From contig NZ_SOSC01000007.1 of assembly GCF_005049285.1 (NCBI RefSeq), forward strand, positions 62,001 to 126,000: a DNA stretch of 64,000 nucleotides. The letters are read 5' to 3'. The notes under the pieces were generated by a model. That model saw only the letters and a program-made list of their open reading frames with translations, did not search any database and was not told the origin of the DNA. Source of the stretch: Halorientalis salina. GTDB taxonomy: Archaea > Halobacteriota > Halobacteria > Halobacteriales > Haloarculaceae. How positions within the stretch are numbered: position 1 is the first letter of the stretch; each line of letters begins with the position of its first letter. The position numbers were made by a program, and so were the translations under genes. This document shows positions 1 through 64,000 of the stretch, in pieces.

Positions 1-1289
1 AGGTCGCGACCCTGGGCGAGGCGACCGGGCTCCCGAACGAGACGGCGGCCGCCGTCGCCGCCGTTCTCGCCGCGCTGGTCGTGACAGGAGTCGTCCTGTT
101 CTCCCTCCTGATGAAGGCCCTGAGCGAGGCCGACCGGGCGTTCGGCGGGACGGCCGCGCCCGCCAGCGCCGGGTCGCCCACGCAGATCGACGTTTCGGAA
201 CTCACTGCCGGAGCCGTCCGGGCCGCGCCACCGGAAGTGTTCCATGAGATGAGCGAAGAGGAGTCCGTCGCGCTCGCCCGGGAGGCGATGGACGACGACA
301 ACCCGGAGAAGGCCCAGGCCATCCTCGACCGCTTCGACGACGAACAGGAGGCACAGGAAGCCGAGGGCGAGGGCGACGCGGCGGCAGCGGCCGGCGGTGC
401 TGCCGCGGGCGCGGCCGCCCAGGGCGACGGGGGCGAGGGCGGCACCGCGGCCGGGACGGCCGCCGGCATGATGAACGCCTTCACCGAAGACGAGACGACC
501 GAGGAGGACATCGGCGGCTACTACTACGACGTGGCCTTCATCCTGGAGTCGCTGACCTCCAAGGCGTTCCGCATCGTTGGCCTGTTCATGCTCGTGCTCG
601 GCGGCTCGTTCGTCTGGCTCTACCAGGGCGGGATCCGGCGCATCAAGGACACCTTCTTCGGCCAGATGCCCGCCGGCCTCCAGCCGGACGTCGAGATCGT
701 CACGCTCCACCCCGTCGAGGCGCTCATCTTCGAGATCAAGTTCTCGACGTTGCTGGCGGCGGTGGTGACGGTGCCGCTGGTGCTGTACTACGCCTGGCCG
801 GCGCTGAAAGAGCGCGGCCTCGTTCGCGGTGACCCCAGGGTCATGCTCGTCTGGGGCGGCTCGCTGATCCTGGGCGTCATCGGCGGGAGCATCGTCGGGT
901 TCCTCTACGTCGCGCCCACGATCATCTCCTGGCTGGCGGCCGACGCGGTCCAGTCGAACATGGTGATCGCCTACCGGATCAACAACTTCGGCTGGCTGGT
1001 CATCTACACGACCGTCGGCATCGGCTTGCTCGCGGAGATTCCCGTCTCGATGGCGCTGTTCCACGTCGGTAACGTCGTCTCCTATCACACGATGCGCAGC
1101 TACTGGCGACAGGTGGTCGTCGTCGTCTTCGCCGTCTCGGCGCTGGTCTCGCCACGGGGCGTGTTCACGATGCTGATGTTGGCCGTCCCGGCGACGGCGG
1201 CCTATCTGGCCGGGCTGTTCCTGCTGTGGGTCATCACGCTCGGCGGCCGTCGTGGTCGGCCGGAGCCGGCGGGGACGACCGCCGACTGA
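1..1289 (+). CDS. tatC: Sec-independent protein translocase TatC (two-domain TatCt type), C-terminal part
   Basis: Membrane component of the twin-arginine translocase, which exports folded proteins and is the main export route in haloarchaea. The reading frame is open from base 3, so the start lies left of the window. The visible part has one hydrophobic segment, then a long linker rich in Ala, Gly, Glu and Asp (about bases 240-540), then a TatC domain: the short helix and loop before the HPVEALIFEIKFS stretch, followed by at least five membrane segments. One membrane helix ahead of the linker and a full TatC domain after it match the known haloarchaeal TatCt architecture of two fused TatC units; the first unit would lie outside the window. 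The stop is only 9 nt from the stop of the convergent FNT gene. Confidence 0.88.
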   Translation, partial: VATLGEATGLPNETAAAVAAVLAALVVTGVVLFSLLMKALSEADRAFGGTAAPASAGSPTQIDVSELTAGAVRAAPPEVFHEMSEEESVALAREAMDDDNPEKAQAILDRFDDEQEAQEAEGEGDAAAAAGGAAAGAAAQGDGGEGGTAAGTAAGMMNAFTEDETTEEDIGGYYYDVAFILESLTSKAFRIVGLFMLVLGGSFVWLYQGGIRRIKDTFFGQMPAGLQPDVEIVTLHPVEALIFEIKFSTLLAAVVTVPLVLYYAWPALKERGLVRGDPRVMLVWGGSLILGVIGGSIVGFLYVAPTIISWLAADAVQSNMVIAYRINNFGWLVIYTTVGIGLLAEIPVSMALFHVGNVVSYHTMRSYWRQVVVVVFAVSALVSPRGVFTMLMLAVPATAAYLAGLFLLWVITLGGRRGRPEPAGTTAD

Positions 1290-1298
1290 TGGGCTGGC

Positions 1299-2210
1299 TC
1301 ACCGGCCGAACAGCCACGTCCGCATGGAGAGCGTCTGTTGTCGCGAGATTTCCTCGGGGAGGCTCCGACTGAGCTGGCCGAAGTTGAGCACGGTGACGAG
1401 GAAGACGCCGCCGAGGGTGTTGCCCAGCAGGACTGGAATCACGAACTCCCACAGGCCGACGAGCAGGCGCTCCTGGCCGAGGAACACGAGGTAGGCGACG
1501 TCACAGACGCTGACGACGACGTGGTACAGGCCAGTCACCGGAATGGTGTAGATGACGATGTACACCAGGAACACGCGCGCGAACGAGTCGCGGACGGCGT
1601 GTTCGAGCCAGACGACGCCGGCGACGAGCCACCCGGCGAAGACGGCCTTGAAGAGGAGGTCCCACCACGGCGTCTCGATGCCGGCTTGCCCGATTTCGGT
1701 CGCGCTCGCCGCAGTCGTCGCGTCGAACACGCCGGTGTTGGCCAGGACGAACGCGCCGACGGCCGCCCCGGAGACGTTTCCCGCGAGCACGAGTACCCAG
1801 ACGCGTACCACTGCAGGGACACTGCACACCCGGGTCAACGCGAGCGTTACGGGCGTCAGCGTGTTCTCCGTGTACAACTGGTAGCGGCCCATGATGATGT
1901 AGAGAAAGCCCAGCGGGTACAACAGCGGACTGACCAGTCCCGTCGGGTCGGGGGCGGCGGCTCGCACCGTCGCGTACCCGAAGAAGGTGACCGTGATCGC
2001 CAGGCCGGCGGACAGGCCGCTGAGGTAGAGGGCTCTCCGTCGGGCGCTGATTTCGTGGAACGCCGTCAGTACGACCCGGTGGAATATCTCGTCCGTGGAG
2101 AACCGGTCGGGAACGACGTCTCCGTATGCCGGCCCACGGCCACCGGGGAGGTCGTCCCGGCCGGTGGCCGGGCTGTCGGTGTCGTCGCCGCGGTCGGACC
2201 CAGGGCTCAT
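1299..2210 (-). CDS. Formate/nitrite transporter (FNT) family channel
   Basis: Pentameric anion channel of the FNT family, expected to move formate, nitrite or a related small anion across the cytoplasmic membrane. The protein has about 303 residues: a hydrophilic Asp/Gly-rich N-terminus of about 45 residues, then six membrane segments including the re-entrant YTENTLTPVTLAL loop and the GLYHVVVS segment, which carries the central histidine of FNT pores. I chose the ATG at 2210; a TTG ten codons upstream (2240) would also be in frame. The gene is a clear paralogue of the FNT part of the FNT-UspA fusion at 13132-14973 (shared PLLYPLGFLYIIMG/YTENTL and VIPVLLGNT blocks) but ends after the channel with no UspA domain. 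The substrate cannot be told from sequence. Confidence 0.85.
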   Translation of the reverse strand: MSPGSDRGDDTDSPATGRDDLPGGRGPAYGDVVPDRFSTDEIFHRVVLTAFHEISARRRALYLSGLSAGLAITVTFFGYATVRAAAPDPTGLVSPLLYPLGFLYIIMGRYQLYTENTLTPVTLALTRVCSVPAVVRVWVLVLAGNVSGAAVGAFVLANTGVFDATTAASATEIGQAGIETPWWDLLFKAVFAGWLVAGVVWLEHAVRDSFARVFLVYIVIYTIPVTGLYHVVVSVCDVAYLVFLGQERLLVGLWEFVIPVLLGNTLGGVFLVTVLNFGQLSRSLPEEISRQQTLSMRTWLFGR

Positions 2211-2371
2211 GTTCCCCGAGTCCACGTTCTCGCCAATCAAACTACGCCGCGACCGCTCGAGGCTGCCGGTCCGGTGACGCGCCCACTCTCTGAACCGACC
2301 CGCATCCAGTCGTCTCTACTCCGTCCGCAGTGCGCGAACACCGTTTACACAGGCGATACCCATGTTTCGGT

Positions 2372-2665
2372 ATGCCCGACGATGGTTCCGACGGCGATTC
2401 CCCCGATGCAGACATCGCACACCGACGAGTATCGACGGATCCGGACGAGGCCGACTACGAGTTTCTGGAACTCGTCGCCGAACTGGAAGGGTGTGACGTG
2501 ACGGCCCTCCCGCCGATGCATCCCCGGATCGACGACATCGTGAGCGAGGTGTTCTCGGACCCGCCCTCGGCGGACGCACAGGTCGAGGTCCAGTTCTCCT
2601 ACTTCGGCTACCGGGTCGAGATGGACCAGGCCGGCAACGTCTCGCTGATGCGGATCCCCCGGTGA
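2372..2665 (+). CDS. HalOD1 output-domain protein
   Basis: Small acidic protein of 97 residues, almost entirely a HalOD1 (halobacterial output domain 1) module: YEFLELVAELEG followed by PRIDDIVSEVF, then a beta-rich end (VEVQFSYFGYRVEMDQAGNVSLMRI). HalOD1 proteins are thought to act as output partners in haloarchaeal signalling, but their biochemical role is unknown. The ATG at 2372 was chosen because the domain follows after a short acidic leader; an in-frame earlier codon at 2330 would add a basic, unlike-looking N-terminus. It lies alone between the divergent FNT gene and a convergent membrane protein. Confidence 0.75.
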   Translation: MPDDGSDGDSPDADIAHRRVSTDPDEADYEFLELVAELEGCDVTALPPMHPRIDDIVSEVFSDPPSADAQVEVQFSYFGYRVEMDQAGNVSLMRIPR

Positions 2666-2707
2666 GGTCCGGCTACGGTCAGCGTCGACGCGACAGCGAC
2701 GAATCGG

Positions 2708-3730
2708 CTACTGTTGCGTATCGCGCAGGATCAGCGGCTCGATAGCCAGCGTTCGCTTCGCGACCGTGAGAATCCGGAGGAGGTAGGAGACGAACAGCAT
2801 GAACGGCGCGAGCGTCACCGCAAAGGCACCGCCGACGACGAGGACGATGTGATCGAGTCCCAGCGTGCTCCCGGGGAACGTGCCCCCGTCGACCACGGCG
2901 GCCATGATTCCGGCGACGGCCAGTGCCGGCACCGCCGCATAGAGGATCAGCTGCGAGAGGTCGATCAGCGCCCACTGGAAGTACAGCGTCTTGACGTGCT
3001 CGCGAGCCGGGCCGAACATCGACAGCGCCGTTTTCAGTTCGTCGAGCAGCCCGTGTTGGTCCTCGGAGAGCGTCCCCTCGTACTCGTTGTCGATGCGCTC
3101 GACCATGTATATCTTCCAGCTGTAGTTGAAGTTCAGCGCGGCGAACAGCACGTCGAACGAGCCGAACTGTGCGCCGTCGAGATGGTCACGAACGATGTCG
3201 ACGTTTCCGACGACGCTGTCGGCGAACTCGTCGACCTCCGTCCGGAGGGCGTCGTCGCCGGTTCCGGCGACCGAATCCCGGAGCGCCTCGGCTCGCTGTG
3301 CCGTCACGCCGAGTATCTCGCGGAGGTACTCGGCCGGGTCCGTGGGGCTGGGGGCGCCGATCAGCTCTTCGGTGAAGTCCCGTGCGTCCATCGAGCTGCT
3401 CATCCGCTCGCGCTGGTCGCCGAGCGGCCCGTTCTCCTGGCTCAGGACGAGCTGTCCGATCGTGACGACGAGCGTCGTTCCGGTCACGATCACGGTGATC
3501 ATCGTCGAGAACAGCGTCTCGATGACGTCCTCGGACGCGACCTGCTGTGCGAACGGCGGTGAGAGACCGGCGACGACGATCACGAACGCGACGAACACGG
3601 CACCGGTCAGGATCCCGGTGAGGAACAGCCGGTTGACGCGCAACAGGATCCAGAGTTTCGTCCGACTCTCGCCGGCGCGCTCGCGCATGGTGTTGGCCGT
3701 GCTAACGTCCGTGTCCTCGGCCATGCTCAC
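2708..3730 (-). CDS. Haloarchaeal four-helix membrane protein of unknown function
   Basis: About 340 residues. I see two membrane segments near the N-terminus (about 27-54 and 70-95), a central hydrophilic domain of about 150 residues with a conserved-looking PAEYLREILG and NYSWKIYMVERIDNEYEG region, and two membrane segments at the C-terminus (about 255-285 and 295-325). I do not recognise a characterised family. The GTG at 3730 forms a GTGA overlap with the stop of the upstream DUF4177 gene, which suggests translational coupling; an ATG two codons later (3724) is the alternative start. The two genes form an apparent two-gene operon on the minus strand. Confidence 0.7.
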   Translation of the reverse strand: MSMAEDTDVSTANTMRERAGESRTKLWILLRVNRLFLTGILTGAVFVAFVIVVAGLSPPFAQQVASEDVIETLFSTMITVIVTGTTLVVTIGQLVLSQENGPLGDQRERMSSSMDARDFTEELIGAPSPTDPAEYLREILGVTAQRAEALRDSVAGTGDDALRTEVDEFADSVVGNVDIVRDHLDGAQFGSFDVLFAALNFNYSWKIYMVERIDNEYEGTLSEDQHGLLDELKTALSMFGPAREHVKTLYFQWALIDLSQLILYAAVPALAVAGIMAAVVDGGTFPGSTLGLDHIVLVVGGAFAVTLAPFMLFVSYLLRILTVAKRTLAIEPLILRDTQQ

Positions 3731-3921
3731 TCACCCGTCCCTGCCGGTCGCTTGAACACGAGATACTTCGTCCCGCCGCCCTCGTACTCGATCGTGCTCA
3801 CGAGCTCCCAGCCGTCCGCACCCAGCTCGTTCAGCTCTGTTTTCGGGTCCGTCGCCTCCTTTTTGACCTCGTCGCGCGGCGGACGGAGCGTCTCGTACTC
3901 CCAGCGGGTGGGTTCGGGCAT
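3727..3921 (-). CDS. DUF4177-like small protein
   Basis: A 64-residue soluble protein with the pattern of DUF4177: an N-terminal WEYETL strand, then a helix ending in ELNELGADGWELVS and closing strands TIEYEGGGTKYLVFKRP. The ELGADGWELV motif is the hallmark of this family, whose function is unknown. It is the first gene of a two-gene minus-strand unit; its TGA stop overlaps the GTG start of the membrane protein at 2708-3730, so the two are probably translated together. The ATG at 3921 is the only reasonable start. Confidence 0.75.
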   Translation of the reverse strand: MPEPTRWEYETLRPPRDEVKKEATDPKTELNELGADGWELVSTIEYEGGGTKYLVFKRPAGTGE

Positions 3922-4005
3922 CGCCCTCTAGTTGGTGCTACTGTCCCCTAACGTCGGTGGCTACGCGTGTCGACGTGTCGAATCACGGGTGTTGTGCTCC
4001 CCACC

Positions 4006-4512
4006 TCACCGGAGTCGATGGCCCCGTCCGCGGAGCCGCTCGCGCAACCGTTCTACGGCGTGTCCGATCTTGCGCCGCGCGAGGGAGTGCTGCCTGGCGG
4101 GCAGATCACTGTCCGCCAGCCAGCGACGCATCGTCGTCGCGCCCGATTTCCGACGGATGTCGACCTCGTCGGCGTGTTTGAGCGGGTGTCGCAGCCAGTT
4201 GCACTCGTCGTGGGCGTACACGTCGGTTCGATCCGGCCGAGTCGCGAACAGGACGACGTGGAGCTGTCGCTCGGCGAACGGCCCGGATCGGTACGCCCAG
4301 CTCCCGTCGGTGCTGCTCCCCGTCGGCGTGTAGTGGAACATGCTCAACGGGTCCCACGTGAAGCCGCCGGCTTCGAGCGCTGCGGCGACCTCGTCGTGCG
4401 GGCGGTGGACGGTCGCGACGTACCCGGACGGGTACACCTGCGTGGTCGGCTGTCCGACGACGCCGGTCAGTCGGTTGAGAACCGGTCCGAGCCGCTGGCG
4501 GAACCGGCGCAT
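4006..4512 (-). CDS. Uncharacterised haloarchaeal protein
   Basis: About 168 residues, basic for a haloarchaeal protein (arginine-rich C-terminus with RRKIGHAVERLRERLRGRGHR). The N-terminal half has a PSGYVATVHRPHDEVAAALEAGGF stretch and aromatic-rich strands; a central segment (DVYAHDECNWLRHPLKHADEVDIRRKSG) carries a Cys and several His. I cannot assign a family. ATG at 4512 is preferred; a GTG at 4548 would add twelve residues. Codon use is like that of its neighbours, which supports it as a real gene. Confidence 0.6.
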   Translation of the reverse strand: MRRFRQRLGPVLNRLTGVVGQPTTQVYPSGYVATVHRPHDEVAAALEAGGFTWDPLSMFHYTPTGSSTDGSWAYRSGPFAERQLHVVLFATRPDRTDVYAHDECNWLRHPLKHADEVDIRRKSGATTMRRWLADSDLPARQHSLARRKIGHAVERLRERLRGRGHRLR

Positions 4513-4707
4513 GACGTTCGACTGGATGGGTGTGTTCACAGTTACCACTGCCTAAAGGACGGGCGCGACGAGGATACGTGTTGCCCGTCGCCGAACCGGT
4601 GGCCCTGGCGCGGGAAGCGACCCACACCGCGACCAGTGGAGGCGTGAGCGGTGACTGCGTTCGTGTAGCTTTTTATCGGATGCTGCAAATATGCACGTGA
4701 GAATACT

Positions 4708-4803
4708 ATGGGAGCACTGAGTATCCGGGGACGGCGTCTCGTCGATCGACCGCATGGAACGGAAACGTACCGCTCGGAGGTGAGTCTGGGATGCCGAAAA
4801 TAA
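4708..4803 (+). other. Short upstream ORF overlapping the RHH gene start
   Basis: A 31-codon ATG-initiated frame (MGALSIRGRR...EVSLGCRK) that runs through the Shine-Dalgarno sequence and overlaps the first 13 bases of the ribbon-helix-helix gene in another frame. The same arrangement (upstream frame reading Glu-Val-Ser-x-Gly across GGAGGTGAGT and ending at the next gene start) occurs at 63851-63910. It may be a leader peptide or chance; there is no homology evidence. Confidence 0.25.
4776..4783 (+). promoter_or_regulatory. Strong Shine-Dalgarno sequence for the RHH gene
   Basis: GGAGGTGA, eight bases complementary to the end of haloarchaeal 16S rRNA, seven bases before ATG 4791. Most haloarchaeal mRNAs are leaderless, so so strong a site is unusual; it also fixes the start codon. 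Confidence 0.6.
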
Positions 4804-4967
4804 GCGTGGAGGTGCCTCAGGAACTCCTGGACGACCTGGACGACCACGTCGGCGGCGACGGGAAGTTCGTCAACCGCAGCGAGGCTATTCGGGCCTCGGT
4901 TAGGAAGACGCTGGACCAGTTAGACGAGATCGACGCCCGCCACGGCAGGTTAGACGATGAGCAGTGA
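4791..4967 (+). CDS. Ribbon-helix-helix (CopG-type) DNA-binding protein
   Basis: A 58-residue protein with the full RHH fold: N-terminal strand MPKISVEVPQ, first helix ELLDDLDDHV, a KFVNRSEAIRAS turn and second helix (the NRSEAIR signature of CopG-like regulators), and an acidic tail. RHH proteins bind DNA as dimers through the paired beta strands (Lys3, Ser5, Glu7 face the groove). Its last 11 bases overlap the start of the queuosine-precursor transporter in another frame, so the two are very probably co-translated; the regulator may control that transporter or tRNA-modification genes (inference). Start fixed by the GGAGGTGA site seven bases upstream. Confidence 0.85.
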   Translation: MPKISVEVPQELLDDLDDHVGGDGKFVNRSEAIRASVRKTLDQLDEIDARHGRLDDEQ

Positions 4968-5652
4968 CCACCCGACGGTCGCGCAGGTCGGCCTCGTCTC
5001 GCTGTTCGTCACGGCGCTGGTCACCGCCCAGGTAACCGCCTCGAAGGTGCTGGCCTTCGGGTTGCCCTTCTCGCTGCCGGTCGCCGGCGAGGCGCTCGTG
5101 TTGCCGGGCGCGGCGCTGGCCTACGCGGTCACCTTCTTCGCCTCGGACTGTTACACCGAGCTGTACGGGAAACGGGCCGCACAGGTCGTCGTCAACGTCG
5201 GCTTCTTCATGAACTTCGTCCTCCTCCTGCTGGTCTGGTCGACCATCGCCGCACCGGTCGCGGGCAACTCCCCGGTCGGCGCGGGGGCCTTCCAGCAGGT
5301 ACTGGGCGCGAGCACGGGCGTCGTCGTCGCGAGCCTTTTGGCGTATCTCGTCAGTCAGAACTGGGACGTGATCGTCTTCCACCGCATCAGGGAACTGACC
5401 GACGGCGACGCGCTGTGGCTCCGCAACGTCGGGTCGACGGCGACGAGCCAACTGCTGGACACGGTCATCTTCGTCACGGTCGCGTTCGTCGTCTTCCAGG
5501 GCGTTCCCCTGGAACTGGCCCTCTCACTGATGGTCGGGCAATACCTGTTCAAACTGCTGATCGCGGTCGTGGACACGCCCTTCGTCTACCTCGTCGTCGC
5601 GGCGGTCCGGTCCCGGAACGCAGATCTGGCAGAACCCGCGGTCGCGGACTAG
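4957..5652 (+). CDS. Queuosine precursor transporter (YhhQ/DUF165 family)
   Basis: Integral membrane protein of 231 residues with about six helices. Family marks: SDCYTELYGKRAAQVVVNVGF (the D-x-x-TE-x-YGKK-like motif) and NVGSTATSQLLDTVIFV in the C-terminal half. YhhQ proteins import deazapurine precursors (preQ0/preQ1). In archaea the likely beneficiary is archaeosine at tRNA position 15, made from preQ0 (known for the pathway; its link to this gene is inferred). The start ATG overlaps the upstream RHH gene by 11 bases. The stop is the TAG within a CTAG palindrome that is also the stop of the convergent rlmE gene. Confidence 0.87.
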   Translation: MSSDHPTVAQVGLVSLFVTALVTAQVTASKVLAFGLPFSLPVAGEALVLPGAALAYAVTFFASDCYTELYGKRAAQVVVNVGFFMNFVLLLLVWSTIAAPVAGNSPVGAGAFQQVLGASTGVVVASLLAYLVSQNWDVIVFHRIRELTDGDALWLRNVGSTATSQLLDTVIFVTVAFVVFQGVPLELALSLMVGQYLFKLLIAVVDTPFVYLVVAAVRSRNADLAEPAVAD

Positions 5653-6419
5653 TTGACCGGCTGGGCGAAGGCGTACTTGGGTTTCACGTCGTCGACGCGC
5701 ACTTCGACGGTCTCCCCCTCTTCGACGCCGGAGACGAACAGGGTGAAGCCCTCGACCTTGGCGATGCCGTCGCCCTCGCTGCCGATGTCCTCGATGGTCA
5801 CTTCGACGGTGTCGCCCTCGCTGACGGGCGCGGTCAGGCGGTGTTTCCCGACCAGATACAGCTCCGAGGAAGAGTCACGAGAGGCGTCCGGGCGGACTTC
5901 GCGGACGTACTCGAACTCCGAATCGATGTCCTCCTTGAGCGGGTCGACGTCCTGGCCGTCGAACACCTTGGCGGCGAAGTCGCCGCCGGTATCGAGCACG
6001 TCCAGTGCGACCTCGAAGGCCTGGCGGGCGAGGTGGACCGAGCGGGCGTGGTCGACGCTGTACTCGCCAGTCATGTTCGGTGCCATGTCCGAGAGCACGG
6101 TGTCGGCCTTGCCGACGCGCTCGACCACTTCGGCCTTGGTCTCCTCGTCGGTCATGTCGCCTCGGACGTACTCGACGGTCGCGTCCGGGTCCTCCAGGTC
6201 GTCGATGCGCTGGCGGTCGACGCCGACGACGGTGCCCCGAGAACCGACCTCCTCGGCGGCGACCTGGAGCCAGCCGCCGGGGGCGGCCCCGAGGTCGACG
6301 ACGGTGCGGCCGTCGCCCAGCAGGCCCGTCGCCTGGTCGAGCTGTTTGAGCTTGTAGGCCGACCGGGCGCGGTACCCCTCCTGTTTGGCCCGGTTGTAGT
6401 ACTCGTCTTTACCTGACAT
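5649..6419 (-). CDS. rlmE: 23S rRNA 2'-O-ribose methyltransferase RlmE (FtsJ) with TRAM domain
   Basis: SAM-dependent methyltransferase expected to 2'-O-methylate a uridine of the 23S rRNA A-loop. Of 256 residues, 1-190 form the RrmJ/FtsJ domain: SAM-binding motif VDLGAAPGGW at 41-50 and the K-D-K-E catalytic tetrad visible as Lys23, Asp111 (SDMAPN), Lys151 (AAKVF) and Glu186 (SSELYLV). Residues about 197-254 form a TRAM domain, an RNA-binding OB-like module that bacterial RlmE lacks but haloarchaeal homologues carry. ATG at 6419 begins the expected MSGKDEYYNRAKQEGYRARSAYKL sequence. The gene ends in the shared CTAG stop with the convergent transporter. Confidence 0.93.
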   Translation of the reverse strand: MSGKDEYYNRAKQEGYRARSAYKLKQLDQATGLLGDGRTVVDLGAAPGGWLQVAAEEVGSRGTVVGVDRQRIDDLEDPDATVEYVRGDMTDEETKAEVVERVGKADTVLSDMAPNMTGEYSVDHARSVHLARQAFEVALDVLDTGGDFAAKVFDGQDVDPLKEDIDSEFEYVREVRPDASRDSSSELYLVGKHRLTAPVSEGDTVEVTIEDIGSEGDGIAKVEGFTLFVSGVEEGETVEVRVDDVKPKYAFAQPVN

Positions 6420-6559
6420 CGTTGCCTCGCAGACCCGGTCGCCGCGTGCCCGTCCGGGCGTCGCGGACGGAAACCGTTTGGTGCATACCTACCGAGAGAC
6501 GGCCGACGCTGATAGGCGTGACGCACCTGCTCGGCGGCTTCGGGGGCGGTCGATGCCGA

Positions 6560-7588
6560 TCAGCGACCCTCGATCCCGACGCCCTCGGCCAGCAACTCGT
6601 GGGACCGAAGCGCCTCGTCGTGGCCGTCGATCACGTGCTGGATCATCACCTCGTCGACGCCGACGCGGTCGGCGAGCTGATCGAGCAAGCCCGCGAGCGT
6701 TTCCGGACTTCCCGAAATCGCTCGCGGCCACTCGTCGTCGTCGAGCGTCGCCGGCGTCGGGTCGGGGACGCCGCCGAGTTCGTCGATGGCCTCCTCGACG
6801 GTCGGTCGCGTCCCGACGACGCCGCGCTCCATGCGCTTGTACGTGGCTTCGGCCACCGCGCGGCGCCGCGCGGCCTCCTCGTCGGTGTCGGCACAGACCG
6901 CGTTCACCGCGACTGCTCCCCGCGGCTCGTCGACTCCGCCGCCCAGGTTCGAGCGCTCGAAGGTCTCGCGGTACTCCTCGAAGGCGTGGGTGGCGAACTG
7001 CGGGCGGATGAACGCCGCGAAACAGAAGCGCAGGCCGAGTTCGCCCGCGATGGCCGCGCTCGACGGGCTCGATCCGAGCACCCAGGGAACAGGCTCGTCC
7101 GCGCCCGACCGGGGAATCTCCAGGTCGCTGTAGGCGTGGCCCTCCGGGTAGTCGTCGTAGAGGTGGGTGACGACGGCCTCGATCTTCTCGGCGTGGTCCT
7201 CGTCGGGGTTCCGGACGCGCCGCTCCGTTTCGAGGGCGCGGTCGGCGGCCGGCGAGCCGTTGGCCCGCCCCAGTCCCGCGTCGATGCGGCCCGGTGCGAG
7301 CGCGTCCAGCGCGCCGAACTGCTCGGCGACCTTGAACGGGCTGTAGTGGTTGAGCAACACCGCCCCAGAGCCGAGGCGGATCGAGTCGGTCTCGGCGGCC
7401 AGATGCCCGAGCAAGACCTCGGGGGTCGTCCCCGCGAGCGTGCTGGCCATGCCGTGGTGTTCGGCCACCCAGAACCGCTCGAAGCCGAGGCGTTCGGCCT
7501 GCTGTGCGGCCTCGACGGTGTTCCGATACGCGTCGGTCGCGGTGCCGTCCTCGGGCACCGGCGAGAGGTCGACGGCGGAGAGTTTCAC
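6560..7588 (-). CDS. LLM-class flavin-dependent oxidoreductase (MsnO8-like)
   Basis: A 342-residue protein of the bacterial-luciferase-like (LLM) superfamily, with a TIM barrel binding FMN or F420. Visible marks: N-terminal strand MKLSAVDLSPV, the FWVAEHHGM motif, the IRLGSGAVLLNHYSPFKVAEQFGALDALAPGRIDAGLGRANG core (about 70-110), and WVLGSSPSSAAIAGELGLRFCFA in the middle. This arrangement matches the MsnO8 subgroup, whose substrates are mostly unknown. It stands alone between rlmE and the metal ATPase, all on the minus strand; the 36 nt gap to the ATPase stop would allow read-through. No function beyond oxidoreductase can be supported. Confidence 0.85.
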   Translation of the reverse strand: MKLSAVDLSPVPEDGTATDAYRNTVEAAQQAERLGFERFWVAEHHGMASTLAGTTPEVLLGHLAAETDSIRLGSGAVLLNHYSPFKVAEQFGALDALAPGRIDAGLGRANGSPAADRALETERRVRNPDEDHAEKIEAVVTHLYDDYPEGHAYSDLEIPRSGADEPVPWVLGSSPSSAAIAGELGLRFCFAAFIRPQFATHAFEEYRETFERSNLGGGVDEPRGAVAVNAVCADTDEEAARRRAVAEATYKRMERGVVGTRPTVEEAIDELGGVPDPTPATLDDDEWPRAISGSPETLAGLLDQLADRVGVDEVMIQHVIDGHDEALRSHELLAEGVGIEGR

Positions 7589-7624
7589 GGCCCCACTCCG
7601 GGCCTGGACGGGAAAACGGTTCGG

Positions 7625-10021
7625 CTACCCGAAGGTGTCGGGATCGATCCGCGCGAGCCGCATGGCGTTGCCGGTGACGCTGAGGCTCATTCCCATGTCC
7701 CCGACCACGACCGCGACGGCGACGCTCACCAGTCCGAGCGGGACGCCGACCGCCAACAGCGCTTTCACGCCGAGACTCGCCCAGATGTTCTGCCGGATGA
7801 CGCCGTTTGCGGAGTGTGACAGCGCGTACAGGTACGGGAGCTTCCCGATGTCGTCGCCCATCAGCGCGATGTCGGCCGTTTCGAGGGCCGTGTCCGTGCC
7901 CGCCGCCCCCATCGCGACGCCGACGTCGGCGGTCGCCAGCGCCGGCGCGTCGTTGATGCCGTCGCCGACCATCGCCACCTCGCCGTCGGTCGCCTGCAGT
8001 TCCTCGACGGCGTCGACTTTCTCCTCCGGCAGGAGTTCGGCGCGGTACTCGTCGACGCCGACCTGTTCGGCGATGGCTCGGGCCGTCCCCTCGTTGTCGC
8101 CGGTCAGCATGACGACTCGCTCGACGCCCAGTTCGTGGAGGCGTTCGACGGCCCGCTTCGAGGCCGGCCGCACCTCGTCGGCGATGGCGATGGCACCCAG
8201 CAGGTCCGTCTCCGTCCCCACGAGGACGACCGTCTTGCCCGCCTGCTCCAGGTCGTCGAGCGTCCCCGCAGGGAACGCGCCGTCGCCGGGTTTCACTGCA
8301 CCCGCCTGGGCGGCCCCGCCGTCGGTCCTGTGCGACCGTGAGAGGTCGAAGCCAAGTTCTTCGAACAGCTTCGGCTTCCCCGCGTAGTAGGACTCGCCAC
8401 CGTCCGAGTCCGACGAGCCTCCGGCTTCGCCGGAGACGCCGATCTCGCCGCGGATGCCCCTCCCGGTCAGGCTCTCGAAGGCCGACGGCTCCGGGATGTC
8501 GGTCACGCCGGCCGCCTCGGCGCGGGCGAGGATCGCCTCGGCGATGGGGTGTTCACTGCGTCGCTCGATCCCGGCGGCGTAGCGCAGGAGCGTCGCTTCG
8601 TCGGTGTCGCCGACCGGCACGACGTCGGTGACCGCGAGTTCGCCTTTGGTGAGCGTGCCGGTCTTGTCGACGGCGATGGCGTCGACCTCACCCATCGCTT
8701 CGAGGTGGTTGCCGCCCTTGATGAGGGCGCCGTTCTTCGCGGCGCTGGTGATGCCCGAGACCACCGAGACGGGCGTCGAGATGACGAACGCACAAGGACA
8801 GGCGATCACCAGCAGGGTGAGCCCGCGGACGAACCACGTCCCCCAGTCGCCGGCGAAGGTGAGCGCGTACCCGGCGACGCCGACCGAGACGGGGTCGGCG
8901 ATGACCAGCGGCGGGACGGCGGCGGTCAGGATCGCCAGCACGACGACTGTGGGCGTGTAATAGCCAGCGAACCGGTCGACGAACTGCTCGGTGTCGGTCT
9001 GTTTGGCCTGGGCCCCCTGGACCATCTCGATGATGCGCGAGAGCGTCGAGTCGCCGGCGGTCGAGGTGACCTCGACTTCGAGATAGCCGCCCTCGTTGAT
9101 CGCGCCGGCGAACACCTCGTCGCCCGCGGTCTTGTCGACGGGGACGCTCTCGCCGGTGATCGGTGACTCGTCGACCGCGCTCTCCCCGTCCAGGACCGTG
9201 CCGTCGAGCGGGATCTTGTCGCCGGGACGGACGATCACGGTCTCGCCGACCGCGACGTCGTCCGCCGGGACGGTCAGTTCCTCGCCGTCACGACGAACAG
9301 TCGCCTCGTCGGGCGACAGCTCCATCAGTTCACGCAGGGAGTCCCGCGCCCGGTCCATCGCGTAGTCCTCCAGCAACTCGGCGATGCTGAACAGGACCGC
9401 CAGCGTGGCGGCTTCGACGAAGTAGCCGATCCCGGTGGCGGCGATGATGGCCGTCCCCATCAGCAGGTCGATGTCGAGGCTCAGATTCTTCGCCGAGTAG
9501 TACCCCCCGCGGACGACGGGATAGCCGCTGGCGGCGACGGCACCGAGGAACAGCGCGTCCGCGAGCGTCAGCGAGATGCCGAGGACGCTCGCCACGTCGG
9601 GGTTCGATCCCGTCAGGACGAACTCGAAACCGAGGCCGAGCGTGACCAGGACCGCCCCGATCCAGGTCTTGATCGCCCGGGGGCTCGTCCACACCTCCGC
9701 CGGCGGCGCGACCTCGACGCCGTCGGTCGAGTCCTCGTCCTCCGAGTCGCCGTCGCCGGTCCCCGCCACCTCGTAGCCGGCGTTCTCGATGGCGGCGATC
9801 ACGTCGCCCTCGTCGACGCGGTCGGAGTCGTACGTGACGGTGGTCTTCCCGGTGGTCGGCTGGAGCGTCGTGTCGACGACGCCGTCGACGCGGCTCAGGC
9901 TCTTGTCGACTTTCCCCGCACAGGACGGGCAGTCCATCTCGGGGACGACGAGGCGGGCCGTCAGCTCCCCCTGGGCGTCGCCCCCGCCCGCCCGGTCCCT
10001 GGCGGCTGATTCGTCGGTCAT
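7625..10021 (-). CDS. zntA: P1B-type heavy-metal ATPase, Zn/Cd/Pb subclass
   Basis: ATP-driven metal exporter of 798 residues. An N-terminal heavy-metal-associated domain (about 21-88) has the metal site MDCPSC (Cys31, Cys34). Then come the membrane helices, the actuator loop (ITGES), the CPC metal site (VIACPCAFVIS), the phosphorylation motif DKTGT, the SEHPIAEAIL HP motif, and the hinge GDGINDAPAL. The last helices carry a Lys (LGVKALL) and a D-x-G (VVGDMGMSLS), the signature of the P1B-2 subclass that moves Zn2+, Cd2+ or Pb2+, so I favour zinc/cadmium over copper. A loop in the nucleotide-binding domain is expanded and includes a perfect hairpin (8419-8435). A Bat-type regulator lies 63 nt upstream on the same strand and may control it. 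Confidence 0.9.
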   Translation of the reverse strand: MTDESAARDRAGGGDAQGELTARLVVPEMDCPSCAGKVDKSLSRVDGVVDTTLQPTTGKTTVTYDSDRVDEGDVIAAIENAGYEVAGTGDGDSEDEDSTDGVEVAPPAEVWTSPRAIKTWIGAVLVTLGLGFEFVLTGSNPDVASVLGISLTLADALFLGAVAASGYPVVRGGYYSAKNLSLDIDLLMGTAIIAATGIGYFVEAATLAVLFSIAELLEDYAMDRARDSLRELMELSPDEATVRRDGEELTVPADDVAVGETVIVRPGDKIPLDGTVLDGESAVDESPITGESVPVDKTAGDEVFAGAINEGGYLEVEVTSTAGDSTLSRIIEMVQGAQAKQTDTEQFVDRFAGYYTPTVVVLAILTAAVPPLVIADPVSVGVAGYALTFAGDWGTWFVRGLTLLVIACPCAFVISTPVSVVSGITSAAKNGALIKGGNHLEAMGEVDAIAVDKTGTLTKGELAVTDVVPVGDTDEATLLRYAAGIERRSEHPIAEAILARAEAAGVTDIPEPSAFESLTGRGIRGEIGVSGEAGGSSDSDGGESYYAGKPKLFEELGFDLSRSHRTDGGAAQAGAVKPGDGAFPAGTLDDLEQAGKTVVLVGTETDLLGAIAIADEVRPASKRAVERLHELGVERVVMLTGDNEGTARAIAEQVGVDEYRAELLPEEKVDAVEELQATDGEVAMVGDGINDAPALATADVGVAMGAAGTDTALETADIALMGDDIGKLPYLYALSHSANGVIRQNIWASLGVKALLAVGVPLGLVSVAVAVVVGDMGMSLSVTGNAMRLARIDPDTFG
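8419..8435. repeat. Perfect 7-bp hairpin with TTC/GAA loop inside the ATPase gene
   Basis: CTCCGGC, loop TTC, GCCGGAG. It lies in the coding sequence of the P-type ATPase at the Ser-Gly-Glu-Ala-Gly-Gly segment of an expanded, low-complexity loop. It is the same class of element as the hairpins at 17266-17525 and in serB. Confidence 0.6.
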
Positions 10022-10084
10022 TACCCGAAACTAGGGCTATCAACTCGATAAGTCTTCGTTGGAATTTTCCAACTCGACGGCTCC

Positions 10085-10831
10085 TCACAGTGAGGGGGTC
10101 GGATCGGTCGGGCCGTGGGTCTTGGCGGCGTGGCGTTTCGCCAGGTGTTCCTCGGCCCGTCGGAGCCGATAGGTGAGCGTCGACCGTGGCACGTCGAGGT
10201 GGTCGGCGAGTTCCGCGACGTCCACTTCCCGGGGCGACTCGTAGTAGCCGTGTTCGACGGCGGCCAGGAGCGCGGCCTCCTGCTCCGGGGCGAGGTCGGC
10301 CGGTCCGGCACTCGGGTCGCCGGACGGGGTCGTCTCCGCCGCCCGCAGCATCTCCATCCGGGCGCAGTCGCCGACGGCCGCGTCGAGTTCCTCGAAGAAC
10401 GCGCTCACGTCGCCGTCGCCGGCGTGGATCACGCGCCACGTGTAGTGACGCCCCTCGTGGCGCGTCTCGAACAGCACGCCGTCGCCGAGGTGTTCACGAG
10501 CCATGTGAGGCACCGACGCGCAGGTCGGCGTGCGCTCCCAGTGGGTGTAGAGGACCAGCGTGTCGTCGGTGTGGTCGAGCACCTCCGTGGTCTGGGTGGC
10601 ACCGCAGTCCTCGATGGCGAGACAGTCGGCGTAGTAGTCGCTGTCGAAGAAGGCGGCCTCGACGTCGTCGAGCGCCTCGGGCGTGCCACTCGCGTGGTCG
10701 ACGCGCCAGAGGTGCTCGGTGGTGGCGTGCAGCGAGAGCGAGCGGATCCGGGCCTCGGGGTGGTCGGCCAGCGCGTCGGCCACCCGGTTGAACCCCGGCT
10801 CGTATTCGAGAGCGAAGACGAGTTCGCGCAT
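10085..10831 (-). CDS. Bacterio-opsin activator (Bat)-type HTH regulator, probable metal sensor
   Basis: A 248-residue transcription regulator. Residues 1-160 form a Bat-like sensor domain (MRELVFALEYEPGFNRVADALADHP start) and residues about 182-232 the C-terminal HTH_10 domain (EQEAALLAAVEHGYYESPREVDVAELADHLDVPRSTLTYRLRRAEEHL). The sensor part contains Cys70, Cys76, Cys104 and Cys156 plus several His, which could bind a metal. It lies 63 nt upstream of, and co-oriented with, the Zn/Cd ATPase, so metal-responsive control of that ATPase is a reasonable inference. ATG at 10831 begins the conserved domain; upstream in-frame codons give an arginine-rich, non-haloarchaeal-looking extension and were rejected. 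Confidence 0.83.
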   Translation of the reverse strand: MRELVFALEYEPGFNRVADALADHPEARIRSLSLHATTEHLWRVDHASGTPEALDDVEAAFFDSDYYADCLAIEDCGATQTTEVLDHTDDTLVLYTHWERTPTCASVPHMAREHLGDGVLFETRHEGRHYTWRVIHAGDGDVSAFFEELDAAVGDCARMEMLRAAETTPSGDPSAGPADLAPEQEAALLAAVEHGYYESPREVDVAELADHLDVPRSTLTYRLRRAEEHLAKRHAAKTHGPTDPTPSL

Positions 10832-10878
10832 ACGGTCGCTACGAACTGACCGGATATAATCCAGTGGGACGGACCGAC

Positions 10879-11454
10879 CTAGTACTTCGAGAAGTTGCTG
10901 TCGGGGTAGATCTCGCCGTCGGCCACGTCGATCACGTCCAGGTCGGCCAGGTGTGCGAGTCGCCGCTCGGCGAGGTCCTTGTCGATGCCCAGCTCGGCCG
11001 CTCGGGTCAGGACCGCCTGGCGGGTCGGCACGGAGACGAAAAAGCCGTCGCTGTCGGTCTCGGTCGTCTCGGCGACGATGGCTTTCAGAACCGCGGCGGC
11101 GCGGCGGCCCTCCGAGGTGCGGTCGCGTTCGTCCCACTGGATAGTGAGAGAGCCGTCGTCGTTGACGTGTTCGACGACGAAGCCGTCGGGGAGCTCTTCC
11201 GTGACGGCGGCGACGAGTGCCGCGCGGTCGAGCCGGGCGCGGAGCGTCTGCTGGGTCCCGTCCCGGGAGCGGTCGTCGACCTCGACTGCGACGCCGGTTT
11301 CGGCGGCGGCCGTCTCGACGGTGTCGGCGAGTTCCTCGCCCACGTCGTCGAGGACGGTCCGTTTCTGCCTGCGGAACTCCCGCTCCTTGTCGTCTAAGAC
11401 CTCGTATCGTTGCATCCGCTCGTGTGTCGTTTCCGCGTCCGCCTCCTCGTCCAT
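10879..11454 (-). CDS. Uncharacterised acidic haloarchaeal protein
   Basis: About 191 residues. The N-terminal 50 residues are charged and predicted helical (HERMQRYEVLDDKEREFRRQKRTVLDDVGEEL), probably coiled coil. The middle has beta strands (GFVVEHVNDDGSLTIQWDERDRTSEGRRAAAVLKAIVAET). The C-terminal 50 residues (VPTRQAVLTRAAELGIDKDLAERRLAHLADLDVIDVADGEIYPD) resemble a winged-helix-like module, so a nucleic-acid role is possible but unproven. ATG at 11454 is chosen because the acidic MDEEADAETTHERM start is typical. The stop is a TAG inside a rare CTAG (10879-10882). Confidence 0.65.
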   Translation of the reverse strand: MDEEADAETTHERMQRYEVLDDKEREFRRQKRTVLDDVGEELADTVETAAAETGVAVEVDDRSRDGTQQTLRARLDRAALVAAVTEELPDGFVVEHVNDDGSLTIQWDERDRTSEGRRAAAVLKAIVAETTETDSDGFFVSVPTRQAVLTRAAELGIDKDLAERRLAHLADLDVIDVADGEIYPDSNFSKY

Positions 11455-11485
11455 GGGGGCGCTACGAGCCGCTGACAGGATAACT

Positions 11486-12109
11486 CTACTCCCTGCGTCG
11501 GTGGGCGAGCCACCCGCCGCCGAGCAGTCCGGCCAGCGCCCCGCCGATACCGAAGCCGGGGCCGAAGACACCGGTATCGCCGTCGTCGCCGTCCCCCTGC
11601 TCGGCTGCCTCCGTCGGCGTCTCCTCGGCGTAGTTCTGGGGGGTGAACGGGCCGCTGCCCCCCGCGTTAATCTGTTCGATCTCGATGCCGACGTAGTTCT
11701 CCGAACACCGCGTGGCGTTGTTGACGACGTAGAGCGCGCCGCCGGGGATCGACCGGTCGTTGGAGACGTACAGCGACGTCCGGTTCGCTCCCTGGGCGTT
11801 CGCCTTGCGACCGATGAGCCAGATGTCGTAGGCCAGGGACTCCTCGGGCGGCCAGGTCGGGTAGTCGCAGTTGTCCGACACCGTGGCATCGAGGGGGTCC
11901 ATCCGCGAATCGACGTGGATGAAGAAGCCGGGGAGGACCTCGGCGTCGAACTCCGGGATGTCGACGATGACTGCGGGGGTGGTCACACCCTCTTCCTGCC
12001 GTGCGGCCGCCGTGCCGGGAACCGCGACCGAGCCGATTCCCGCACTGAGGCCTGCACCGAGCCCTCTGAGCACTGCTCGCCGAGACGGAACCGAACCTGT
12101 CGGTGCCAT
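11486..12109 (-). CDS. Tat-exported surface protein with PGF-CTERM anchor
   Basis: A 207-residue exported protein. The N-terminus has a twin-arginine signal (SRRAVLRGLGAGLSAGIGSVAVPGTAAA), so the Tat route is expected. The mature part (about residues 32-170) is beta-rich with Cys in SDNCDYP and ATRCSEN and contains NRTS and NNAT N-glycosylation sequons. The end (GPGFGIGGALAGLLGGGWLAHRRR) is a PGF-CTERM-like sorting signal: PGF motif, hydrophobic helix and arginine cluster, the type processed by archaeosortase ArtA with lipid attachment. The function of the folded domain is unknown. ATG at 12109 puts the RR motif at the usual distance. Confidence 0.75.
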   Translation of the reverse strand: MAPTGSVPSRRAVLRGLGAGLSAGIGSVAVPGTAAARQEEGVTTPAVIVDIPEFDAEVLPGFFIHVDSRMDPLDATVSDNCDYPTWPPEESLAYDIWLIGRKANAQGANRTSLYVSNDRSIPGGALYVVNNATRCSENYVGIEIEQINAGGSGPFTPQNYAEETPTEAAEQGDGDDGDTGVFGPGFGIGGALAGLLGGGWLAHRRRE

Positions 12110-12316
12110 TGGGGCCGGTCCACCGCTCTCCCGGCTAAGGGTTCGGATTCTCGTGGGTAACTGGCCTGCAATTCTCGTGTGGTGACTGAGAGTCGGGGAC
12201 AACTGTGTCCATGCTGGCCCGCCGTCGAGACGTGGGCCGCCACGGTTGGGCAAGCGATCGGCCGGAACCGACAGGTCCCTTGCCGTCGTGCGCGTACGCG
12301 AACGGAAAGACGGGAC

Positions 12317-12324
12317 TTTTTAAG
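12317..12324 (+). promoter_or_regulatory. TATA box of the PCNA gene
   Basis: TTTTTAAG, centred about 30 bases before ATG 12350, with a purine-rich BRE-like stretch upstream. The spacing predicts a leaderless or nearly leaderless transcript. Confidence 0.6.
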
Positions 12325-12349
12325 AGATGGGGGCGTAGCCGATTCCAAG

Positions 12350-13093
12350 ATGTTCAACGCCATCGTGAGTGCGGACACGCTCCGGACGACGCTGGACTCC
12401 GTGAGTGTGCTGGTGGACGAATGCAAGATCCACCTCACGGAGGACGGCATCGAGATCCGGGCGGTCGACCCGGCCAACGTGGGGATGGTCGACCTCCGAC
12501 TCGACGCTGCGGCCTTCGAATCCTACGAGACCGACGGAGGAACTATCGGCGTCAACCTCTCCCGACTCGAAGAGTTCGCGGGAATGGCCGACGCCGGCCA
12601 GCTCATCCAGCTCGAACTCGACGAGGAGACCCGCAAGCTCCACGTCCAGATCGAGGGTCTCGAAGGCACCCTGGCGCTGATCGATCCCGACTCCATCCGC
12701 CAGGAACCGGACCTGCCGGACCTGGACCTGCCCGCCAACGTCGTCCTCGAGGGGAAAGACATCGACCGCTCGGTCAAGGCCGCCGACATGGTCTCGGACC
12801 ACATCGCACTCGGCGTCAACGACGGCGAAGACGTGTTCTACGTCGACGCCGAGGGCGACACCGACGACGTCCACTTCGAACTCGGCCGCGACGACCTCAT
12901 CGACCTCGTCGCGGGGGAGGCCCACTCGCTGTTCTCGCTGGACTATCTCAAGGACATGAACAAGGCCATCCCGAAAGACGCCGAGATCGAGATGGAACTC
13001 GGCGAGGAGTTCCCCGTCAAGATGCACTTCGACATCGCCGAAGGCGAGGGAACTGTAACATATATGTTAGCCCCGCGCATCCAGAGCGAGTGA
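12350..13093 (+). CDS. pcn: DNA polymerase sliding clamp (PCNA)
   Basis: Homotrimeric ring clamp that tethers DNA polymerase, ligase, FEN1 and other factors to DNA. At 247 residues it has the usual length for haloarchaeal PCNA. Visible family features: N-terminal [34 protein letters not shown], the [15 protein letters not shown] block, the acidic interdomain connector (about 118-135: [20 protein letters not shown]), and the C-terminal [10 protein letters not shown] end. Strong Asp/Glu enrichment on the outer surface is typical of halophilic clamps. The start is fixed by the conserved N-terminus and a TATA box about 30 nt before it. It is probably monocistronic; the FNT-UspA gene begins 38 nt after the stop with its own weak promoter. 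Confidence 0.97.
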
Positions 13094-13131
13094 TACCAAA
13101 GGCTTAGTTCGCTTCTCGACAAGTCCGCACG

Positions 13132-14973
13132 ATGAGTGAGTCTGACGGGAGAGATCCCGAGGAGCCGAGTCCCGACCTGGACCCCGAGGAGTCGGTTCGG
13201 GAGGCCGTCGAACGTTCCCGGAGCGGCGCGCCGGCGGTCGGACGCGTCGTCCGCGACCGCTTTTCCTCGGACGAAGTGTTCCAGCGGATCATCGCGGCCG
13301 CCGACGAAGAGATCACCTCCGGGAGTCGCGAACTGTTCTTCAGCGCCCTCGCGGCCGGCTTCGCGATCACGATCACGTTCATGCTGTACGTCTCGCTGAC
13401 CGCCACGACGGGTGGCGATCCCGTGCTGAGCGCCATGCTGTACCCGCTCGGGTTCATCTACATCATCATCGGCGGCTACCAGCTCTACACCGAGAACACG
13501 CTCCCGCCGGTGGCGCTGACGCTCGAACGCCTGGCGAGCATCCCGGCGCTGCTGCGCAACTGGACGGTCGTGTTGTTCGGCAACTTCACCGGCGGTGCCC
13601 TGGGTGCGCTCGCGCTCGTGTTCGGCGGCGTCCTGTCGCCCGAAGCCGCGACGGTGGCGGCCGAGCTCGGGCACAAGGGCGTCGACACGGCCTGGTGGAG
13701 CCTCTTCTCGAAGGCCGCGTTCGCCGGCCTCATCGTCGCCGGGGTCGTCTGGGTCGAGTACGCCGCCCGGGACACGATCTCGCGGCTCGTCGTCGTCTAC
13801 ATTGCGTTCCTGTCGATCCCGCTGGGCGGTCTCTACCACTCGGTCGTCTCGTTCACCGAGATGATGTTCCTCGTGTATCTCGGCGAGCTCGCCGTCACGG
13901 TCGGTCTCGTGGAGTTCGTCCTCCCCGTGTTGCTGGGCAACACCATCGGTGGCGTCGTGCTGGTGACGGTCGTCAACTACTTCCAGACGACCGAACACCG
14001 GCTCGAATCGGCCCGGTTCGACGGTGCCGAACGGCAACTGTCGCTTTCGGAGTGGCTCTACGGTGGGTTCGTCGGCCGCTCGTACGTCCCGCTCATCGAC
14101 ACGGCCGAGGCGACCACACCGGACGAGAACGGCCCGTATCGGGTCGTCGTCCCCATCTCGAACCCCCGAACCGAGACGCAACTCGTCGAGTTCGCCTGCA
14201 CGCTGGCGAGCCAGAAGGAGGAAGCCGTCGTCCACCCGGTCCACATCGTTCAGGTGCCCGAGCAGTCCCGTGGCTACGGAACCAGACAGAGCCGGCGCAT
14301 CATCGATGAGTCCGACGAACTGATGTCGGGCATCCGCGACATCGCTGCGGAGTACGACGTCGAGTACGACAGTTCGACCGTGGTTTCCCACCGCTCGTTC
14401 GAGGAGATCTTCAATATCGCCCGTCGCAAGCGGGCCAATCTCGTGATGATGCAGTGGGGCGACGACCGGCTCTGGGGTGCGGCCCACGCCAACCGGTCGC
14501 TTTCCGACCTCACCAGGGAGCTGCCCTGTGATTTCCTCGTCCTCAAGAACCGCGATCTGGACCCCTCGCGCATCCTGCTCCCGACCGAGGAGGGGTACAA
14601 CTGCGACCTGAGCGCCGAGATCGCGCGGACACTCCAGTCGGTCGCGGGATCGGAAATCTCCCTGTTACACGTCGTCGACGGGGACGACCAGCGGGAGGCC
14701 GGCGAGCGGTTCCTCGCCGACTGGGCCGACGGACACGACCTCGACGACGCCGTCCAGACGGTCGACACCTCCGGCGACATCGAGGGCGTCATCGCTCGGG
14801 AAGCCCGTGACCACACGCTGGTGATGCTCGGCGCGACTGAACGCGGCCTGCTCGCACGGCTCGTTCACGACTCGCTTACCTTCGACGTCGTCAACGACGT
14901 GGACTGCTCGGTACTGCTCACCGAGCGGGCGACGCCCCGCTCCCTGCGGGACCGCCTATTCGGACGACGCTGA
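13132..14973 (+). CDS. FNT-family anion channel fused to two UspA domains
   Basis: A 613-residue fusion. Residues about 1-315 form a formate/nitrite transporter with a hydrophilic N-terminus, six membrane helices, the YQLYTENTLPPVALTL re-entrant loop and GLYHSVVS with the pore histidine. Residues about 325-460 and 465-600 form two universal-stress-protein-like domains (YRVVVPISNPRTETQLVEFACTLA; RILLPTEEGYNCDLSAEIARTLQ), which are usually cytosolic nucleotide- or ligand-binding modules. The fusion suggests a channel gated or regulated by a bound ligand or nucleotide (inference). The FNT part is paralogous to the gene at 1299-2210. A weak TATA (CTTAG near 13103) lies 25-29 nt before ATG 13132. 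Confidence 0.88.
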   Translation: MSESDGRDPEEPSPDLDPEESVREAVERSRSGAPAVGRVVRDRFSSDEVFQRIIAAADEEITSGSRELFFSALAAGFAITITFMLYVSLTATTGGDPVLSAMLYPLGFIYIIIGGYQLYTENTLPPVALTLERLASIPALLRNWTVVLFGNFTGGALGALALVFGGVLSPEAATVAAELGHKGVDTAWWSLFSKAAFAGLIVAGVVWVEYAARDTISRLVVVYIAFLSIPLGGLYHSVVSFTEMMFLVYLGELAVTVGLVEFVLPVLLGNTIGGVVLVTVVNYFQTTEHRLESARFDGAERQLSLSEWLYGGFVGRSYVPLIDTAEATTPDENGPYRVVVPISNPRTETQLVEFACTLASQKEEAVVHPVHIVQVPEQSRGYGTRQSRRIIDESDELMSGIRDIAAEYDVEYDSSTVVSHRSFEEIFNIARRKRANLVMMQWGDDRLWGAAHANRSLSDLTRELPCDFLVLKNRDLDPSRILLPTEEGYNCDLSAEIARTLQSVAGSEISLLHVVDGDDQREAGERFLADWADGHDLDDAVQTVDTSGDIEGVIAREARDHTLVMLGATERGLLARLVHDSLTFDVVNDVDCSVLLTERATPRSLRDRLFGRR

Positions 14974-15033
14974 GGGACGCGTCATGCGTGTGTCTGACGT
15001 ACCGTTTTGTAGGTGGACCGACCATACTGGGGT

Positions 15034-15639
15034 ATGCCGAGCCTCTCGGAGGCATACGACGGTCGACGCGGGGGAACCGACGGGCGGGACCCGCGCCGGG
15101 TGGCGCTCGGCGCTGGGGTGTCGCTCTGTGGTGCCGGCGCGCTCGTGACGGCGCTGCTGGTGGTGACGACGCCGCTCGCCGCCGTCTTCGGCGCGACCGA
15201 CCCCCTGGCAGCGAAGCATCTCGCCGGCGTCCTCGCCGGACTCGGCGGGCCGGCCATCCTGCTGGGCGTCGTCGCTGTCCTCCCCTCGAAGCGCCGCCAG
15301 CAACTGGGCGTGATCGCCGGCGCGGCCATCGCGACGGCGGGCGTCTGGCTGTTCTCCTATGCCTACCCGTCCCGCTGGGTCCTCGCCGAGGACCCGCTGG
15401 TCTTCGAGACGGCTATCGTCTACTTCATCGGCGGCTTCGTCGCGCTGTGGTTCGTCTTCGTCGCGCTGGCGAACTTCCGGCGGCGCAACAACCCCCACGG
15501 CCGGGTCACGCTGGAAATCCAGCGGGAAGGCGAGACCCAGCGAGTCGAGGTCTCCCGTTCGGAGTACCGGGCGATGGTGGGCGACGGCGGCAGTGCCGAC
15601 GACATCCTGACCGAACTCGACGAGCGTCGCGGGGAGTAA
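15034..15639 (+). CDS. Four-helix haloarchaeal membrane protein of unknown function
   Basis: A 201-residue protein with four predicted membrane helices (about 25-50, 62-84, 93-112 and 124-146) and a cytosolic tail of about 50 residues (GRVTLEIQREGETQRVEVSRSEYRAMVGDGGSADDILTELDERR). The motif LAKHLAGVLAGLGGPAILLGVVAVLPS between helices is probably conserved in the haloarchaeal family I recognise only as an uncharacterised permease-like protein. ATG at 15034 gives a short hydrophilic N-terminus (MPSLSEAYDGRRGG). It follows the FNT-UspA gene by 60 nt in the same direction and could be co-transcribed with it. Confidence 0.7.
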   Translation: MPSLSEAYDGRRGGTDGRDPRRVALGAGVSLCGAGALVTALLVVTTPLAAVFGATDPLAAKHLAGVLAGLGGPAILLGVVAVLPSKRRQQLGVIAGAAIATAGVWLFSYAYPSRWVLAEDPLVFETAIVYFIGGFVALWFVFVALANFRRRNNPHGRVTLEIQREGETQRVEVSRSEYRAMVGDGGSADDILTELDERRGE

Positions 15640-15658
15640 CGTCGTTTCGAGGAGCGCT

Positions 15659-15922
15659 GTGGATTCAGCGACCGGGGCATGGTTGCGATTCCGGCATCAC
15701 TTCGTCGTCCCGCGAGCAGTCGAACTGTTCACGACGTACGACGGGCTCGTATTCGATGATGCGACGCTCGTGGCATACATAGAACGCGAGGGCATCGAGC
15801 ACCTCTGTTCGTTCGACGACGACTTCGACGCGATCGAGAACATCACTCGGCTAGAGAGCGCCGATAACCCGTACAATCAATCCACCTGTCTCGTCTTCGG
15901 GAGTGTGGCAGGTACTGCGTAG
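15659..15922 (+). pseudogene. Truncated VapC-like PIN-domain remnant
   Basis: An open frame of about 87 codons whose middle (about 15710-15880) matches the C-terminal end of haloarchaeal VapC-like PIN nucleases: AVELFTTYDGLVFDDATLVAYIEREGIEHLCSFDDDFDAIENITRLESADNPYN. The SFDDDFD block, which supplies the last acidic active-site residues, is intact, but the N-terminal half with the first catalytic Asp (the usual LDTxxL strand) is absent, and no antitoxin gene lies upstream. The tail after NPYNQ is unlike the family. It is best read as the remnant of a toxin-antitoxin locus in an atypical island. It contains a CTAG (15851), rare elsewhere in coding DNA of this window. Confidence 0.6.
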
Positions 15923-16013
15923 AGGCGCTGTGGTGACGAGCGGTTCATGTGATTTAGTATTCACACCTTTCAAACAAGTGGAAAACAGTCCATGCTGTGC
16001 TTACAACTCCGGG

Positions 16014-16823
16014 TTACGCAGTAACTGCTTGCTGAACGGTCGGTGCCGGGTCATCGGATAAGTGATGGAGGAGTTTCTCGGCTGGATCACACGTCGGAAC
16101 CTGCTGAAGGGCAGTCGCTGCGGCGGAGCGAACGTCCGCGTCCGGATCCTTGACAGCCGGAGCGATCAACTTCGCGTACGCACTCGCCCGCTGCGGGTCC
16201 GACTTTGCGATCAATCCCAACGCTAGCGTCAACTCCTGCTGGGTCTGTGCGTCCTCACTTGCCGCTGCAGTCTTGGCAATCAGCTTCGCATACGAAGTAC
16301 AGAGCTCCGGATGATCCCGTGAAAGCCACCGCAGGCAGATCGCAGTATTCCGGATCAGCTGGGTATCGTTCGTCTCTAACTGCTTCAGAAGCTTCTCAAT
16401 AATCGTCTCCGGCGACTGTTCGAGTGCCTTCACCAGTTTCCCTGGCGAGCCGGCACAGACGTTCGCGAGGACGTCGGTCGCCGCCCGTCGGATCAACGGC
16501 TGCGAAGCATCGAGTTTCTCGAACGCAGTTCGAACCCCCTCCGCCGTGGGTGTTTCCGCAAGGCTGGCAAGACGCTTGAAGGATCGAAAGTCCAGTCGGG
16601 CGAGGATATAGCTGTGCGTGAGCGGTACGAACCCGAGCAGTACGAGCAGGAACCAGATCGTGGTTCCAGCTCCCTGGCCGACCGCCGATTGGACGACCGA
16701 TCCGATCCCGAATGCAGCGATCCACAGGATGAAAAACTCGGTTGTGCCGCGGCGCTGCTCGAAGAAAAACGCCTTCGGGTTTCGGATGATATTTCGTATA
16801 TTGTACGAGGCATCCCGGCTCAT
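16014..16823 (-). CDS. Membrane-anchored HEAT-repeat protein
   Basis: About 269 residues: a hydrophilic N-terminus (MSRDASYNIRNIIRNPKAFFFEQR), two membrane helices (about 27-48 and 52-72), then roughly 190 residues of helical repeats of HEAT/armadillo type (PLIRRAATDVLANVCAGSPGKLVKAL, TQLIRNTAICLRWLSRDHPELC, QELTLALGLIAKSDPQRA, ADVRSAAATALQQVPTCDPAE). Such repeats bind proteins; no enzyme activity is suggested. An ATATA element at 16841-16850 lies about 18-27 nt before ATG 16823, supporting this start over an in-frame one 50 codons upstream (16973). Base composition and codon use (more A/T at third positions, more Lys and Gln) differ from neighbours, and a CTAG lies at 16223: signs of acquisition. 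Confidence 0.65.
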   Translation of the reverse strand: MSRDASYNIRNIIRNPKAFFFEQRRGTTEFFILWIAAFGIGSVVQSAVGQGAGTTIWFLLVLLGFVPLTHSYILARLDFRSFKRLASLAETPTAEGVRTAFEKLDASQPLIRRAATDVLANVCAGSPGKLVKALEQSPETIIEKLLKQLETNDTQLIRNTAICLRWLSRDHPELCTSYAKLIAKTAAASEDAQTQQELTLALGLIAKSDPQRASAYAKLIAPAVKDPDADVRSAAATALQQVPTCDPAEKLLHHLSDDPAPTVQQAVTA

Positions 16824-17288
16824 TTTCTGCCCGAAGTAAGCGTATATCGTGTACGGATGAGGGATCGGGAGAAACGTGACGGAGTTGGATTGGGATTGCG
16901 CTTTATTGACGCGGGTTTCGAGGAAGCGGCGTCGGTGGCTATCGACATATCGTCGATATACCTGACGGAGCATTTAGACGACCTTTTGACGATGTGAAAG
17001 TTGAATCTTTAGGATTGCGACAAGAACAGCGGAATCACGGACCGAATGGCTCCGGTGAGTCCTTGAGAGCTACAAATTCACCCAGTGGTGTACCCGGGAA
17101 ACAGACGCCCTCAAAGTCACACTTTCTCTGATTCGCTGTGGAGGGGAAGTATACCCCACTTCGGACTGGCGCCGAAACTATTATTCCATAACTTAATTTA
17201 CTGTATTAATATATTTGAGCTTATAGTTCGTACACGCAGTGAGCAGCCGAGCACCGAGCATCCGTGGCGCAACGCGCCGCGGTTCACC

Positions 17289-17306
17289 GTCAGTGCATGC
17301 ACTGAC
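17289..17306. repeat. Perfect 18-bp palindrome
   Basis: GTCAGTGCATGCACTGAC reads identically on both strands. It could be a dimeric-protein binding site, or a long hairpin with no loop; it sits within the hairpin array. Confidence 0.7.
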
Positions 17307-17333
17307 GAGCCTGCGTTCCTGTGGGGCACTCAT

Positions 17334-17347
17334 GGGCCTCCGGCCCG
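17334..17347. repeat. Hairpin repeat GGGCC-TCC-GGCCC, copy 1
   Basis: The 14 bases GGGCCTCCGGCCCG recur at 17483-17496; each forms a 5-7 bp stem with a TCC loop. Confidence 0.7.
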
Positions 17348-17354
17348 CTCGCTC

Positions 17355-17370
17355 GTGGCGGCTCCGCCAC
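17355..17370. repeat. Hairpin GTGGCGG-CT-CCGCCAC
   Basis: Perfect 7-bp stem with a 2-base loop, part of the array upstream of priL. Confidence 0.7.
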
Positions 17371-17397
17371 CACGTGACTCACCCCGACACTGCCGGA

Positions 17398-17412
17398 GCG
17401 GGCGAAGCCCGC
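17398..17412. repeat. Hairpin GCGGGC-GAA-GCCCGC
   Basis: Perfect 6-bp stem with GAA loop; ten bases later comes a T6 tract (17422-17427), so it may also serve as a terminator stem. Confidence 0.65.
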
Positions 17413-17421
17413 GGAGGCAGC

Positions 17422-17427
17422 CTTTTT
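17422..17427 (+). terminator. T6 tract after GC-rich hairpins
   Basis: CCTTTTTTAG follows the hairpins of the candidate RNA. Archaeal termination typically needs only a T-rich stretch. A second T6 tract occurs at about 17437-17442. Confidence 0.4.
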
Positions 17428-17450
17428 TAGCGTAGATTTTTTGGAGTCAT

Positions 17451-17469
17451 GCGGGACCGAAGGTCCCGC
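17451..17469. repeat. Hairpin GCGGGACC-GAA-GGTCCCGC
   Basis: Perfect 8-bp stem with GAA loop, the strongest single hairpin of the array. Confidence 0.7.
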
Positions 17470-17480
17470 TGACCATGCGA

Positions 17481-17497
17481 ACGGGCCTCCGGCCCGT
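17481..17497. repeat. Hairpin repeat ACGGGCC-TCC-GGCCCGT, copy 2
   Basis: Perfect 7-bp stem with TCC loop; its core 14 bases are identical to the copy at 17334-17347. Confidence 0.7.
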
Positions 17498-17508
17498 GAG
17501 CAGAGAGT

Positions 17509-17525
17509 GGTGCGCTTCGCGCACC
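17509..17525. repeat. Hairpin GGTGCGC-TTC-GCGCACC
   Basis: Perfect 7-bp stem with TTC loop, the last of the array, about 30 bases before the priL TATA box. Confidence 0.7.
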
Positions 17526-17557
17526 CGACGAGAAAAAGGTACTCGAACACCGCCGGG

Positions 17558-17563
17558 TTTATT
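17558..17563 (+). promoter_or_regulatory. TATA box of priL
   Basis: TTTATT lies 27-32 bases before ATG 17590, consistent with a leaderless priL mRNA. Confidence 0.5.
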
Positions 17564-17589
17564 CTGACTGGGTCGCAACCCTGTGTCCG

Positions 17590-18702
17590 ATGAAGGCGCT
17601 CCACGCCCGGTACCCGTTCCTGTCGGGAGCTCGGGAGGCTGTCGAGTCCGCAGGCGTCGATCTGGCGACGCTCGTCGCCACCGAGGACGAGATCGTCGAA
17701 CGCGGGCTGGAGCGCATCGAGTGGGCCATCACCGAGGGGACAGTCGGCGAGCAACACCGACGGACGCGCGTCGAACTGCTCTCCTATCCGGTCGCCCGCG
17801 TCCTCGTCTCGCTGGTCGATCAGCACATCCTCCTGCGGCGGTACAGTCGCGCTGAGGCAAAGAGTGCCCACGAACGCTTTTCCGAGGAACTCTCGACGAC
17901 CACGGAGTTCCAGAGTACCCGGACCGAGCGACTCGAACTCGACACCTTGCTCGCCGAGTTCGAGATGCGGGACAGCGTCCGGGAGGTCGGGCCCGACGGC
18001 GACGGGGAGTACCGCGTCGACGTGGGGACGTATCTCGAACACGCGGCCGGCGAGTGGGGCGACGAGTGGCGGCTAGTCAACCGCCCGCTCGCGGACGGTC
18101 AGGTCCCCGTCGACGAGGGCGAACTGCTGGTCTTGCTCCGGCAGGCCGTCGAGGCGCGCGTGACCGACGGACTGCCGTTCGAGGTGCCCGACGCCATCGC
18201 CGAGGAACTCACCGAGGAGGTCGAGCGCATTCGCGAGTTGCTCGACGACCTGGACCTCACACGGGAGATCGATACGGTCGTTCCCGACCTGTTCCCGCCC
18301 TGTATGAAACACCTGTTGGACAAGGTCCAGAAGGGCGAACACCTCGAACACCACTCCCGATTCGCCATCGCGGCCTTCCTGACGAGCATCGGGATGACGA
18401 CCGACGAGATCGTCGAGTTATTCGAGGTCAACCCGGGCTTCGGCGAGGAACAGACCCGCTATCAGGTCGATCACATCCGCGGCGCGACGAGCCCGACCGA
18501 GTACTCGACGCCGGCGTGTGCGACGATGCAGTCCTACGGCGACTGCATCGGCAAAGACGACATCTGCGAGGACGTCATCAACGAATCGCACCCGCTGAAC
18601 TACTACGAACACCGGATCGAGCAAGCCGACGACGAGGAACTCGAAGACTGGCGCGAAGACGGCGAGGACGGAGCGGAGGACGAGAGCGGAGCCGCCGACT
18701 GA
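17590..18702 (+). CDS. priL: DNA primase large subunit PriL
   Basis: Regulatory subunit of the archaeal/eukaryotic-type primase; with PriS (not in this window) it makes primers for replication. It has 370 residues. The N-terminal half is the helical PriS-binding region (MKALHARYPFLSGAREAVESAG, YPVARVLVSLVDQHILLRRYSRAEA). The C-terminal half is the Fe-S domain with four visible cysteines: Cys238 (FPPCMKHLL), Cys310 (TPACATM), Cys319 and Cys326 (YGDCIGKDDIC), plus the conserved LEHHSRFAIAAFLTSIGM stretch. The last 30 residues are an acidic tail. Start ATG 17590 agrees with both the conserved N-terminus and the TATA spacing. A CTAG at 18073 is the only one inside a core-genome coding region of this window away from stop codons. 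Confidence 0.95.
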   Translation: MKALHARYPFLSGAREAVESAGVDLATLVATEDEIVERGLERIEWAITEGTVGEQHRRTRVELLSYPVARVLVSLVDQHILLRRYSRAEAKSAHERFSEELSTTTEFQSTRTERLELDTLLAEFEMRDSVREVGPDGDGEYRVDVGTYLEHAAGEWGDEWRLVNRPLADGQVPVDEGELLVLLRQAVEARVTDGLPFEVPDAIAEELTEEVERIRELLDDLDLTREIDTVVPDLFPPCMKHLLDKVQKGEHLEHHSRFAIAAFLTSIGMTTDEIVELFEVNPGFGEEQTRYQVDHIRGATSPTEYSTPACATMQSYGDCIGKDDICEDVINESHPLNYYEHRIEQADDEELEDWREDGEDGAEDESGAAD

Positions 18703-18786
18703 TACGGACTTCTGTAAGTCAGTTCGGTATCGACCGCCCGTCGTCGGGCGGTCGTACCGGTAGCCAGTTACAACAGGCCGTCTGAG

Positions 18787-18993
18787 TTACTCTTTCGAGG
18801 CGAACCAGAAGCCGACGCCGGTCATCACGAGCACGAACAGCACGATGGCACCGACCATCGCGAGGCCGCCGGTATCGGAGAGCGCGCCGCTCGAACCGAA
18901 CTGTAAACTGACGAGGGCGACAGCGCCGATGAAGACCAGTACGGCGACGAACGAAACCGCGGCCTCGACGACTGTCTCCCGGTCGATTTCCAT
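18787..18993 (-). CDS. Small two-helix membrane protein
   Basis: A 68-residue protein: short acidic N-terminus (MEIDRETVVE), a membrane helix (about 10-30), a loop with FGSSGALSDTGGL, a second helix (about 40-62), and a basic end WFASKE. It has the look of a conserved haloarchaeal small membrane protein family with no known function. ATG at 18993 is chosen; an in-frame codon 39 residues upstream (19110) would add a Cys- and Arg-rich stretch that looks non-coding. It is convergent with priL and divergent from the SWIM gene. Confidence 0.65.
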   Translation of the reverse strand: MEIDRETVVEAAVSFVAVLVFIGAVALVSLQFGSSGALSDTGGLAMVGAIVLFVLVMTGVGFWFASKE

Positions 18994-19128
18994 GTCCGCG
19001 GCTTTCCCCGGCCCGTGCAAAAGGGCTTCGATGCCTCCGCGTTCGACCCCCGGGGCCGAGCGGTTTAGGACCCTCCAGCACCTACGTTTCGACTGGACGC
19101 ACCCGAACACAGCCGCGTCCTGAGCACT

Positions 19129-19749
19129 ATGTCACACGCACGTTCACCGAAAGTTGCACTCGCACCGGACCTCCGCGAACTCGACGAGCGGGCCGTCCGC
19201 GCCTGGACGGAACCGATGGCGGTCACGCCGCTGGGCGGCGGCGTCTATCGCGTCGACACACACGAGGACCACAGCTACAGCGTCGACGTTCCCGGGCAAC
19301 GCTGCACCTGTCCGGACCACCGCTACCGCGGCGCACAGTGCAAACACCTCCGCCGCGTCGCCATCGAAATTACGCAGGAACGGGTCCCCGCTCCCGGCAA
19401 GCGCGAGGCGGACTGTGCCGTCTGTGGGCGGGAGTCGTTCGTCCCCGAGACGGCCGACCCGCCGCTGTGTGACGACTGCCGGCTCGAACCCGACGACGTT
19501 GTTCGTGACTGGGAAACCGGGGACCGACTGGTGGTCACCAGAGTCGTCCCCGAGCGCGCGGACGAGTACGTCATCGAATCGGTCGGAACGACTGTCGCCG
19601 ACTACGAAACGAACGAGGGATACCCCGCGGACGACCCCGTGGTGGAGGTGACGTATCTCGGTGACGCGGCCCAACGGGACGAGCCCCGTACGTACGCCTT
19701 CCCCTACTCCCGCCTGGACCACGGCGAGGACGCCGCGCTGATCGACTAG
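19129..19749 (+). CDS. SWIM zinc-finger protein
   Basis: A 206-residue protein. Residues about 45-78 carry a SWIM finger, C-x-C-x8-C-x-H ([17 protein letters not shown]), preceded by a [19 protein letters not shown] strand pair. Residues about 95-122 carry a second four-Cys zinc ribbon (CAVCGRESF...CDDC). The C-terminal 80 residues are beta-rich ([30 protein letters not shown]) and unassigned. SWIM proteins bind DNA or protein, and haloarchaeal members include Rad55/Shu2-like partners, so a link to recombination is possible given the neighbouring Hjc gene. The two genes converge and share the CTAG stop at 19746-19749. Confidence 0.82.
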
Positions 19750-20270
19750 AGCATCGCGACGGCGTCGTCGACGGAGATGTCGCCCCGGTCGAGGGCTTCG
19801 AGTATCTCGCGGACGTCACCGTCGTCTTCGTCCCCCTCGGCGGCCTCGGCGGCCTCCGCGAGGGTGACCTTCTCGGAGTCACCGACGAACTCCGCGAAGT
19901 CGACGCCCTCGGCGAGTGCCGTTTCCTTCTTGACGCGGTAGTTGCCGCCGTCGGTGGTGTAGAGGTCGCCCGGATGGAAGAAGTACCACTCCTCGCGGTC
20001 GAAGCGCACGCCGACGCGCGGTTTCGCGCCGAAGTTCTGGGCGAAAAAGAGCAGCGCCTCGATCTCGGCCCCGTCGAGATAGATCGGATCGCCCGCCGAC
20101 GATTTGGCTTCGATGGCGTAGAACTGCTCGCCGTCGCCCGCCAGCACGTCCGGGAGTTCCCGCTCGGTCGCGCTCCCGCTGGCGGGTGCACGCATGACCG
20201 CGAACCCGGACTCGTCCAGGGCGTTGACGAGTTCCCGTTCTCGTCTGTCGCCCTTTCGGTTGCTCGACAT
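19746..20270 (-). CDS. hjc: Holliday junction resolvase Hjc
   Basis: Archaeal structure-specific nuclease that cuts four-way junctions during recombination and fork repair. Of 174 residues, 1-115 form the nuclease fold: [33 protein letters not shown], then the PD-(D/E)xK site [20 protein letters not shown] (Asp41, Glu54, Lys56; Glu in the first helix). The C-terminal 55 residues are an extra acidic helical tail ([40 protein letters not shown]) not found in the crenarchaeal enzymes; similar tails are usual in haloarchaea. ATG at 20270 gives the canonical N-terminus. Confidence 0.92.
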
Positions 20271-20383
20271 ACGGTCGGCTTGTGGGGGTGGGGGGAAAAG
20301 CCACACGGGAGCGCGGTGAAAGTGGACGGATCCGCTGCCACCGTCGACTCGATAGCGGCGTCGGGACGGGCGGCTCCCGGGGA

Positions 20384-23300
20384 TCAGTCCTCGGTCGCCG
20401 GTTCCCCGTTGTGGCCCTCGAACAACTGTTCTAAGAGCCGCTTCTGGCCGACGCGGAGGTGCCGGTTGACCGTCGGCTGACTCACGTCCAGTATCTCGGC
20501 GACCTCCTCGCCCGTGCTCCGGCGGGGCCACTCGAAAAAGCCCGCGAGGTACGCGGTTCGCATCACCTCGCGCTGTCGGTCGGTCAGCGCGTCGAACAGC
20601 GAGGCCACCAGGTCCGGCTTGGTCCGTGCGGTCCGGTTCACGTTCCGCCGGCTCTGAAGCCGGACGGAGGGATGGCTGTCCTGGACCATCTCGACGAACT
20701 CGCGGACGTCCGTCGAGACGGGGACGTCGACGACGAGCGTGAGTTCCGTCTCGGTGGCGGCGATCGACCGCGGACTCGCGCCGTGACGAACGAGTTTCGC
20801 GACCAGCGTCTCGCCCGACACCGTCACGCCGAAGAGGCAATCTGTGTCCGACTCGTCGATCAGTCTGTAGTCCGTGACCGTCACGAGGTCGTCGAGGACC
20901 CCTTCGACGGCGGCTGCCTCCGCCCCGGTCGTCGTGAGAAACAGGCGCGTTCCCGCTGCCGAGTGGGCCGCGAGCCCCTCGTACTCGACGCTACAGTCGG
21001 CCTCTCGGGCGATCCGTGCGAACAGCGTATCCGCTTCCTCGGCCGCCAGCGTGAGTTCGACGAAGGTGTCGGTGTGCAGCGCCTGCCGGGTTTCGACGGC
21101 CGTGATCGAGTTGGCGATGTTCTCGCCCAGTTCGGCGAACACTGTCCGTTCGAGGTCGCCGAAGGCGTTCGGTTCGTCGGCATACACCGTGAGGACGCCG
21201 TAGAAGTACTCGTCGATCGCGAGCGGGACGCTGACGACCGACTGGAAGTCGTGTGCCAGGGCGGTCTTCCGCCAGTCCTCGCGCTGCAACGCCGAGACGA
21301 CGTTTTCGACGACGACCGGGGCTTCGGTCTCGGCGGCGGTGATCGACGGGTCGGGGCTGTCGGCCCCCATCGTCAGCGAAATCGCGTCGAGGTACGCCCC
21401 GTCGGTCCCGCCCCAGGTGCGTGGTTGGAGTGCCGTGTCGCTCGCGTCGATGCTGCCGATCCAGGCGAAGGCGATGTCCTCGGCCTCGACGAGTCGCTCA
21501 CAGACGGTCGATTCGATCTCCTCGCGGTCGTCGGCCCCGATCAGCGACTGGTCGATCCGCCGGATGATGTCGGTGATCTGTATCTGGCGTCTGAGCCGCT
21601 GGTTGCGCGCCTCCAGTTCCGCGTCGCGCTCCCGGAGGTCCGCTTCGCTTTCGAGGCGGTCGAAGGCGGCCTCGGTCGTCGCGACGAGCGTCTCGGCCAA
21701 CTGTCGGGTCAGCTCGTCGATCGCCTCCCGGGTGTCGACCGCGACGAACACGCCGTGATCGCCGATGGGCACCAGCAGGCCGCTCTCGACCTCGGGGCCG
21801 AACAACACGGAGCCGGCGCGCTCCTCGGTGTCCTCGAAGAGCATCGGCGTTTCCGTGACGAAACAGTCCCACAGGGCGTCCTCGGCACCGACGGCGACCG
21901 AGGGAGCGTCACCGCAGAGTTCCATGAACCCGGCCGTGAACGCGGTCGGGTCGAGGTGATTCGTCTCGTCGTCCAGGAGATAGACGCCCACGCCGCTGGT
22001 GTCGAGCACCGCCGAAGCCGTCTCGACGACGAGGTCGGCGACGTCGGCGTGGGTTTCGGTCGCGAGCAGTTCGCGTGTCGTCTCGTGGAGTGACCTGAGC
22101 GCCCGCTCGCGCTCCTTCTGTCCGGTGATGTCCTGGACGGACCCGCGGAGTTTGGTCACCGCTCCCTCCGCCTGGACCGGTTCACACAGCGCACGAACCC
22201 ACCGGCTCTCGCCTTCCTCGTCGACGACCCGAACCTCCGTGTCGTAGCCCTCGCCGGTTTCGATGGCGCGCTCGATCTGGGATCGGAGGTGTGCCCTGTC
22301 CTCGGGGTGGTACTGGTCCAGGGCCCGGTCGAGCGTGAGGTCGGCGTCGGTCGGCAGCCCGTGGATGCGGTAGAGTTCGTCGGTCCAGGTTATTTCCGGC
22401 GGTTCGATGGTCGCGTCGAGTTCCCAGCCGCCGACGGTCGCGATACGCTGGGCCTGATCGAGCAGTTCGCTCGTCCGTTCGAGTTCCTGCTCGTACTCGA
22501 TCCGTTCGGTGATGTCGATGATGACTCCTTCGAGGGCTTCGACCTCGCCGTCGGAGCCGTAGACACCGCGACCTTGCTCTTTGACCCAGCGACGCTCGCC
22601 GTCGGCGGTTTCGATGGGGTAGACGACGCTGTACGACTCGTCCCCGTCGAGGGCCGTCTGTACCTCGGCCCAGATGCGGTCCCGGTCAGCGTCCGGCGCG
22701 TAGATGTCGGGCCACGAAACTTCCCCGCGTTCGAGAGCCCCGGCGTCGTAGCCCGTGAGCTCCCGGACCCCCTCGCTGACGAACTCGGTCGGCCACCCCC
22801 GTTCGTTCTCGACGCGATAGACCAGTCCGGGGATGTTCTCCATCAGCCGTGAGAGTTGCCGCTCCGTCTCGACGCGTTCGCTGATGTCCCGACCGATGCC
22901 GGCCAACACCCGGTTCCCGTCGAGATCCTCGAGCGTGGTCCCGACGAACTCGTAGGGGATCCGTTCGCCGTCTTTGGTCAGGTACGGGGCTTCGACGCGC
23001 GCTTCGCCCGTCTCGAAGGCCTCTTCGATGGTCCCGGCGATGCGATCCCGCGCCTCCGCACCGAAGAGATCCAGCGCGTTCAGATCCGCGATCTCCGAGC
23101 CGGTGTACCCGGTGGTCTCGAGCAGGCTCTCGTTCCAGCGGAGGTGGTTCCCGTCCTCGTCGAGCACGTAGAACACGTCGTCGATGGCGTCGAGGATGTC
23201 GTCGGTGTAGTCCTTGTATCGCTGGAGGTCCCGCTCGCGTTCCTTGCGGTCGGTGATGTCGTTGTTGATGCCGACCATCCGCCTGTCCCCGTTTCCGTCG

Positions 23301-25105
23301 CTGACGATCTGCCCGCGAGCCCCGACCCAGACCCAGCCCCCCTGCTCGTGTCGCAGTCTGAACTCCGTCTGGAGCGGTTCGTCGGCCTCGATTGCCCGGT
23401 CGAGTTCGGCACGGACCCGCTCGACGTCGTCCGGGTGGATACGCTGCTGGAAGGCCTCGTAGGTCCCCTCGAAGGCCCCCGGTTCGAGTCCCACCAGTCG
23501 CTCCAGCGTCTCGTTCCAGTCCACGTCTTCAGTCTGCAGGTCCAACTCCCAGATGCCGGTGTTCGTCCCTTCGAGGGCGAGTTCGAGCTGGCGTTTCGTC
23601 TCCCGGAGTTCCTGCTGGCGTTTCTTGCGGTCGGTGATGTCCTGATGAATCCCGATCACGTACTTGCGACCGGTCTCGTCACTCACGACCTGTCCGCGGA
23701 TCTCGACCCAGAGCCAGTGGCCGTCCTCGTGGCGCATCCTGAACTCCGTTTGAGGCAGTTTTCCACTCTCGAGTGCCTGTTCGATCCTGTCGTCGACGTA
23801 CGACTCGTCATCCGGATGGATGCGCTCCCGAATGTCGCTGACCGTTCCCCCGAACGTTCCCGGTTCGATTCCCATCAGCCGCTCTAACGTCTTGTTCCAG
23901 GTCACCGCGTTGGTTTCCGGATTCCACTCCCAGACGCCCATGTTCGTCCCTTCGAGGGCGAGTTCGAGCTGGCGTTTCGTCTCCCGGAGTTCCTGCTGGC
24001 GGGCTTTCCGGTCGCTGATGTCGCGACTTATCGCCACGAACCGGGCCTCGTCGTCGAGGTCGAGGCGGATCAGGTGGATCTCAACGGGGAACGCCGACCC
24101 GTCGCGACGCTGGTATTCCCCCTCGAACTTCCGCCGATCACCGACTGCCATGTCGTTGAAAAGCGATCGCACGTTGTCGGCGTCGAACTCCCGGTCGAGT
24201 TCCCAGATCCTCATCCCGGCCAGTTCGCCCTTGGTGTATCCGACCTTCTCGCAGAACCGTCGGTTCGCGTCGACGATCCGCCCGTCCGTGTCCAGAACGT
24301 CGATCATGTCCGGCGAGTGCTCGAACAGCGCTTCGAGCCGCGCGCTCGTCGTCTCCACCCGCCGTTCCCGCTGCTTGCGGTCGGTGATGTCCTGTATCGC
24401 GGCCATCGTGCCGACGATCTCGCCGTCGGCGTCACGGATCGGCGCGGCAGAGAGGCTCACGTCGATCAGATCGCCGTCTTTCCTCCGGCGCTCCGTCTCG
24501 ACGCCCGTCAGCGTCTCGCCGTCGAGCAGTCGCTCGAAGATCTCCCGATGGTCGCCCTCGAGGTCGTCGGTCGTCGGCAGCGGCTCACCGAGGACCTCCG
24601 CCCGCGTCCAGCCGAAGATCTCCTCGGCCGCGGGGTTCCACAGCGTCACCCTGTCGTCGGTGTCCAGCGCGATCAGCGCCTCCGGTGACGCCTCGATGGT
24701 GGCGTTGAGCCGCTCGTTGGTCTCGCGGAGTTCCCGCTCGCGGTCGCGAAGCGTCGCGGCCAACTCGTTGACGGCCGCCGAGAGGCGTCCGATGGGTCCC
24801 TCCTCGCCCGTCGGCACGGTGACGTCGTACTCCCCCGTCGATAGCTGTTCGACCGCGTCGATCACCTGATCGATATCGCTCTGGTTCCCGTCGACGGCCC
24901 CCAGCAACACGACCGGTCCGACGATCGATAACGCGACGCGCCACTGACTCACTCCCGGGAGGCGGGTCACATCGACCGCCGTCCCGACGACGAACGCCAT
25001 CGCAACCGCCGCGACCGTCACCGTCCACCACCGACGAGCGCCGATCCGCCCCCAGACACTGTTTCGCATCATCGGGCGTACGGCATTGGAACAATTAGGT
25101 TCCAT
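20384..25105 (-). CDS. Large multi-PAS/GAF signalling protein with Bat HTH output
   Basis: A 1573-residue regulator. Two membrane helices (about 27-47 and 55-71) are followed by a HAMP-like segment (about 75-125). Then come about seven PAS domains (recognisable by the repeated DITDRK.. linkers and IHPDD, WNxTLERL motifs), two GAF-like domains (about 1020-1190 and 1195-1345), and a C-terminal bacterio-opsin-activator domain ending in an HTH_10 helix-turn-helix ([55 protein letters not shown]). There is no histidine kinase domain, so it is probably a one-component sensor-regulator acting directly on DNA while membrane-bound, or a processed regulator. PAS 3 and 4 are recently duplicated (60-base identical repeat). 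ATG 25105 lies 18-27 nt from the TATATATATA at 25123-25132; starts at residues 12-13 are possible. The inputs (redox, light, ligands) are unknown. Confidence 0.85.
23561..23620. repeat. 60-bp direct repeat in PAS duplication, copy 1
   Basis: Identical over 60 bases to 23943-24002. It encodes the [20 protein letters not shown] linker and start of a PAS domain on the minus strand. Confidence 0.85.
23943..24002. repeat. 60-bp direct repeat in PAS duplication, copy 2
   Basis: Second copy of the repeat at 23561-23620; identity stops abruptly on both sides. Confidence 0.85.
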
Positions 25106-25122
25106 GCCTCGCCGCGTGACAC

Positions 25123-25132
25123 TATATATATA
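25123..25132 (-). promoter_or_regulatory. TATA box between the PAS/Bat regulator and HalOD1 gene
   Basis: TATATATATA is self-complementary and could serve either strand. It is 18-27 bases from ATG 25105 on the minus strand and 72 bases from ATG 25204 on the plus strand, so the large regulator is its likely target. Confidence 0.45.
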
Positions 25133-25203
25133 CCCCCAGTACTCCGGGCACGGTATTCATACTGACCGTAGCTACATGGATCAGTGCCGCCTCCGTTCCG
25201 CCA

Positions 25204-25464
25204 ATGCAAACCCGAGACGCTTCCCAGGAGAGAGAGCGAATCAGTATGGCCGTCGTCGAAGCGGTCGCCGAGTCGAGCGGGACGGACCCGCTCGATCTGA
25301 CGCCGCCGCTGTCGTCAGTCATCGACGCGGACGCGTTGGATCGCCTGTACCGCAAGGGTGCCGACGTCGAGGTACAGTTCGAGTACAACGGGCACGCGGT
25401 CACGGTCGGGACCGACGGCGCGATCACCGTCGACGGGACCCCCGCTCGGAGCCCCCGCCAATGA
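25204..25464 (+). CDS. HalOD1 output-domain protein
   Basis: An 86-residue HalOD1 protein: helix ISMAVVEAVAESSGTDPLDLTPPLSSVIDADALDRLYRKG, then strands DVEVQFEYNGHAVTVGTDGAITVDG. This is the classical HalOD1 layout (LPPL-x-x-x-D-x-D-A-L followed by F-x-Y-x-G-x-x-V). It is divergent from the large PAS/Bat regulator and upstream of a pseudo-receiver/PAS protein, which places it in a signalling block. ATG 25204 was chosen because the domain starts soon after it. Confidence 0.8.
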   Translation: MQTRDASQERERISMAVVEAVAESSGTDPLDLTPPLSSVIDADALDRLYRKGADVEVQFEYNGHAVTVGTDGAITVDGTPARSPRQ

Positions 25465-25572
25465 CTCCGTCCCGTTCGAAACACGATGTGGCCGATCTGA
25501 ACTGCCACTGATGGTGTCTCCCGTCCTGTCTCTGGACCGCAGGCCGAGAGAGCGCGAGTGTCGACCCGTCGC

Positions 25573-25590
25573 ACCGAGAGGGGTCTCGGT
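25573..25590 (+). repeat. Hairpin ahead of the pseudo-receiver/PAS gene
   Basis: ACCGAGA, loop GGGG, TCTCGGT: a perfect 7-bp stem 30 bases before ATG 25621, followed by an SD-like GGAGGTG at 25611-25617. It may shape the leader of this mRNA. Confidence 0.45.
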
Positions 25591-25620
25591 GGCGGGACTC
25601 GAACCAGTCAGGAGGTGCCG

Positions 25621-26397
25621 ATGAGTTCCGTCGAATCCCTGGTCGAGTCGCCCGGGGAATCGGTGCTCCGGCCCTCGACGATCCGCGTCCTCCGCATCGA
25701 CGAGGCCAGCGACGACGAGGCTGCCCGTCGTCTCACGTTCGAGGACGAAGACGGGATCGAGTGGCAGTCGACGACGGGCTCCGTCGAGGGGGCGGAACTC
25801 GACCGCATCGACTGCGTCGTCAGCACCGACGACACGTCCGTCTCGGCGAAACTCGACTCGCTCGCGACCGTTCGAGAGCACGATCCCACAGTCCCGTTCG
25901 TCCTCGTCACCGGTGAGGGGTCCGACGACGTGGCGGGCCTCCGTTCGGACCGCTGGACCGAGTCGATCCCGGCCCCTCCGGCGTCGACGATCACAGAGCG
26001 ACTGAAGACCCGAATCCGACAACTCGTCGCGCACAGGCGAGCCGTGACCGTGGCCGAGCGTGCGCTCGGCACCGTCGAGACCGTCCGTGACGGGGTCTGT
26101 ATCGCCGGCCCCGGCGGAACCATCGAGTTCGCCAACAACGCCTTCGTGTCGCGGTTCGGCACGGATCGCTCGGAACTGGTCGGTTCCTCCTGGCGGTCCC
26201 TCTACACCGAGTCCGCGGTCGACCGACTCGAACGGACGGCGCTCCCGACGGTCCGCGACGGGTGGCGATGGTCGGGCGAGTGTACCGGTCGCCGGGTCGA
26301 CGGCGAGCCCTTTACCGCCAACACGAGCGTCGTCGCCCTCGACGACGGGAGCCTCGTGTTCACGATCCACGGGATCGAGCGGTCTTCGACCGACTGA
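25621..26397 (+). CDS. Pseudo-receiver plus PAS domain protein
   Basis: A 258-residue signalling protein. Residues about 19-125 align by eye with haloarchaeal receiver domains (IRVLRIDEAS, IDCVVSTDD, VPFVLVTGEGSDDVA), but the position of the phospho-acceptor Asp appears to be Thr and the conserved Lys near the end is missing, so it is probably not phosphorylated. Residues about 140-255 form a PAS domain (VRDGVCIAGPGGTIEFANNAFVSRFGTDRSELVGSSWRSLY). No kinase or HTH output follows. It may act as a stand-alone sensor or adaptor for the neighbouring HalOD1 or Bat proteins (inference). The start is supported by GGAGGTG upstream, though with only three bases of spacing. Confidence 0.75.
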   Translation: MSSVESLVESPGESVLRPSTIRVLRIDEASDDEAARRLTFEDEDGIEWQSTTGSVEGAELDRIDCVVSTDDTSVSAKLDSLATVREHDPTVPFVLVTGEGSDDVAGLRSDRWTESIPAPPASTITERLKTRIRQLVAHRRAVTVAERALGTVETVRDGVCIAGPGGTIEFANNAFVSRFGTDRSELVGSSWRSLYTESAVDRLERTALPTVRDGWRWSGECTGRRVDGEPFTANTSVVALDDGSLVFTIHGIERSSTD

Positions 26398-26585
26398 GAC
26401 GCGGTGTTCCGTCCGCGCCCCTCGCCGTCCCTCGCGTGAGTACCCCGATACCCTCGAGGTCGAACTCGACCCGCCGGGTTCCCGCGCCACGACGAGCGAA
26501 ACGCCGACCGCTTCGATGGGACAGAACGCGCTGCGGCAGTTTTTCGCTCGATCCCGGTCGCGGCCGCGTGCGGCCGGGACCCGAT

Positions 26586-27014
26586 TCACAGCGCCTGATT
26601 CGACCCCCGTTGCCGGAGGATCGTGTTCCGGAGCTTCGGCAGGTAATGTGTCAGGTTCGTCGTCGTCACGATCCCCACGAGCTGGCCGTCGTCGACGACC
26701 GGGAGCCGACGGATGGAGTGTTGTTTCATCCTGTCCGCTGCGACGTGGATGGGTTCACTGCCCGCTATCGTGACGACCGGCGCGCTCATGAACGTGGACA
26801 CGGCGACCGTGTCCAGGTCGCCGTTCGTCGCGACCTGTCGGATGACGTCCGACTCGGTCACGATGCCGATCAGCCGACCGGTGTCCGGCTCGACTACCAC
26901 GAGCGATCCGAGTCGCTTCTCGGCGAACTGACGTGCCACTCTGGCGGCTGTTACCTCGCCCGTGATGGTCTCGACACCGCGTGCCATCACGTTCGACACC
27001 GGAATATCTATCAT
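26586..27014 (-). CDS. Two-CBS-domain protein
   Basis: A 142-residue protein made of two CBS motifs (about 1-60: IPVSNVMARGVETITGEVTAARVARQFAEKRLGSLVVVEPDTGRLIGIVTESDVIRQV; about 70-130: VSTFMSAPVVTIAGSEPIHVAADRMKQHSIRRLPVVDDGQLVGIVTTTNL). CBS pairs bind adenine nucleotides or SAM and act as energy or ligand sensors; stand-alone haloarchaeal members have no assigned partner. SAH hydrolase, 90 nt further along the same strand, makes an adenosyl-ligand role attractive but unproven. ATG at 27014 starts the domain directly. Confidence 0.85.
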   Translation of the reverse strand: MIDIPVSNVMARGVETITGEVTAARVARQFAEKRLGSLVVVEPDTGRLIGIVTESDVIRQVATNGDLDTVAVSTFMSAPVVTIAGSEPIHVAADRMKQHSIRRLPVVDDGQLVGIVTTTNLTHYLPKLRNTILRQRGSNQAL

Positions 27015-27103
27015 GGTTCATAATGGGTCGGTCGCTGGTTAACGCTACTGACCGTGCTCTCTCCGGTGTCTGCGGTCTGGTCTCGGGATCGCTATCCGTC
27101 GAC

Positions 27104-28381
27104 TCAGGTTCCGTGCTGCCAGGAGCCCATGTACTCACGCTGTTCGTCGCTCAGGTCGTCGAAACCGACCCCTTCGGCGTCGAGTTTGATCTCGGCGACT
27201 TCCCGGTCCAGGTCGTCGGGCACGTCGTGGACGCCAGCGTCGTACTCGTCGCCGCTCTCGATTAGCTCGCGCACACAGACCGCCTGGACGCCGAAGGACT
27301 GGTCCATGACCTCGACGGGGTGGCCCAGCGCCACCGGCGTCGCGAGGTTGACGAGACGCCCCTCGGCCAGCACGTTCAGTTCGCGGCCGTCGGGCATGAC
27401 GTAGGCCTCGATGCCGTCGCGGGGTTCGGTGACCTCCTCGGCCATCTCTTCGAGCGCCACGAGATCGATCTCCACGTCGAAGTGGCCGGCGTTCGCGAGG
27501 AGAACACCGTCTTTCATCTCCTCGAAGTCCTCGCGGGTGATGACGTCGCGGTTGCCCGTGGTCGTGATGAACACGTCGCCTTCCTTGGCGGCCTCCTGCA
27601 TGGGCATGACCTCGTAGCCCTCCATGTGGGCTTCCAGGGCGCGGCGGGCGTCGACTTCCGTGACGATGACGCGGGCGTTCTGGCCGCTGGCCTTCTTGGC
27701 GACGCCGCGGCCGCAGTCGCCGTAGCCGCCGACGACGACGGTCTTGCCGGCGTAGGAGAGGTTCGTCGTCATGGCGATGGACGCCAGCGAGGACTCGCCG
27801 GTGCCGTGGACGTTGTCGAACAGCCGCTTCATCGGCGTGTCGTTGACGGCGAAGACCGGGTAGTCGAGCGCGCCGTCCTCGTCCATCGCGCGCAGGCGGT
27901 GGACCCCCGTGGTCGTCTCCTCACAGCCGCCGACGATGGTGTCGATGAGTTCGGGGTAGTCCTCGTGGATGGCGGCGATGAGGTCCATCCCGTCGTCCAC
28001 AGTAATAGTCGGTTCGTGGTCGATGACGGCCTCCATGGCCGCGTAGTAGGCGTCGTCGTCGACGCCGCGTTCGGCGTAGGAGGTGACGTTCTCGTGGGCG
28101 TCGAGCGCGGCGCTCACGTCGTCGTGGGTCGAGAGCGGGTTACAGCCGGTGATGGCGACTTCGGCGCCGCCGTCGGCCAGCGTCTCGGCCAGCACCGCCG
28201 TCTTGGCTTCGACGTGCATCGCCATGCCGATGCGCTCGCCGGCGAAGGGCTGGTCGTCCTGGAAGTCCTCGCGGAGCGAGGCCATGATCGGCATGTGTTC
28301 GCGCGCCCAGTCGATCTTGCGCCGCCCTTCCTCCCGGGCGGTCTCGACGTCGGCGAGTCGCTCGCTGATCGGCGTAGTCAT
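27104..28381 (-). CDS. ahcY: Adenosylhomocysteinase (SAH hydrolase)
   Basis: Splits S-adenosylhomocysteine into adenosine and homocysteine with tightly bound NAD, removing the inhibitor of methyltransferases and feeding the methionine cycle. At 425 residues it has the archaeal/bacterial short form. Visible motifs: NPLSTHDDVSAAL, DDGMDL, NDTPMKRLFDNVHGTGES (substrate-binding Lys/Asp/Asn), and the NAD fold GYGDCGRGVAKKA. It ends in REYMGSWQHGT rather than the Lys-Tyr tail of eukaryotic enzymes. ATG 28381 gives the typical MTTPISERLADVE start; an in-frame codon nine residues earlier (28408) is less likely. It lies near the DadD deaminase, which can act on the same substrate. Confidence 0.95.
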   Translation of the reverse strand: MTTPISERLADVETAREEGRRKIDWAREHMPIMASLREDFQDDQPFAGERIGMAMHVEAKTAVLAETLADGGAEVAITGCNPLSTHDDVSAALDAHENVTSYAERGVDDDAYYAAMEAVIDHEPTITVDDGMDLIAAIHEDYPELIDTIVGGCEETTTGVHRLRAMDEDGALDYPVFAVNDTPMKRLFDNVHGTGESSLASIAMTTNLSYAGKTVVVGGYGDCGRGVAKKASGQNARVIVTEVDARRALEAHMEGYEVMPMQEAAKEGDVFITTTGNRDVITREDFEEMKDGVLLANAGHFDVEIDLVALEEMAEEVTEPRDGIEAYVMPDGRELNVLAEGRLVNLATPVALGHPVEVMDQSFGVQAVCVRELIESGDEYDAGVHDVPDDLDREVAEIKLDAEGVGFDDLSDEQREYMGSWQHGT

Positions 28382-28486
28382 GCCTGAAGGATAGGTCAGG
28401 GCGTTCAAAACAGTGCCGAACCGACCCGCCGGCGGTCGGGGACGGCAACGGACGTGCTCGCACGGTCGCCCGTGGACTCGGTCGCG

Positions 28487-29350
28487 CTATCGACCGGGGC
28501 CGCCGCCGTTCCCGCGGTTCGCGGGCGGTCCGCCGTCGTCGTCGGCCGTTTCGGCTTCGTCGTCCGTTTCATCGTCGTCGGTCTCGGATTCGGTCTCCTC
28601 CTCGTCCGCGTCGTCAGTCTCGTCTTCGGCGTCGTCCGTCTCGGTCTCGTTCTCGCTGTCGTCATCGCCGTCACGCTCGCCCGGCGGTCCGCGGTCCGCG
28701 GGCGGACCGCGCCGGTCGTCGGTCTCGTTCTCGTCGTCGTCCCCACCGGCGAACGCCGGCGGACCGCGCTGGTCGTCAGATTCGTTCTCGCCGTCGTCTT
28801 CGTTCACGAAGTCGGGCGGCCCGCGTCGGTCCTCGCTCTCGTTCTCGCTTTCGTTCTCGTCACCGCCGGGGCCGGCGTGCGCGGGCGGGCCGGCGTGGGC
28901 TGGAGCGTTCCCGGGGTTGTTCTGGACCGCGAACGACGCCACCACGATACCGAACGGCTGGTCCGTCTCGTTCGTGCTGTTCGAGAGGAAATCGTTCTTG
29001 TACTGACCCAGGACGAGTCCGAACGGCCGGTCGTCGAACACCGTCTCGTTGTCGTCGAGGTCAGTCTCGTTCGCGTCGTCAGTTTCGTTCAGATCCGTTT
29101 CGTTCAGATCCGTTTCGTTCAGATCCGTTTCGTTCAGATCCGTTTCGTTCAGATCGGTCTCGTTCAGATCGGTCTCGTTCTCGTCAGTCGTGTTGGTATC
29201 GTCAGTCGTGTTCGTGTCGTCGTCCGCGACCGCGAGGTCGGTCGTCGACCCGACGGCGGTCGGGCTGGACGCCGCGGCGGCCGGACCGACGGCCGCCACG
29301 ACCAGCAGTACAACGGCCGCGAGTGCGAGCAGTGAATGTCTGAAACGCAT
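28487..29350 (-). CDS. Secreted acidic repeat protein with N-glycosylation-sequon array
   Basis: A 287-residue exported protein: Sec-type signal peptide (MRFRHSLLALAAVVLLVVAAVGPAAAA), then a very Asp/Glu/Asn/Thr-rich region with six or more Asn-Glu-Thr-Asp-Leu repeats. A short folded-looking segment (RPFGLVLGQYKNDFLSNSTNETDQPFGIVVASFAVQNNPG) follows, and then acidic spacers between RGPPDF/RGPPAFAG/RGPPADRGPPG motifs. Each NET is a potential N-glycosylation site (AglB-type, N-x-S/T). No membrane anchor or PGF-CTERM is visible, so it may be released or held by the S-layer. The ATG 29350 choice follows from the signal peptide. No function can be assigned; a cell-surface matrix protein is the likeliest class. 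Confidence 0.7.
   Translation of the reverse strand: MRFRHSLLALAAVVLLVVAAVGPAAAASSPTAVGSTTDLAVADDDTNTTDDTNTTDENETDLNETDLNETDLNETDLNETDLNETDLNETDDANETDLDDNETVFDDRPFGLVLGQYKNDFLSNSTNETDQPFGIVVASFAVQNNPGNAPAHAGPPAHAGPGGDENESENESEDRRGPPDFVNEDDGENESDDQRGPPAFAGGDDDENETDDRRGPPADRGPPGERDGDDDSENETETDDAEDETDDADEEETESETDDDETDDEAETADDDGGPPANRGNGGGPGR
29086..29175. repeat. Six tandem 15-bp repeats
   Basis: Units of CGTTCAGATCCGTTT: four identical copies (29086-29145) then two identical variants with CGGTCT at the end (29146-29175). On the coding (minus) strand each encodes Asn-Glu-Thr-Asp-Leu. Confidence 0.9.
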
Positions 29351-29478
29351 CACGTCAGTACAGATCCCTTTCCTCCATAAACCCGGACTCCCGTTCATCT
29401 CGTTCAGACACTCCAAAACGGCTGCAAAACTGTTTATACTGTTTACAAACGATTCTCGACGTTTAATCTTTCGCCCGG

Positions 29479-30771
29479 CTACGCCGTCGCGCGTTCGACG
29501 AGCGCCCGTGCGCGCTCGCTGGCCTCCGCTACGACCTGCTGTTCGTCGAGCGTGAGCACCGTCCGGTCGCGCATGAGCACCTGCCCGTCACAGACGGTGT
29601 GGCGCACGTCCGTGCCGGTCGCGGCGTAGGCCAGGTGGCTCACCAGGTCGTGGGCCGGCGTCAGTCGCGGTTCGTCCAGGTCGACCACGGCGAGGTCGGC
29701 GTTCGCGCCGGGTTCGATGCGGCCCGACTCGATTCCGAGGGCGGCCGCGCTCCCCTGCGTGGCCATCTCGACCACCGTGGCAGCGTCGACGGCGCTGGCG
29801 TCGTCGGCCGCGAGTTTCCCCAGCATGGCGGCGTCGCGCATCTCGTCGAACATCGAGAGGTCGTTGTTCGAGGCCGCGCCGTCGGTGCCCAGGCCGACGG
29901 TGACGCCGGCGTCGAGCATCTCCTGAACGGGGGCCATCCCGCTGGCGAGTTTCATGTTCGAGGCCGGGCAGTGGACGACGGCGGTCCCGCGCTCGGCCAG
30001 CAACTCGTGTTCGACTTCGTCGGTGTGAACCCCGTGGGCGAGGAAACTTCCGTCGTCGAGCAGGCCCACGTCGTCGGCGTACTCGAGCGGTCGCTCGCCG
30101 TGTTCGTCCACGAGTGGGTCGACCTCACCCTCGGTCTCGTTGGCGTGGAAGTGGATCGGCAGGTCCGCCTCGCGGGCTTTCGGGACGAACTCGCGGAGGA
30201 ACTGCTCGCCGACAGTCGTCAGCGAGTGGGGCTGGAACGTCGTCGTGATGCGCCCGTCGGCCGCTCCCTGGAGGTCCTCGGCAACGTCGAGGCTCGCCTG
30301 GCAGTCCTCGCGGGCGGCCGTCTCGTCTTTGCCCACGGTGATCGCGGTGTGGCCGAGTTTCGCCCGGACGCCCGATGCCTCGACGGCGGCGGCGATCTCG
30401 GGCACGTGGAAGTACATGTCGGAAAACGCCGTGGTGCCCGACCGGATCATCTCCAGGATGCCCAGCCGTGCGCCGGCCCGTACGTCCTCGGGGGTGAGTT
30501 CGGCTTCGACGGGCCAGATGTCCTCCTGCAGCCAGGCGTCGAGGGGCTTGTCGTCGGCGTACCCCCGGAGCAACGTCATCGCGACGTGGGTGTGGGCGTT
30601 GACGAGTCCCGGGATGACGAGGTCGCCCTCGGCGTCCAGGCCCACGTCGCCCTCCGCGACGTCGCCGACTTCCAGGATTTCCCCGGCGTCCTGATCGACG
30701 AGGACGTCGGCGCGTTCGATCGTCGTGTCCGGGCGGAGCACCCGGCCGTCCGTGATCCGAAGCGTGGTCAT
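29479..30771 (-). CDS. dadD: 5'-deoxyadenosine / SAH / MTA deaminase (DadD-type amidohydrolase)
   Basis: Metal-dependent amidohydrolase of 430 residues that deaminates adenosine derivatives; archaeal DadD acts on 5'-deoxyadenosine, SAH, MTA and adenosine. Motifs: first metal site GLVNAHTHVAMTLLRGYADD (His-x-His), HFHANETEGEVD (His and Glu), GTDGAASNNDLSMFDE (catalytic Asp) and the EQQVVAEASERARALVERA tail. Substrate choice between DadD, MtaD and guanine or chlorohydrolase relatives cannot be settled from sequence, but the presence of SAH hydrolase 1.1 kb away fits SAM by-product recycling. ATG 30771 begins MTTLRITDGRVL; it is divergent from threonine synthase. Confidence 0.85.
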   Translation of the reverse strand: MTTLRITDGRVLRPDTTIERADVLVDQDAGEILEVGDVAEGDVGLDAEGDLVIPGLVNAHTHVAMTLLRGYADDKPLDAWLQEDIWPVEAELTPEDVRAGARLGILEMIRSGTTAFSDMYFHVPEIAAAVEASGVRAKLGHTAITVGKDETAAREDCQASLDVAEDLQGAADGRITTTFQPHSLTTVGEQFLREFVPKAREADLPIHFHANETEGEVDPLVDEHGERPLEYADDVGLLDDGSFLAHGVHTDEVEHELLAERGTAVVHCPASNMKLASGMAPVQEMLDAGVTVGLGTDGAASNNDLSMFDEMRDAAMLGKLAADDASAVDAATVVEMATQGSAAALGIESGRIEPGANADLAVVDLDEPRLTPAHDLVSHLAYAATGTDVRHTVCDGQVLMRDRTVLTLDEQQVVAEASERARALVERATA

Positions 30772-30927
30772 GTGGTCGTGTCCGGGGGCGGGCGTCTTAA
30801 TCCACCGGGTCCCGGGCGTTTCCAGAGCCCGCGTTTCAGGCTCGGATATCACGCACCGGGCGACGGAAGCGGGGACCCCGACGCGGAAAAGGTGGGCTTT
30901 TTGCGGCGTGCGGCCCTCGTCCCGGCA

Positions 30928-32193
30928 ATGGCAGACCTGACACTTTCGCCTTCGGACTCCGAGACCGTGCCCGACGTCGCCGACGACGGCGTCTGGCTCA
31001 CCTGCATCGAGTGCGGGGAGACCCACGCGCCGTTCGACGACGTCATCTACACCTGCGAGGAATGCGACGGCCTGCTGGAAGCTCGGTACGCCGACGCGCC
31101 GACCTTCGACGACTTCGAGGGTCGCGGCGTCTGGCGCTACAGCGAGGCGCTCCCCTTCGAGGAGGGCGTCACGCTCCCCGAGGGCGACACGCCGCTGCAC
31201 TACGTGCCCCGACTCGAAGAGGACATCGGCGTCCGGAACCTCCGCGTCAAACACGAGGGGATGAACCCCACCGGCTCGTTCAAGGACCGCGGGATGACCG
31301 TCGGCGTCCGGGTCGCCCAGGAGGTCGGCGTCGGCCGCCTGGCCTGTGCCTCGACCGGCAACACCAGCGCCGCACTGGCGGCCTACGGTGCCCGCGCCGG
31401 CCTCCAGACCCTCGTCTTGCTCCCCGCCGGGAAGGTCGCCGCCGGGAAGATTGCCCAGGCGAGTCTCCACGGCGCGCGCATCCTGGAGGTCGACGGCAAC
31501 TTCGACTCCTGTCTCGACATCGTCCAGGATCTGGCGGGCCGCGGTGAGGCCTACCTGCTGAACTCGCTGAACCCCTTCCGGCTGGAGGGCCAGAAGACCA
31601 TCGGCTTCGAGATCCTCGAACGGTTCTACGAGGACGAGGGCCGGTTCCCCGACCGCATCGTCCTCCCGGTCGGCAACGCCGGCAACACCGCGGCGCTGTA
31701 CAAGGCGTTCCGCGAACTCGTCGCCAGCGGCGAACTCGACGAGAGCGAGGTCCCGAAACTCACCGGCGTCCAGGCCGAGGGCGCAGCGCCGATGGTCGAG
31801 GCCATCGAGGAGGGGCTGGACGACACCCGTCGCTGGGAGGAGGTCGAGACCCGCGCGACCGCCATCCGCATCGGCAACCCGGTCAACGCCCCGAAGGCCC
31901 TGCCCGGCATCCGGCACACGGACGGGACCGCCGTCGCCGTCTCCGACGAACAGATCACTGCGGCCCAGCGCGACCTCGCCGAGGAGGGCGTCGGCGTCGA
32001 ACCGGCTTCGGCGGCCTCCGTGGCCGGCCTGCGCAAACTCCGCGAACAGGGCGAGATCGAGGCCGACGAGGACGTGGTCTGTCTCACGACCGGCCACCTC
32101 CTCAAGGACCCCGACGCGGCCGCCGAGGCCGGCGCGGACCCCGAACCGGTCCCCAACGACACCGACGAGGTTCTCGCTCACCTGCAGGAGTAA
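30928..32193 (+). CDS. thrC: Threonine synthase
   Basis: PLP enzyme that converts O-phosphohomoserine to threonine. It has 421 residues. An N-terminal zinc-ribbon-like segment (WLTCIECGETHAPFDDVIYTCEECDGLLEA; four Cys) precedes the beta-family PLP fold with the Schiff-base lysine in MNPTGSFKDRGM, the ASTGNTSAALAAYGARAG phosphate/substrate loop, VLPVGNAGNTAALYKAF, and EPASAASVAGLRKL near the end. The zinc-ribbon is common to archaeal ThrC. ATG 30928 starts the acidic MADLTLSPSDSE leader typical for the family in haloarchaea. It competes with MetX for homoserine-derived substrates encoded elsewhere in the same neighbourhood. Confidence 0.93.
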   Translation: MADLTLSPSDSETVPDVADDGVWLTCIECGETHAPFDDVIYTCEECDGLLEARYADAPTFDDFEGRGVWRYSEALPFEEGVTLPEGDTPLHYVPRLEEDIGVRNLRVKHEGMNPTGSFKDRGMTVGVRVAQEVGVGRLACASTGNTSAALAAYGARAGLQTLVLLPAGKVAAGKIAQASLHGARILEVDGNFDSCLDIVQDLAGRGEAYLLNSLNPFRLEGQKTIGFEILERFYEDEGRFPDRIVLPVGNAGNTAALYKAFRELVASGELDESEVPKLTGVQAEGAAPMVEAIEEGLDDTRRWEEVETRATAIRIGNPVNAPKALPGIRHTDGTAVAVSDEQITAAQRDLAEEGVGVEPASAASVAGLRKLREQGEIEADEDVVCLTTGHLLKDPDAAAEAGADPEPVPNDTDEVLAHLQE

Positions 32194-32297
32194 TTCGCTC
32201 GAAGGAAATTCTTGCACTGAAGCCCGTCGGCCGGGCGTGTGACCACTGTCTGACGGATCTTTTTGCGAGTGTCTCCCATAGTTGTATCACCGCGACG

Positions 32298-32678
32298 ATG
32301 GTACCCGAAACTACTCACGATCCGCCCGGGGGGGAAACTGACGACCACGGCGAGGCCGAACCGGATGCGACGCTCGGTTCCGGCGCGATCGACGTCGAGA
32401 CGTGCTCGACGGTCGCCCGATCGGTGACCCACACCGGGGCCGCCCGTGACAGACTCCACAGTATCGAACGAGCGATCCTCCAGGCCCGAATCGCCGCCTT
32501 GGAGCAGGCGCTCGAAGCGAAAGACCGGCAGCGAACGGCGATCGTCGACCGGTACGAGACGATCCTGGCCGAGCGAGACCGAGACGGCGACGACGGGGCC
32601 GTCGCCATCGAGTTCGAGGACGACGGGGGAGACGAGGGTCTTCTGGGGGGCCTTCGGTCGCTCCTGGGTCGCCGCTGA
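32298..32678 (+). CDS. Small acidic coiled-coil protein
   Basis: A 126-residue hypothetical protein: acidic leader (HDPPGGETDDHGEAEPDAT), a short Cys-containing stretch (VETCSTVARSVTHTG), a long amphipathic helix likely to form a coiled coil (about 50-95: RLHSIERAILQARIAALEQALEAKDRQRTAIVDRYETILAERD), and a C-terminal helix LLGGLRSLLGRR that could touch a membrane. I do not recognise a function. It follows threonine synthase in the same direction after 104 nt and is convergent with serA. Confidence 0.6.
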   Translation: MVPETTHDPPGGETDDHGEAEPDATLGSGAIDVETCSTVARSVTHTGAARDRLHSIERAILQARIAALEQALEAKDRQRTAIVDRYETILAERDRDGDDGAVAIEFEDDGGDEGLLGGLRSLLGRR

Positions 32679-32714
32679 GCCGGGTCGACAAAAATTAGCG
32701 ACGCGGTGGGATCG

Positions 32715-34325
32715 TCAGTCGTCGCTCGTGTCGTCGTCGACGGTCCCGTTCAGCGAGATGTGGCTCACGTTGATGATGCGCTCGTCGTCGAGGATCCGAG
32801 TGAGTACGTCCTCGGAGGGCGCGTCGTCTAAGTTGTACACCGACAGGGCCTCGCCGCCGATGGTCTCGCGGGCGTTGAACATCGCTGCGATGTTGACGTC
32901 GGCGTCGCCCAGCGTCGAGCCGATGAAACCGATGACGCCGGGGACGTCCTCGTTGCGCGCGACCAGCATGTGGCCGTGCGGGATGGCGTCGACGCGGTAG
33001 CCGTCGATGCGGACGATCCGCGGGTCCTCGCCGGCGAACTGGGTCCCGCAGACGCCGACCTCCTCGTCGCCGTTCTTGACGGTGACCGTCACCAGACTCT
33101 GGAAGTCCTCCGACGAGCGGCTCTTGGACTCGACCACGTCGATGCCGCGCTCCTCGGCGATCTGGGGGGCGTTGACGGCGTTGACCTGCCACTCGAGGGG
33201 CTCGAAGACGCCCTTGAGCGCGCTGGCCGTCACGAGATCCAGGTCCTCCTCGGCGATGTCGCCGGCGTAGGAGATCTCGACTTCCTCGACGCGTTCCTCG
33301 AACAGCTGGACGGCGATTTTCCCTGCGGTTTCGGCGAGGTCGATGTAGGGTCGAACGCGGGGGAACGCCGACTCGTCCATCGAGGGCGCGTTCAGCGCGT
33401 TCATCACCGGCTCGCCGCGGAAGGCCGCCATCACCTGGTCGGCGGTGCTGGTCGCGACGTTTTCCTGTGCCGCCTCCGTGCTCGCGCCGAGGTGGGGCGT
33501 CACGATGACGTCCTCGACGTCGAGCAGCGGGTTGTCCGGGTCGACCGGTTCCTCGGCGAAGACGTCGACGGCAGCGCCGGCGAGGACACCGTCCTCGACG
33601 GCCTCGGCCAGCGCCGGCTCGTCGATGATGCCGCCCCGGGCGCAGTTGACGACGTAGCCGCCTTCGAGCTGGGCGAGTTCCTCCTCGCCGATCATGTTCT
33701 CGGTCTCGGGGGTCAGCGGCGTGTGGACCGTGATGAAATCGGCCTGTGCGAGACAGTCCTCCAGGTCGTCGACCAGTTCCGCGCCGAGCTGGTCGGCGCG
33801 CTCCTCGGAGATGTACGGGTCGAACGCGACCAGGTTCATGCCGATGGAACCCAGTCGTTTGGCGACTTCCTGGCCGACGCGGCCGAGGCCGACGATCCCG
33901 AGGGTCTTGCCGTTGAGTTCGGTCCCGAGGAACTCGCCTTTGGCCCACTCGCGGTTCGTGAGTCGTTCGTGGGCCTGCGGGATGGAGCGAGCCGTCGCGA
34001 AGGCCATCGCGACCGTGTGTTCGGCGGCTGCCCGAACGTTGCCCTGTGGCGCGTTGGCGACGATGACGCCGTGTTCGGTCGCGGCGTCGATGTCGATGTT
34101 GTCGACGCCGATGCCCGCGCGGCCGACGATGACGAGGTCGTCGGCAGCCTCGAACACCTCGTCGGTGACTTCGGTGCCCGACCGGACGATGAGTCCGTTC
34201 GCGTCCTTGACCGCATCGAGCAGTGCATCACCTTCGACTTCGTAAGCCGTTTCCACGTCGTGCCCCGCCGCGCGGAGTCGCTGAATCCCCGCATCGGCGA
34301 TAGGGTCCGTGACGAGTACCTTCAT
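32715..34325 (-). CDS. serA: D-3-phosphoglycerate dehydrogenase
   Basis: First committed step of serine synthesis: oxidises 3-phosphoglycerate to 3-phosphohydroxypyruvate with NAD. It has 536 residues in the long (type I) form: a 2-hydroxyacid dehydrogenase domain with GLGRVGQEVAKRLG nucleotide motif and catalytic Arg/Glu/His in NCARGGIIDEPAL, VDVFAEEP and VTPHLGASTEAAQ; an allosteric substrate-binding domain (about 310-440); and a C-terminal ACT domain (GHMLVARNEDVPGVIGFIGSTLGDADVNIAAM), which suggests serine feedback control. ATG 34325 begins MKVLVTDPIADAGIQRLRAAGH. A TATA-like TTATG lies about 29 nt upstream. SerB, the last step of the pathway, lies 1.3 kb away. Confidence 0.94.
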   Translation of the reverse strand: MKVLVTDPIADAGIQRLRAAGHDVETAYEVEGDALLDAVKDANGLIVRSGTEVTDEVFEAADDLVIVGRAGIGVDNIDIDAATEHGVIVANAPQGNVRAAAEHTVAMAFATARSIPQAHERLTNREWAKGEFLGTELNGKTLGIVGLGRVGQEVAKRLGSIGMNLVAFDPYISEERADQLGAELVDDLEDCLAQADFITVHTPLTPETENMIGEEELAQLEGGYVVNCARGGIIDEPALAEAVEDGVLAGAAVDVFAEEPVDPDNPLLDVEDVIVTPHLGASTEAAQENVATSTADQVMAAFRGEPVMNALNAPSMDESAFPRVRPYIDLAETAGKIAVQLFEERVEEVEISYAGDIAEEDLDLVTASALKGVFEPLEWQVNAVNAPQIAEERGIDVVESKSRSSEDFQSLVTVTVKNGDEEVGVCGTQFAGEDPRIVRIDGYRVDAIPHGHMLVARNEDVPGVIGFIGSTLGDADVNIAAMFNARETIGGEALSVYNLDDAPSEDVLTRILDDERIINVSHISLNGTVDDDTSDD

Positions 34326-34400
34326 GCGCGAACCATTCCAGTCGGCCGGCATAACCCTTTCTTCATCGATGCGCAACAGACTGGAGCGCGTGGGAGAGGA

Positions 34401-34413
34401 TTCATATATTATC
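34401..34413 (+). promoter_or_regulatory. TATA box of the RecA-fold gene at 34431
   Basis: TTCATATATTATC, core about 20-28 bases before the GTG at 34431; predicts a leaderless mRNA and supports the GTG start. Confidence 0.55.
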
Positions 34414-34430
34414 GTCTGCTCCTGGGAAAC

Positions 34431-35087
34431 GTGAGCGACGAGCGCGCAGCCGAGGACGTGGAGTCTCCCCTCAACCCGGAGCGACTGGAGGCGGGAACGA
34501 GCGTCCTCATCGCCGGGCCGGCGATGACCGGCAAGCGACAGTTGCTGTTCGACCTCGTCGGCGGTGGTGACGAGACCGCGAGCATCCTCGTCACGACCAA
34601 ACGCGACGCCGACCGCTTCCGGGACTCGTTTCTGGAGACGCGAGCCGACCCGGCAGCGTGGGACCTTCGAATGATCGACTGCGTCAGCCGGAGTCACAGC
34701 ATCAGTCGGGTGCGGGACTCGGCGACCACGAAATACGTCACCAGCGCCGGCGACCTGACGGGTATCGGGATCGCCGCCTCGGGGTTCATGCGGGAGTTCC
34801 ACCACGAGGGCCGCGGCGTCCGCATCGGCCTGCACACGCTCTCGACGCTGTTGATGTACGCCGACCTCAAACGCGTCTTCCAGTTCTGTCACGTCATGAA
34901 CGGCCGGATGGCGAGCTCAGGCTTCTCGGGCGTGTTCACGCTCGATACGACGTCCCGAAACACCGAAGCGCTGGACGTGCTGACGGGGCTGTTCGACGCG
35001 GTCGTCGAGGTTCGGGACGAGGGCGACGAGCCGGAACTGCGCGTCCGCGGGGCCGACTTCGGCCCGCGTCGCTGGACGGCCTTCTAG
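34431..35087 (+). CDS. RecA/KaiC-fold protein with altered Walker A (DUF7504-like)
   Basis: A 218-residue haloarchaeal protein with the start of a RecA/KaiC-like ATPase: LEAGTSVLIAGPAMTGKRQLLFDLV. The P-loop ends GKR rather than GK(S/T), and no clear Walker B acidic pair is visible, so hydrolysis may be lost. Later parts resemble KaiC/RAD55 relatives (GIGIAASGFMREFHHEGRGVRIGLHTLSTLLMYADLKRVFQFCHVMNGRMASSGFSGVFTLD). Such proteins are numerous in haloarchaea and often linked to signal transduction. The GTG start is chosen from the TATA spacing. Its stop is the CTAG shared with the convergent gene at 35084. Confidence 0.7.
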   Translation: MSDERAAEDVESPLNPERLEAGTSVLIAGPAMTGKRQLLFDLVGGGDETASILVTTKRDADRFRDSFLETRADPAAWDLRMIDCVSRSHSISRVRDSATTKYVTSAGDLTGIGIAASGFMREFHHEGRGVRIGLHTLSTLLMYADLKRVFQFCHVMNGRMASSGFSGVFTLDTTSRNTEALDVLTGLFDAVVEVRDEGDEPELRVRGADFGPRRWTAF

Positions 35088-35524
35088 TCTTCGAGGTGTT
35101 CGCCGACGAGGTCGACCAGCGGTGCGTCCGTCCGGTCGAGCGTGAACACGAACCCGGACCACTCGCGGTAGGGGAAGTGCGCGACCAGGGCGTTGTCGTA
35201 GAACCGCAGCGTCGACTCGAGCGAGCCGAAATCGAAGAGCGTGTTCTCCTGTGGCGGATCACCGAGTCCCTTCATCACGAGCGTCTCGACGCGCTGGCCG
35301 AGCTCCGGCCCGGGGAACTGGTCGGCGACGTCCTCGCGGGCGAAGAGGACCTCGTAGTCGTCGGCGGTGTACCGGATGGCGAGCCGGAGCGAGGCGTCCG
35401 ATTCGGCCCGGAGGTCCTCGATCAGGTCGCGAACGTCCTCGTCGACGTCGTCCAGCTCCGATTCGTCCATGTCGTCGAGGTCGTCCGGCGGGTCCTCAGG
35501 CGTGTCCGGCGAGGGAGCGGTCAT
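35084..35524 (-). CDS. Uncharacterised acidic haloarchaeal protein
   Basis: A 146-residue protein: a strongly acidic N-terminus (DTPEDPPDDLDDMDESELDDVDEDV), then a compact alpha/beta domain (RYTADDYEVLFAREDVADQFPG, VETLVMKGLGDPP, TLRFYDNALVAHFPYREWSGFVFTLDRTDAPLVDLVGEHLED). The domain is found beside RecA-like haloarchaeal signalling proteins and I know no function for it. ATG 35524 was chosen; longer in-frame versions lose the acidic character. The TAG stop is in the CTAG shared with 34431-35087. Confidence 0.65.
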   Translation of the reverse strand: MTAPSPDTPEDPPDDLDDMDESELDDVDEDVRDLIEDLRAESDASLRLAIRYTADDYEVLFAREDVADQFPGPELGQRVETLVMKGLGDPPQENTLFDFGSLESTLRFYDNALVAHFPYREWSGFVFTLDRTDAPLVDLVGEHLED

Positions 35525-35648
35525 TGCCCTGACGTGGTCACGCCCGGACATAAACTGTTTGGCAACCGGCGGGGCTGTCGCTCGGGCACCGGGGCCAGTC
35601 GGGAGTTGTCCGGTGCGAGCGCGCCCAATCGGGAGTTTTGAAACCCCT

Positions 35649-35662
35649 GCCCGCGAACGGGC
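35649..35662 (+). repeat. Hairpin just before the serB start
   Basis: GCCCG, loop CGAA, CGGGC, immediately followed by GGGC and the ATG at 35667. It lies where a ribosome would load, so it could limit serB translation. Confidence 0.45.
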
Positions 35663-35666
35663 GGGC

Positions 35667-36353
35667 ATGACACTCGTAGCCTTCGATTTCGACGGGACGC
35701 TGTCCGATTCGGAGATGACCGTGCTGCTGGGCGAGCAGTGCGGCGTCGCGGGCGACATGGAACGGATCACGGAGCGGGCGATGAACGACGAGATCGAGTA
35801 CGCCGAGAGCCTGCGCCAGCGCTGTGCCCTCCTGGAGGGACTCTCCCAGGAAAAGGCCGAGGACGCCTTCGACGGGGTCGTCCTCCGGGAGGACGCCGCC
35901 ATGGTCATCGACAACCTCAACGAGGCGGGACATCACACCGCCATCCTGACCGGCGGCTTCGAGCGCGGCGTCGAACGCGCCCTGGAGAAAGCCGGCGTCT
36001 CCGTCGACTCCATCGTCGCCAACCGACTGCCCATCGAGGACGGGGAAAGCGAGGCGCAAGGCGCCTCGGAAAACACGAGCGGGCAGCGCCCGCGAGTGCT
36101 CACCGGCGAGGTCGAGGGGCCGCTCATCGAGGGGACCAAAGACGACGCGCTCGAAGACCTCGCGGGGACCGTCGGCGTCGACATGGCCGACACCGTGGCG
36201 GTCGGCGACGGGGCCAACGACCTCCCGATGCTCGAAGTCGCCGGGCTGTCGATCGGGTTCGATCCGAAACCGGCCGTCGAGCCCTCGTGTGACACCGTCG
36301 TCCTCTCGATGGCGGAACTCCAGGGCGTGCTGGAAGCCGAGCGGGTTCTGTAA
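35667..36353 (+). CDS. serB: Phosphoserine phosphatase
   Basis: HAD-family phosphatase performing the last step of serine synthesis. It has 228 residues; motif I DFDGTLSDSE (nucleophile Asp), motif II ILTGG, motif III Lys in EGTKDDAL, motif IV GDGANDLPML. The region between LPIEDG and LTGEVEGPL contains an extra segment of about 18 residues (GESEAQGASENTSGQRPRV) encoded by two perfect hairpins (36051-36067, 36079-36093); it lies between motifs II and III, an exposed loop in HAD proteins. I infer insertion of a palindromic element in frame. The start codon is preceded by another hairpin. SerA is 1.3 kb away on the other strand. Confidence 0.9.
   Translation: MTLVAFDFDGTLSDSEMTVLLGEQCGVAGDMERITERAMNDEIEYAESLRQRCALLEGLSQEKAEDAFDGVVLREDAAMVIDNLNEAGHHTAILTGGFERGVERALEKAGVSVDSIVANRLPIEDGESEAQGASENTSGQRPRVLTGEVEGPLIEGTKDDALEDLAGTVGVDMADTVAVGDGANDLPMLEVAGLSIGFDPKPAVEPSCDTVVLSMAELQGVLEAERVL
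36051..36067. repeat. Hairpin GAGGCGC-AAG-GCGCCTC inside serB
   Basis: Perfect 7-bp stem with a 3-base loop within the probable in-frame insert of serB. Confidence 0.7.
36079..36093. repeat. Hairpin GCGGGC-AGC-GCCCGC inside serB
   Basis: Perfect 6-bp stem with AGC loop; its stem GCGGGC/GCCCGC is the same as that of the hairpin at 17398-17412. Confidence 0.7.
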
Positions 36354-36433
36354 GGACGTTCGGACCACGCCAACGCAGTCGGGATGCGAGTGGGAAATGC
36401 GCTCTTTTCGCTGGCGGTCGACGTACCTGTACC

Positions 36434-36655
36434 GTGTTCCGACTGCACCGAGAGACGCTGCTCGACGTCATCGTCAACGCCATTCCGATGGTCATCATCC
36501 TCTTTTTCACCGCGTACCTGCTGCTTACGTCGCCGTGGGTCAGCGACCCGTTCGTGATGGTCGTCGCCATCGGCCTCCACGCCGTCCCGTTCGTCCTGCT
36601 CGGACTCTTGACCTGGGTCGCAGCCCGCGTCATCCAGGACGCGGAACTGGGTTAG
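36434..36655 (+). CDS. Small two-helix membrane protein
   Basis: A 73-residue protein: MFRLHRETLLDVIVNAIPMVIILFFTAYLLL (first membrane helix about 12-31), loop TSPWVSDPF, second helix VMVVAIGLHAVPFVLLGLLTWVAARVI and a short acidic end. The HRETLLDVIVNAIPM start and SPW-x-x-DP loop are typical of a conserved haloarchaeal small membrane protein family of the DUF6684 kind, often near respiratory genes; no role is known. The GTG start (36434) is chosen because the conserved region begins there. Confidence 0.7.
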   Translation: MFRLHRETLLDVIVNAIPMVIILFFTAYLLLTSPWVSDPFVMVVAIGLHAVPFVLLGLLTWVAARVIQDAELG

Positions 36656-36724
36656 TGAACCGGATCTCTCGGTCTCTTTGCCCTTCGAACAATCGTTATG
36701 GAACCGACCGTGGAAGCTCCGGCC

Positions 36725-37171
36725 ATGGCATCTGAACGCGGATACGAGCGGATCCTGGTCCCGGTCGACGGGAGCGAGACGGCGATGGTCGCGCTGGCGG
36801 AAGCCATCGACCTCGCCGACCGCCTCGGGGCGACGATCCACGGGCTCTACGTCGTCGACCCACGGCACTACCACGGGTTCACGACCGAGGATATCGTGTT
36901 GGACGCGCTCGAACAGGAGGGCGACGCTGCCCTCGCCGACCTGCGCGAGCGGTGTCGAGCCCGCGAGGTCCCAGTCGAGACGGCAACGGAGCGCGGGCAC
37001 CCGAGCGAAGTGATCTGTGAGTACGCAGACGAGAACGACGTGGACCGCATCGTCATGGCCACACACGGCCGTCGCGGTCTCGACCGCTTCCTGCTCGGCA
37101 GCGTCACCGAACGGGTCGTCCGGCGGGCGAACGTGCCGGTCTTGACGGTCCGCGCACCAGCGGACACGTAG
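36725..37171 (+). CDS. Universal stress protein (UspA family)
   Basis: A 148-residue UspA-fold protein: RILVPVDGSETAMVALAEAIDLADRLGATIHGLYVVD at the N-terminus and the ATP-binding G-2x-G-9x-G-S/T type end, seen as THGRRGLDRFLLGSVTERVVRRANVPVLTV. It therefore probably binds ATP. The role of haloarchaeal Usp proteins is poorly known beyond stress responses. ATG 36725 is chosen; another ATG nine codons upstream (36698) is possible. Convergent with metY, 11 nt between stops. Confidence 0.88.
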   Translation: MASERGYERILVPVDGSETAMVALAEAIDLADRLGATIHGLYVVDPRHYHGFTTEDIVLDALEQEGDAALADLRERCRAREVPVETATERGHPSEVICEYADENDVDRIVMATHGRRGLDRFLLGSVTERVVRRANVPVLTVRAPADT

Positions 37172-37182
37172 TCGGCCGCCGC

Positions 37183-38472
37183 TCAGGTTGCCTGCTCGAT
37201 GGCCTGGTCGAGGTCCGCCTTGATGTCCTCGACACCCTCGAGTCCGACCGACAGGCGAACCAGGTCGTCGGTGACGCCGGCGGCTTCCTTCTCCTCGGCG
37301 GTGAGTTGCTGGTGGGTCGTGCTCGCCGGGTGGATGATGAGCGTCTTCGCGTCGCCGACGTTGGCCAGCAGGCTGGCGATCTCCGTGCTCTCGACGGTGC
37401 CGCGGGCGGCCTCGTAGCCGGCTTCGAGGCCGAAGGTGAGCATGCCGCCGTAGCCGCCCTCCAGATACTTCGAGGCGTTGTCGTGGGTCTCGTGGTCTTC
37501 CAGGCCGGGGTAGGTGACCCAGGACACTTCGGGGTGGTCCTGGAGGAACTCCGCGACGGCCATCGCGTTCGCGCAGTGGCCCTTCATGCGGTGGGGCAGC
37601 GTCTCGACGCCCTGAAGGGTCTGCCAGGCGTCGAAGGGGCTCTGCTGGTTGCCCAGGTCGCGCAGGCCGCGCGCGATGGCGGTGTAGGTGAACGCCTGCT
37701 CGCCCATCGCTTCGGCGAAGTTGACGCCGTGGTAGGCCGGGTTGTCCTGCGCGATTTCGGGATACTTCTCGGCGTGGGCGCTCCAGTCGAAGTTGCCCCC
37801 GTCGACGACGACGCCGCCGACGGTCGTCCCGTGGCCGTGGATCCACTTCGTCGTGGAGTTCCACACCAGGTTCGCGCCGTGCTCGATGGGGTTACAGAGC
37901 GCCGGCGTCGCGAACGTGTTGTCCATGAACAGGGGGATGCCGTGGTCGTCGGCGATACCGGCAAGCCGCTCAATGTCCGGGGTCACCAGCGCGGGGTTGC
38001 CGATGGTCTCGCAGTGGATGTACTTCGTGTTCTCGTCGATGGCCTCCTCGTAGGCGTCGTAGTCGAGCGTGTCCACGAAGCGCGCTTCGACGCCCTGTCT
38101 GGGCAGGGTGTGGCTGTAGTAGGTGTAGGTCCCCCCGTAGAGCGAGGAGGCGGTGACGATGTTGTCGCCGGGCCCGGCCAGCACGAAGTCGGTGAGGTTG
38201 AGCGCGCCCATGCCCGACGCGGTGGCGACGGCGCCGACGCCGCCCTCCAGCGCGGCGATGCGTTCCTGGAGGGTCTCGACGGTCGGGTTCATCAGCCGCG
38301 AGTAGATGTACCCCGGTTCCTCCAGGGCGAACTGCGCGGCAGCGTCCTCGGCGTCGTCGAAGACGTAACTGGTGGTCTGATAGATCGGCGGTGCGCGTGC
38401 CCCCGTCGCCGCGTCGGGTTCCTCCTGCCCGACGTGCAGGGACTTCGTCTCGGTGGATTTCTCGTCAGTCAT
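37183..38472 (-). CDS. metY: O-acetylhomoserine sulfhydrylase (MetY-type), copy 1
   Basis: PLP-dependent Cys/Met-metabolism enzyme joining O-acetylhomoserine with sulfide (or methanethiol) to give homocysteine (or methionine). It has 429 residues with the full fold: TSYVFDDAEDAAAQFALEEPGYIYSRLMNPTVETLQERIAALEGG (substrate loop), SLYGGTYTYYSHTLPRQGVEARFVD, the Schiff-base lysine in [17 protein letters not shown], and LIIHPASTTHQQLT at the end. TATA box ATTATACC at 38501-38508 lies 29-36 nt before ATG 38472. It is a close paralogue of the gene at 39908-41200, with metX between them. Confidence 0.9.
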   Translation of the reverse strand: MTDEKSTETKSLHVGQEEPDAATGARAPPIYQTTSYVFDDAEDAAAQFALEEPGYIYSRLMNPTVETLQERIAALEGGVGAVATASGMGALNLTDFVLAGPGDNIVTASSLYGGTYTYYSHTLPRQGVEARFVDTLDYDAYEEAIDENTKYIHCETIGNPALVTPDIERLAGIADDHGIPLFMDNTFATPALCNPIEHGANLVWNSTTKWIHGHGTTVGGVVVDGGNFDWSAHAEKYPEIAQDNPAYHGVNFAEAMGEQAFTYTAIARGLRDLGNQQSPFDAWQTLQGVETLPHRMKGHCANAMAVAEFLQDHPEVSWVTYPGLEDHETHDNASKYLEGGYGGMLTFGLEAGYEAARGTVESTEIASLLANVGDAKTLIIHPASTTHQQLTAEEKEAAGVTDDLVRLSVGLEGVEDIKADLDQAIEQAT

Positions 38473-38500
38473 GGATTACCGGTGAAACGGAGGGGATACC

Positions 38501-38508
38501 ATTATACC
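38501..38508 (-). promoter_or_regulatory. TATA box of metY copy 1
   Basis: On the minus strand GGTATAAT, 29-36 bases before ATG 38472. The gene therefore has its own promoter rather than relying only on read-through from metX. Confidence 0.5.
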
Positions 38509-38697
38509 TATGCTAACCCGCGAGTTCCGCCCGTATCTCTGACACCACTGCGGACTGCAGGTCCCGTCACGCCGACAGTAATCGTTTTTTTGACAGTAGG
38601 TGAGGCACTCCTCGGCCAACGCGAACTGGCGTGGCGCACCCGTCTGCAGAGAAGTCGAGAGTCATCCCGCGAGCCGGGGGCCCAGAGAAAAGGCGGC

Positions 38698-39906
38698 TCA
38701 GTCCGAGAACAGACTCGTGTGGACCGGCGCGAACTCGCTGGAGTCGTCCTCGCTCTCCTTCGTGTCGGTGATGGCCGTCCCCTCGACGCCGTCTTCGAGG
38801 AAGTCGGCGAGTGGCGGACCGACCTTCTCGGGTTCGACCAGGAAGGCGTCGTGGCCGTGGTCGGACTCGATGACGTGGTGGGCGACGGGTTGATCGACGG
38901 CCCGCAGCGCGTCGGCCAGTTCCTCGGCCTGCTCGGTCGTGAAGTGCCAGTCGCCGGTGAAGGACATCACCAGCGCCTCGCCTTCGAAGGCAGCGAGCGC
39001 GTCGGCGTCGCCCTCGAAGCCCGCCGAGAGGTCGTAGTTGTCCATCGCGCGCGTCAGGTAGAGGTAGCTGTTGGCGTCGAAGCGCTCGACGAACTTCTCG
39101 GCCTGGTAGTCCAGATACGACTCCACGTCCCGGTAGGGGAAGTACGTGCCCGCGGGGTCGACCGGGAACGAGCGCATGGCGTCTCGGCCCGCGGCACGGC
39201 GGCCGAACTTGGCCTCCATCGAGGCCTTCGAGAGGTACATCACGTGGCCGAGCTGGCGGGCCATCGACAGCCCGTCGGTCGGCGCGGCGTCGGTGCCGTA
39301 GTAGTCCCCGCCCTGCCAGTCGTCGTCGGTGGTGATGGCCCGGCGGGCGATGGCGTCGAGCGCGAGACACTGCGGGTCCAGGCGGGCCGCGGCCGCGATG
39401 GGGACGACCCGCTCGACGTGGTCGGGGTGGCGTTTCGCCCAGTCGATGGCGTTCATCCCGCCGACCGACCCGCCGACGACGGCGTGGAGCGCGGGGATGC
39501 CGAGTTCGTCCAGCAGCAGGCGCTGGGCCTCGGTCCAGTCGCCGACGGTCACTGCGGGAAAGTCCGTCCCGTAGGGCTCGCCGGTCTCGGGGTTCTCGCT
39601 GGCCGGGCCGGAGGAGCCGTAACAGGAGCCGGGGACGTTCGCACAGACGACGTAGTACTCGGTGGTGTCGATGGCCTTGCCCGGGCCGACGATGTCGTCC
39701 CACCAGGCCCGGGCCTGGCCGGCGGTGCCCTGGCCGCCGCGGTGGCCCGCGACGTGGGCGCTGCCGGTCAGGGCGTGACAGACCAGCACCGCGTTGTCGC
39801 CGGTGAACTCCCCGTAGGCCTCGTAGGCCAGTTCCAGATCCGGGATGGACTCGCCGCACTCGAACTCGAACTCGCCGAGCGAGACGGTGTCGTGGTCGGT
39901 CTCCAT
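38698..39906 (-). CDS. metX: Homoserine O-acetyltransferase
   Basis: Transfers an acetyl group from acetyl-CoA to homoserine, the entry to methionine synthesis by direct sulfhydrylation. It is an alpha/beta-hydrolase of 402 residues: oxyanion and nucleophile elbow [15 protein letters not shown] (Ser147; most family members read GGSMGG), [13 protein letters not shown] near residues 43-55, and the catalytic His/Asp end [12 protein letters not shown]. Its ATG is one base after the stop of the metY/metZ-type gene at 39908, so the two form an operon. Acetyl rather than succinyl transfer is inferred from family and from the sulfhydrylase partners. Confidence 0.93.
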
Positions 39907-39907
39907 C

Positions 39908-41200
39908 CTACGCCTCCCCCGCGATTGCGCGGTCCAGGTCCGCGACGATGTCCTCGGCGTCCTCGATCCCGACCGACAGGCGCACGAGGTCGGGCGTGAC
40001 GCCGCTGGCGCGCTGTTCCTCCTCGGTCAACTGCGCGTGGGTCGTGCTGGCCGGGTGGACGACCAGTGTCTTGGCGTCGCCGACGTTCGCGAGGAACTGG
40101 CCGAGTTCGACCGCTTCGCAGAAGTCCCGGCCGGACTCGTATCCGCCCTCCAGGCCGAAGGCGATCATGCCGCCGTAGCCGCCCGTAAGGTACTCGCTGG
40201 CGTTGTCGTGGGTCTCGTGGCTCTCCAGGCCGGGGTAGGTGACCCAGGCCACGTCGGGGTGGTCGCCGAGGTACTCGGCGACGGCCATCGCGTTCTCGCA
40301 GTGGCGTTCCATCCGCAGCGAGAGGGTCTCGCTCCCCTGGAGGGTCTGCCAGGCGTCGAAGGGGGCCTGTCCGTCCCCGAGGGTTCGCAGGGCGCGGTAG
40401 CGGGCGGCCGCCGAGAAGGCGTTCTCGCCGAAGTGCTCGCTGAAGTTGGTCCCGTTGAACGCGGGGTTGGGCGCGCCGATCTCGGGGTACCGGTCGGGGT
40501 ACTCGCCCCAGGGGAACGACCCGCCGTCGACGAGGACGCCGCCGACGGTCGTTCCCGAGCCGTGGATCCACTTGGTCGTCGACTCCCAGACGATGTCCGC
40601 GCCGTGGTCGAGGGGGTTACACAGCGCGGGCGTCCCGAACGTGTTGTCGACGAACAGCGGGACGTCGTTGTCCTCGCAGACGGCCGCCAACTCCTCGAAA
40701 TCGGGAGTGATGAGCGAGGGATTTCCGATCGTCTCGCAGTGGACGTAGGCGGTCTCGTCGTCGATGGCGTCGTCGTAGGCCGCGTAATCGAGCGTGTCGA
40801 CGAACCGGGCCTCGATCCCGCGCCGGCGGGCCGTATGCGAGAGATACGTGTGGGTGCCGCCGTAGATAGAGGAGGCCGACACCACGTTGTCGCCCGCGTC
40901 CGCGAGGACGGTCGTCGCGGCGTCGAGCGCCGCCAGTCCGCTCCCGGTCGCGACGGCGTCGATGCCGTTCTCCAGCGACGCCAGCCGCCGCTCTAAGGTC
41001 CGCACCGTCGGGTTGTGAAAGCGCGAGTAGATGTTGCCCTCGCCCTCCAGCGCGAACAGGGACGCCGCGTGATCGGCGTCCTCGAAAACGTACGACGTCG
41101 TCTGATAGATAGGTGGGGCACGCGCGCCCGTCGCCGGGTCGGCCTCCGCCTGCCCGGCGTGGACACACCGCGTCCCGAACCGTCGCGTGTCGTCAGTCAT
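39908..41200 (-). CDS. O-acetylhomoserine sulfhydrylase / gamma-synthase family enzyme, copy 2
   Basis: A 430-residue PLP enzyme of the same family as metY copy 1 ([40 protein letters not shown]; lysine in [35 protein letters not shown]). It is translationally linked to metX (1 base apart) and so is the more obvious direct partner for O-acetylhomoserine. The two copies differ around the substrate loop ([24 protein letters not shown] here, NPTVETLQ in copy 1), which might mean different sulfur donors. ATG 41200 is chosen because a TATA box (GGTTATAG on the minus strand, 41228-41235) lies 28-35 nt upstream. Confidence 0.9.
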
Positions 41201-41227
41201 GTATACCACGCATATCTCTCTAAACAT

Positions 41228-41235
41228 CTATAACC
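41228..41235 (-). promoter_or_regulatory. TATA box of the metY copy 2-metX operon
   Basis: GGTTATAG on the minus strand, 28-35 bases before ATG 41200; the surrounding AT-rich stretch (41200-41260) is the operon promoter. Confidence 0.5.
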
Positions 41236-41436
41236 ACGAGTTACGGCAAATATCTCAGTGTCACGAGTTACCAAGGCCGTACGTATCCGGGACCGTGCGT
41301 CGTCCGTTCCGTTTCGTCGCACGCCCTCGAAGCGGCGAAACCGGCCGTCTCAGCGGGGATAGGCGTAGGTAACCCGCAAGTACGAGCGCGGAAAGCCAAG
41401 CTTAATCCCGGTCGACTGGCAGCGTTCCGACAGACG

Positions 41437-42159
41437 ATGGCGGCCGATAGTCCCTCCACAGACGACCCGCGACTCGACGAGGACCACGTCAGAACTGTCG
41501 CCGGCGGCCGGATACGGCTCGTCGGCGTCGTCCACGACCACCCGGCCAGTCGCTACCGCGTCCACGAACTCGTCGACCGACTGCAACCCGACGTGCTCGC
41601 GCTCGAAACCCCGCCGCTCGCGCTCCCGCTGTTCGAGCAGTACGCGGCCGGCGACGGGTCGATCCCGGCTTTCGGCGGGGAGTTAAGCGCGGCCATCGCC
41701 GCCGCCGAGGACGCTCGCGTCGTCGGGATCGACGGAATCGACGGGCGGTTCGTGCGGACCCTGAGTGCGAATCTCCGCGCCGAGCGCGCCTCGCTCTCGA
41801 CGATCCGCTCGCTCGCGGACGGCGTCACGAGCGTCCTCCAGCACGCCACAATCTGTCGGTTCGCCGCGTCCGTCGCGTCGCTCACGGGCCTCCGGCTGGA
41901 GGTCGACGAACCGGTCGACCACGAGTGCAGCCTCCGGGACCCGCCGACGGTGCAGGCCGAGGACGAACGCTCCCAGTTCACCCAGAGTCTCTCCTTCCTG
42001 CGCGTCGCGGACCCGCCGGCACCGGTCAGGCTCCGGGACGAAACTCGGGAGGAGTGCATGGCGGAGCGCCTTCGAACTCTCCCGGACGGGGACTCCGTCG
42101 TCGCCGTCGTGGGTCGCGGGCATCTCGACCCACTGGCCGAACTGCTGGACGGGGCCTGA
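41437..42159 (+). CDS. TraB/PrgY-like domain protein
   Basis: A 240-residue protein related by eye to the TraB/PrgY/GumN superfamily: RIRLVGVVHDHPASRYRVHELVDRLQPDVLALETPPLALPLFEQY (the family has a G-x-x-H and a D-x-x-x-x-E motif), then a helical middle and a second strand-His element VVAVVGRGHLDPLAELL at the end. The paired His motifs suggest a metal-dependent hydrolase fold; PrgY degrades or binds peptide pheromones, but the haloarchaeal version is untested. Its divergence from canonical TraB in the middle region makes this tentative. It precedes the class V aminotransferase by 102 nt. Confidence 0.6.
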   Translation: MAADSPSTDDPRLDEDHVRTVAGGRIRLVGVVHDHPASRYRVHELVDRLQPDVLALETPPLALPLFEQYAAGDGSIPAFGGELSAAIAAAEDARVVGIDGIDGRFVRTLSANLRAERASLSTIRSLADGVTSVLQHATICRFAASVASLTGLRLEVDEPVDHECSLRDPPTVQAEDERSQFTQSLSFLRVADPPAPVRLRDETREECMAERLRTLPDGDSVVAVVGRGHLDPLAELLDGA

Positions 42160-42240
42160 GCGGGCGGCGCGGCCCGCACTCCCGACCCGGCGAGCGACCT
42201 GACCGGTATCAAAACTACCATGCCTTCCCGCTTCGAGGGT

Positions 42241-42257
42241 CCACCTACTCAAGGTGG
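42241..42257 (+). promoter_or_regulatory. Hairpin masking the Shine-Dalgarno site of the aminotransferase gene
   Basis: CCACCT, loop ACTCA, AGGTGG: a perfect 6-bp stem whose right arm is the ribosome-binding site, five bases before GTG 42262. Folding would hide the site. Confidence 0.5.
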
Positions 42258-42261
42258 TTCC

Positions 42262-43374
42262 GTGACCAAGAAACAGGAATACAGAGACGACTACCAGGAC
42301 AAGACGCTGTACATCCCCGGCCCGACCGAAGTGCGCGAGGACGTCATCGAGGCGATGTGTGAGCCGATGTTCGGCCACCGCATGGACCGGATGACGGACC
42401 TCTACACGACCATCGTCGAGGACACGAAGGAGTTCCTCGGCACCGACAACGACGTCATCATCCTCACGGGGTCGGGCACCGAGTTCTGGGAGGCGTCGAC
42501 GCTCAACCTCGTCGACGAGAACATCCTCGTTCCGACCTGTGGAAGTTTCAGCGAGCGCCACGCCAACGTGGCCGAGCGACTGGGCAAGGACGTCGATCGA
42601 CTCGAGTACGAGTGGGGCCAGGCCATCAAGCCGGGCGACATCCGCGAGGAACTCGAATCCAGCGACAAGCACTACGACGTGGTCGCGACCGTGATGAACG
42701 AGAGTTCGACCGGGATCCGCAACCCCATCGAGGAGATCGGGGACGTCGTCGCCGAGTACCCCGACACGTACTTCGTCGTCGACGCGGTGTCGTCCCTGGG
42801 CGGCGATCTCGTCGACATCGACGAGCACAACATCGACGTCATCTTCGCGTCCACCCAGAAGGCGTTCGCCATGCCCCCCGGACTCGCCGTCTGCGTCGTC
42901 AGCGACGACGCGTACGAGCGCGAACTGGAGAAGGATTCGGCCTCGTGGTACGGCGGCTTCCAGCGCACCCTGGACTACTACGACCGGAAGGGCCAGACCC
43001 ACTCGACGCCGGCCATTCCGATCATGCTGGCCTACCGCAAGCAGATGAAACACATGCTGGAGGAGGGCCACGAGGCTCGCGACCAGCGCCACCGCGAGAT
43101 GGCCGAGTACACCCGCGAGTGGGCTCGCGAGCACTTCGATATGTTCCCCGAGGAGGGCTACGAGTCCCAGACGGTGTCCTGTATCGAGAACACGCGGGGC
43201 ATCGACGTCGCCGAGACCATCGAGACCGTCTCCGAAGAGTACGACATGGCCTTCTCGAACGGCTACGGCTCCCAGCTCGGCGAGAAGACGTTCCGCATCG
43301 GCCACATGGGCGAACACGACGTCGAGAGCATCAAGGAACTCACCGACGCCATCGAAGACGTCGCCGACCTCTGA
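42262..43374 (+). CDS. Class V aminotransferase (alanine-glyoxylate/serine-pyruvate type)
   Basis: A 370-residue PLP aminotransferase: IPGPTEVREDVIEAMCEPMFGHRMDRM (family start), ILTGSGTEFWEAS, the FVVDAVSSLGGD aspartate-serine loop, the Schiff-base lysine in STQKAFAMPPG, and FRIGHMGEHD near the end. Enzymes of this group transaminate serine, alanine, glyoxylate, aspartate or phosphoserine; methanogen relatives serve as SerC. With serA and serB nearby and no obvious serC, a phosphoserine aminotransferase role is attractive (inference). GTG 42262 is chosen over ATG 42220 because AGGTGG lies just upstream and the protein then begins VTKKQEYRDD as in homologues. Confidence 0.88.
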   Translation: MTKKQEYRDDYQDKTLYIPGPTEVREDVIEAMCEPMFGHRMDRMTDLYTTIVEDTKEFLGTDNDVIILTGSGTEFWEASTLNLVDENILVPTCGSFSERHANVAERLGKDVDRLEYEWGQAIKPGDIREELESSDKHYDVVATVMNESSTGIRNPIEEIGDVVAEYPDTYFVVDAVSSLGGDLVDIDEHNIDVIFASTQKAFAMPPGLAVCVVSDDAYERELEKDSASWYGGFQRTLDYYDRKGQTHSTPAIPIMLAYRKQMKHMLEEGHEARDQRHREMAEYTREWAREHFDMFPEEGYESQTVSCIENTRGIDVAETIETVSEEYDMAFSNGYGSQLGEKTFRIGHMGEHDVESIKELTDAIEDVADL

Positions 43375-43390
43375 GACCGGTTTTTACTTC

Positions 43391-43759
43391 TCAATCGGCG
43401 GCCTCGGGACGGTCGGCCCCAGTGGGCCGGTCGGTTCCGTCCGTTCCGTACGGATGGCCCAGCGAGAGGGCCGTGACGTGTGCGAGGAGGAGTGCGCCGA
43501 ACAGCAGATACTCCGAACGGCCGTCGAGGCCGGAAAACAGCACGGGGACGTAGAGGAAGGGGAGCGGTATCGCCAGCCAGAACGCGGCGGCCGTGACGGC
43601 GCTTCGGAGCCGGGCGACCAGTCCACGGTGTGCCTGCGACCGGCTGGACGACCCCTCGCCGTCGTCGGCCGACCGCCACGGCAGCCGGGACCACGTGCGC
43701 TCCCCATCGCGGAGTAAACTCCCCCACATCGTACCAATACCCACGGGTGTATCTCCCAT
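43391..43759 (-). CDS. Small haloarchaeal membrane protein
   Basis: About 122 residues: a charged N-terminal half (LLRDGERTWSRLPWRSADDGEGSSSRSQAHRGLVARLRSAV), two membrane helices (about 54-76 and 84-101), and a hydrophilic tail GTDGTDRPTGADRPEAAD. Nothing identifies a function. Two starts are possible: ATG 43759 with a TATA-like GGTTACAT about 28 nt upstream, or ATG 43729 (MWGSLLRDG) with GTATAC about 33 nt upstream. It is divergent from ligA. Confidence 0.6.
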   Translation of the reverse strand: MGDTPVGIGTMWGSLLRDGERTWSRLPWRSADDGEGSSSRSQAHRGLVARLRSAVTAAAFWLAIPLPFLYVPVLFSGLDGRSEYLLFGALLLAHVTALSLGHPYGTDGTDRPTGADRPEAAD

Positions 43760-43776
43760 TAGTATACGGCAGCTAA

Positions 43777-45972
<2,196 letters not shown>

Positions 45973-46241
45973 GGACCCTTTCCTGCTCTCGCCGTGTGTG
46001 GTTTCCTCACAAGATATAAGGTTCGGGGAAAGTCCGAAACGACAACACATTTAGGGGCTTCCGAGAAACGACTCCGTGAACGAACGATAGACGGTTCCGC
46101 GCGGCTGGGACAGTTGGCACGTGGTGGGATGGTCGCCATCGGGGCGACCAGCGGTTGCAGGTGGCGAGCACGCAGACCGCCCCTGTGTGCCAACGGTAGC
46201 CAGTTCCGCGGACCGTTCACGTCGTTGCAGAGGAGACAGAC

Positions 46242-46868
46242 ATGAGCAGACGACAGCGACTGATCGGGTCGATCGTGGTGGTACTGACGCTGCTGCTGGG
46301 TGTGAGTGCGGTTACCGGCGTTGCCGTCGGGCAGACGACGAGCGTCGACAGCGTCCAGAGCGACATGCTGGCGGACCTGCCGGGCCAGCACAACGAGACC
46401 GACACCGAGGAGGCGACCCGACACATAGAGACCATCCGAACGACGATCGAAGAGCGCGTCGTCACGCGGAACGCCTCGGTCAACGTATCCGCCATCGTCC
46501 GCAACGAGCGGATGCGAACCGTCACCGAGTCGCTCACGCTGCGTATCGACGGGACCCCGGTCACCACGCGAACCGTGATTGTGCCCCCGAACGCGACCCG
46601 GAACGTCGTCTTTCCGACCGTCTTCACCGAAATCGGCGTCCACAACGTCAGCGTCGGCAATAGTTCGACGGTGGTCGGCGTTACGAAATCGCCCTCGGCG
46701 CTTCCCGAGCGCAACCAGTCCGCTGCCGGGAGCCCCTCCCAGACGGCGACTCCCGGTCCGAGTACGGCCGGCGGCCCCGGACTCTTTACGGTGCTTGTCG
46801 GGGCCGGCGCGGCGTTCGTCGTTGTAGTGAGCGCCGTCGCCGTCCTCGCCGTCCGCCGACTGCGGTGA
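46242..46868 (+). CDS. Secreted/membrane-anchored beta-domain protein
   Basis: A 208-residue exported protein: signal peptide (about 1-30, RRQRLIGSIVVVLTLLLGVSAVTGVAVG), an acidic linker, a beta-sandwich-like domain (VVTRNASVNVSAIVRNERMRTVTESLTLRIDGTPVTTRTVIVPPNATRNVVFPTVFTEIGVHNVSVG) resembling CARDB-type adhesion repeats, a Ser/Thr/Pro-rich stalk with sequons, and a C-terminal helix GPGLFTVLVGAGAAFVVVVSAVAVLAVRRLR. The end resembles a surface-anchoring helix, though a strict PGF motif is absent. It is preceded by a 269-nt leader region containing a GGTCGCC/GGCGACC inverted repeat. Function unknown. Confidence 0.7.
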   Translation: MSRRQRLIGSIVVVLTLLLGVSAVTGVAVGQTTSVDSVQSDMLADLPGQHNETDTEEATRHIETIRTTIEERVVTRNASVNVSAIVRNERMRTVTESLTLRIDGTPVTTRTVIVPPNATRNVVFPTVFTEIGVHNVSVGNSSTVVGVTKSPSALPERNQSAAGSPSQTATPGPSTAGGPGLFTVLVGAGAAFVVVVSAVAVLAVRRLR

Positions 46869-46916
46869 TCGCCGCCCGCTCGTCGGCGGGCACCGTTCTA
46901 CGCGCTCGATCGCCGA

Positions 46917-47768
46917 TCAGAGATCGGCGTCTCGGAACCGGAGATATCCGAGCCAGGACGGCACGACGATCCAGATCCCCAGCACGACCAGTGCGAACCA
47001 CCAACTGAGATAGAACGGAACGGGACCCCCCAGTTTCGCCTCCAGCGTCGTCGCGCCCTGGAACAGGAGTATCGTTCCCTCGTAGGCACCGTTCGGGCTG
47101 AGCCGCTGGACGAACACGAACCAGGTCGGGAACTGCCCGGCGTCGGGGACCGGCGACCCCTCCAGCAGGAGGTGAGCGGCGTTCGGCAGGACGCTCCAGA
47201 CGAAATTGAAGAGGGCGAAGGTACCGACCGCGCCGGCGGCGGCCCGACTCGCCGAGGCGGTGACCGCCGAGAAGCCGACCGCGATGGAGACGTAGGCCGT
47301 CGAGAAGGCGACGGTGAAGACCACGAAGGCGAGGAACAGTAGCGGCGCGACGCCCTGATACATGACGAGGCCGATCACGAGCGCGGCACCGAACCCGCCG
47401 GCGATGGCCGACGCGACGACCAGCGTCCGGCCGACGACCTTCCCGAGCATCACGTCGCGTCGCTCGTGGGGCAGGGAGAGCAGGAGTTTGATGCTGCCCG
47501 ACTCCCGTTCGCCCGCGATGGCCTTGTAGCCGACCAGCAGGGCGGTGATCGGGACCAGCCAGCCGGCGGGCGCGCGCAGGAAGAGGATCAGGTTGACCAT
47601 GGTCTGGCGACCCGCCGACTGGCTGACAGTGCCCGAGGACGACCCCAGCACGGCGAACATGATGGACGAGGCCACCGCGAGGACGACGAACAGCCCGCCG
47701 ACGGCCCAGAGCGTCCGCGAGCGAACGGCGTCGGTGAAGTCCTTGCGGGCGACGGCCACCCAGGTCAT
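46917..47768 (-). CDS. ABC-2 type transporter permease
   Basis: A 283-residue membrane protein with six helices and the ABC-2/NosY pattern: N-terminal amphipathic VAVARKDFTDAVRSRTLWAVGG, then TALLVGYKAIAGERESGSIKLLLSLPHERRDVMLGKVVGR (the conserved ERE-x-G-t-l-llLs-P element). It is the membrane partner of the ATPase encoded just upstream (4-base ATGA overlap at 47765-47768), together an exporter of unknown substrate. Similar pairs in archaea export lipids, antibiotics, copper-site factors or peptides; nothing here narrows it. Confidence 0.85.
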   Translation of the reverse strand: MTWVAVARKDFTDAVRSRTLWAVGGLFVVLAVASSIMFAVLGSSSGTVSQSAGRQTMVNLILFLRAPAGWLVPITALLVGYKAIAGERESGSIKLLLSLPHERRDVMLGKVVGRTLVVASAIAGGFGAALVIGLVMYQGVAPLLFLAFVVFTVAFSTAYVSIAVGFSAVTASASRAAAGAVGTFALFNFVWSVLPNAAHLLLEGSPVPDAGQFPTWFVFVQRLSPNGAYEGTILLFQGATTLEAKLGGPVPFYLSWWFALVVLGIWIVVPSWLGYLRFRDADL

Positions 47769-48757
47769 ATCCGTCCCTCCTCGCGGTCGGGGGCGCTACT
47801 GTGGCCCGCGCCGTCACCGCTCGCGGCCGTCCCGTCGTCCGTCGGCGTTGCACCGTCCTCGGCGGTGAACTCGACGAACAGGTCCTCCAGCGTCGCCTCC
47901 TCGGTGACGAAGTCCCGAACAGTCGCGCCCTCGTCGGCCAGCGCGTTGAGCGCGGGGAGTTTGGCCTCGCCCGAACAGGTCACCGAGACGGTGCCGTCCT
48001 CGGCCGTCACCGACGAGACGCCGGCGACCTCGCGAGCGGCCGCGAGCGCTCCCTCGGAGAGGGCCTCGACCGTGACCGTGAGCTGGGCCTCGGAATCGGC
48101 CTTGTCCCGGAGCGCGTCGACCCGGTCGACCGTCCTGATCTCGCCGGCCTCCAGGATAGCCACCCGGTCACAGACCGCCTCGACCTGGCCGAGGATGTGC
48201 GAGGAGAAAAACACCGTCGCGCCGCGGTCGCGCTCCTCGCGGATGATTTCGCGGATCTCGCGCGCTCCGTTGGGGTCCAACCCCGAGGTCGGCTCGTCTA
48301 AGATCAGCAGGTCCGGGTCGCCGACCAGCGCCATGGCCAGCGCGAGCCGCTGGGCCATTCCCTTCGAGTACCCTCCGGCCGGTCGGTCGGCGGCGTCGGT
48401 CAGCCCGACCCGGTCGAGCAGGCCCACCACGTCCGCCTCGACGCCCTTGGACTCGGCGACGAACGCGACGTGCTGGCGCGCCGTCAGCCGGTCGTACACG
48501 TCGAACCCCTCCGGCAGGACGCCCGTACGCTGTCGGACTCGTTTGGACTCGGTCTGTGCGTCGTGGCCCAGGACGCGGGCGCTGCCGGCGGTCGGCCGGA
48601 CGAAATCGAGCAGTACGTCGATGGTCGTCGATTTCCCCGCCCCGTTCGGTCCCAGGAACCCGAATATCTCCCCCTCCTCGACCGTGAGGTCGACCCCACG
48701 GAGGGCCCTGACGGTGCCGAACCGCTTTTCGACACCGTCCAACTCGATCGCAACCAT
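47765..48757 (-). CDS. ABC transporter ATP-binding protein
   Basis: A 330-residue ATPase. Walker A GPNGAGKST, Q-loop, the YSKGMAQRLALAMALVGDPDLLILDEPTSGLDP block (signature, Walker B, D-loop), H-loop SSHILGQVEAVCDRVAIL, and a C-terminal domain of about 100 residues (SEAQLTVTVEALSEGALAAAREVAGV) typical of ABC-2 exporters (drug-export subfamily). ATG 48757 gives MVAIELDGVEKRFG and has a TATA-like CTATACGG 23-30 nt upstream; ATG 48766, three codons earlier, is the alternative. Its last bases overlap the permease start, so the two are one operon. Confidence 0.92.
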   Translation of the reverse strand: MVAIELDGVEKRFGTVRALRGVDLTVEEGEIFGFLGPNGAGKSTTIDVLLDFVRPTAGSARVLGHDAQTESKRVRQRTGVLPEGFDVYDRLTARQHVAFVAESKGVEADVVGLLDRVGLTDAADRPAGGYSKGMAQRLALAMALVGDPDLLILDEPTSGLDPNGAREIREIIREERDRGATVFFSSHILGQVEAVCDRVAILEAGEIRTVDRVDALRDKADSEAQLTVTVEALSEGALAAAREVAGVSSVTAEDGTVSVTCSGEAKLPALNALADEGATVRDFVTEEATLEDLFVEFTAEDGATPTDDGTAASGDGAGHSSAPDREEGRI

Positions 48758-48878
48758 TGACCCCATATTGTCAGCTACCCGTATAGATGTTCTTCGGCTA
48801 CCGAAAGGTTCGCCGGTCGTCCGCTCGGACGCGGCCGGAGTCCGAAGCTACTTCCGTCCCGGTCGGCTCCCGTCGGGT

Positions 48879-49412
48879 ATGTCCGAACCCGTTCGCGTGA
48901 CCGTCTCGACCGACGACGAGACGGAGTCGGTTCGCGTGTACGACGACGCGGGGCGGGTCGACGCCGGTTCGGCCAGTTTCTCGTTCAGTTTCGACGGGGC
49001 CGAGTCGTCGACCGCAACCGAATCAGCCGCGGCCGGCGGCCAGCAGAGCGGCGACGATCCGACCCACGTCGCGCCGCTGTCCGAGGTCCCGATCAACGGG
49101 ACGATGCGGTGTGAGGGACTCGCCGACGACCGCGGGACGGAGTTCATCCTCCGGCGCGAGGGCGACGCCGTCGTCGCCTGGCGCAACTCCTGTCCGCACA
49201 AGCCGGAGGTCCGACTCGATCCCGGCCACGGTGCGCTGGTGACGGACAAACACCTGGTCTGTCACGAACACGGCGCGCGGTTCGTCCGCGGCGACGGCCA
49301 GTGTTCGTCGGGACCGTGCCAGGGGGCCGCCCTCGCCCCGATCGAAGTGAGTGTCGAGGACGGCGACGTGTACCTGACGGACGACCGGTTCGACGCCTGC
49401 TGCGTCTTCTAG
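48879..49412 (+). CDS. Rieske-type [2Fe-2S] domain protein
   Basis: A 177-residue soluble protein. The N-terminal 60 residues are acidic (SEPVRVTVSTDDETESVRVYDDAGR, low-complexity linker). Residues about 65-165 form a Rieske-like fold with two ligand pairs: NSCPHKPEV (Cys-x-His) and VCHEHGARF (Cys-x-x-His), separated by 18 residues as in Rieske ferredoxins; further Cys in GQCSSGPCQGA. No membrane anchor, so a soluble electron carrier or an enzyme subunit is likely. It starts 122 nt from the divergent ABC exporter and ends in the CTAG shared with the small gene at 49409. Confidence 0.78.
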   Translation: MSEPVRVTVSTDDETESVRVYDDAGRVDAGSASFSFSFDGAESSTATESAAAGGQQSGDDPTHVAPLSEVPINGTMRCEGLADDRGTEFILRREGDAVVAWRNSCPHKPEVRLDPGHGALVTDKHLVCHEHGARFVRGDGQCSSGPCQGAALAPIEVSVEDGDVYLTDDRFDACCVF

Positions 49413-49675
49413 ATCTCGTCGTCGGGATCGTGGTTCTCGGCCATACGCGTCGCTTCCTTGGCGTAGCGTTCGCGCCGGTCGGCGTCCTCGACCGGTTCGA
49501 GATCGTCGGGATCGGCTTCTGTCGCGGCGGTGACGCCCTTCTTCGAGAGCATCTGCGAGGAGCGGTGGCTCTGGCGGAACCGCTCGCCGTCGGGCGTGGC
49601 GTAGACGATGGTGACCAGTCCCTTGTCGTTGTAATTGCGCTCGACGAGCCACAGTCGCTCGGTGTCGTCGGTCAT
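49409..49675 (-). CDS. Small conserved haloarchaeal protein
   Basis: About 88 residues: a compact strand-helix start ERLWLVERNYNDKGLVTIVYATPDGERFRQSHRSSQMLSKKGVTAATEAD followed by an acidic and Arg-rich helix ending AKEATRMAENHDPDDEI. The pattern (Trp-Leu-Val-Glu-Arg-x-Tyr) recurs in short haloarchaeal proteins I cannot name. ATG 49675 is chosen; an ATG at 49714 would add 13 residues including a Cys. Its stop codon is part of the CTAG at 49409-49412 shared with the Rieske gene. Confidence 0.6.
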   Translation of the reverse strand: MTDDTERLWLVERNYNDKGLVTIVYATPDGERFRQSHRSSQMLSKKGVTAATEADPDDLEPVEDADRRERYAKEATRMAENHDPDDEI

Positions 49676-49798
49676 ACACTGGCGTTCCGTGCCGTCGGGC
49701 TTGTATCCACGCATCCGCGTCCGACGCGCGGCGGACGAATATCGACGGCGAGAATCGCGGCGCGAATTTCATATGGGCCGGCGCACAACGGCCGACAT

Positions 49799-50425
49799 AT
49801 GGAGCGGTGGAGCCAGCAGGCGGGTCAGCGACTGCGGGACGGCGAGGAGATCGAGGAGATCGTCCCCTTTGGCGGCAACGGCGTCGCCGTCACCAACCAG
49901 CGGCTGCTGGCGTTCACGCCCGACGGGGAGGGCGCGAACTACCGGGCCATCGAGCGCCCCAACGTCGAGCGCGTCACGTTCGAGAGCAAAGGTGACAGCG
50001 ACTGGCTGGGGTACATGGGGAAGGGGACCCTCGCCGGTATCGCCGGCGTGGGCATCGGGTACACGATGGACTTCGGCGGACTGATCTCTGTCAGTCAGAT
50101 CAGCGCCGACGCCGCGGCGGGACGGACCGGAACTGCCAGCATCGTGCAGATGCTCAGTTCGATCTCTCGGCTGATGGGGATGGTCGACGACGTCCTGCTC
50201 GTCGGCGGCCTGCTGGCCTTTGCCATGTGTCTCGGCGCGTTCGGCATGTACCTCGAAAGCCGCAGACACGGGATCTGGATCACCGTCGCCGGCGAGGGCG
50301 ACTGCTACGTCCCCGCACCGAAAGACTCCAGAACGGCCGTCAGTCGATTGCAGCGACACCTCGAAACGGCCCCGGAGTCCGAGTCCCGACCCCGGGACGA
50401 CCCGCTCAGACCACACCCCGAGTAG
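49799..50425 (+). CDS. Haloarchaeal membrane protein with PH-like N-terminal domain
   Basis: A 208-residue protein. The first 70 residues (RLRDGEEIEEIVPFGGNGVAVTNQRLLAFTPDGEGANYRAIERPNVERVTFE) resemble the strands of a bacterial/archaeal PH domain (the VAVTNQRLL-F pattern). Two membrane segments follow (about 72-90 and 128-152), with a small outside or loop region between them (ISVSQISADAAAGRTGTASIVQMLSSISRLMG). Then there is a short strand region (GIWITVAGEGDCYVPAP) and a charged end. Lipid- or membrane-linked function is likely but unassigned. Confidence 0.65.
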   Translation: MERWSQQAGQRLRDGEEIEEIVPFGGNGVAVTNQRLLAFTPDGEGANYRAIERPNVERVTFESKGDSDWLGYMGKGTLAGIAGVGIGYTMDFGGLISVSQISADAAAGRTGTASIVQMLSSISRLMGMVDDVLLVGGLLAFAMCLGAFGMYLESRRHGIWITVAGEGDCYVPAPKDSRTAVSRLQRHLETAPESESRPRDDPLRPHPE

Positions 50426-50448
50426 CAACGCAAATACGGCGAGGGCCC

Positions 50449-50452
50449 CTAG
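50449..50452. promoter_or_regulatory. CTAG-centred palindrome before uvrC
   Basis: CCCTAGGG (50447-50454) lies about 13-16 bases before the uvrC ATG, between a TATA-like AAATAC (50432) and the start codon; CTAG is rare in this window. Confidence 0.35.
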
Positions 50453-50464
50453 GGCCGCGCCGAG

Positions 50465-52228
50465 ATGGACGCCGCTGCTGTCCGCGACCGAGCCGGCGAT
50501 CTCCCCGGGGAGCCAGGCGTCTACCAGTTCCTGACCGACGATGACATTGTCCTGTACGTCGGGAAAGCCGTCGATCTGCGGGACCGCGTGCGTTCCTACG
50601 CCGACCCGCGGGGCCAGCGCATCCGCCGGATGGTCGAGCGCGCGACCGACCTGGACGTGGCGGTCACCGACACCGAAACACAGGCGCTGTTGCTCGAAGC
50701 CAACCTCATCAAGCGCCACCAGCCCCGCTACAACGTCCGGCTGAAAGACGACAAGTCCTATCCCCTCGTGCAGTTGACCGCTCACGCGTTCCCCCGCATC
50801 GAGATCACGCGCGACCCGGACGACGACGCCACCGTCTTCGGCCCCTACACGGACAAGGGTCGCGTCGAGACGGTCGTCAAGGCCCTCCGGGAGACCTACG
50901 GCCTGCGGGGCTGTTCGGACCACAAGTTCTCGAACCGGGACCGGCCCTGTCTGGACTACGACATCGGGCTCTGTACCGCGCCCTGCACGGGCGAAATCGG
51001 GAATGCTGCCTACGAGGGCGACGTCGAGAGCGTCCGGCGCTTCTTCGAGGGCGAGACTGGCATCCTCGCCGACCCGATCGGTCGCGAGATGGAGCGAGCC
51101 GCCCAGGACCAGGAGTACGAGCGAGCGGCCAACCTCCGCGATCGATTGGAAGCCGTCGAGGCGTTCCACGGCGAGGGCGGCGAGGCTGTCTCGACGGGCG
51201 AGACGGGCGGCGAACGCTCGGTGGACGTGCTCGGTGCGACCGTCGAGGGCGACGAGGCGACCGTCGCCAGGCTTCACGCCGAGGACGGCCAGCTGGTCGA
51301 CCGCGAGCGCCACAGCCTGGCCGCACCGACCGGCGAGGGGACAGACGCGATGGGCCACGTCGGCGCGGTGTTCGCCGCTTTCATTCCCCAGTACTACGCC
51401 GAGCGGGACCTCCCGGACGCCATCCTGCTCTCGGAACGGCCCGACGACCGGGAACTGGACGCCTGGCTGGCCGCCGAGGGCGTCGACGTCAGAGTCCCGG
51501 GGGCCGGCCGAGAGGCCAAACTGGTCGACCTCGCGCTGAAGAACGCCCGCCGCGGCGTCGGTGCGCGACAGGACGAGGGCGGTGCCCTGGCCGAGGCGCT
51601 CGGTCTCGACGGGACCGTCGAACGCATCGAGGGGTTCGACGTGAGCCACGCCCAGGGGAAAGCCGTCGTCGGGAGCAACGTCACGTTCGTCGACGGCAGT
51701 CCCGAGAAGAGCGACTATCGGCGCAAGAAACTCGACGAGACGAACGACGACTACGCGAACATGCGGGCGCTGGTGCGCTGGCGCGCCAGGCGGGCACGCG
51801 AGGGGAGAGACGAGCGCCCGGACCCGGACCTCCTGTTGATCGACGGCGGCGAGGGCCAGCTCGGGGCCGCCCGGGACGCGCTGGCGGAAACCGGGTGGGA
51901 CGTGCCGGTCGTGGCGCTCGCAAAGGAGGAAGAACTCGTCGTGACCCCGCGGGGCACGTACGACTGGCCGGACGACGCCCCGCACCTGCACCTCTGCCAG
52001 CGCGTGCGCGACGAGGCCCATCGCTTCGCCGTCCAGTACCACCAGTCGCTCCGGGACGAGGTGTCGACGGCGCTCGACGAGGTGCCGGGGATCGGTCCCG
52101 AGACCAGGCGGCGACTCCTCCGGCGGTTCGGCAGCGTCGAGAACGTCCGGGACGCCTCGCCCGACGAGCTGGCGGCGGTCGACGGCGTCGGCGAGAAGAC
52201 GGCCGAAACGCTCGACGCACAGCTGTGA
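50465..52228 (+). CDS. uvrC: Excinuclease ABC subunit C (UvrC)
   Basis: Dual-incision nuclease of nucleotide excision repair, working with UvrA and UvrB. It has 587 residues: GIY-YIG nuclease at the N-terminus ([28 protein letters not shown]; 3' incision), the Cys-containing central region ([24 protein letters not shown]), a UVR/UvrB-binding helix pair ([20 protein letters not shown]), the RNase H-like endonuclease ([39 protein letters not shown]; 5' incision), and a C-terminal HhH tandem ([44 protein letters not shown]). UvrABC in haloarchaea is a lateral acquisition from bacteria. The TATA-like AAATAC about 30 nt before the ATG predicts a leaderless mRNA. Confidence 0.95.
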
Positions 52229-52294
52229 CCCGACCGCCGTAACGTATTCCTTTTCTCATGGGACGGTGGAGTTAACACGGAGACGGGTGTACTG

Positions 52295-53491
52295 ATGGGT
52301 ATGAGTAGTAGGGGGCAGGACAGTCTCGCCTACCAGCTGGGGCAACTGAGCGCCGGCGGCGATGGGGGCGGGCTGACGCCGAAGCGGCTCGCCGTCTACA
52401 TCGCCGGGCTCGCCGTCCTGCTGTTGTTCGGCGACGTCGTCGGGACGCCAGGATTCGTGGGGCTGCTGGCACTGGCCATGGCCGTCGTCGTGGTCAACAG
52501 CATGGTCGTCATCGTCCAGGCCTACGAACAGCAGGCGCTGACCGTCCTCGGCTCGTTCCGGAAGGTCCTCCAGCCGGGCATCAATTTCGTGCCGCCGCTG
52601 GTCTCGGAGACCCACAGCTACGACATGCGGACCCAGACGATGGACGTGCCCAAACAGGAGGCCATCACGCGGGACAACTCCCCCGTGACTGCGGACGCCG
52701 TCGTCTACATCAAGGTGATGGACGCCAAGAAGGCCTTCCTGGAGGTCGAGGACTACGAGCGCGCCGTCTCGAACCTCGCCCAGACCACGCTGCGTGCAGT
52801 GCTGGGCGACATGGAACTCGACGACACGCTGTCCCGACGGGACGAAATCAACCGGCGCATCCGCGAGGAACTGGACGCGCCCACGAACGAGTGGGGCATC
52901 CGCGTCGAATCGGTCGAAGTCCGCGAGGTCAAGCCGTCCCAGGACGTCCAGGACGCGATGGAACAGCAGACCGCCGCCGAGCGCCGCCGCCGCGCGATGA
53001 TCCTGGAAGCCCAGGGCGAACGCCGGAGCGCCATCGAGAAAGCACAGGGCGACAAGCAGTCCGACATCATCCGCGCCCAGGGGGAAAAGCAGAGCCAGAT
53101 CCTCGAAGCGCAGGGTGACGCCATCTCGACGGTCCTCCGGGCGAAATCCGCCGAGTCGATGGGCGAACGCGCCGTCATCGAGAAGGGGATGGAGACCCTT
53201 TCCGAGATCGGTCAGGGCGAGTCGACGACGTTCGTCCTCCCTCAGGAACTGTCCTCGCTGGTGGGTCGGTACGGCAAACACCTCACCGGCAGCGACGTGC
53301 AGTCAGACGGCGAGAGCCTCGACAGCCTGGACTTCGATTCCGAGACCCGCGAGATGCTCGGCCTCGACGACATCGAGGAGATCATCGGGGAGATCGGCGA
53401 GGACCTCGATATCGGTGGCTCGGGTACCAACGGGAGCGAGGTCGCGGACCCGGACGATATCATCGACGAGATGGATCAAAAGGAACCCTGA
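52295..53491 (+). CDS. SPFH/Band 7 (stomatin-like) membrane protein
   Basis: A 398-residue protein: a basic N-terminus, two adjacent membrane segments (about 32-50 and 52-72), then the SPFH core (VVIVQAYEQQALTVLGSFRKVLQPGINFVPPLVSETHSYDMRTQTMDVPKQEAITRDNSPVTADAVVYIKV), and a long alanine-glutamine-glutamate-rich helix with AQG repeats (LEAQGERRSAIEKAQGDKQSDIIRAQGEKQSQILEAQGDAIS) that drives oligomerisation. The last 100 residues are acidic and helical. SPFH proteins form large membrane rings and regulate proteases or microdomains; the usual partner NfeD is not next to it here. Start ATG 52295, or 52301 two codons on. Confidence 0.88.
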   Translation: MGMSSRGQDSLAYQLGQLSAGGDGGGLTPKRLAVYIAGLAVLLLFGDVVGTPGFVGLLALAMAVVVVNSMVVIVQAYEQQALTVLGSFRKVLQPGINFVPPLVSETHSYDMRTQTMDVPKQEAITRDNSPVTADAVVYIKVMDAKKAFLEVEDYERAVSNLAQTTLRAVLGDMELDDTLSRRDEINRRIREELDAPTNEWGIRVESVEVREVKPSQDVQDAMEQQTAAERRRRAMILEAQGERRSAIEKAQGDKQSDIIRAQGEKQSQILEAQGDAISTVLRAKSAESMGERAVIEKGMETLSEIGQGESTTFVLPQELSSLVGRYGKHLTGSDVQSDGESLDSLDFDSETREMLGLDDIEEIIGEIGEDLDIGGSGTNGSEVADPDDIIDEMDQKEP

Positions 53492-53541
53492 CGACCACTG
53501 CAGTGGCTCCCGCACGTGTTCTCGGGTGACTTCTCACTACT

Positions 53542-53988
53542 TCACTCGAGGAAGTCGGGGAACTCGGTCTGTTCTGGGTCGAGGTCGGGGTGGTCGATGG
53601 CATCGGTTCGCTCGGCGACGGCGGAGGGGAAATCCGTCGCACGGACGGCCTCTTCGATGGCGTCGGCGAACTCGCCGACGTCGATCTCCTCGTCCAGGTC
53701 GAGTTGCTCGACGTCGAACTCGTCGACGAGGAGGCGCCGCCAGAGCGTCATGCCGCGGGCGTCCGTCCGCTCCATCTGCCGTTTCGTCTTGCCTTTTCCC
53801 TCCTCGTAGGCGAGTTCGACGATGCTGGCGTCGTAGTTCGTCGCCATCTCGGCCTGGATCGCCTCGTACTCGGCGGTGTTCTCGTGGCCCAGCGAGGCGG
53901 CAGCGCCGAGCGCGAACGCGCGCATCATCGCCTCGTCGCGGGTCAGCGAGTCCCAGTCCGTGCCGAACTGCTCCTCGTAGGGGTTCAT
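53542..53988 (-). CDS. Uncharacterised haloarchaeal helical protein
   Basis: A 148-residue acidic, mostly helical protein: MNPYEEQFGTDWDSLTRDEAMMRAFALGAAASLGHENTAEYEAIQAEM, then a central YEEGKGKTKRQMERTDARGMTLWRRLLVDEFDVEQLDLDEEIDVGEFADAIEEAV and an acidic end. No family is recognised. It is the second gene of a unit with the RAD55-like ATPase: its ATG overlaps that gene's TGA (ATGA at 53985-53988), a conserved-looking coupling that suggests the two proteins work together. Confidence 0.68.
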   Translation of the reverse strand: MNPYEEQFGTDWDSLTRDEAMMRAFALGAAASLGHENTAEYEAIQAEMATNYDASIVELAYEEGKGKTKRQMERTDARGMTLWRRLLVDEFDVEQLDLDEEIDVGEFADAIEEAVRATDFPSAVAERTDAIDHPDLDPEQTEFPDFLE

Positions 53989-54671
53989 CGTTTGATCTTT
54001 TCGTCGGGGTACACGCGGAGGCCGTCGTCCGAGAAGCCGATCTTGTGGATGTCACAGTCGATGGCCGTCCCGCGCATCTTGATGATCTGGACGCCGCGAG
54101 TCATGCCGCCGGTCTCCATGTAATTGTGGAAGAAGACGACGCCGTGTGCGAGGTAGTGCTCGTCGGCGTAGGAGGTCGGGTCGGTCATCTCCGAGATGAG
54201 CAGGACCGTCGTGTCGGTCTGTTTCAGCGCGGAGAGAAAGCCCGTGATCTCGTCGGACATGTCCGCGAAGAAGTGCTGGAGCAGCATCGTCGAGTCGATG
54301 ACCGCCCGGTCGATGTCGTTCGATTCGATGAACGCGGCGAGCCGGTTGGTCAGGCCCCCTTCGCTCCCGAACTGGGTGATGGTCCGCTTTCCGGTCTCGG
54401 TGACGAGGTTCAGGAACTGCACCCGATCGGAGCGCATCACCTTCTCGAAGCCGAAGTCGAAGTTCCCCATGTCGTTGACGAGTTCCGCCTTGGACTCGTG
54501 CATCGTCACGTACAGGCAGTTCTCGCCGCTCCGCGCGCCTTCCGTGATGAACTGGGAGGAAAACGTCGTCTTCCCGCTGCCCGGCGGCCCGCTCACCACG
54601 TACAGCCGGTTCACCGGGAGCCCACCCTCGACGAGCTCGTCGAAGCCCGGGACACCACTCGAAACTCTCAT
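53985..54671 (-). CDS. RAD55/KaiC-like ATPase
   Basis: A 228-residue single-domain RecA-fold ATPase: VSSGVPGFDELVEGGLPVNRLYVVSGPPGSGKTTFSSQFITEGARSGENCLYVTMHESK (intact Walker A), RAVIDSTMLLQHF (Walker B), and VVFFHNYMETGGMTRGVQIIKMRGTAIDCDIHKIGFSDDGLRVYP (KaiC-family C-terminal strands). In archaea such proteins are often called RadA paralogues or circadian-clock-type ATPases; roles reach from recombination to signalling. The partner protein at 53542-53988 overlaps its stop. ATG 54671 begins the domain; longer in-frame forms have an unlikely arginine-rich N-terminus. Confidence 0.82.
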   Translation of the reverse strand: MRVSSGVPGFDELVEGGLPVNRLYVVSGPPGSGKTTFSSQFITEGARSGENCLYVTMHESKAELVNDMGNFDFGFEKVMRSDRVQFLNLVTETGKRTITQFGSEGGLTNRLAAFIESNDIDRAVIDSTMLLQHFFADMSDEITGFLSALKQTDTTVLLISEMTDPTSYADEHYLAHGVVFFHNYMETGGMTRGVQIIKMRGTAIDCDIHKIGFSDDGLRVYPDEKIKR

Positions 54672-54781
54672 ACGCCCACCACGCTCGCGTCCGACCATAG
54701 TTGTTTGCTCCCTGTTCTCACGATTGAGAACACAATCGAGAGACGGCGACGGGGTCGGGTCTCTCTGGTCGCGGTTCCCGG

Positions 54782-55501
54782 TCACTCCGCGAAACACCGG
54801 TCGAACGACCGGGTCGCCCGAACGGACAGGAGTCGTTCGGTCGCGTCGGCGTCGAACCGCAACGGACGACGCCACCAGGGTCCCTTCCCGGAGTCGCTCG
54901 ATAGCTCGGTGACCAGTCGGTTGGCGTCGGTGCCGCCCGTTCGCGTACTCAGCGGGACGGCGGTATCGTAGAGGGCGGACTCGTCGGGGTCACCCACCAC
55001 GAGCACTCGCGCGTCGAACTCGCTGCGTTTGACGTGGGCGTTGTTCGCGAACGGTGCCTGCTCGGCCCTGGGCAGGTCGCGGTACTGCTCGCCCGTGATC
55101 GCGTCCCGGGCCAGTCGGAACTGGCCGATGAGGAACGCCCCCCACTCCGGTGGGGCCCACTCCGGGCGGTCCGCGTCGGTCGAGAGCGTCGCGTAGAAAA
55201 AGAGGTAGTCGCCCGCCGAGAGGTCCGAGAGCGGGCCAGCCTTCACGCCGTGTTCGTCGCCGTAGGAGTACCGCTCACAGCCCGGGTACTCGGCGAACTC
55301 CGGGTCGAGGTGGACGGGCGTGTCCCGGTACCCCTCGGGCAGTGCCGTCTCGATGTCGAGGTCGGCGTAGGTCGGGACGGCTCCGCTCGTCGGCTCGGAC
55401 TCGGGAATGGGAATGTACTCGAAGGAGCCGTCGGGAAAGAGGGGGCCGCGGACGCCGGGCTCGTTGGTGTTGGCGGCGACGTTGATCGCGACGCTGTGCA
55501 T
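54782..55501 (-). CDS. Nmad3-like putative nucleotide-modification-associated protein
   Basis: A 239-residue protein whose layout resembles Nmad3 (nucleotide modification-associated domain 3): SVAINVAANTNEPGVRGPLFPDGSFEYIPIPE at the N-terminus (G-P-x-F-P-D-G), TYADLDIE, HLDPEFAEYPGCERYSYGDEHGVKAGPLSDLSAGDYLFFYATLS (the SYGD and DLFFY-type core), and FLIGQFRLARD. Nmad proteins accompany DNA-base modification systems in bacteria and phages; the haloarchaeal copies are stand-alone. No base-modification genes are next to it here, so the family assignment is the only evidence. Start ATG 55501. Confidence 0.6.
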   Translation of the reverse strand: MHSVAINVAANTNEPGVRGPLFPDGSFEYIPIPESEPTSGAVPTYADLDIETALPEGYRDTPVHLDPEFAEYPGCERYSYGDEHGVKAGPLSDLSAGDYLFFYATLSTDADRPEWAPPEWGAFLIGQFRLARDAITGEQYRDLPRAEQAPFANNAHVKRSEFDARVLVVGDPDESALYDTAVPLSTRTGGTDANRLVTELSSDSGKGPWWRRPLRFDADATERLLSVRATRSFDRCFAE

Positions 55502-55537
55502 ACCCTGGTCTGGGAAACGGCAGGGAAAAGCGGTTCG

Positions 55538-55807
55538 CTAGCGTATCGGCGCGACGCACTGTTTGCAGTATCGATACGTGGCTCTCTGCTCGTTGTACGT
55601 GCCACAGTGTTGGCAGTAGACCCCGTCGTTGCTGGCCGTCCTGCCGGACTGGTCCCGCTCCAGCCGATCACCCGACGCGTACCGCTCGCCGGACCCCGGT
55701 GAGGGCCCCTCGACCGACGGCTCGCTGTCCCGGAAGTACCGGTACACCAGCAGCTGAAGGAGACTGAACCCCACGATGTAGGCGATGATCCAGGTCCAGA
55801 CCTCCAT
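55538..55807 (-). CDS. Small membrane protein with C-terminal zinc ribbon
   Basis: An 89-residue protein: one N-terminal membrane helix (about 3-25, VWTWIIAYIVGFSLLQLLVYRYF), a hydrophilic linker, and a C-terminal two-pair zinc ribbon VYCQHCGTYNEQRATYRYCKQCVAPI. This is a common haloarchaeal layout whose function is not known; the ribbon is cytosolic if the helix acts as a signal anchor with the N-terminus out. The TAG stop lies in a rare CTAG (55538-55541). Confidence 0.68.
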   Translation of the reverse strand: MEVWTWIIAYIVGFSLLQLLVYRYFRDSEPSVEGPSPGSGERYASGDRLERDQSGRTASNDGVYCQHCGTYNEQRATYRYCKQCVAPIR

Positions 55808-55945
55808 ACTGTGCGGTACGTTGTCACACTACTTGGCTCTTTCCACGCGTGCGGGCGCGAGGACGAAAACGCGGTGACGCCCCGTCGGCCGGGTCGGAAC
55901 CGTGAAACCGACACACATTTGTCAGTGAATGCGACTGTACGTGGT

Positions 55946-56776
55946 ATGGTCCCCGATTCGACCCCCTCCGTCTCGCGCCGACGGCTGCTCGGCTCCGGAA
56001 TCGTCGCATTCGCCGGCCTCGCCGGCTGTGCGATGCCGGCGACGATGACCTCGGAGACGACCGCGACGTCCTTCGGTCAGAACGACGCGACGGCACTGGC
56101 CGTCGAAACCGAGAACGGTGACATCACCCTCGAACCGGGAGATGGCGACCGGGTAGACGTCGAGGCCACGAAGCGAACCAGCGGCGACAGCGACACGTTA
56201 GACCGGATCCGCGTCGTGAGCGAGCGCACCGACGGCACGCTTTTGATCCGCGTCGACCGGTCCGACGTGTCCTCGGGTGTGACGGTCAGCGTCGACCTCG
56301 ACGTGGCCGTCCCGTCGTCGCTCTCAGTACAGCGGGTCGAGTCGACCAACGGCGAGGTCACCGCCAGCGGTGTCGGCGGTGACGGGACCTATCGTACGGA
56401 GAACGGCGACGTCGACGTCGAGAACGTGGACGGGTATCTCACGCTCCGGTCGACCAACGGCGACGTGGTCGCTCGCGACGTGACCGGCGTCGACGACGCG
56501 ACGAGCACGAACGGGGACGTGGACCTGGCCTTTCGAGACCTGCGGGCCGACGCGGCGTTCTCCTCGAACAACGGCGACGTGACGATCTCGGTACCGGAGA
56601 CCGTCGACGCCGCGGTCGACCTCGCGACGACCAACGGCGACGTAACCGTCGAGGGGTTGTCGCTGTCGGACCGGTCGAACGGAACCGGCTCCGTCACGGG
56701 GACGCTCGGCGACGGCACGCACGGACTCAGCGCTCGAACCACCAACGGCGACGTGACGCTGTCGGCGCTCGACTAG
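55946..56776 (+). CDS. Tat lipoprotein with DUF4097-type beta-repeat domain
   Basis: A 276-residue exported lipoprotein: twin-arginine signal SRRRLLGSGIVAFAGLAGC with lipobox LAGC, then a repetitive beta structure in which the tetrapeptide (T/E/N)NG(D/E) followed by a hydrophobic strand recurs about eight times (ENGDITLE, TNGEVTAS, ENGDVDVE, TNGDVVAR, TNGDVDLA, NNGDVTIS, TNGDVTVE, TNGDVTLS). This is the DUF4097/adhesin-like beta-helix family; its function is unknown. ATG 55946 positions the signal properly. The gene ends in the CTAG shared with the convergent acyltransferase. Confidence 0.78.
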   Translation: MVPDSTPSVSRRRLLGSGIVAFAGLAGCAMPATMTSETTATSFGQNDATALAVETENGDITLEPGDGDRVDVEATKRTSGDSDTLDRIRVVSERTDGTLLIRVDRSDVSSGVTVSVDLDVAVPSSLSVQRVESTNGEVTASGVGGDGTYRTENGDVDVENVDGYLTLRSTNGDVVARDVTGVDDATSTNGDVDLAFRDLRADAAFSSNNGDVTISVPETVDAAVDLATTNGDVTVEGLSLSDRSNGTGSVTGTLGDGTHGLSARTTNGDVTLSALD

Positions 56777-57684
56777 CGGTCGGGGGGTTGGAGGTCCCGT
56801 TGGAACTCGTCGAAGACGTCCAGGTTGTCGGGGATCTCGTACTCGATGCGGCGGGCTTCCCGGTTGTCCTCGTTTCCGTTCTCGACGGGTTCGGCGACGC
56901 TCTCCCAGCCGTCCTTGACGGCGATGGATTTGGCGGGCTGTCCGGCGGCGATGTGGTGGGCGGGCACGTCGGTCCCGGCGATGGACTTGGCCGCCAGAAT
57001 CGAGTTCTCACCGAGCCTGACGCCGGCACGGACCATCGAGTCGTAGGTGACCCGCACGTCGTCCTCGATGATCGTGTGGTAGTTGTCGATGTGGGTCTGA
57101 TCGACGGTATCGTGGTCGTGGCTGTAGACGTGGGCGTTGTCGGAGATGGAGACCCGGTCGCCGATCGTGAGTTTCCCACGGTCGTCGAGGTGGACGTCGT
57201 CGTGGACGACGACGTTGTCGCCCATCTCGATGTTGTGCCCGTACGTGAAGCTGATGCCCTTGAACAGGCGGAGGTCGTCGCCGGCTTCCGCGAAGAGGTG
57301 ATCGGCCAGCATCTGGCGAAAGCGCAGTGCGAAGGCGATGTTGTCGGCCATGGGCGTGGCGTCGAACTGCCGCCAGAGCCACTGGAGGTACTTCGAGCGC
57401 TCGAACTCGCCATCGTCCATGGCTTCGACTTCGGCGTAGTACTCGCTTTCGAGCGTGGCGTTACAGGGGTCGTACCCCTGGAGGCGGACCCGTTCGGCTG
57501 GCGAGACGTCCCCGCCGTCCTGCCAGCGCTCGTAGGCCTCCCGGTCGCCGTGGAGGTCGACGAGGACGTCCTCGACGATGTCGCAGGTGTTCTCGTCGCT
57601 GGCGAGTCGCTCGTCGACCTCCGAGATGAACGCCCGGAGCCCCTCTTCGGCGAGGGGCGGCAACGAGACGTGGCGCTTCGTCAT
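56773..57684 (-). CDS. Hexapeptide-repeat (LbH) acyltransferase
   Basis: A 303-residue protein. The N-terminal 115 residues are helical (HVSLPPLAEEGLRAFISEVDERLASDENTCDIVEDVLVDLHGDREAYERW...). Residues about 120-265 form a left-handed parallel beta-helix with hexapeptide repeats (ISFTYGHNIEMGDNVVVHDDVHLDDRGKLTIGDRVSISDNAHVYSHDHDTVDQTHIDNYHTIIEDDVRVTYDSMVRAGVRLGENSILAAKSIAGTDVPAHHIAAGQPAKSI), as in maltose/xenobiotic acyltransferases. Likely an acetyl-CoA-dependent O- or N-acyltransferase; the acceptor is unknown. ATG 57684 is chosen from the conserved MTKRHVSLPPLAEEGLRAF start. Its TAG is in the CTAG (56773-56776) shared with the DUF4097 gene. Confidence 0.8.
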   Translation of the reverse strand: MTKRHVSLPPLAEEGLRAFISEVDERLASDENTCDIVEDVLVDLHGDREAYERWQDGGDVSPAERVRLQGYDPCNATLESEYYAEVEAMDDGEFERSKYLQWLWRQFDATPMADNIAFALRFRQMLADHLFAEAGDDLRLFKGISFTYGHNIEMGDNVVVHDDVHLDDRGKLTIGDRVSISDNAHVYSHDHDTVDQTHIDNYHTIIEDDVRVTYDSMVRAGVRLGENSILAAKSIAGTDVPAHHIAAGQPAKSIAVKDGWESVAEPVENGNEDNREARRIEYEIPDNLDVFDEFQRDLQPPDR

Positions 57685-57862
57685 GTCCCTTCGATAGACC
57701 GGCCCAGTGATAGTGGTTTTCGTTGCCTTCGAGGGCGTTACCGGGAGGTAACCGCCCGAATTCCCGGCCTGCACCGACGGTTCGGCAGTCTCTCGAATCG
57801 TGTACACGGCTCCAGACGGGCACGGAAGATTGAAGCGCGCTCGACGACAGAAACGAGACAAC

Positions 57863-58231
57863 GTGCAGCGAAAGACCAAGCTCGTCGCCGCGGGCGTGGG
57901 CATCGCACTCTTGTTCGGATTACTCACGACTACGTCGACGACGACGACGCAGTTCGTCTCGCCGACGGAACTCGACGAAGGGTCACACGAGGGCGACCGC
58001 GTCAACCTCGAAGGGCGCGTGGCGAATCTCAGCACCACGGGCGAGCGCATCACGTTCGAGGTGGCCGACGGCAACGCGTCCGTGCCGGTCGTCTACGAGA
58101 AGACGATGCCGGAAACGATGGGCGAGGGCCGCGTCGTCGTCGCGAAGGGCGTCTACGAGGATGGACGGCTCCAGGCAGGCCAGCTCTCTGTCAGAGCACA
58201 CGAGGGGTCCGAGCGCCCCGAGAACACGTGA
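57863..58231 (+). CDS. CcmE-like protein lacking the heme-attachment motif
   Basis: A 122-residue protein with one N-terminal membrane helix (about 7-24) and an OB fold outside: FVSPTELDEGSHEGDRVNLEGRVANLSTTGERITFEVADGNASVPVVYEKTMPETMGEGRVVVAKGVYEDGRLQAGQLSVRAHEGSERPENT. Size, order and the neighbouring ccmA/ccmB genes identify the periplasmic-type heme chaperone CcmE of cytochrome c maturation System I. Bacterial CcmE binds heme by His-x3-Tyr and the archaeal form by Cys-x3-Tyr just after the last strand; here that region reads RAHEGSERPE, with no Cys, no Tyr, and His only by a one-residue shift. Start GTG 57863 is set by the basic QRKTK preceding the helix. Confidence 0.72.
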   Translation: MQRKTKLVAAGVGIALLFGLLTTTSTTTTQFVSPTELDEGSHEGDRVNLEGRVANLSTTGERITFEVADGNASVPVVYEKTMPETMGEGRVVVAKGVYEDGRLQAGQLSVRAHEGSERPENT

Positions 58232-58292
58232 CCGCCACGGCGTCCCGCGCCGCATCCCCGCGCAGTTCGAGCGGCAGCGCCGGTGATCCGAC

Positions 58293-59000
58293 GTGACCCA
58301 TCTCGCCGTCGAGGGCCTCTCGAAACGCTTCGGCCAGTTCGTGGCGCTCCAGTCGATGGACCTGACGGTTAGCGACGGCCAGTTCCTCGGGCTGTTCGGG
58401 CCGAACGGGGCCGGCAAGTCGACGCTCATCCGACTCCTGGCCACGCTCGCCACGCCGACGGAAGGGGCGATACGGCTCGACGGCGACCCGCTCGATGAGG
58501 CGTCCGAAACCATCCGTGGACGGCTCGGCGTCGTCACCCACGACACGATGCTGTACGACGATCTGACCGCCCGCGAGAACCTCCGCCTCCACGCTCGTCT
58601 CCACGGCGTCGACGCCGACCGGTGCGGGAGCCTGCTGGATCGGGTCGGTCTCACACACCGCGCCAGCGAGCGCCCGAACGCCTTCTCCCACGGCATGCGC
58701 AAGCGGCTCTCGTTCGCCCGGGCGCTCCTCCACGACCCGGACGTGCTCCTGCTGGACGAACCGTACGCCGGCTTAGACCAGCGCGCGGCTGCGACGCTGT
58801 CGAGCGTTCTCACGGAGTTCAGCGACCGGCTCGTCGTCATGGCGACCCACGACTTCGACCGCGGGTTCGGCCACTGCGACCGGGCCGTCGTCCTCGACCG
58901 CGGCCGGGTGCAACTCGACGAACGAGCGGACGAGTACGCCGACCACGACGCCTTCGAGCGTGCCTATCGGGAGGCAGTCGGTCTGGAGGCCGAGCCATGA
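58293..59000 (+). CDS. ccmA: Heme exporter ATP-binding protein CcmA
   Basis: A 235-residue ABC ATPase: Walker A FGPNGAGKSTLIR, signature NAFSHGMRKRLSFARALLHDPDVLLLDEPYAGLDQ (signature, Walker B), H-loop ATHDFDRGF. With CcmB and usually CcmC it forms the complex that releases heme-loaded CcmE. The GTG start (58293) gives VTHLAVEGLSKRFGQFVALQ, typical. It follows the CcmE-like gene by 61 nt and overlaps ccmB by four bases (ATGA at 58997-59000). Confidence 0.88.
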   Translation: MTHLAVEGLSKRFGQFVALQSMDLTVSDGQFLGLFGPNGAGKSTLIRLLATLATPTEGAIRLDGDPLDEASETIRGRLGVVTHDTMLYDDLTARENLRLHARLHGVDADRCGSLLDRVGLTHRASERPNAFSHGMRKRLSFARALLHDPDVLLLDEPYAGLDQRAAATLSSVLTEFSDRLVVMATHDFDRGFGHCDRAVVLDRGRVQLDERADEYADHDAFERAYREAVGLEAEP

Positions 59001-59677
59001 GTGCGAGGACGTACCTGCGGGCGATGTGGACCGTCGTCCGCAAAGACCTGCTCGTCGAGGTGCGGTCCAAGCGCGTACTGTCGACGTCGCTCGTGTTCGC
59101 GCTGCTGGTCGTCGTCGCGTTCGCCTTCGGCTTCGCCAAGTCCGTCTCCGATCTGACGGTCCTCGGACGTGGCGCGCTCTGGATCGCGTTCGTGTTCGCA
59201 GGCACGATCTCAGTCACGCAGGCGGTCACGGCCGAGAACCGCGACAGCGCCATCGACGGCCTGTTGCTCGCGCCGGTCGACCGCACTGCCATCTACTTCG
59301 GGAAGGTCGCGAGCAACACGATCTTCGTCGCGAGCGTCTCGCTTTTGACGCTGGTTGCGATCACGGTGTTCCTGAACTACCGGCCGCCGGTGACGATGCT
59401 CGCGGCGCTGACGGGCACCATTCTGGTCGCGTCGCTCGGCTTCTCGGCGGTCGGCGTCGTCCTCGCCTTGCTCGCCGCGCAGTCGAACCTGCGGGCGTCG
59501 CTCGTCCCCATCCTGCTTGTGCCCCTGGTCATTCCCGTCCTGCTGGCCGGGGTCGAACTCACCCGCCTGCTGAGTACCGGGGGAGACCTCACCGCGTGGC
59601 TGCGGCTGCTCGTCGCGTACACTGGTATTCTCCTCCTCGCAGGAATGGTCGTCTTCGAGGCCGTCGTCGCCGATTAG
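58997..59677 (+). CDS. ccmB: Heme exporter permease CcmB
   Basis: A 226-residue protein with six membrane helices: MSARTYLRAMWTVVRKDLLVEVRSKRVLSTSLVFALLVVVAFAFGFA at the start (the KDLLVEVRSKR element of CcmB), then WIAFVFAGTISVTQAVTAENRDSAIDGLLLAPVDRTAIYFGKVASN (conserved E-x-x-x-x-A-x-x-G-L-L-L-x-P), and LGFSAVGVVLALLAAQSNLRASLVPILLVPLVIPVLL. It joins with CcmA. Translation is coupled to ccmA. The stop is TAG in TTAG, shared with the stop of the convergent gene at 59674. Confidence 0.9.
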   Translation: MSARTYLRAMWTVVRKDLLVEVRSKRVLSTSLVFALLVVVAFAFGFAKSVSDLTVLGRGALWIAFVFAGTISVTQAVTAENRDSAIDGLLLAPVDRTAIYFGKVASNTIFVASVSLLTLVAITVFLNYRPPVTMLAALTGTILVASLGFSAVGVVLALLAAQSNLRASLVPILLVPLVIPVLLAGVELTRLLSTGGDLTAWLRLLVAYTGILLLAGMVVFEAVVAD

Positions 59678-60834
59678 AAGGTTCGGTAGGCCGCGATACC
59701 GCCGACGACGACCGCGAGCAATCCGGCCGTGAGCGCACCGGCCGGGAACTGCGGCATCGAGCCACTCGACTGGCCCTGTCCGCCGGCACCCGGCAGCGTG
59801 ACCGAGATGCTGTCACCGGGCGCCAGCGAGTCCGTGCTGGTCAGCATCGGGACCGGCATTCCGCTGGCATTGCGGAGGCGCAGGTTCGACGAGTGCTCGA
59901 CTGCAGCGGAGTCGAACCCTTGCAAGACGACTGCGAGGGAGTCGGTCTCGTGTTGCACCGGCTTGTTCAGCGACCCGTTGTCGAGCGTGTACTGGACGGA
60001 CGCGCGGATGGTCGACCCCGACGCCAGCGACGCGTTCACCGCGAGGCCCTCGGCCGTCCGCTGGTACTGGAGCTGTTGGCCCTCTATCGACGCCGAGCGA
60101 ACGGTCGCGGAGTCCGGCAGGCCGACGTTGATCGCCCCGACGAACGGCCGGTTCCCGGTGTTCTCCAGTCGAATGGTCTCGACGACGCGGGTCGTCGAGC
60201 CGTTCTGGACCGGCTGGACGATGTGACTGGCTGGGTTTCCGCCGGTCGCCGTCAGGACGGTCTCGTCGGTCGTCGGCGATCGGAGCGTGAGTCGTGCGTC
60301 AGTGGCATTTGTTCCCGTTTGGAGCGCAAAGCGGTACGGTGCACCTGACAGCCGCGTGTGGAGCCGGTAAGACCGATTCGGCTGTAACTGGTCGAGCGCG
60401 ATCCGGCCGTCCGACCCGGTTCGGACCTGTGCGACGGGTGGGCCTGTGGGAGAGGTCACCGTCACCGAGGTGTTCGTGACCGGCGTCCCGTCGGGGCGGG
60501 CGAGTCGGGCCGACAGTCCGGCCGACAGTTCGAAGTCAGCGGTCGGTTCCCGGGCGACCGCGTAGTGACTGAGGTCCTCGTGTTCCAGGCGCACGACGTA
60601 CAGCGGCGCGTCGGCGACGTCGGTCACACGATAGGAGCCGTTCTCGACGGTGGTTGAGACCGGTTGGCCGACCCGCTCGAAGTTCTCGTTCAACGGCGTG
60701 ACCGTGACGCGGTCGCCGTCGGCGGTCCCGTTGGCGACGCTGACAGTGCCAGTCACCGAGGCCGCGGCGGCGACGCCGGAGACGGTGACGAGACAGACGA
60801 GCGCGAGTGCCAGAGTGAGCAGCGAGCGTGACAT
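59674..60834 (-). CDS. Exported protein with carboxypeptidase-regulatory-like domain, Ccm-linked
   Basis: A 386-residue exported protein: signal peptide (about 1-24), a carboxypeptidase-regulatory-like beta domain (SVTGTVSVANGTADGDRVTVTPLNENFERVGQPVSTTVENGSYRVTDV), a second such domain, a beta-rich middle, and a C-terminal membrane helix (LTAGLLAVVVGGIAAYRTF). Several N-glycosylation sequons are visible (NGTA, NTSV, NRSY, NGSTT, NASG). It lies one base before ccmF on the same strand and converges on ccmB, so it is almost certainly part of the cytochrome c maturation unit. It may replace the missing CcmH/CcmI as a substrate handler (inference); no known Ccm component has this domain layout. 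Confidence 0.68.
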   Translation of the reverse strand: MSRSLLTLALALVCLVTVSGVAAAASVTGTVSVANGTADGDRVTVTPLNENFERVGQPVSTTVENGSYRVTDVADAPLYVVRLEHEDLSHYAVAREPTADFELSAGLSARLARPDGTPVTNTSVTVTSPTGPPVAQVRTGSDGRIALDQLQPNRSYRLHTRLSGAPYRFALQTGTNATDARLTLRSPTTDETVLTATGGNPASHIVQPVQNGSTTRVVETIRLENTGNRPFVGAINVGLPDSATVRSASIEGQQLQYQRTAEGLAVNASLASGSTIRASVQYTLDNGSLNKPVQHETDSLAVVLQGFDSAAVEHSSNLRLRNASGMPVPMLTSTDSLAPGDSISVTLPGAGGQGQSSGSMPQFPAGALTAGLLAVVVGGIAAYRTF

Positions 60835-60835
60835 G

Positions 60836-63208
60836 TTAATCGGAAGTCGTGGGGTCGGGATCGGTTTCCGCGGTCGGCGCGAGCGGGCGCGTCCAGACGC
60901 CGTGGGCCGGATCGAACAGGAAGATGAGCAGCATGCCGACCAGCAGCGACACGACGCTGAGTCGGAGCGGCGTCATGAGCGGGATGCGCTTGACCGTGAG
61001 CGACGCGGTGTCGCCCTGGACGGCCGCGATGACGTACGTGTCGTAGGCCAGCCCGCGGTCGATCAGGACGTCCCGGGTCTGCATGCCGCCCTGGCGGGGA
61101 TACCGCCGTTGTGCCGCCTGTCCCACCGCGACCTGGCGGTCGCCCTCGGAGACCGCCAGATTGACCGCCTGAACGCGGACGCGTTCCAGGCCGAGCGAGT
61201 CCGGCGGCGAGGCCGTCGTCCCGACGTTCGTCGGGTCGGTCACGACCACGGCGTCGGTCTGGGGGACGTAGTTCCACATGACGGCACCGCGTGCGACGAT
61301 GGAATCGCCGCGGGCGTAGCTGGCTCCGCTGGTGCCGTTCCGGGAGGTGACACCCACCCAGATGCCCGACTCGTCGAGCTGGTACACGGCCGCTCGTGGT
61401 CCCCTGCGAATGTCCGTAATGGTGCCGTGGACGACCTGCGTGGTGCTGTTCGTCGCAGTCCCGCGCTCCTGGAGTTCGGTCGTCGAGAGCGCGACCCGCT
61501 CGACGTTCGGCTGTTCCGGCAGCGAGTACGACTCGAACCCGAGCGTCTGCACCGCGTACGGCGAGTTCGGTACGTCGACCGCCTCGCCGTTAGCGCCGCT
61601 ATCGACGATGACCGACGCCTGGCCGGTGAACAGGTAGGTGAAAGCGAGCGAGAAAACGAGGACGGCGACGCCGACGTGGACGAACACCACGCCAGTCTGC
61701 TTGAGTTGGGTCCGTCGCGGCGCGCCGGGGATGCGGGCGAGACCGCGCTTGAGGACGGCCATGAGGACGTACGCGACCGGCGGGAACACCGAGAGCGCGC
61801 TCATCTGGCCGACGAGCGCGTAGAAGCCGGTTGACCGCTCGGTTCCTGCGCCGAGCGTCCAGGACTCCGAGGGTGCGTACACCGCCGCGACGACGGTCGC
61901 GACCCCGAAGAGGCCGAGGCCGGCGAGCGCGCGGCGCTTCCCCTCGACGTCGTAGTCCATGTAGAACCCCAGGAGGAGCAGGGTGAGCAGGGTGACCGGG
62001 TAGCTCCAGCGGTTGTAGTAGCGGGCGGTGACCTCCACCTCGATTCCGGTCGCGAGGTCGCGCAGGACTGGGAACGTCAGGCCCCACAACGAGATGAACG
62101 CGAGCATCCCGAGCGCGAGGACCGCGCCGTGGAGCAGCGTCGAGCGCGTCAGCCACGGCTCGTCTTCGCTGGTGGATTCCTCGCGCAGCAACCAGTAGCC
62201 CAGCGGGAGGCCTACGCCGAGGACCGCCGTCGCGCCCATGAGAATCAGCATTCCCAGGCCGGCGCCGTTGTCGGCGAACGAATGGACACTCCGGAAGACG
62301 CCGCTGCGGACGACCGTCGTCGTGTAGACGACGAGTGCGAACGTCGACGCGATCATCGCGGGCGCGAGCACGGAGTACCGATCGCCGGGCCGGTAGTTGA
62401 CGACGGCGTGGAGTGTCGCCGTCAGGAACAGCCACGGGATGAAAATCGCCGTCTCGACGGGGTCCCACGCCCAGATGCCGCCCCAGCCCAGCACCGTGTA
62501 CGACCAGAGCGCCCCGAGCGCCAGCGCGGCCGTCAGGAACAGCCACGCCGCGCGGAGCCACCTGGTGACGGAGCCGTTCCACGACCTGAACAGCCCTTCG
62601 TTCCCCCGGACGAGACCCACGAAGTGGGCGACGCCGATGGCGAAGGGCATCGTCAGCAGCGCGTAGCCGATGAACATCAGCGGCGGGTGGATGGCCATGT
62701 ACGGGTCGATCAACAGCGGGTTGAGGCCGCTGCCGGTCGTCGGCGTGCCCCCGGAGACGGTGGTGGAGATATGCTTGAACGGACTGTCCAGCAGGAGCAT
62801 GACCCCGAAGTACGTCACCGCTCCCATCGTGACTACGCCGACGAGGCGCGCGGAAGCATCGGCGAGGTCACGTCGCCAGATCGCCCAGGCTGCCACGAGC
62901 GCGGCGATGGCCGTCCACAGGAGCAGGGAGCCGGCGTTGCTGGCGTAAACGCCGGTGATCCGATAGAGGAGCGGCAGGTAGTCGGCGGTGTTCTGCCAGA
63001 CGTACGCGTTCGTGTAATCGGTCGTGACGAACTGATACGTGAGAAAAGCGAGTGCAGCGAGGAACAGCGTCGCGCCGCCAGCCACCAGTCGCGTGACGAT
63101 GGTGTCGAACTGGTCGTCACGGCGGACGTATCCGACCGCGAGCAGGACGGTCGCGCCGAGCGACAGGGCGGTGCCGCCAGCGAGCAGGGCGGTTCCGGGC
63201 GTCGTCAT
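60836..63208 (-). CDS. ccmF: Cytochrome c heme lyase subunit CcmF
   Basis: A 790-residue membrane protein with about 15 helices, longer than bacterial CcmF (about 650). The WWD domain is clear: WGGIWAWDPVETAIFIPW (about 250-270), with IHPPLMFIGYALLTMPFA and the SNAGSLLLW element near the N-terminus; histidines in HFVGLVRG and around the WWD loop would ligate heme. CcmF attaches heme to the CxxCH motif of apocytochrome. The C-terminal 200 residues form a beta-rich outer domain (GSNGTSGASYARGDSIVARG-type strands and a final helix) that matches the long CcmF/NrfE form. The stop of the upstream thioredoxin overlaps its start by four bases. Confidence 0.92.
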   Translation of the reverse strand: MTTPGTALLAGGTALSLGATVLLAVGYVRRDDQFDTIVTRLVAGGATLFLAALAFLTYQFVTTDYTNAYVWQNTADYLPLLYRITGVYASNAGSLLLWTAIAALVAAWAIWRRDLADASARLVGVVTMGAVTYFGVMLLLDSPFKHISTTVSGGTPTTGSGLNPLLIDPYMAIHPPLMFIGYALLTMPFAIGVAHFVGLVRGNEGLFRSWNGSVTRWLRAAWLFLTAALALGALWSYTVLGWGGIWAWDPVETAIFIPWLFLTATLHAVVNYRPGDRYSVLAPAMIASTFALVVYTTTVVRSGVFRSVHSFADNGAGLGMLILMGATAVLGVGLPLGYWLLREESTSEDEPWLTRSTLLHGAVLALGMLAFISLWGLTFPVLRDLATGIEVEVTARYYNRWSYPVTLLTLLLLGFYMDYDVEGKRRALAGLGLFGVATVVAAVYAPSESWTLGAGTERSTGFYALVGQMSALSVFPPVAYVLMAVLKRGLARIPGAPRRTQLKQTGVVFVHVGVAVLVFSLAFTYLFTGQASVIVDSGANGEAVDVPNSPYAVQTLGFESYSLPEQPNVERVALSTTELQERGTATNSTTQVVHGTITDIRRGPRAAVYQLDESGIWVGVTSRNGTSGASYARGDSIVARGAVMWNYVPQTDAVVVTDPTNVGTTASPPDSLGLERVRVQAVNLAVSEGDRQVAVGQAAQRRYPRQGGMQTRDVLIDRGLAYDTYVIAAVQGDTASLTVKRIPLMTPLRLSVVSLLVGMLLIFLFDPAHGVWTRPLAPTAETDPDPTTSD

Positions 63209-63675
63209 TCGTCCATCCTCCGTTCGGCTTTGTCGAGATACGAGAGGAACTGCTGCCGTTCGACGTACCCGTTGATTTTAGCCAGCCGTTCGCCCTGTGG
63301 ATCGGTCGCCACGAGTTGTGGCGGGTAGTCGGCGTTGTACTCGCTGGCCAGCCGGGACGCCTGCGCGTCGTCGGAATCCAGGTTGATGGCGACCAGGACG
63401 AACTCGTCGAGGCGGTCCTGAACGGCGGGTTTCGAGTAGACGTTCTTGTTGTAGTCCTCGCAGTAGGTACACCAAGTCGTCCAGAAGTACACGAGTATCG
63501 GCTTGTTTTCCTCCTGGGCGATCGCCTCGGCCTGCTCGTAGTCGGTGTGCCACTCCGTGCCACCGTGATAGGAGTACGATTCGTCACTCAACACCGGCGC
63601 CGTGTTCATCGACGCGTAGCCGATGCCGAGCGCTGTGACGAAGAACACGACCGTGAGGACTTTCCGCGCGTTCAT
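63205..63675 (-). CDS. Membrane-anchored thioredoxin-like protein (CcmG/DsbE-type role)
   Basis: A 156-residue protein: one N-terminal helix (about 5-24) and a thioredoxin fold with active site WTTWCTYCEDYN (C-x-x-C), KPILVYFW before it and YPPQLVATDPQGERLAKINGYV with the cis-proline after it. It sits first in the ccmF unit, so it probably keeps apocytochrome thiols reduced on the outside face, the role of CcmG. The ATGA overlap at 63205-63208 couples it to ccmF. ATG 63675 is chosen, four codons after another possible start at 63687. Confidence 0.85.
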   Translation of the reverse strand: MNARKVLTVVFFVTALGIGYASMNTAPVLSDESYSYHGGTEWHTDYEQAEAIAQEENKPILVYFWTTWCTYCEDYNKNVYSKPAVQDRLDEFVLVAINLDSDDAQASRLASEYNADYPPQLVATDPQGERLAKINGYVERQQFLSYLDKAERRMDE

Positions 63676-63755
63676 CGAGTTGCACACCCCTCCGTGACCC
63701 GCGAGTAAATATTGCTCGACTGAATTCGCACACGATTCCCAATATTGTCCATTAT

Positions 63756-63838
63756 CTAGATTTAGCGTGCGCTATCGAGACCGCTCAAGCATGCAAATAA
63801 TTATGGGACTGGTCCATAAACAACAATCCGATATTGTA
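63756..63838. promoter_or_regulatory. Divergent promoter region with palindromes
   Basis: Between the thioredoxin gene and the lipoprotein gene (63676-63905) lie a CTAG (63756-63759), TTATGG/CCATAA arms spaced by seven bases (63801-63819), ACAAT/ATTGT arms spaced by five (63824-63838), and the palindrome CAATATTG at about 63740-63747. Their position suits a dimeric regulator controlling both directions. The AAATAATTAT stretch (63796-63804) could be a TATA box. Confidence 0.4.
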
Positions 63839-63850
63839 GGGGTTCTACTA

Positions 63851-63910
63851 TGCTGACACCAACACAACAGAAGTCGGGCGGTTGCAGGCCGGAGGTGAGT
63901 GCGGGATGAC
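63851..63910 (+). other. Short upstream ORF overlapping the lipoprotein start
   Basis: A 19-codon frame (MLTPTQQKSGGCRPEVSAG) whose TGA stop overlaps the next ATG. Like the frame at 4708-4803, it reads Glu-Val-Ser-x-Gly across a GGAGGTGAGT Shine-Dalgarno site. Possible leader peptide; no homology evidence. Confidence 0.25.
63891..63898 (+). promoter_or_regulatory. Strong Shine-Dalgarno sequence for the partial lipoprotein gene
   Basis: GGAGGTGA, seven bases before ATG 63906: identical in sequence and spacing to the site at 4776-4783. Confidence 0.55.
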
Positions 63911-64000
63911 CGGGCTCACGCGCCGGTACGTGCTCGCAACTGTGCTCGCGGTCGCGATCATCGCGCTCGCGGGCTGTGGTAGCGCGCCGACGAAAGACGC
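63906..64000 (+). CDS. Lipoprotein, 5' part only
   Basis: First 31 codons of a gene cut by the window end: MTGLTRRYVLATVLAVAIIALAGCGSAPTKDA. It shows a signal peptide with lipobox LAGC, so the mature protein is lipid-anchored outside. As it is divergent from the ccm unit, a cytochrome- or redox-related lipoprotein is likely (for example a Sco-, halocyanin- or thioredoxin-like protein), but the visible part cannot decide this. Confidence 0.6.
   Translation, partial: MTGLTRRYVLATVLAVAIIALAGCGSAPTKD

Follow-up and report, generated by a model that had tools for sequence, protein, structure and literature searches.

A candidate haloarchaeal family of short protein-coding palindromic elements, with one copy in serB of Halorientalis salina

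Protein-coding palindromes are known from Rickettsia, Wolbachia and one methanogen. The Rickettsia palindromic elements (RPEs) and their Wolbachia counterparts are dispersed palindromic sequences, which occur between genes and in frame in housekeeping genes, and are tolerated in loops. The accessible part of PMC2229807 gives the length of RPEs as 105–146 bp. The methanogen palindromes are archaeal sequences fused into protein genes, and were the subject of a 2005 study cited in the accessible parts of PMC2229807 and PMC2996958. REP elements and REPINs, associated with RAYT, are short hairpins present in many copies, some of them within genes, where they can recur at nearly the same position, as in recB (excerpts of PMC3733652). 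The PATEs and small mobile repeats of Haloquadratum walsbyi are haloarchaeal, short and palindromic, and lack a transposase gene. PARCEL coding repeats are palindromic protein-coding sequences spread between organisms; however, they are intragenic tandem amphipathic repeats, and the portion of PMC2996958 available to us states that there were none in the archaeal genomes then available.

Here, we present the analysis of a 64,000-nucleotide stretch of the Halorientalis salina genome (the window), in which the phosphoserine phosphatase gene serB carries an extra palindromic segment. A sequence-only reading had interpreted the segment as a protein-coding mobile palindrome similar in kind to RPEs, and our results support this on a larger scale. 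We propose, with a probability of about 0.8, that haloarchaea harbour a family of short palindromic elements that are protein-coding and non-autonomous, and that the segment is one of its copies. The likeness to RPEs fits, as the copies are palindromic, dispersed, inserted in frame into housekeeping genes and also located between genes. Both features tested for the general kind of protein-coding palindromic elements were found, namely dispersed palindromic DNA and in-frame insertion at sites that are empty in relatives. The element is best read as resembling RPEs in behaviour, not in size: it is about 51 nt long, contains two separate short hairpins and belongs to other organisms, and this description sets it apart from the RPEs of 105–146 bp. 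Full-text searches of the literature listed no description of protein-coding palindromes of haloarchaea, which is weak evidence, as subscription papers lie mostly outside its coverage.

An in-frame palindromic insert in serB

The features of the locus are as follows.
35667..36353, + strand: serB, phosphoserine phosphatase (HAD-IB), 228 aa, host gene of the insert (translation, NCBIfam, haloarchaeal orthologues)
36048..36098, + strand: putative protein-coding palindromic element, 51 nt, encoding SEAQGASENTSGQRPRV (covariance model R1, alignment with insert-free SerB)
36050..36068, + strand: hairpin 1, CGAGGCGC-AAG-GCGCCTCG, with 8-bp arms and a 3-nt loop (sequence, folding)
36079..36093, + strand: hairpin 2, GCGGGC-AGC-GCCCGC, with 6-bp arms and an AGC loop (sequence, folding)

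The window SerB is matched by the NCBIfam model TIGR00338 for serB with an E-value of 6e-42 and 143.7 bits, just under the cut-off of 144.15, and by the HAD-IB model TIGR01488 above its cut-off. By its SerB, the source genome (G000) groups with Halorientalis. The element DNA, AGCGAGGCGCAAGGCGCCTCGGAAAACACGAGCGGGCAGCGCCCGCGAGTG, is preceded by GGGGAA and followed by CTCACC, and adds 17 codons in frame, which correspond to SerB residues 128–144. The two adjacent hairpins noticed in the sequence-only reading are both perfect at the positions listed above. The segment is extra and in frame, as had been claimed, but its extent is 17 residues and 51 nt, rather than 18 residues with an end at 36096. 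Covariance model R1, which includes the window copy among its nine members, scores this copy at 76 bits (E 3e-15). Folded as single-stranded DNA, the 51 nt reach -20.1 kcal/mol versus -11.1 ± 1.9 kcal/mol in shuffles (z -4.9), and folding as RNA gives a z of -4.6; none of 200 shuffles folds equally well. Hairpins of similar size are abundant in the 64-kb window, with 341 stem and loop combinations at a stem of at least 6 and a loop of 2–7. Therefore, the rarity of the hairpins is no argument for an element; the argument lies in the family and in the indel.

We compared 84 distinct SerB proteins, composed of the genomes of the genus and the best 80 of 190 relatives by similarity, a choice that biases the sample to the query. 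Of the six search peptides, one overlapped the insert. Nine of the 84 carry an insert at one site, which is otherwise nearly free of gaps in the alignment. The carriers are the window, Halorussus aquaticus (L006), Haloarcula pellucida (L007), Natrinema thermotolerans (L008), Halorussus litoreus (L010) and four metagenome-assembled genomes (L009, L011, L013, L018). Salinibaculum litoreum (L014) retains a remnant. The remaining 74 SerB have at most three extra residues at the site, in agreement with the shortness of the haloarchaeal region between the IEDG-like turn and LTG stated in the sequence-only reading. The segment is patchy and belongs to a minority, not to most, of these SerB proteins. 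None of the other seven genomes of the genus has it; their serB matches span 627–633 nt versus 684 nt in the window. The Natrinema insert is 48 nt long, and the SerB carrying it is 97% identical to an insert-free Natrinema SerB.

A less biased survey of 292 genomes of the class gave a serB match in 291. Among the approximately 150 matches listed, eight spanned 666–684 nt. Reading of these spans identified four new carriers (L339, L340, L342, L344) and an eroded copy (L346), together with the window and the inserts already seen in L008 and L010.

In an AlphaFold2 model calculated with 53 SerB sequences, the mean pLDDT is 80.5. Residues 121–155, which hold the insert, are below 50, and the other ten-residue blocks have values of 70–98, apart from one border block at 59. 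As judged from the model, the insert is a disordered surface loop, and it is probably neutral for the enzyme. Its open frame, and the strict use of that frame described below, point to translation.

Dispersed copies in haloarchaeal genomes

Model R1 has 51 positions and was built from nine serB inserts, so that it favours the serB subfamily. With 150 candidates scored per genome, six genomes gave at least 263 matches at E ≤ 10: at least 39 in G000, 57 in L006, 42 in L007, 36 in L008, 59 in L010 and 30 in Halorientalis marina, which has dispersed copies though its serB lacks the insert. At E ≤ 0.001, six further haloarchaeal genomes contained 103 matches (28, 24, 21, 13, 16 and 1), and two genomes of other classes contained none. 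Copies were present in all 12 haloarchaeal genomes tried.

A strict pattern, GAGGCGC-N3-GCGCCTCGGA-N(2-8)-CGAGCGG, occurs in 128 of 292 Halobacteria genomes and in 44 of the 77 genera sampled, and its reversed control gave zero in every row. In a sample of the phylum, the pattern was found in 23 of 294 genomes, all of them among its 53 haloarchaea. It was found in none of the 241 non-haloarchaeal genomes, many of which are smaller and may differ in GC content; this distribution sets the element apart, by description, from the palindromes of one methanogen as outlined in the accessible sources. Carriage by viruses was rejected, as no viral contig contained the strict pattern.

The element consists, in order, of (A/G/C)GCG, a 6-nt arm, a 3-nt loop, the complementary 6-nt arm, CGGA, 1 to 5 nt, (C)GAGCGG, a variable centre, CCGCGAG and 2 nt. 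The flanks are constant, and the arms vary and covary. Model-defined copies are mostly 45–58 nt long; their lengths modulo 3 (47, 12 and 7 for coding copies; 24, 9 and 14 for the rest) are blurred by the setting of ends by the model and were not used. The spacer lengths are 5 and 2 in 86 of 102 matches, which suggests triplets, but a spacer of 4 is also seen, together with a second hairpin that compensates for it. The copies have no recognisable target duplication. Because the copies are dispersed and patchy, the element appears to be, or to have been, mobile.

Covariation was assessed on 81 distinct copies in an alignment fitted to R1, which favours pairing. In this alignment, 95% of cells pair, and both sides have changed in 11 of 13 pairs. 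Cells with double changes number 92, versus 17.9 in shuffles and at most 7 in slid structures.

The complete chromosome of G170 contains 28 R1 matches, 20 on the plus strand and eight on the minus strand, the latter only at about 4.47–1.5 Mb. Such a skew possibly reflects a strand or replichore bias, or simply the orientation of genes.

An intergenic array of multiple hairpins with T-runs (GAGCGGGCGAAGCCCGCGGAGGC...TTTTTT) is located at 17260–17530 of the window, and look-alikes are present in the same genome at C1:52798, C2:28591 and C18:35661. The GCGGGC...GCCCGC stem that the sequence-only reading had traced to this array is indeed present at 17398–17412. Its kinship to the element found no support, as R1 has no match there at E ≤ 0.01. 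The array was rejected as a copy of the element, and is at most a distant relative.

Copies inside genes

We read 113 of the 263 R1 matches, mostly the better-scoring ones, and called coding copies by a codon-usage heuristic on the 210-nt flanks alone. An uninterrupted frame encloses 66 copies; 26 are located at the edge of a gene, 19 are between genes and two are unclear. All 66 coding copies are in the sense orientation, 62 of them in frame 0, and three of the other four encode a portion of the frame-0 peptide. When the five serB copies, which are members of the model, are set aside, 61 of 108 copies are coding and all 61 are sense. Random positions in the same loci were coding in 2095 of 4000 cases, with 1083 sense, 1012 antisense and the six frames equal. 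In a second set of 30 loci from six other genomes, which contains another serB copy (L364), 25 are coding, all sense and 24 in frame 0.

In the copies read, frame 0 encodes the peptide (S/G/R)-E-A-x-x-A-S-(E/D)-x-(S/A)-S-G-x-x-P-R-x. Stop codons do not explain the sense bias, because the antisense frames have fewer stops (1–4 of 113) than the sense frames. The mean charge is -0.4 in frame 0 and +2.1 to +4.0 in the other five frames. We infer selection for an acid-compatible, hydrophilic loop; since frame 0 alone lacks a net positive charge, insertions in other frames or orientations would have been removed by selection.

The claim that related hairpins would be found at indel positions of other coding regions was borne out, as two-hairpin copies are located at such positions in many genes. 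NCBIfam identifies TrpB and enolase above the cut-off, and NadB below it (E 6e-120). Further hosts, which we take from sequence reading to be tRNA synthetase, MoeA, a helicase and others, were also recorded. Filled and empty sites were compared for TrpB, NadB and enolase in 30 family loci each. TrpB has an insert in three of 30, and TrpB inserts of three genera have one common arm type. For NadB, the window genome and G170 (L271) have an insert, and L272, L284 and L293 have longer unclear loops. Enolase carries an insert in H. marina, none in 30 homologues, and short extra segments in four (L302, L303, L305, L310). Some of the short loops at element sites, in enolase, NadB and SerB (L346, L014), look like eroded copies, suggesting decay to ordinary linkers.

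Same-site pairs were observed in the same genes of distant genomes (L126/L369, L169/L385, L223/L392), and two more same-site insertions are common to two Halorussus. Within each pair the arm type is the same, and two of the three pairs have a type other than the most frequent one; this pattern resembles that of serB. Other arm types (AGGGAC or CGGAGC, with spacer GACCNTTCGA or similar) occur in L133, L168, L373, L383, L387 and L388, often in S/E/D-rich, repeat-bearing stretches, and are perhaps tandem or nested insertions.

Origin and spread of the serB copies

On a SerB tree built with the insert columns left out, the nine carriers require seven changes; the mean of shuffles is 8.6, and 27 of 500 shuffles are as low. 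Well-supported branches force at least six changes. A single clade of all serB carriers was rejected on these counts, and 0% of 200 bootstrap trees unite them. The inserts of the window, L007, L009, L010, L011 and L013 are nearest to other serB inserts, with L006 tied, and those of L008 and L018 have their nearest match elsewhere. The window insert scores 82 alignment points against serB inserts versus 51 against copies elsewhere in its own genome. Because serB inserts resemble each other most, locus-bound descent fits the former carriers better than repeated insertion. At least some carriers may share one locus-bound copy, as judged from sequence similarity, and others resemble independent insertions at this serB site.

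The arms of the serB inserts are more conserved than their surroundings. In seven of the nine inserts, compared between clades at third positions of unchanged residues, the arms are identical at 135 of 135 positions, versus 47 of 66 outside the arms; synonymous sites of the flanks agree at 0.66, about the same divergence as the insert outside the arms. Arm changes number 0 of 26 in three Haloarcula-clade pairs and 0 of 22 in three Natrinema pairs. Within carrier clades, the arms have 0 to 1 differences, and third positions of the flanks agree at 67–78% (six pairs) or 91% (one close pair). Conserved arms may be either a hallmark of separate family insertions or held after insertion.

It is also possible, though somewhat improbable in our view, that one ancient serB insertion was passed on by vertical descent and lost many times, precisely or by erosion, with no later mobility there, the arms being kept by constraint or arm-to-arm templated correction (quasipalindrome template switching). 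The likeness of same-site inserts across clades, the identity of the arms (135/135 versus 47/66), the unchanged arms within clades next to flanks agreeing at 67–74% (91% in one close pair), the remnants in L014 and L346, and the single arm type of the TrpB inserts of three genera all speak for such a history. It would, however, demand many losses that each restore almost the same length, given the seven tree changes with at least six forced, and the inserts of Natrinema (48 nt), L018, L344 and the consensus-like L340 appear to stem from distinct insertion events at this site. Arm conservation does not separate old from repeated insertion, as it is a family hallmark too. Spread of the insert as a serB allele, by short-tract homologous recombination among DNA-exchanging haloarchaea, would likewise place similar inserts at the same site in distant clades, and CTCACC follows the site in seven of nine carriers versus 33 of 74 non-carriers, a weak signal. 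We nevertheless regard it as doubtful, as the flanks have no clear signature: third positions of the nearest ten codons agree at 0.55 on the left and 0.71 on the right in carriers of different clades versus 0.52 and 0.66 in non-carriers. A gene-conversion patch around the insert was rejected on the same third positions.

The family could also be an IS200/605-derived miniature, similar to REP/REPIN or PATE, moved by a resident Y1 transposase, which amounts to our main reading with the mover named. The available part of PMC3119063, on Haloquadratum PATEs, reports for this group palindromic ends that lack a target duplication, and Y1 transposases are present in five of six genomes tested. This identification is unlikely, since the most match-rich genome (G011, at least 59) has no detected Y1 transposase, a weak point in a draft assembly, and the 51 nt lack the GTAG or CGTC tag that excerpts of PMC3733652 give for bacterial REPs; the lack of the tag distinguishes the element from REP/RAYT systems. 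PATEs, whose palindromes the same part of PMC3119063 relates to IS605 ends without mention of in-frame use in host proteins, differ from the element by description. A resident IS200/605 as the necessary mover was rejected, weakly, on the copy-rich draft genome without its transposase. A functional RNA or DNA hairpin, such as a regulatory or protein-binding site located in coding sequence by chance, would agree with the stable, covarying stems, but the hits in unrelated genes, the empty sites of close relatives and a strict reading frame that suggests translation make it very improbable. The window contains many hairpins with 6-bp stems, and an ordinary loop indel could be palindromic by chance in GC-rich DNA; we give this next to no credence and rejected it, as the family is genome-wide, with E-values down to 3e-12 outside serB and zero matches of the reversed pattern.

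Returning to a family of non-autonomous elements, we suggest that the hairpins could be recognised as single-stranded DNA by an enzyme acting in trans; alternatively, copies might be carried with homologous DNA between species. Copies in the wrong frame or orientation would be removed by selection in the acidic proteins of haloarchaea, and retained copies would be neutral, disordered surface loops, a state supported for SerB by the structure model. Once in a gene, a copy would be inherited with its arms still paired and would erode slowly to an ordinary linker, as the remnants seen may illustrate. More tentatively, we speculate that this is a class-wide selfish element living mainly as translated sequence, which, in the form of locus-bound types such as those of serB and trpB, entered a few preferred loop sites of core genes and re-entered them in lineages far apart, with its arms kept perfect by arm-to-arm templated correction.

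As a separate coding-palindrome family recorded in 44 of 77 haloarchaeal genera, the element offers alleles with and without an insert for well-studied enzymes of organisms that can be cultured. The family makes testable how such sequences enter genes, why one frame is retained, and how copies are converted to ordinary protein linkers. It would account for lineage-specific indels (SEA..ASED.SG..PR peptides) in haloarchaeal proteins, and bears on their annotation and on indel-based phylogeny.

Follow-up and report, generated by a model that had tools for sequence, protein, structure and literature searches.

Haloarchaeal CcmE carries an invariant, one-residue-shifted histidine as candidate heme residue and lacks the axial tyrosine

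Haloarchaeal System I cytochrome c maturation quite probably employs a third kind of CcmE heme site, in which an invariant histidine lies one residue downstream of the canonical position and the axial tyrosine is missing, whether heme is bound there as a covalent adduct or carried non-covalently. The heme residue of CcmE has been treated as fixed in two forms, HxxxY and CxxxY. A natural one-residue shift of the histidine without the tyrosine, present in a whole archaeal class, directly tests whether System I needs the covalent bond between CcmE and heme as well as the tyrosine ligand.

We analysed a 64,000-nucleotide stretch of Halorientalis salina DNA (the window), in which ccmE of the haloarchaeal type occupies positions 57863-58231 of the forward strand. 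Its intact reading frame runs from a GTG start, which lines up with the starts of its orthologues, to a TGA stop and encodes 122 amino acids. The Pfam CcmE profile (PF03100) matched the ORF with 47.5 bits (cut-off 24.6). An AlphaFold model built from a 19-sequence haloarchaeal alignment (pLDDT 80.7) displayed an N-terminal membrane anchor (helix 6-19, with low confidence there), followed by an OB-fold beta-barrel of five strands. The top structural match of this model was E. coli CcmE (1sr3, Z 14.1 over 92 residues; 8ce8_E, Z 13.1). Since OB-fold proteins other than CcmE received structural scores nearly equal to that of 1sr3, the identity of the protein as CcmE rests on the sequence match. 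The original prediction had staked itself on the lack of a second, canonical CcmE, and a search of the whole genome down to E<=10 indeed found no second CcmE. The ORF is a genuine CcmE and the sole copy in the genome. It is a case of ordinary orthology with an unusual active site, a CcmE variant found across the whole haloarchaeal lineage.

The C-terminal stretch of the protein, LSVRAHEGSERPE, contains neither cysteine nor tyrosine, and hence strictly neither HxxxY nor CxxxY, just as had been predicted. It does include one histidine, H113 (codon 58199-58201), as part of R111-A112-H113 (58193-58201, forward strand), in which A112 takes the position of E. coli H130. These three residues were invariant in the 19-sequence alignment, whose members are 77% down to 45% identical to the window protein, and share with L49-E50-G51 the distinction of being its longest invariant run. 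Searching 292 genomes of the class and 77 of the family with Pfam yielded 29 haloarchaeal CcmE above the cut-off (28 distinct sequences), and the motif [LIV][ST][VI]RAH[ED] was present at all 29 loci. The tail was also inspected in 41 CcmE sequences gathered by a peptide pattern, which reached close haloarchaeal relatives only because the motif was part of it. The residue following the motif histidine was Glu in 40 of them and Asp in one, no cysteine occurred in any of the 41 C-terminal stretches, and no tyrosine lay within eight residues of the histidine; because the collecting pattern itself includes RAH, this set shows the tail and is no proof of invariance. The absence of a heme motif, as originally proposed, therefore holds for the canonical motif, while the invariant RAH[ED] with His113 had been overlooked. 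A misplaced conserved motif had been foreseen as a possible objection: RAH[ED] is indeed conserved, though it is not a canonical HxxxY or CxxxY. With Ala at the site, His at +1 and no Tyr, the protein belongs to neither canonical CcmE subtype. Judged from the sequence, the putative heme site is an intact histidine shifted by one residue, combined with a lost tyrosine, rather than a site without any candidate heme residue.

Only nine residues follow the histidine before the protein ends, as might be expected of an artefact such as a frameshift, a truncation or a wrong frame, or of a degenerate gene copy whose intact counterpart lies elsewhere in the genome. However, the frame is intact, and the motif recurs together with comparably short tails in many genera. 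Orthologues with the same motif and the lack of any other CcmE in the genome rule this explanation out, and we assign it a negligible probability.

The register of H113 relative to the canonical heme residue was determined in several ways. A single-sequence search against solved structures paired H113 with His130 of E. coli CcmE, and a search with a haloarchaeal profile gave the same pair, via a one-residue gap. Four MAFFT modes were run with two reference sets, ten bacterial CcmE of the His type or fifty archaeal CcmE of the Cys type; all placed Ala112 in the column of His130/Cys and H113 at +1 in each of the 28 sequences. HMM-HMM alignment set A[xx]LSVRAHE against A[xx]VLAKHDE and A[xx]LLVKCPS, again with Ala112 at the heme-residue column and H113 one further. 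For the structural superpositions only the ends of the paired ranges are reported: residue 115 of the model pairs with 133 of 1sr3 and 8ce8_E, 113 with 132 of 1lm0, and 112 with 131 of 1j6q. For the model, these ranges imply a +1 register of H113, the same as in the multiple alignments. Tyr134 of E. coli had no counterpart in the haloarchaeal sequences in the alignments. Counted from the last OB-fold strand, the histidine comes one residue later, which equals an alanine inserted before it.

Gupta et al. 2022 described CXXXY as universal in archaeal CcmE, with the histidine replaced by cysteine in all sequenced archaea, and one legend of the same paper says 'almost all' (PMC9084895). Cys-type CcmE were found in nearly all non-haloarchaeal members of the phylum that we examined. 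The universal rule fails in haloarchaea, and with it the premise, taken over from this published view, that the archaeal protein uses CxxxY; the motif is no longer a unifying archaeal feature. Kletzin et al. 2015 pointed out ccm genes and a cytochrome c paradox in haloarchaea, and reported that Haloferax volcanii lacks System I (PMC4429474). In the parts available to us, their paper mentions no exception to the CcmE motif; an earlier mention elsewhere is possible.

In a CcmE tree, the haloarchaea formed one clade (98/98) on long branches, which joined the His-type bacteria (97/84) and not the Cys-type archaea. Bacterial His-type CcmE (E. coli HDENY; 1sr3, 8ce8), the nearest group in the tree and the best structural match, shares with the haloarchaeal proteins a membrane-anchored OB-fold, System I neighbours and a histidine followed by an acidic residue that opens the C-terminal tail. 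The haloarchaeal proteins differ by the +1 histidine, the alanine at the His130 position, the missing Tyr134 and a tail that is very short or acid-rich. Cys-type CcmE of archaea and Desulfovibrio (M. acetivorans C120; KCPSKY) stands apart in the tree. It has in common with the haloarchaeal type that it is an OB-fold chaperone, in archaea of a System I without CcmH, whereas the haloarchaeal proteins have neither Cys nor Tyr and carry alanine at the Cys site and histidine at the next residue, which is mostly proline in the Cys type. The haloarchaeal proteins that NCBI lists as 'cytochrome c maturation protein CcmE' (WP_232590589.1, WP_158059496.1 and WP_006067135.1) are orthologues from the same kind of cluster; we found no differences from them, and their annotation is silent on the motif. 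The nearest non-haloarchaeal CcmC in a plasmid collection belonged to Bacillota (36%), whereas the CcmE tree points to His-type bacteria instead.

Downstream of ccmE, the window encodes ccmA (58293-59000, forward strand), a heme-exporter-type ABC ATPase (PF00005) that matched the NCBIfam ccmA model TIGR01189 with E 4.6e-36 and 124.3 bits, just below the cut-off of 131.6, and whose Halorussus halophilus orthologue is annotated as ccmA. It is followed by ccmB (58997-59677, forward strand; PF03379, 85.7 bits). On the reverse strand lie the heme lyase gene ccmF (60836-63208; PF01578, PF16327 and TIGR00353), with the four histidines and the WWD motif kept, and a gene for a thioredoxin-like protein in a CcmG-like position (63208-63675; PF13098/PF13899). 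A gene for a c-type cytochrome lipoprotein with two heme-binding sites (CANCH and CASCH) starts at 63906 on the forward strand and continues past the window end at 64000; beyond it follow ccdA, ccmC (contig C21, 128116-128514; own copy listed as L067:15922-16686) and a CcmD-like ORF. No CcmH was found above the cut-off in the genome. The System I (Ccm) set of CcmABC, CcmE and CcmF is present, and CcmH is optional in archaea. CcmE is linked to, and co-occurs with, CcmA, CcmB, CcmC, CcmF and a CxxCH cytochrome c. Across 41 haloarchaeal neighbourhoods we detected ccmA and ccmB in 41, ccmF and the thioredoxin in 40, ccdA in 38 and ccmC in 33, and a homologue of the diheme cytochrome c of the window in 27. 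NCBI annotates equivalent clusters likewise in Halobacterium noricense, Halorussus halophilus and Natronorubrum bangense. The cluster amounts to a full System I that is maintained and has a client.

The apparent client, the diheme cytochrome c lipoprotein, combines SoxA/TsdA-like and class I domains. Related clusters carry either an additional halocyanin or, instead, a cytochrome c peroxidase plus a molybdopterin oxidoreductase. Between ccmB and ccmF, the reverse strand encodes a secreted protein with a carboxypeptidase-regulatory-like domain (59677-60834; PF13620, 24.1 bits, below the cut-off). Homologues of this protein occur in 23 of the 41 haloarchaeal ccm loci, and no part in the maturation of cytochrome c is known for it.

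Among the 292 haloarchaeal genomes, those with CcmE were exactly those with CcmC and CcmF (28/28), with the presence of the latter two scored as at least two PF01578 proteins per genome; if the genomes are taken as independent, log10 p is about -39. This bears on the possibility that the OB-fold has been repurposed as a structural or partner-binding ccm subunit, with heme passing directly from CcmC to CcmF. Such a role would accord with the loss of both the canonical His/Cys and the Tyr from their positions. Yet the co-occurrence with CcmC and CcmF is perfect, and R111-A112-H113 ranks with the longest invariant runs of the protein, which is unexpected for a dispensable site. We consider this reading quite improbable, and the originally envisaged different task within the ccm cluster is disfavoured by the same genome distribution and by the CxxCH cytochrome c encoded alongside.

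We regard it as reasonably likely that CcmE is a working heme chaperone that acts through the shifted His113, probably covalently and without an axial tyrosine. CcmABC(D) would load heme onto CcmE on the outer side of the membrane; CcmE would then hand it to CcmF, which would attach it to CxxCH apocytochromes. In E. coli CcmE, heme sits on the flexible tail and makes few contacts to the OB-fold; Tyr134 is not essential there, though important (PMC6204919). On the side of CcmC, His60, His184 and the WWD loop hold heme such that its vinyl edge faces the attachment site, His130 of CcmE (PMC9616876). That vinyl could plausibly also be within reach of a histidine placed one residue later in the tail, which makes H113 the candidate heme-attaching residue. 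Located at the start of the flexible tail, just past the final OB-fold strand, His113 would be the most likely residue to attach heme, and the attachment would probably still be covalent, from histidine to heme vinyl. Since no tyrosine is available as ligand, the iron would have to be bound by water or by an acidic or histidine residue of the tail. We infer heme carriage by H113, its probable covalency and the iron ligand alike. Alanine insertions beside His130 of E. coli reportedly abolish holo-CcmE (Harvat et al. 2009), and adaptation of the partner proteins would therefore be expected. The original prediction had also listed the use of another residue. This is the best supported of its options, with the qualification that the residue type is the same (His), shifted one position downstream, and not an unrelated one.

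The partner proteins also bear on whether heme might instead be carried without a covalent bond, with H113 (perhaps together with E114) ligating the iron and heme being passed on non-covalently, an option that the original prediction had named as well. The position of covalent attachment is Ala112 in all haloarchaea and, with the tyrosine ligand missing, H113 could serve as iron ligand; moreover, according to a review, the cysteine of D. vulgaris CcmE binds ferric heme without a covalent bond (PMC3884852). Haloarchaeal CcmC, however, retains the heme ligands His60 and His184 as well as W114, W119, D126 and R128, and the site to which His60, His184, W114, D126 and R128 belong (WWD/P-His) positions heme for a covalent adduct. 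In CcmF, TM-His1, TM-His2 and P-His2 were kept in 40/40 sequences, P-His1 in 38/40 and the WWD residues with rare exceptions; the TM histidines are proposed to reduce the heme of the adduct (PMC10663686), which argues against non-covalent carriage, as does the acidic residue kept after the histidine (HD/HE), like in the bacterial VLAKHDE motif. We hold non-covalent carriage, the strongest of the alternatives, to be rather unlikely.

The single candidate that we detected for an adaptation of the partners to the shifted histidine lies in haloarchaeal CcmC, which contains one extra residue between W125 and D126, inside the WWD motif, at 33/33 loci. Its form is WW[EDN]W[TS]D[VI]RL, with an additional Thr or Ser (and YW for WW in one case), versus the canonical WWxWDxRL. 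The CcmC examined from E. coli, Pseudonocardia, Vitreoscilla, Sinorhizobium, Cupriavidus and the Cys-type archaea lacked this residue. It is shared by plasmid-encoded CcmC of Metabacillus and Cytobacillus (WWVWEDPRL), and we rejected a strict coupling of the extra residue to the shifted CcmE histidine because these two Bacillota carry a canonical KCPSKY CcmE.

Directly 3' of ccmC lies the CcmD-like ORF (contig C21; L067:16686-16805), which encodes 39 residues with a single transmembrane segment, MEPLLLVGYTTLFVLLFGYMLRLQRRLDRLDQQVRDRLQ. CcmD has been called uniformly absent from archaea (PMC9084895). The ORF passes the NCBIfam model TIGR04391 (CcmD_alt) with 27.0 bits (cut-off 24), and a similar ORF follows ccmC at 32 of the 33 haloarchaeal loci, so that the absence of CcmD, like CxxxY, no longer unites the archaea.
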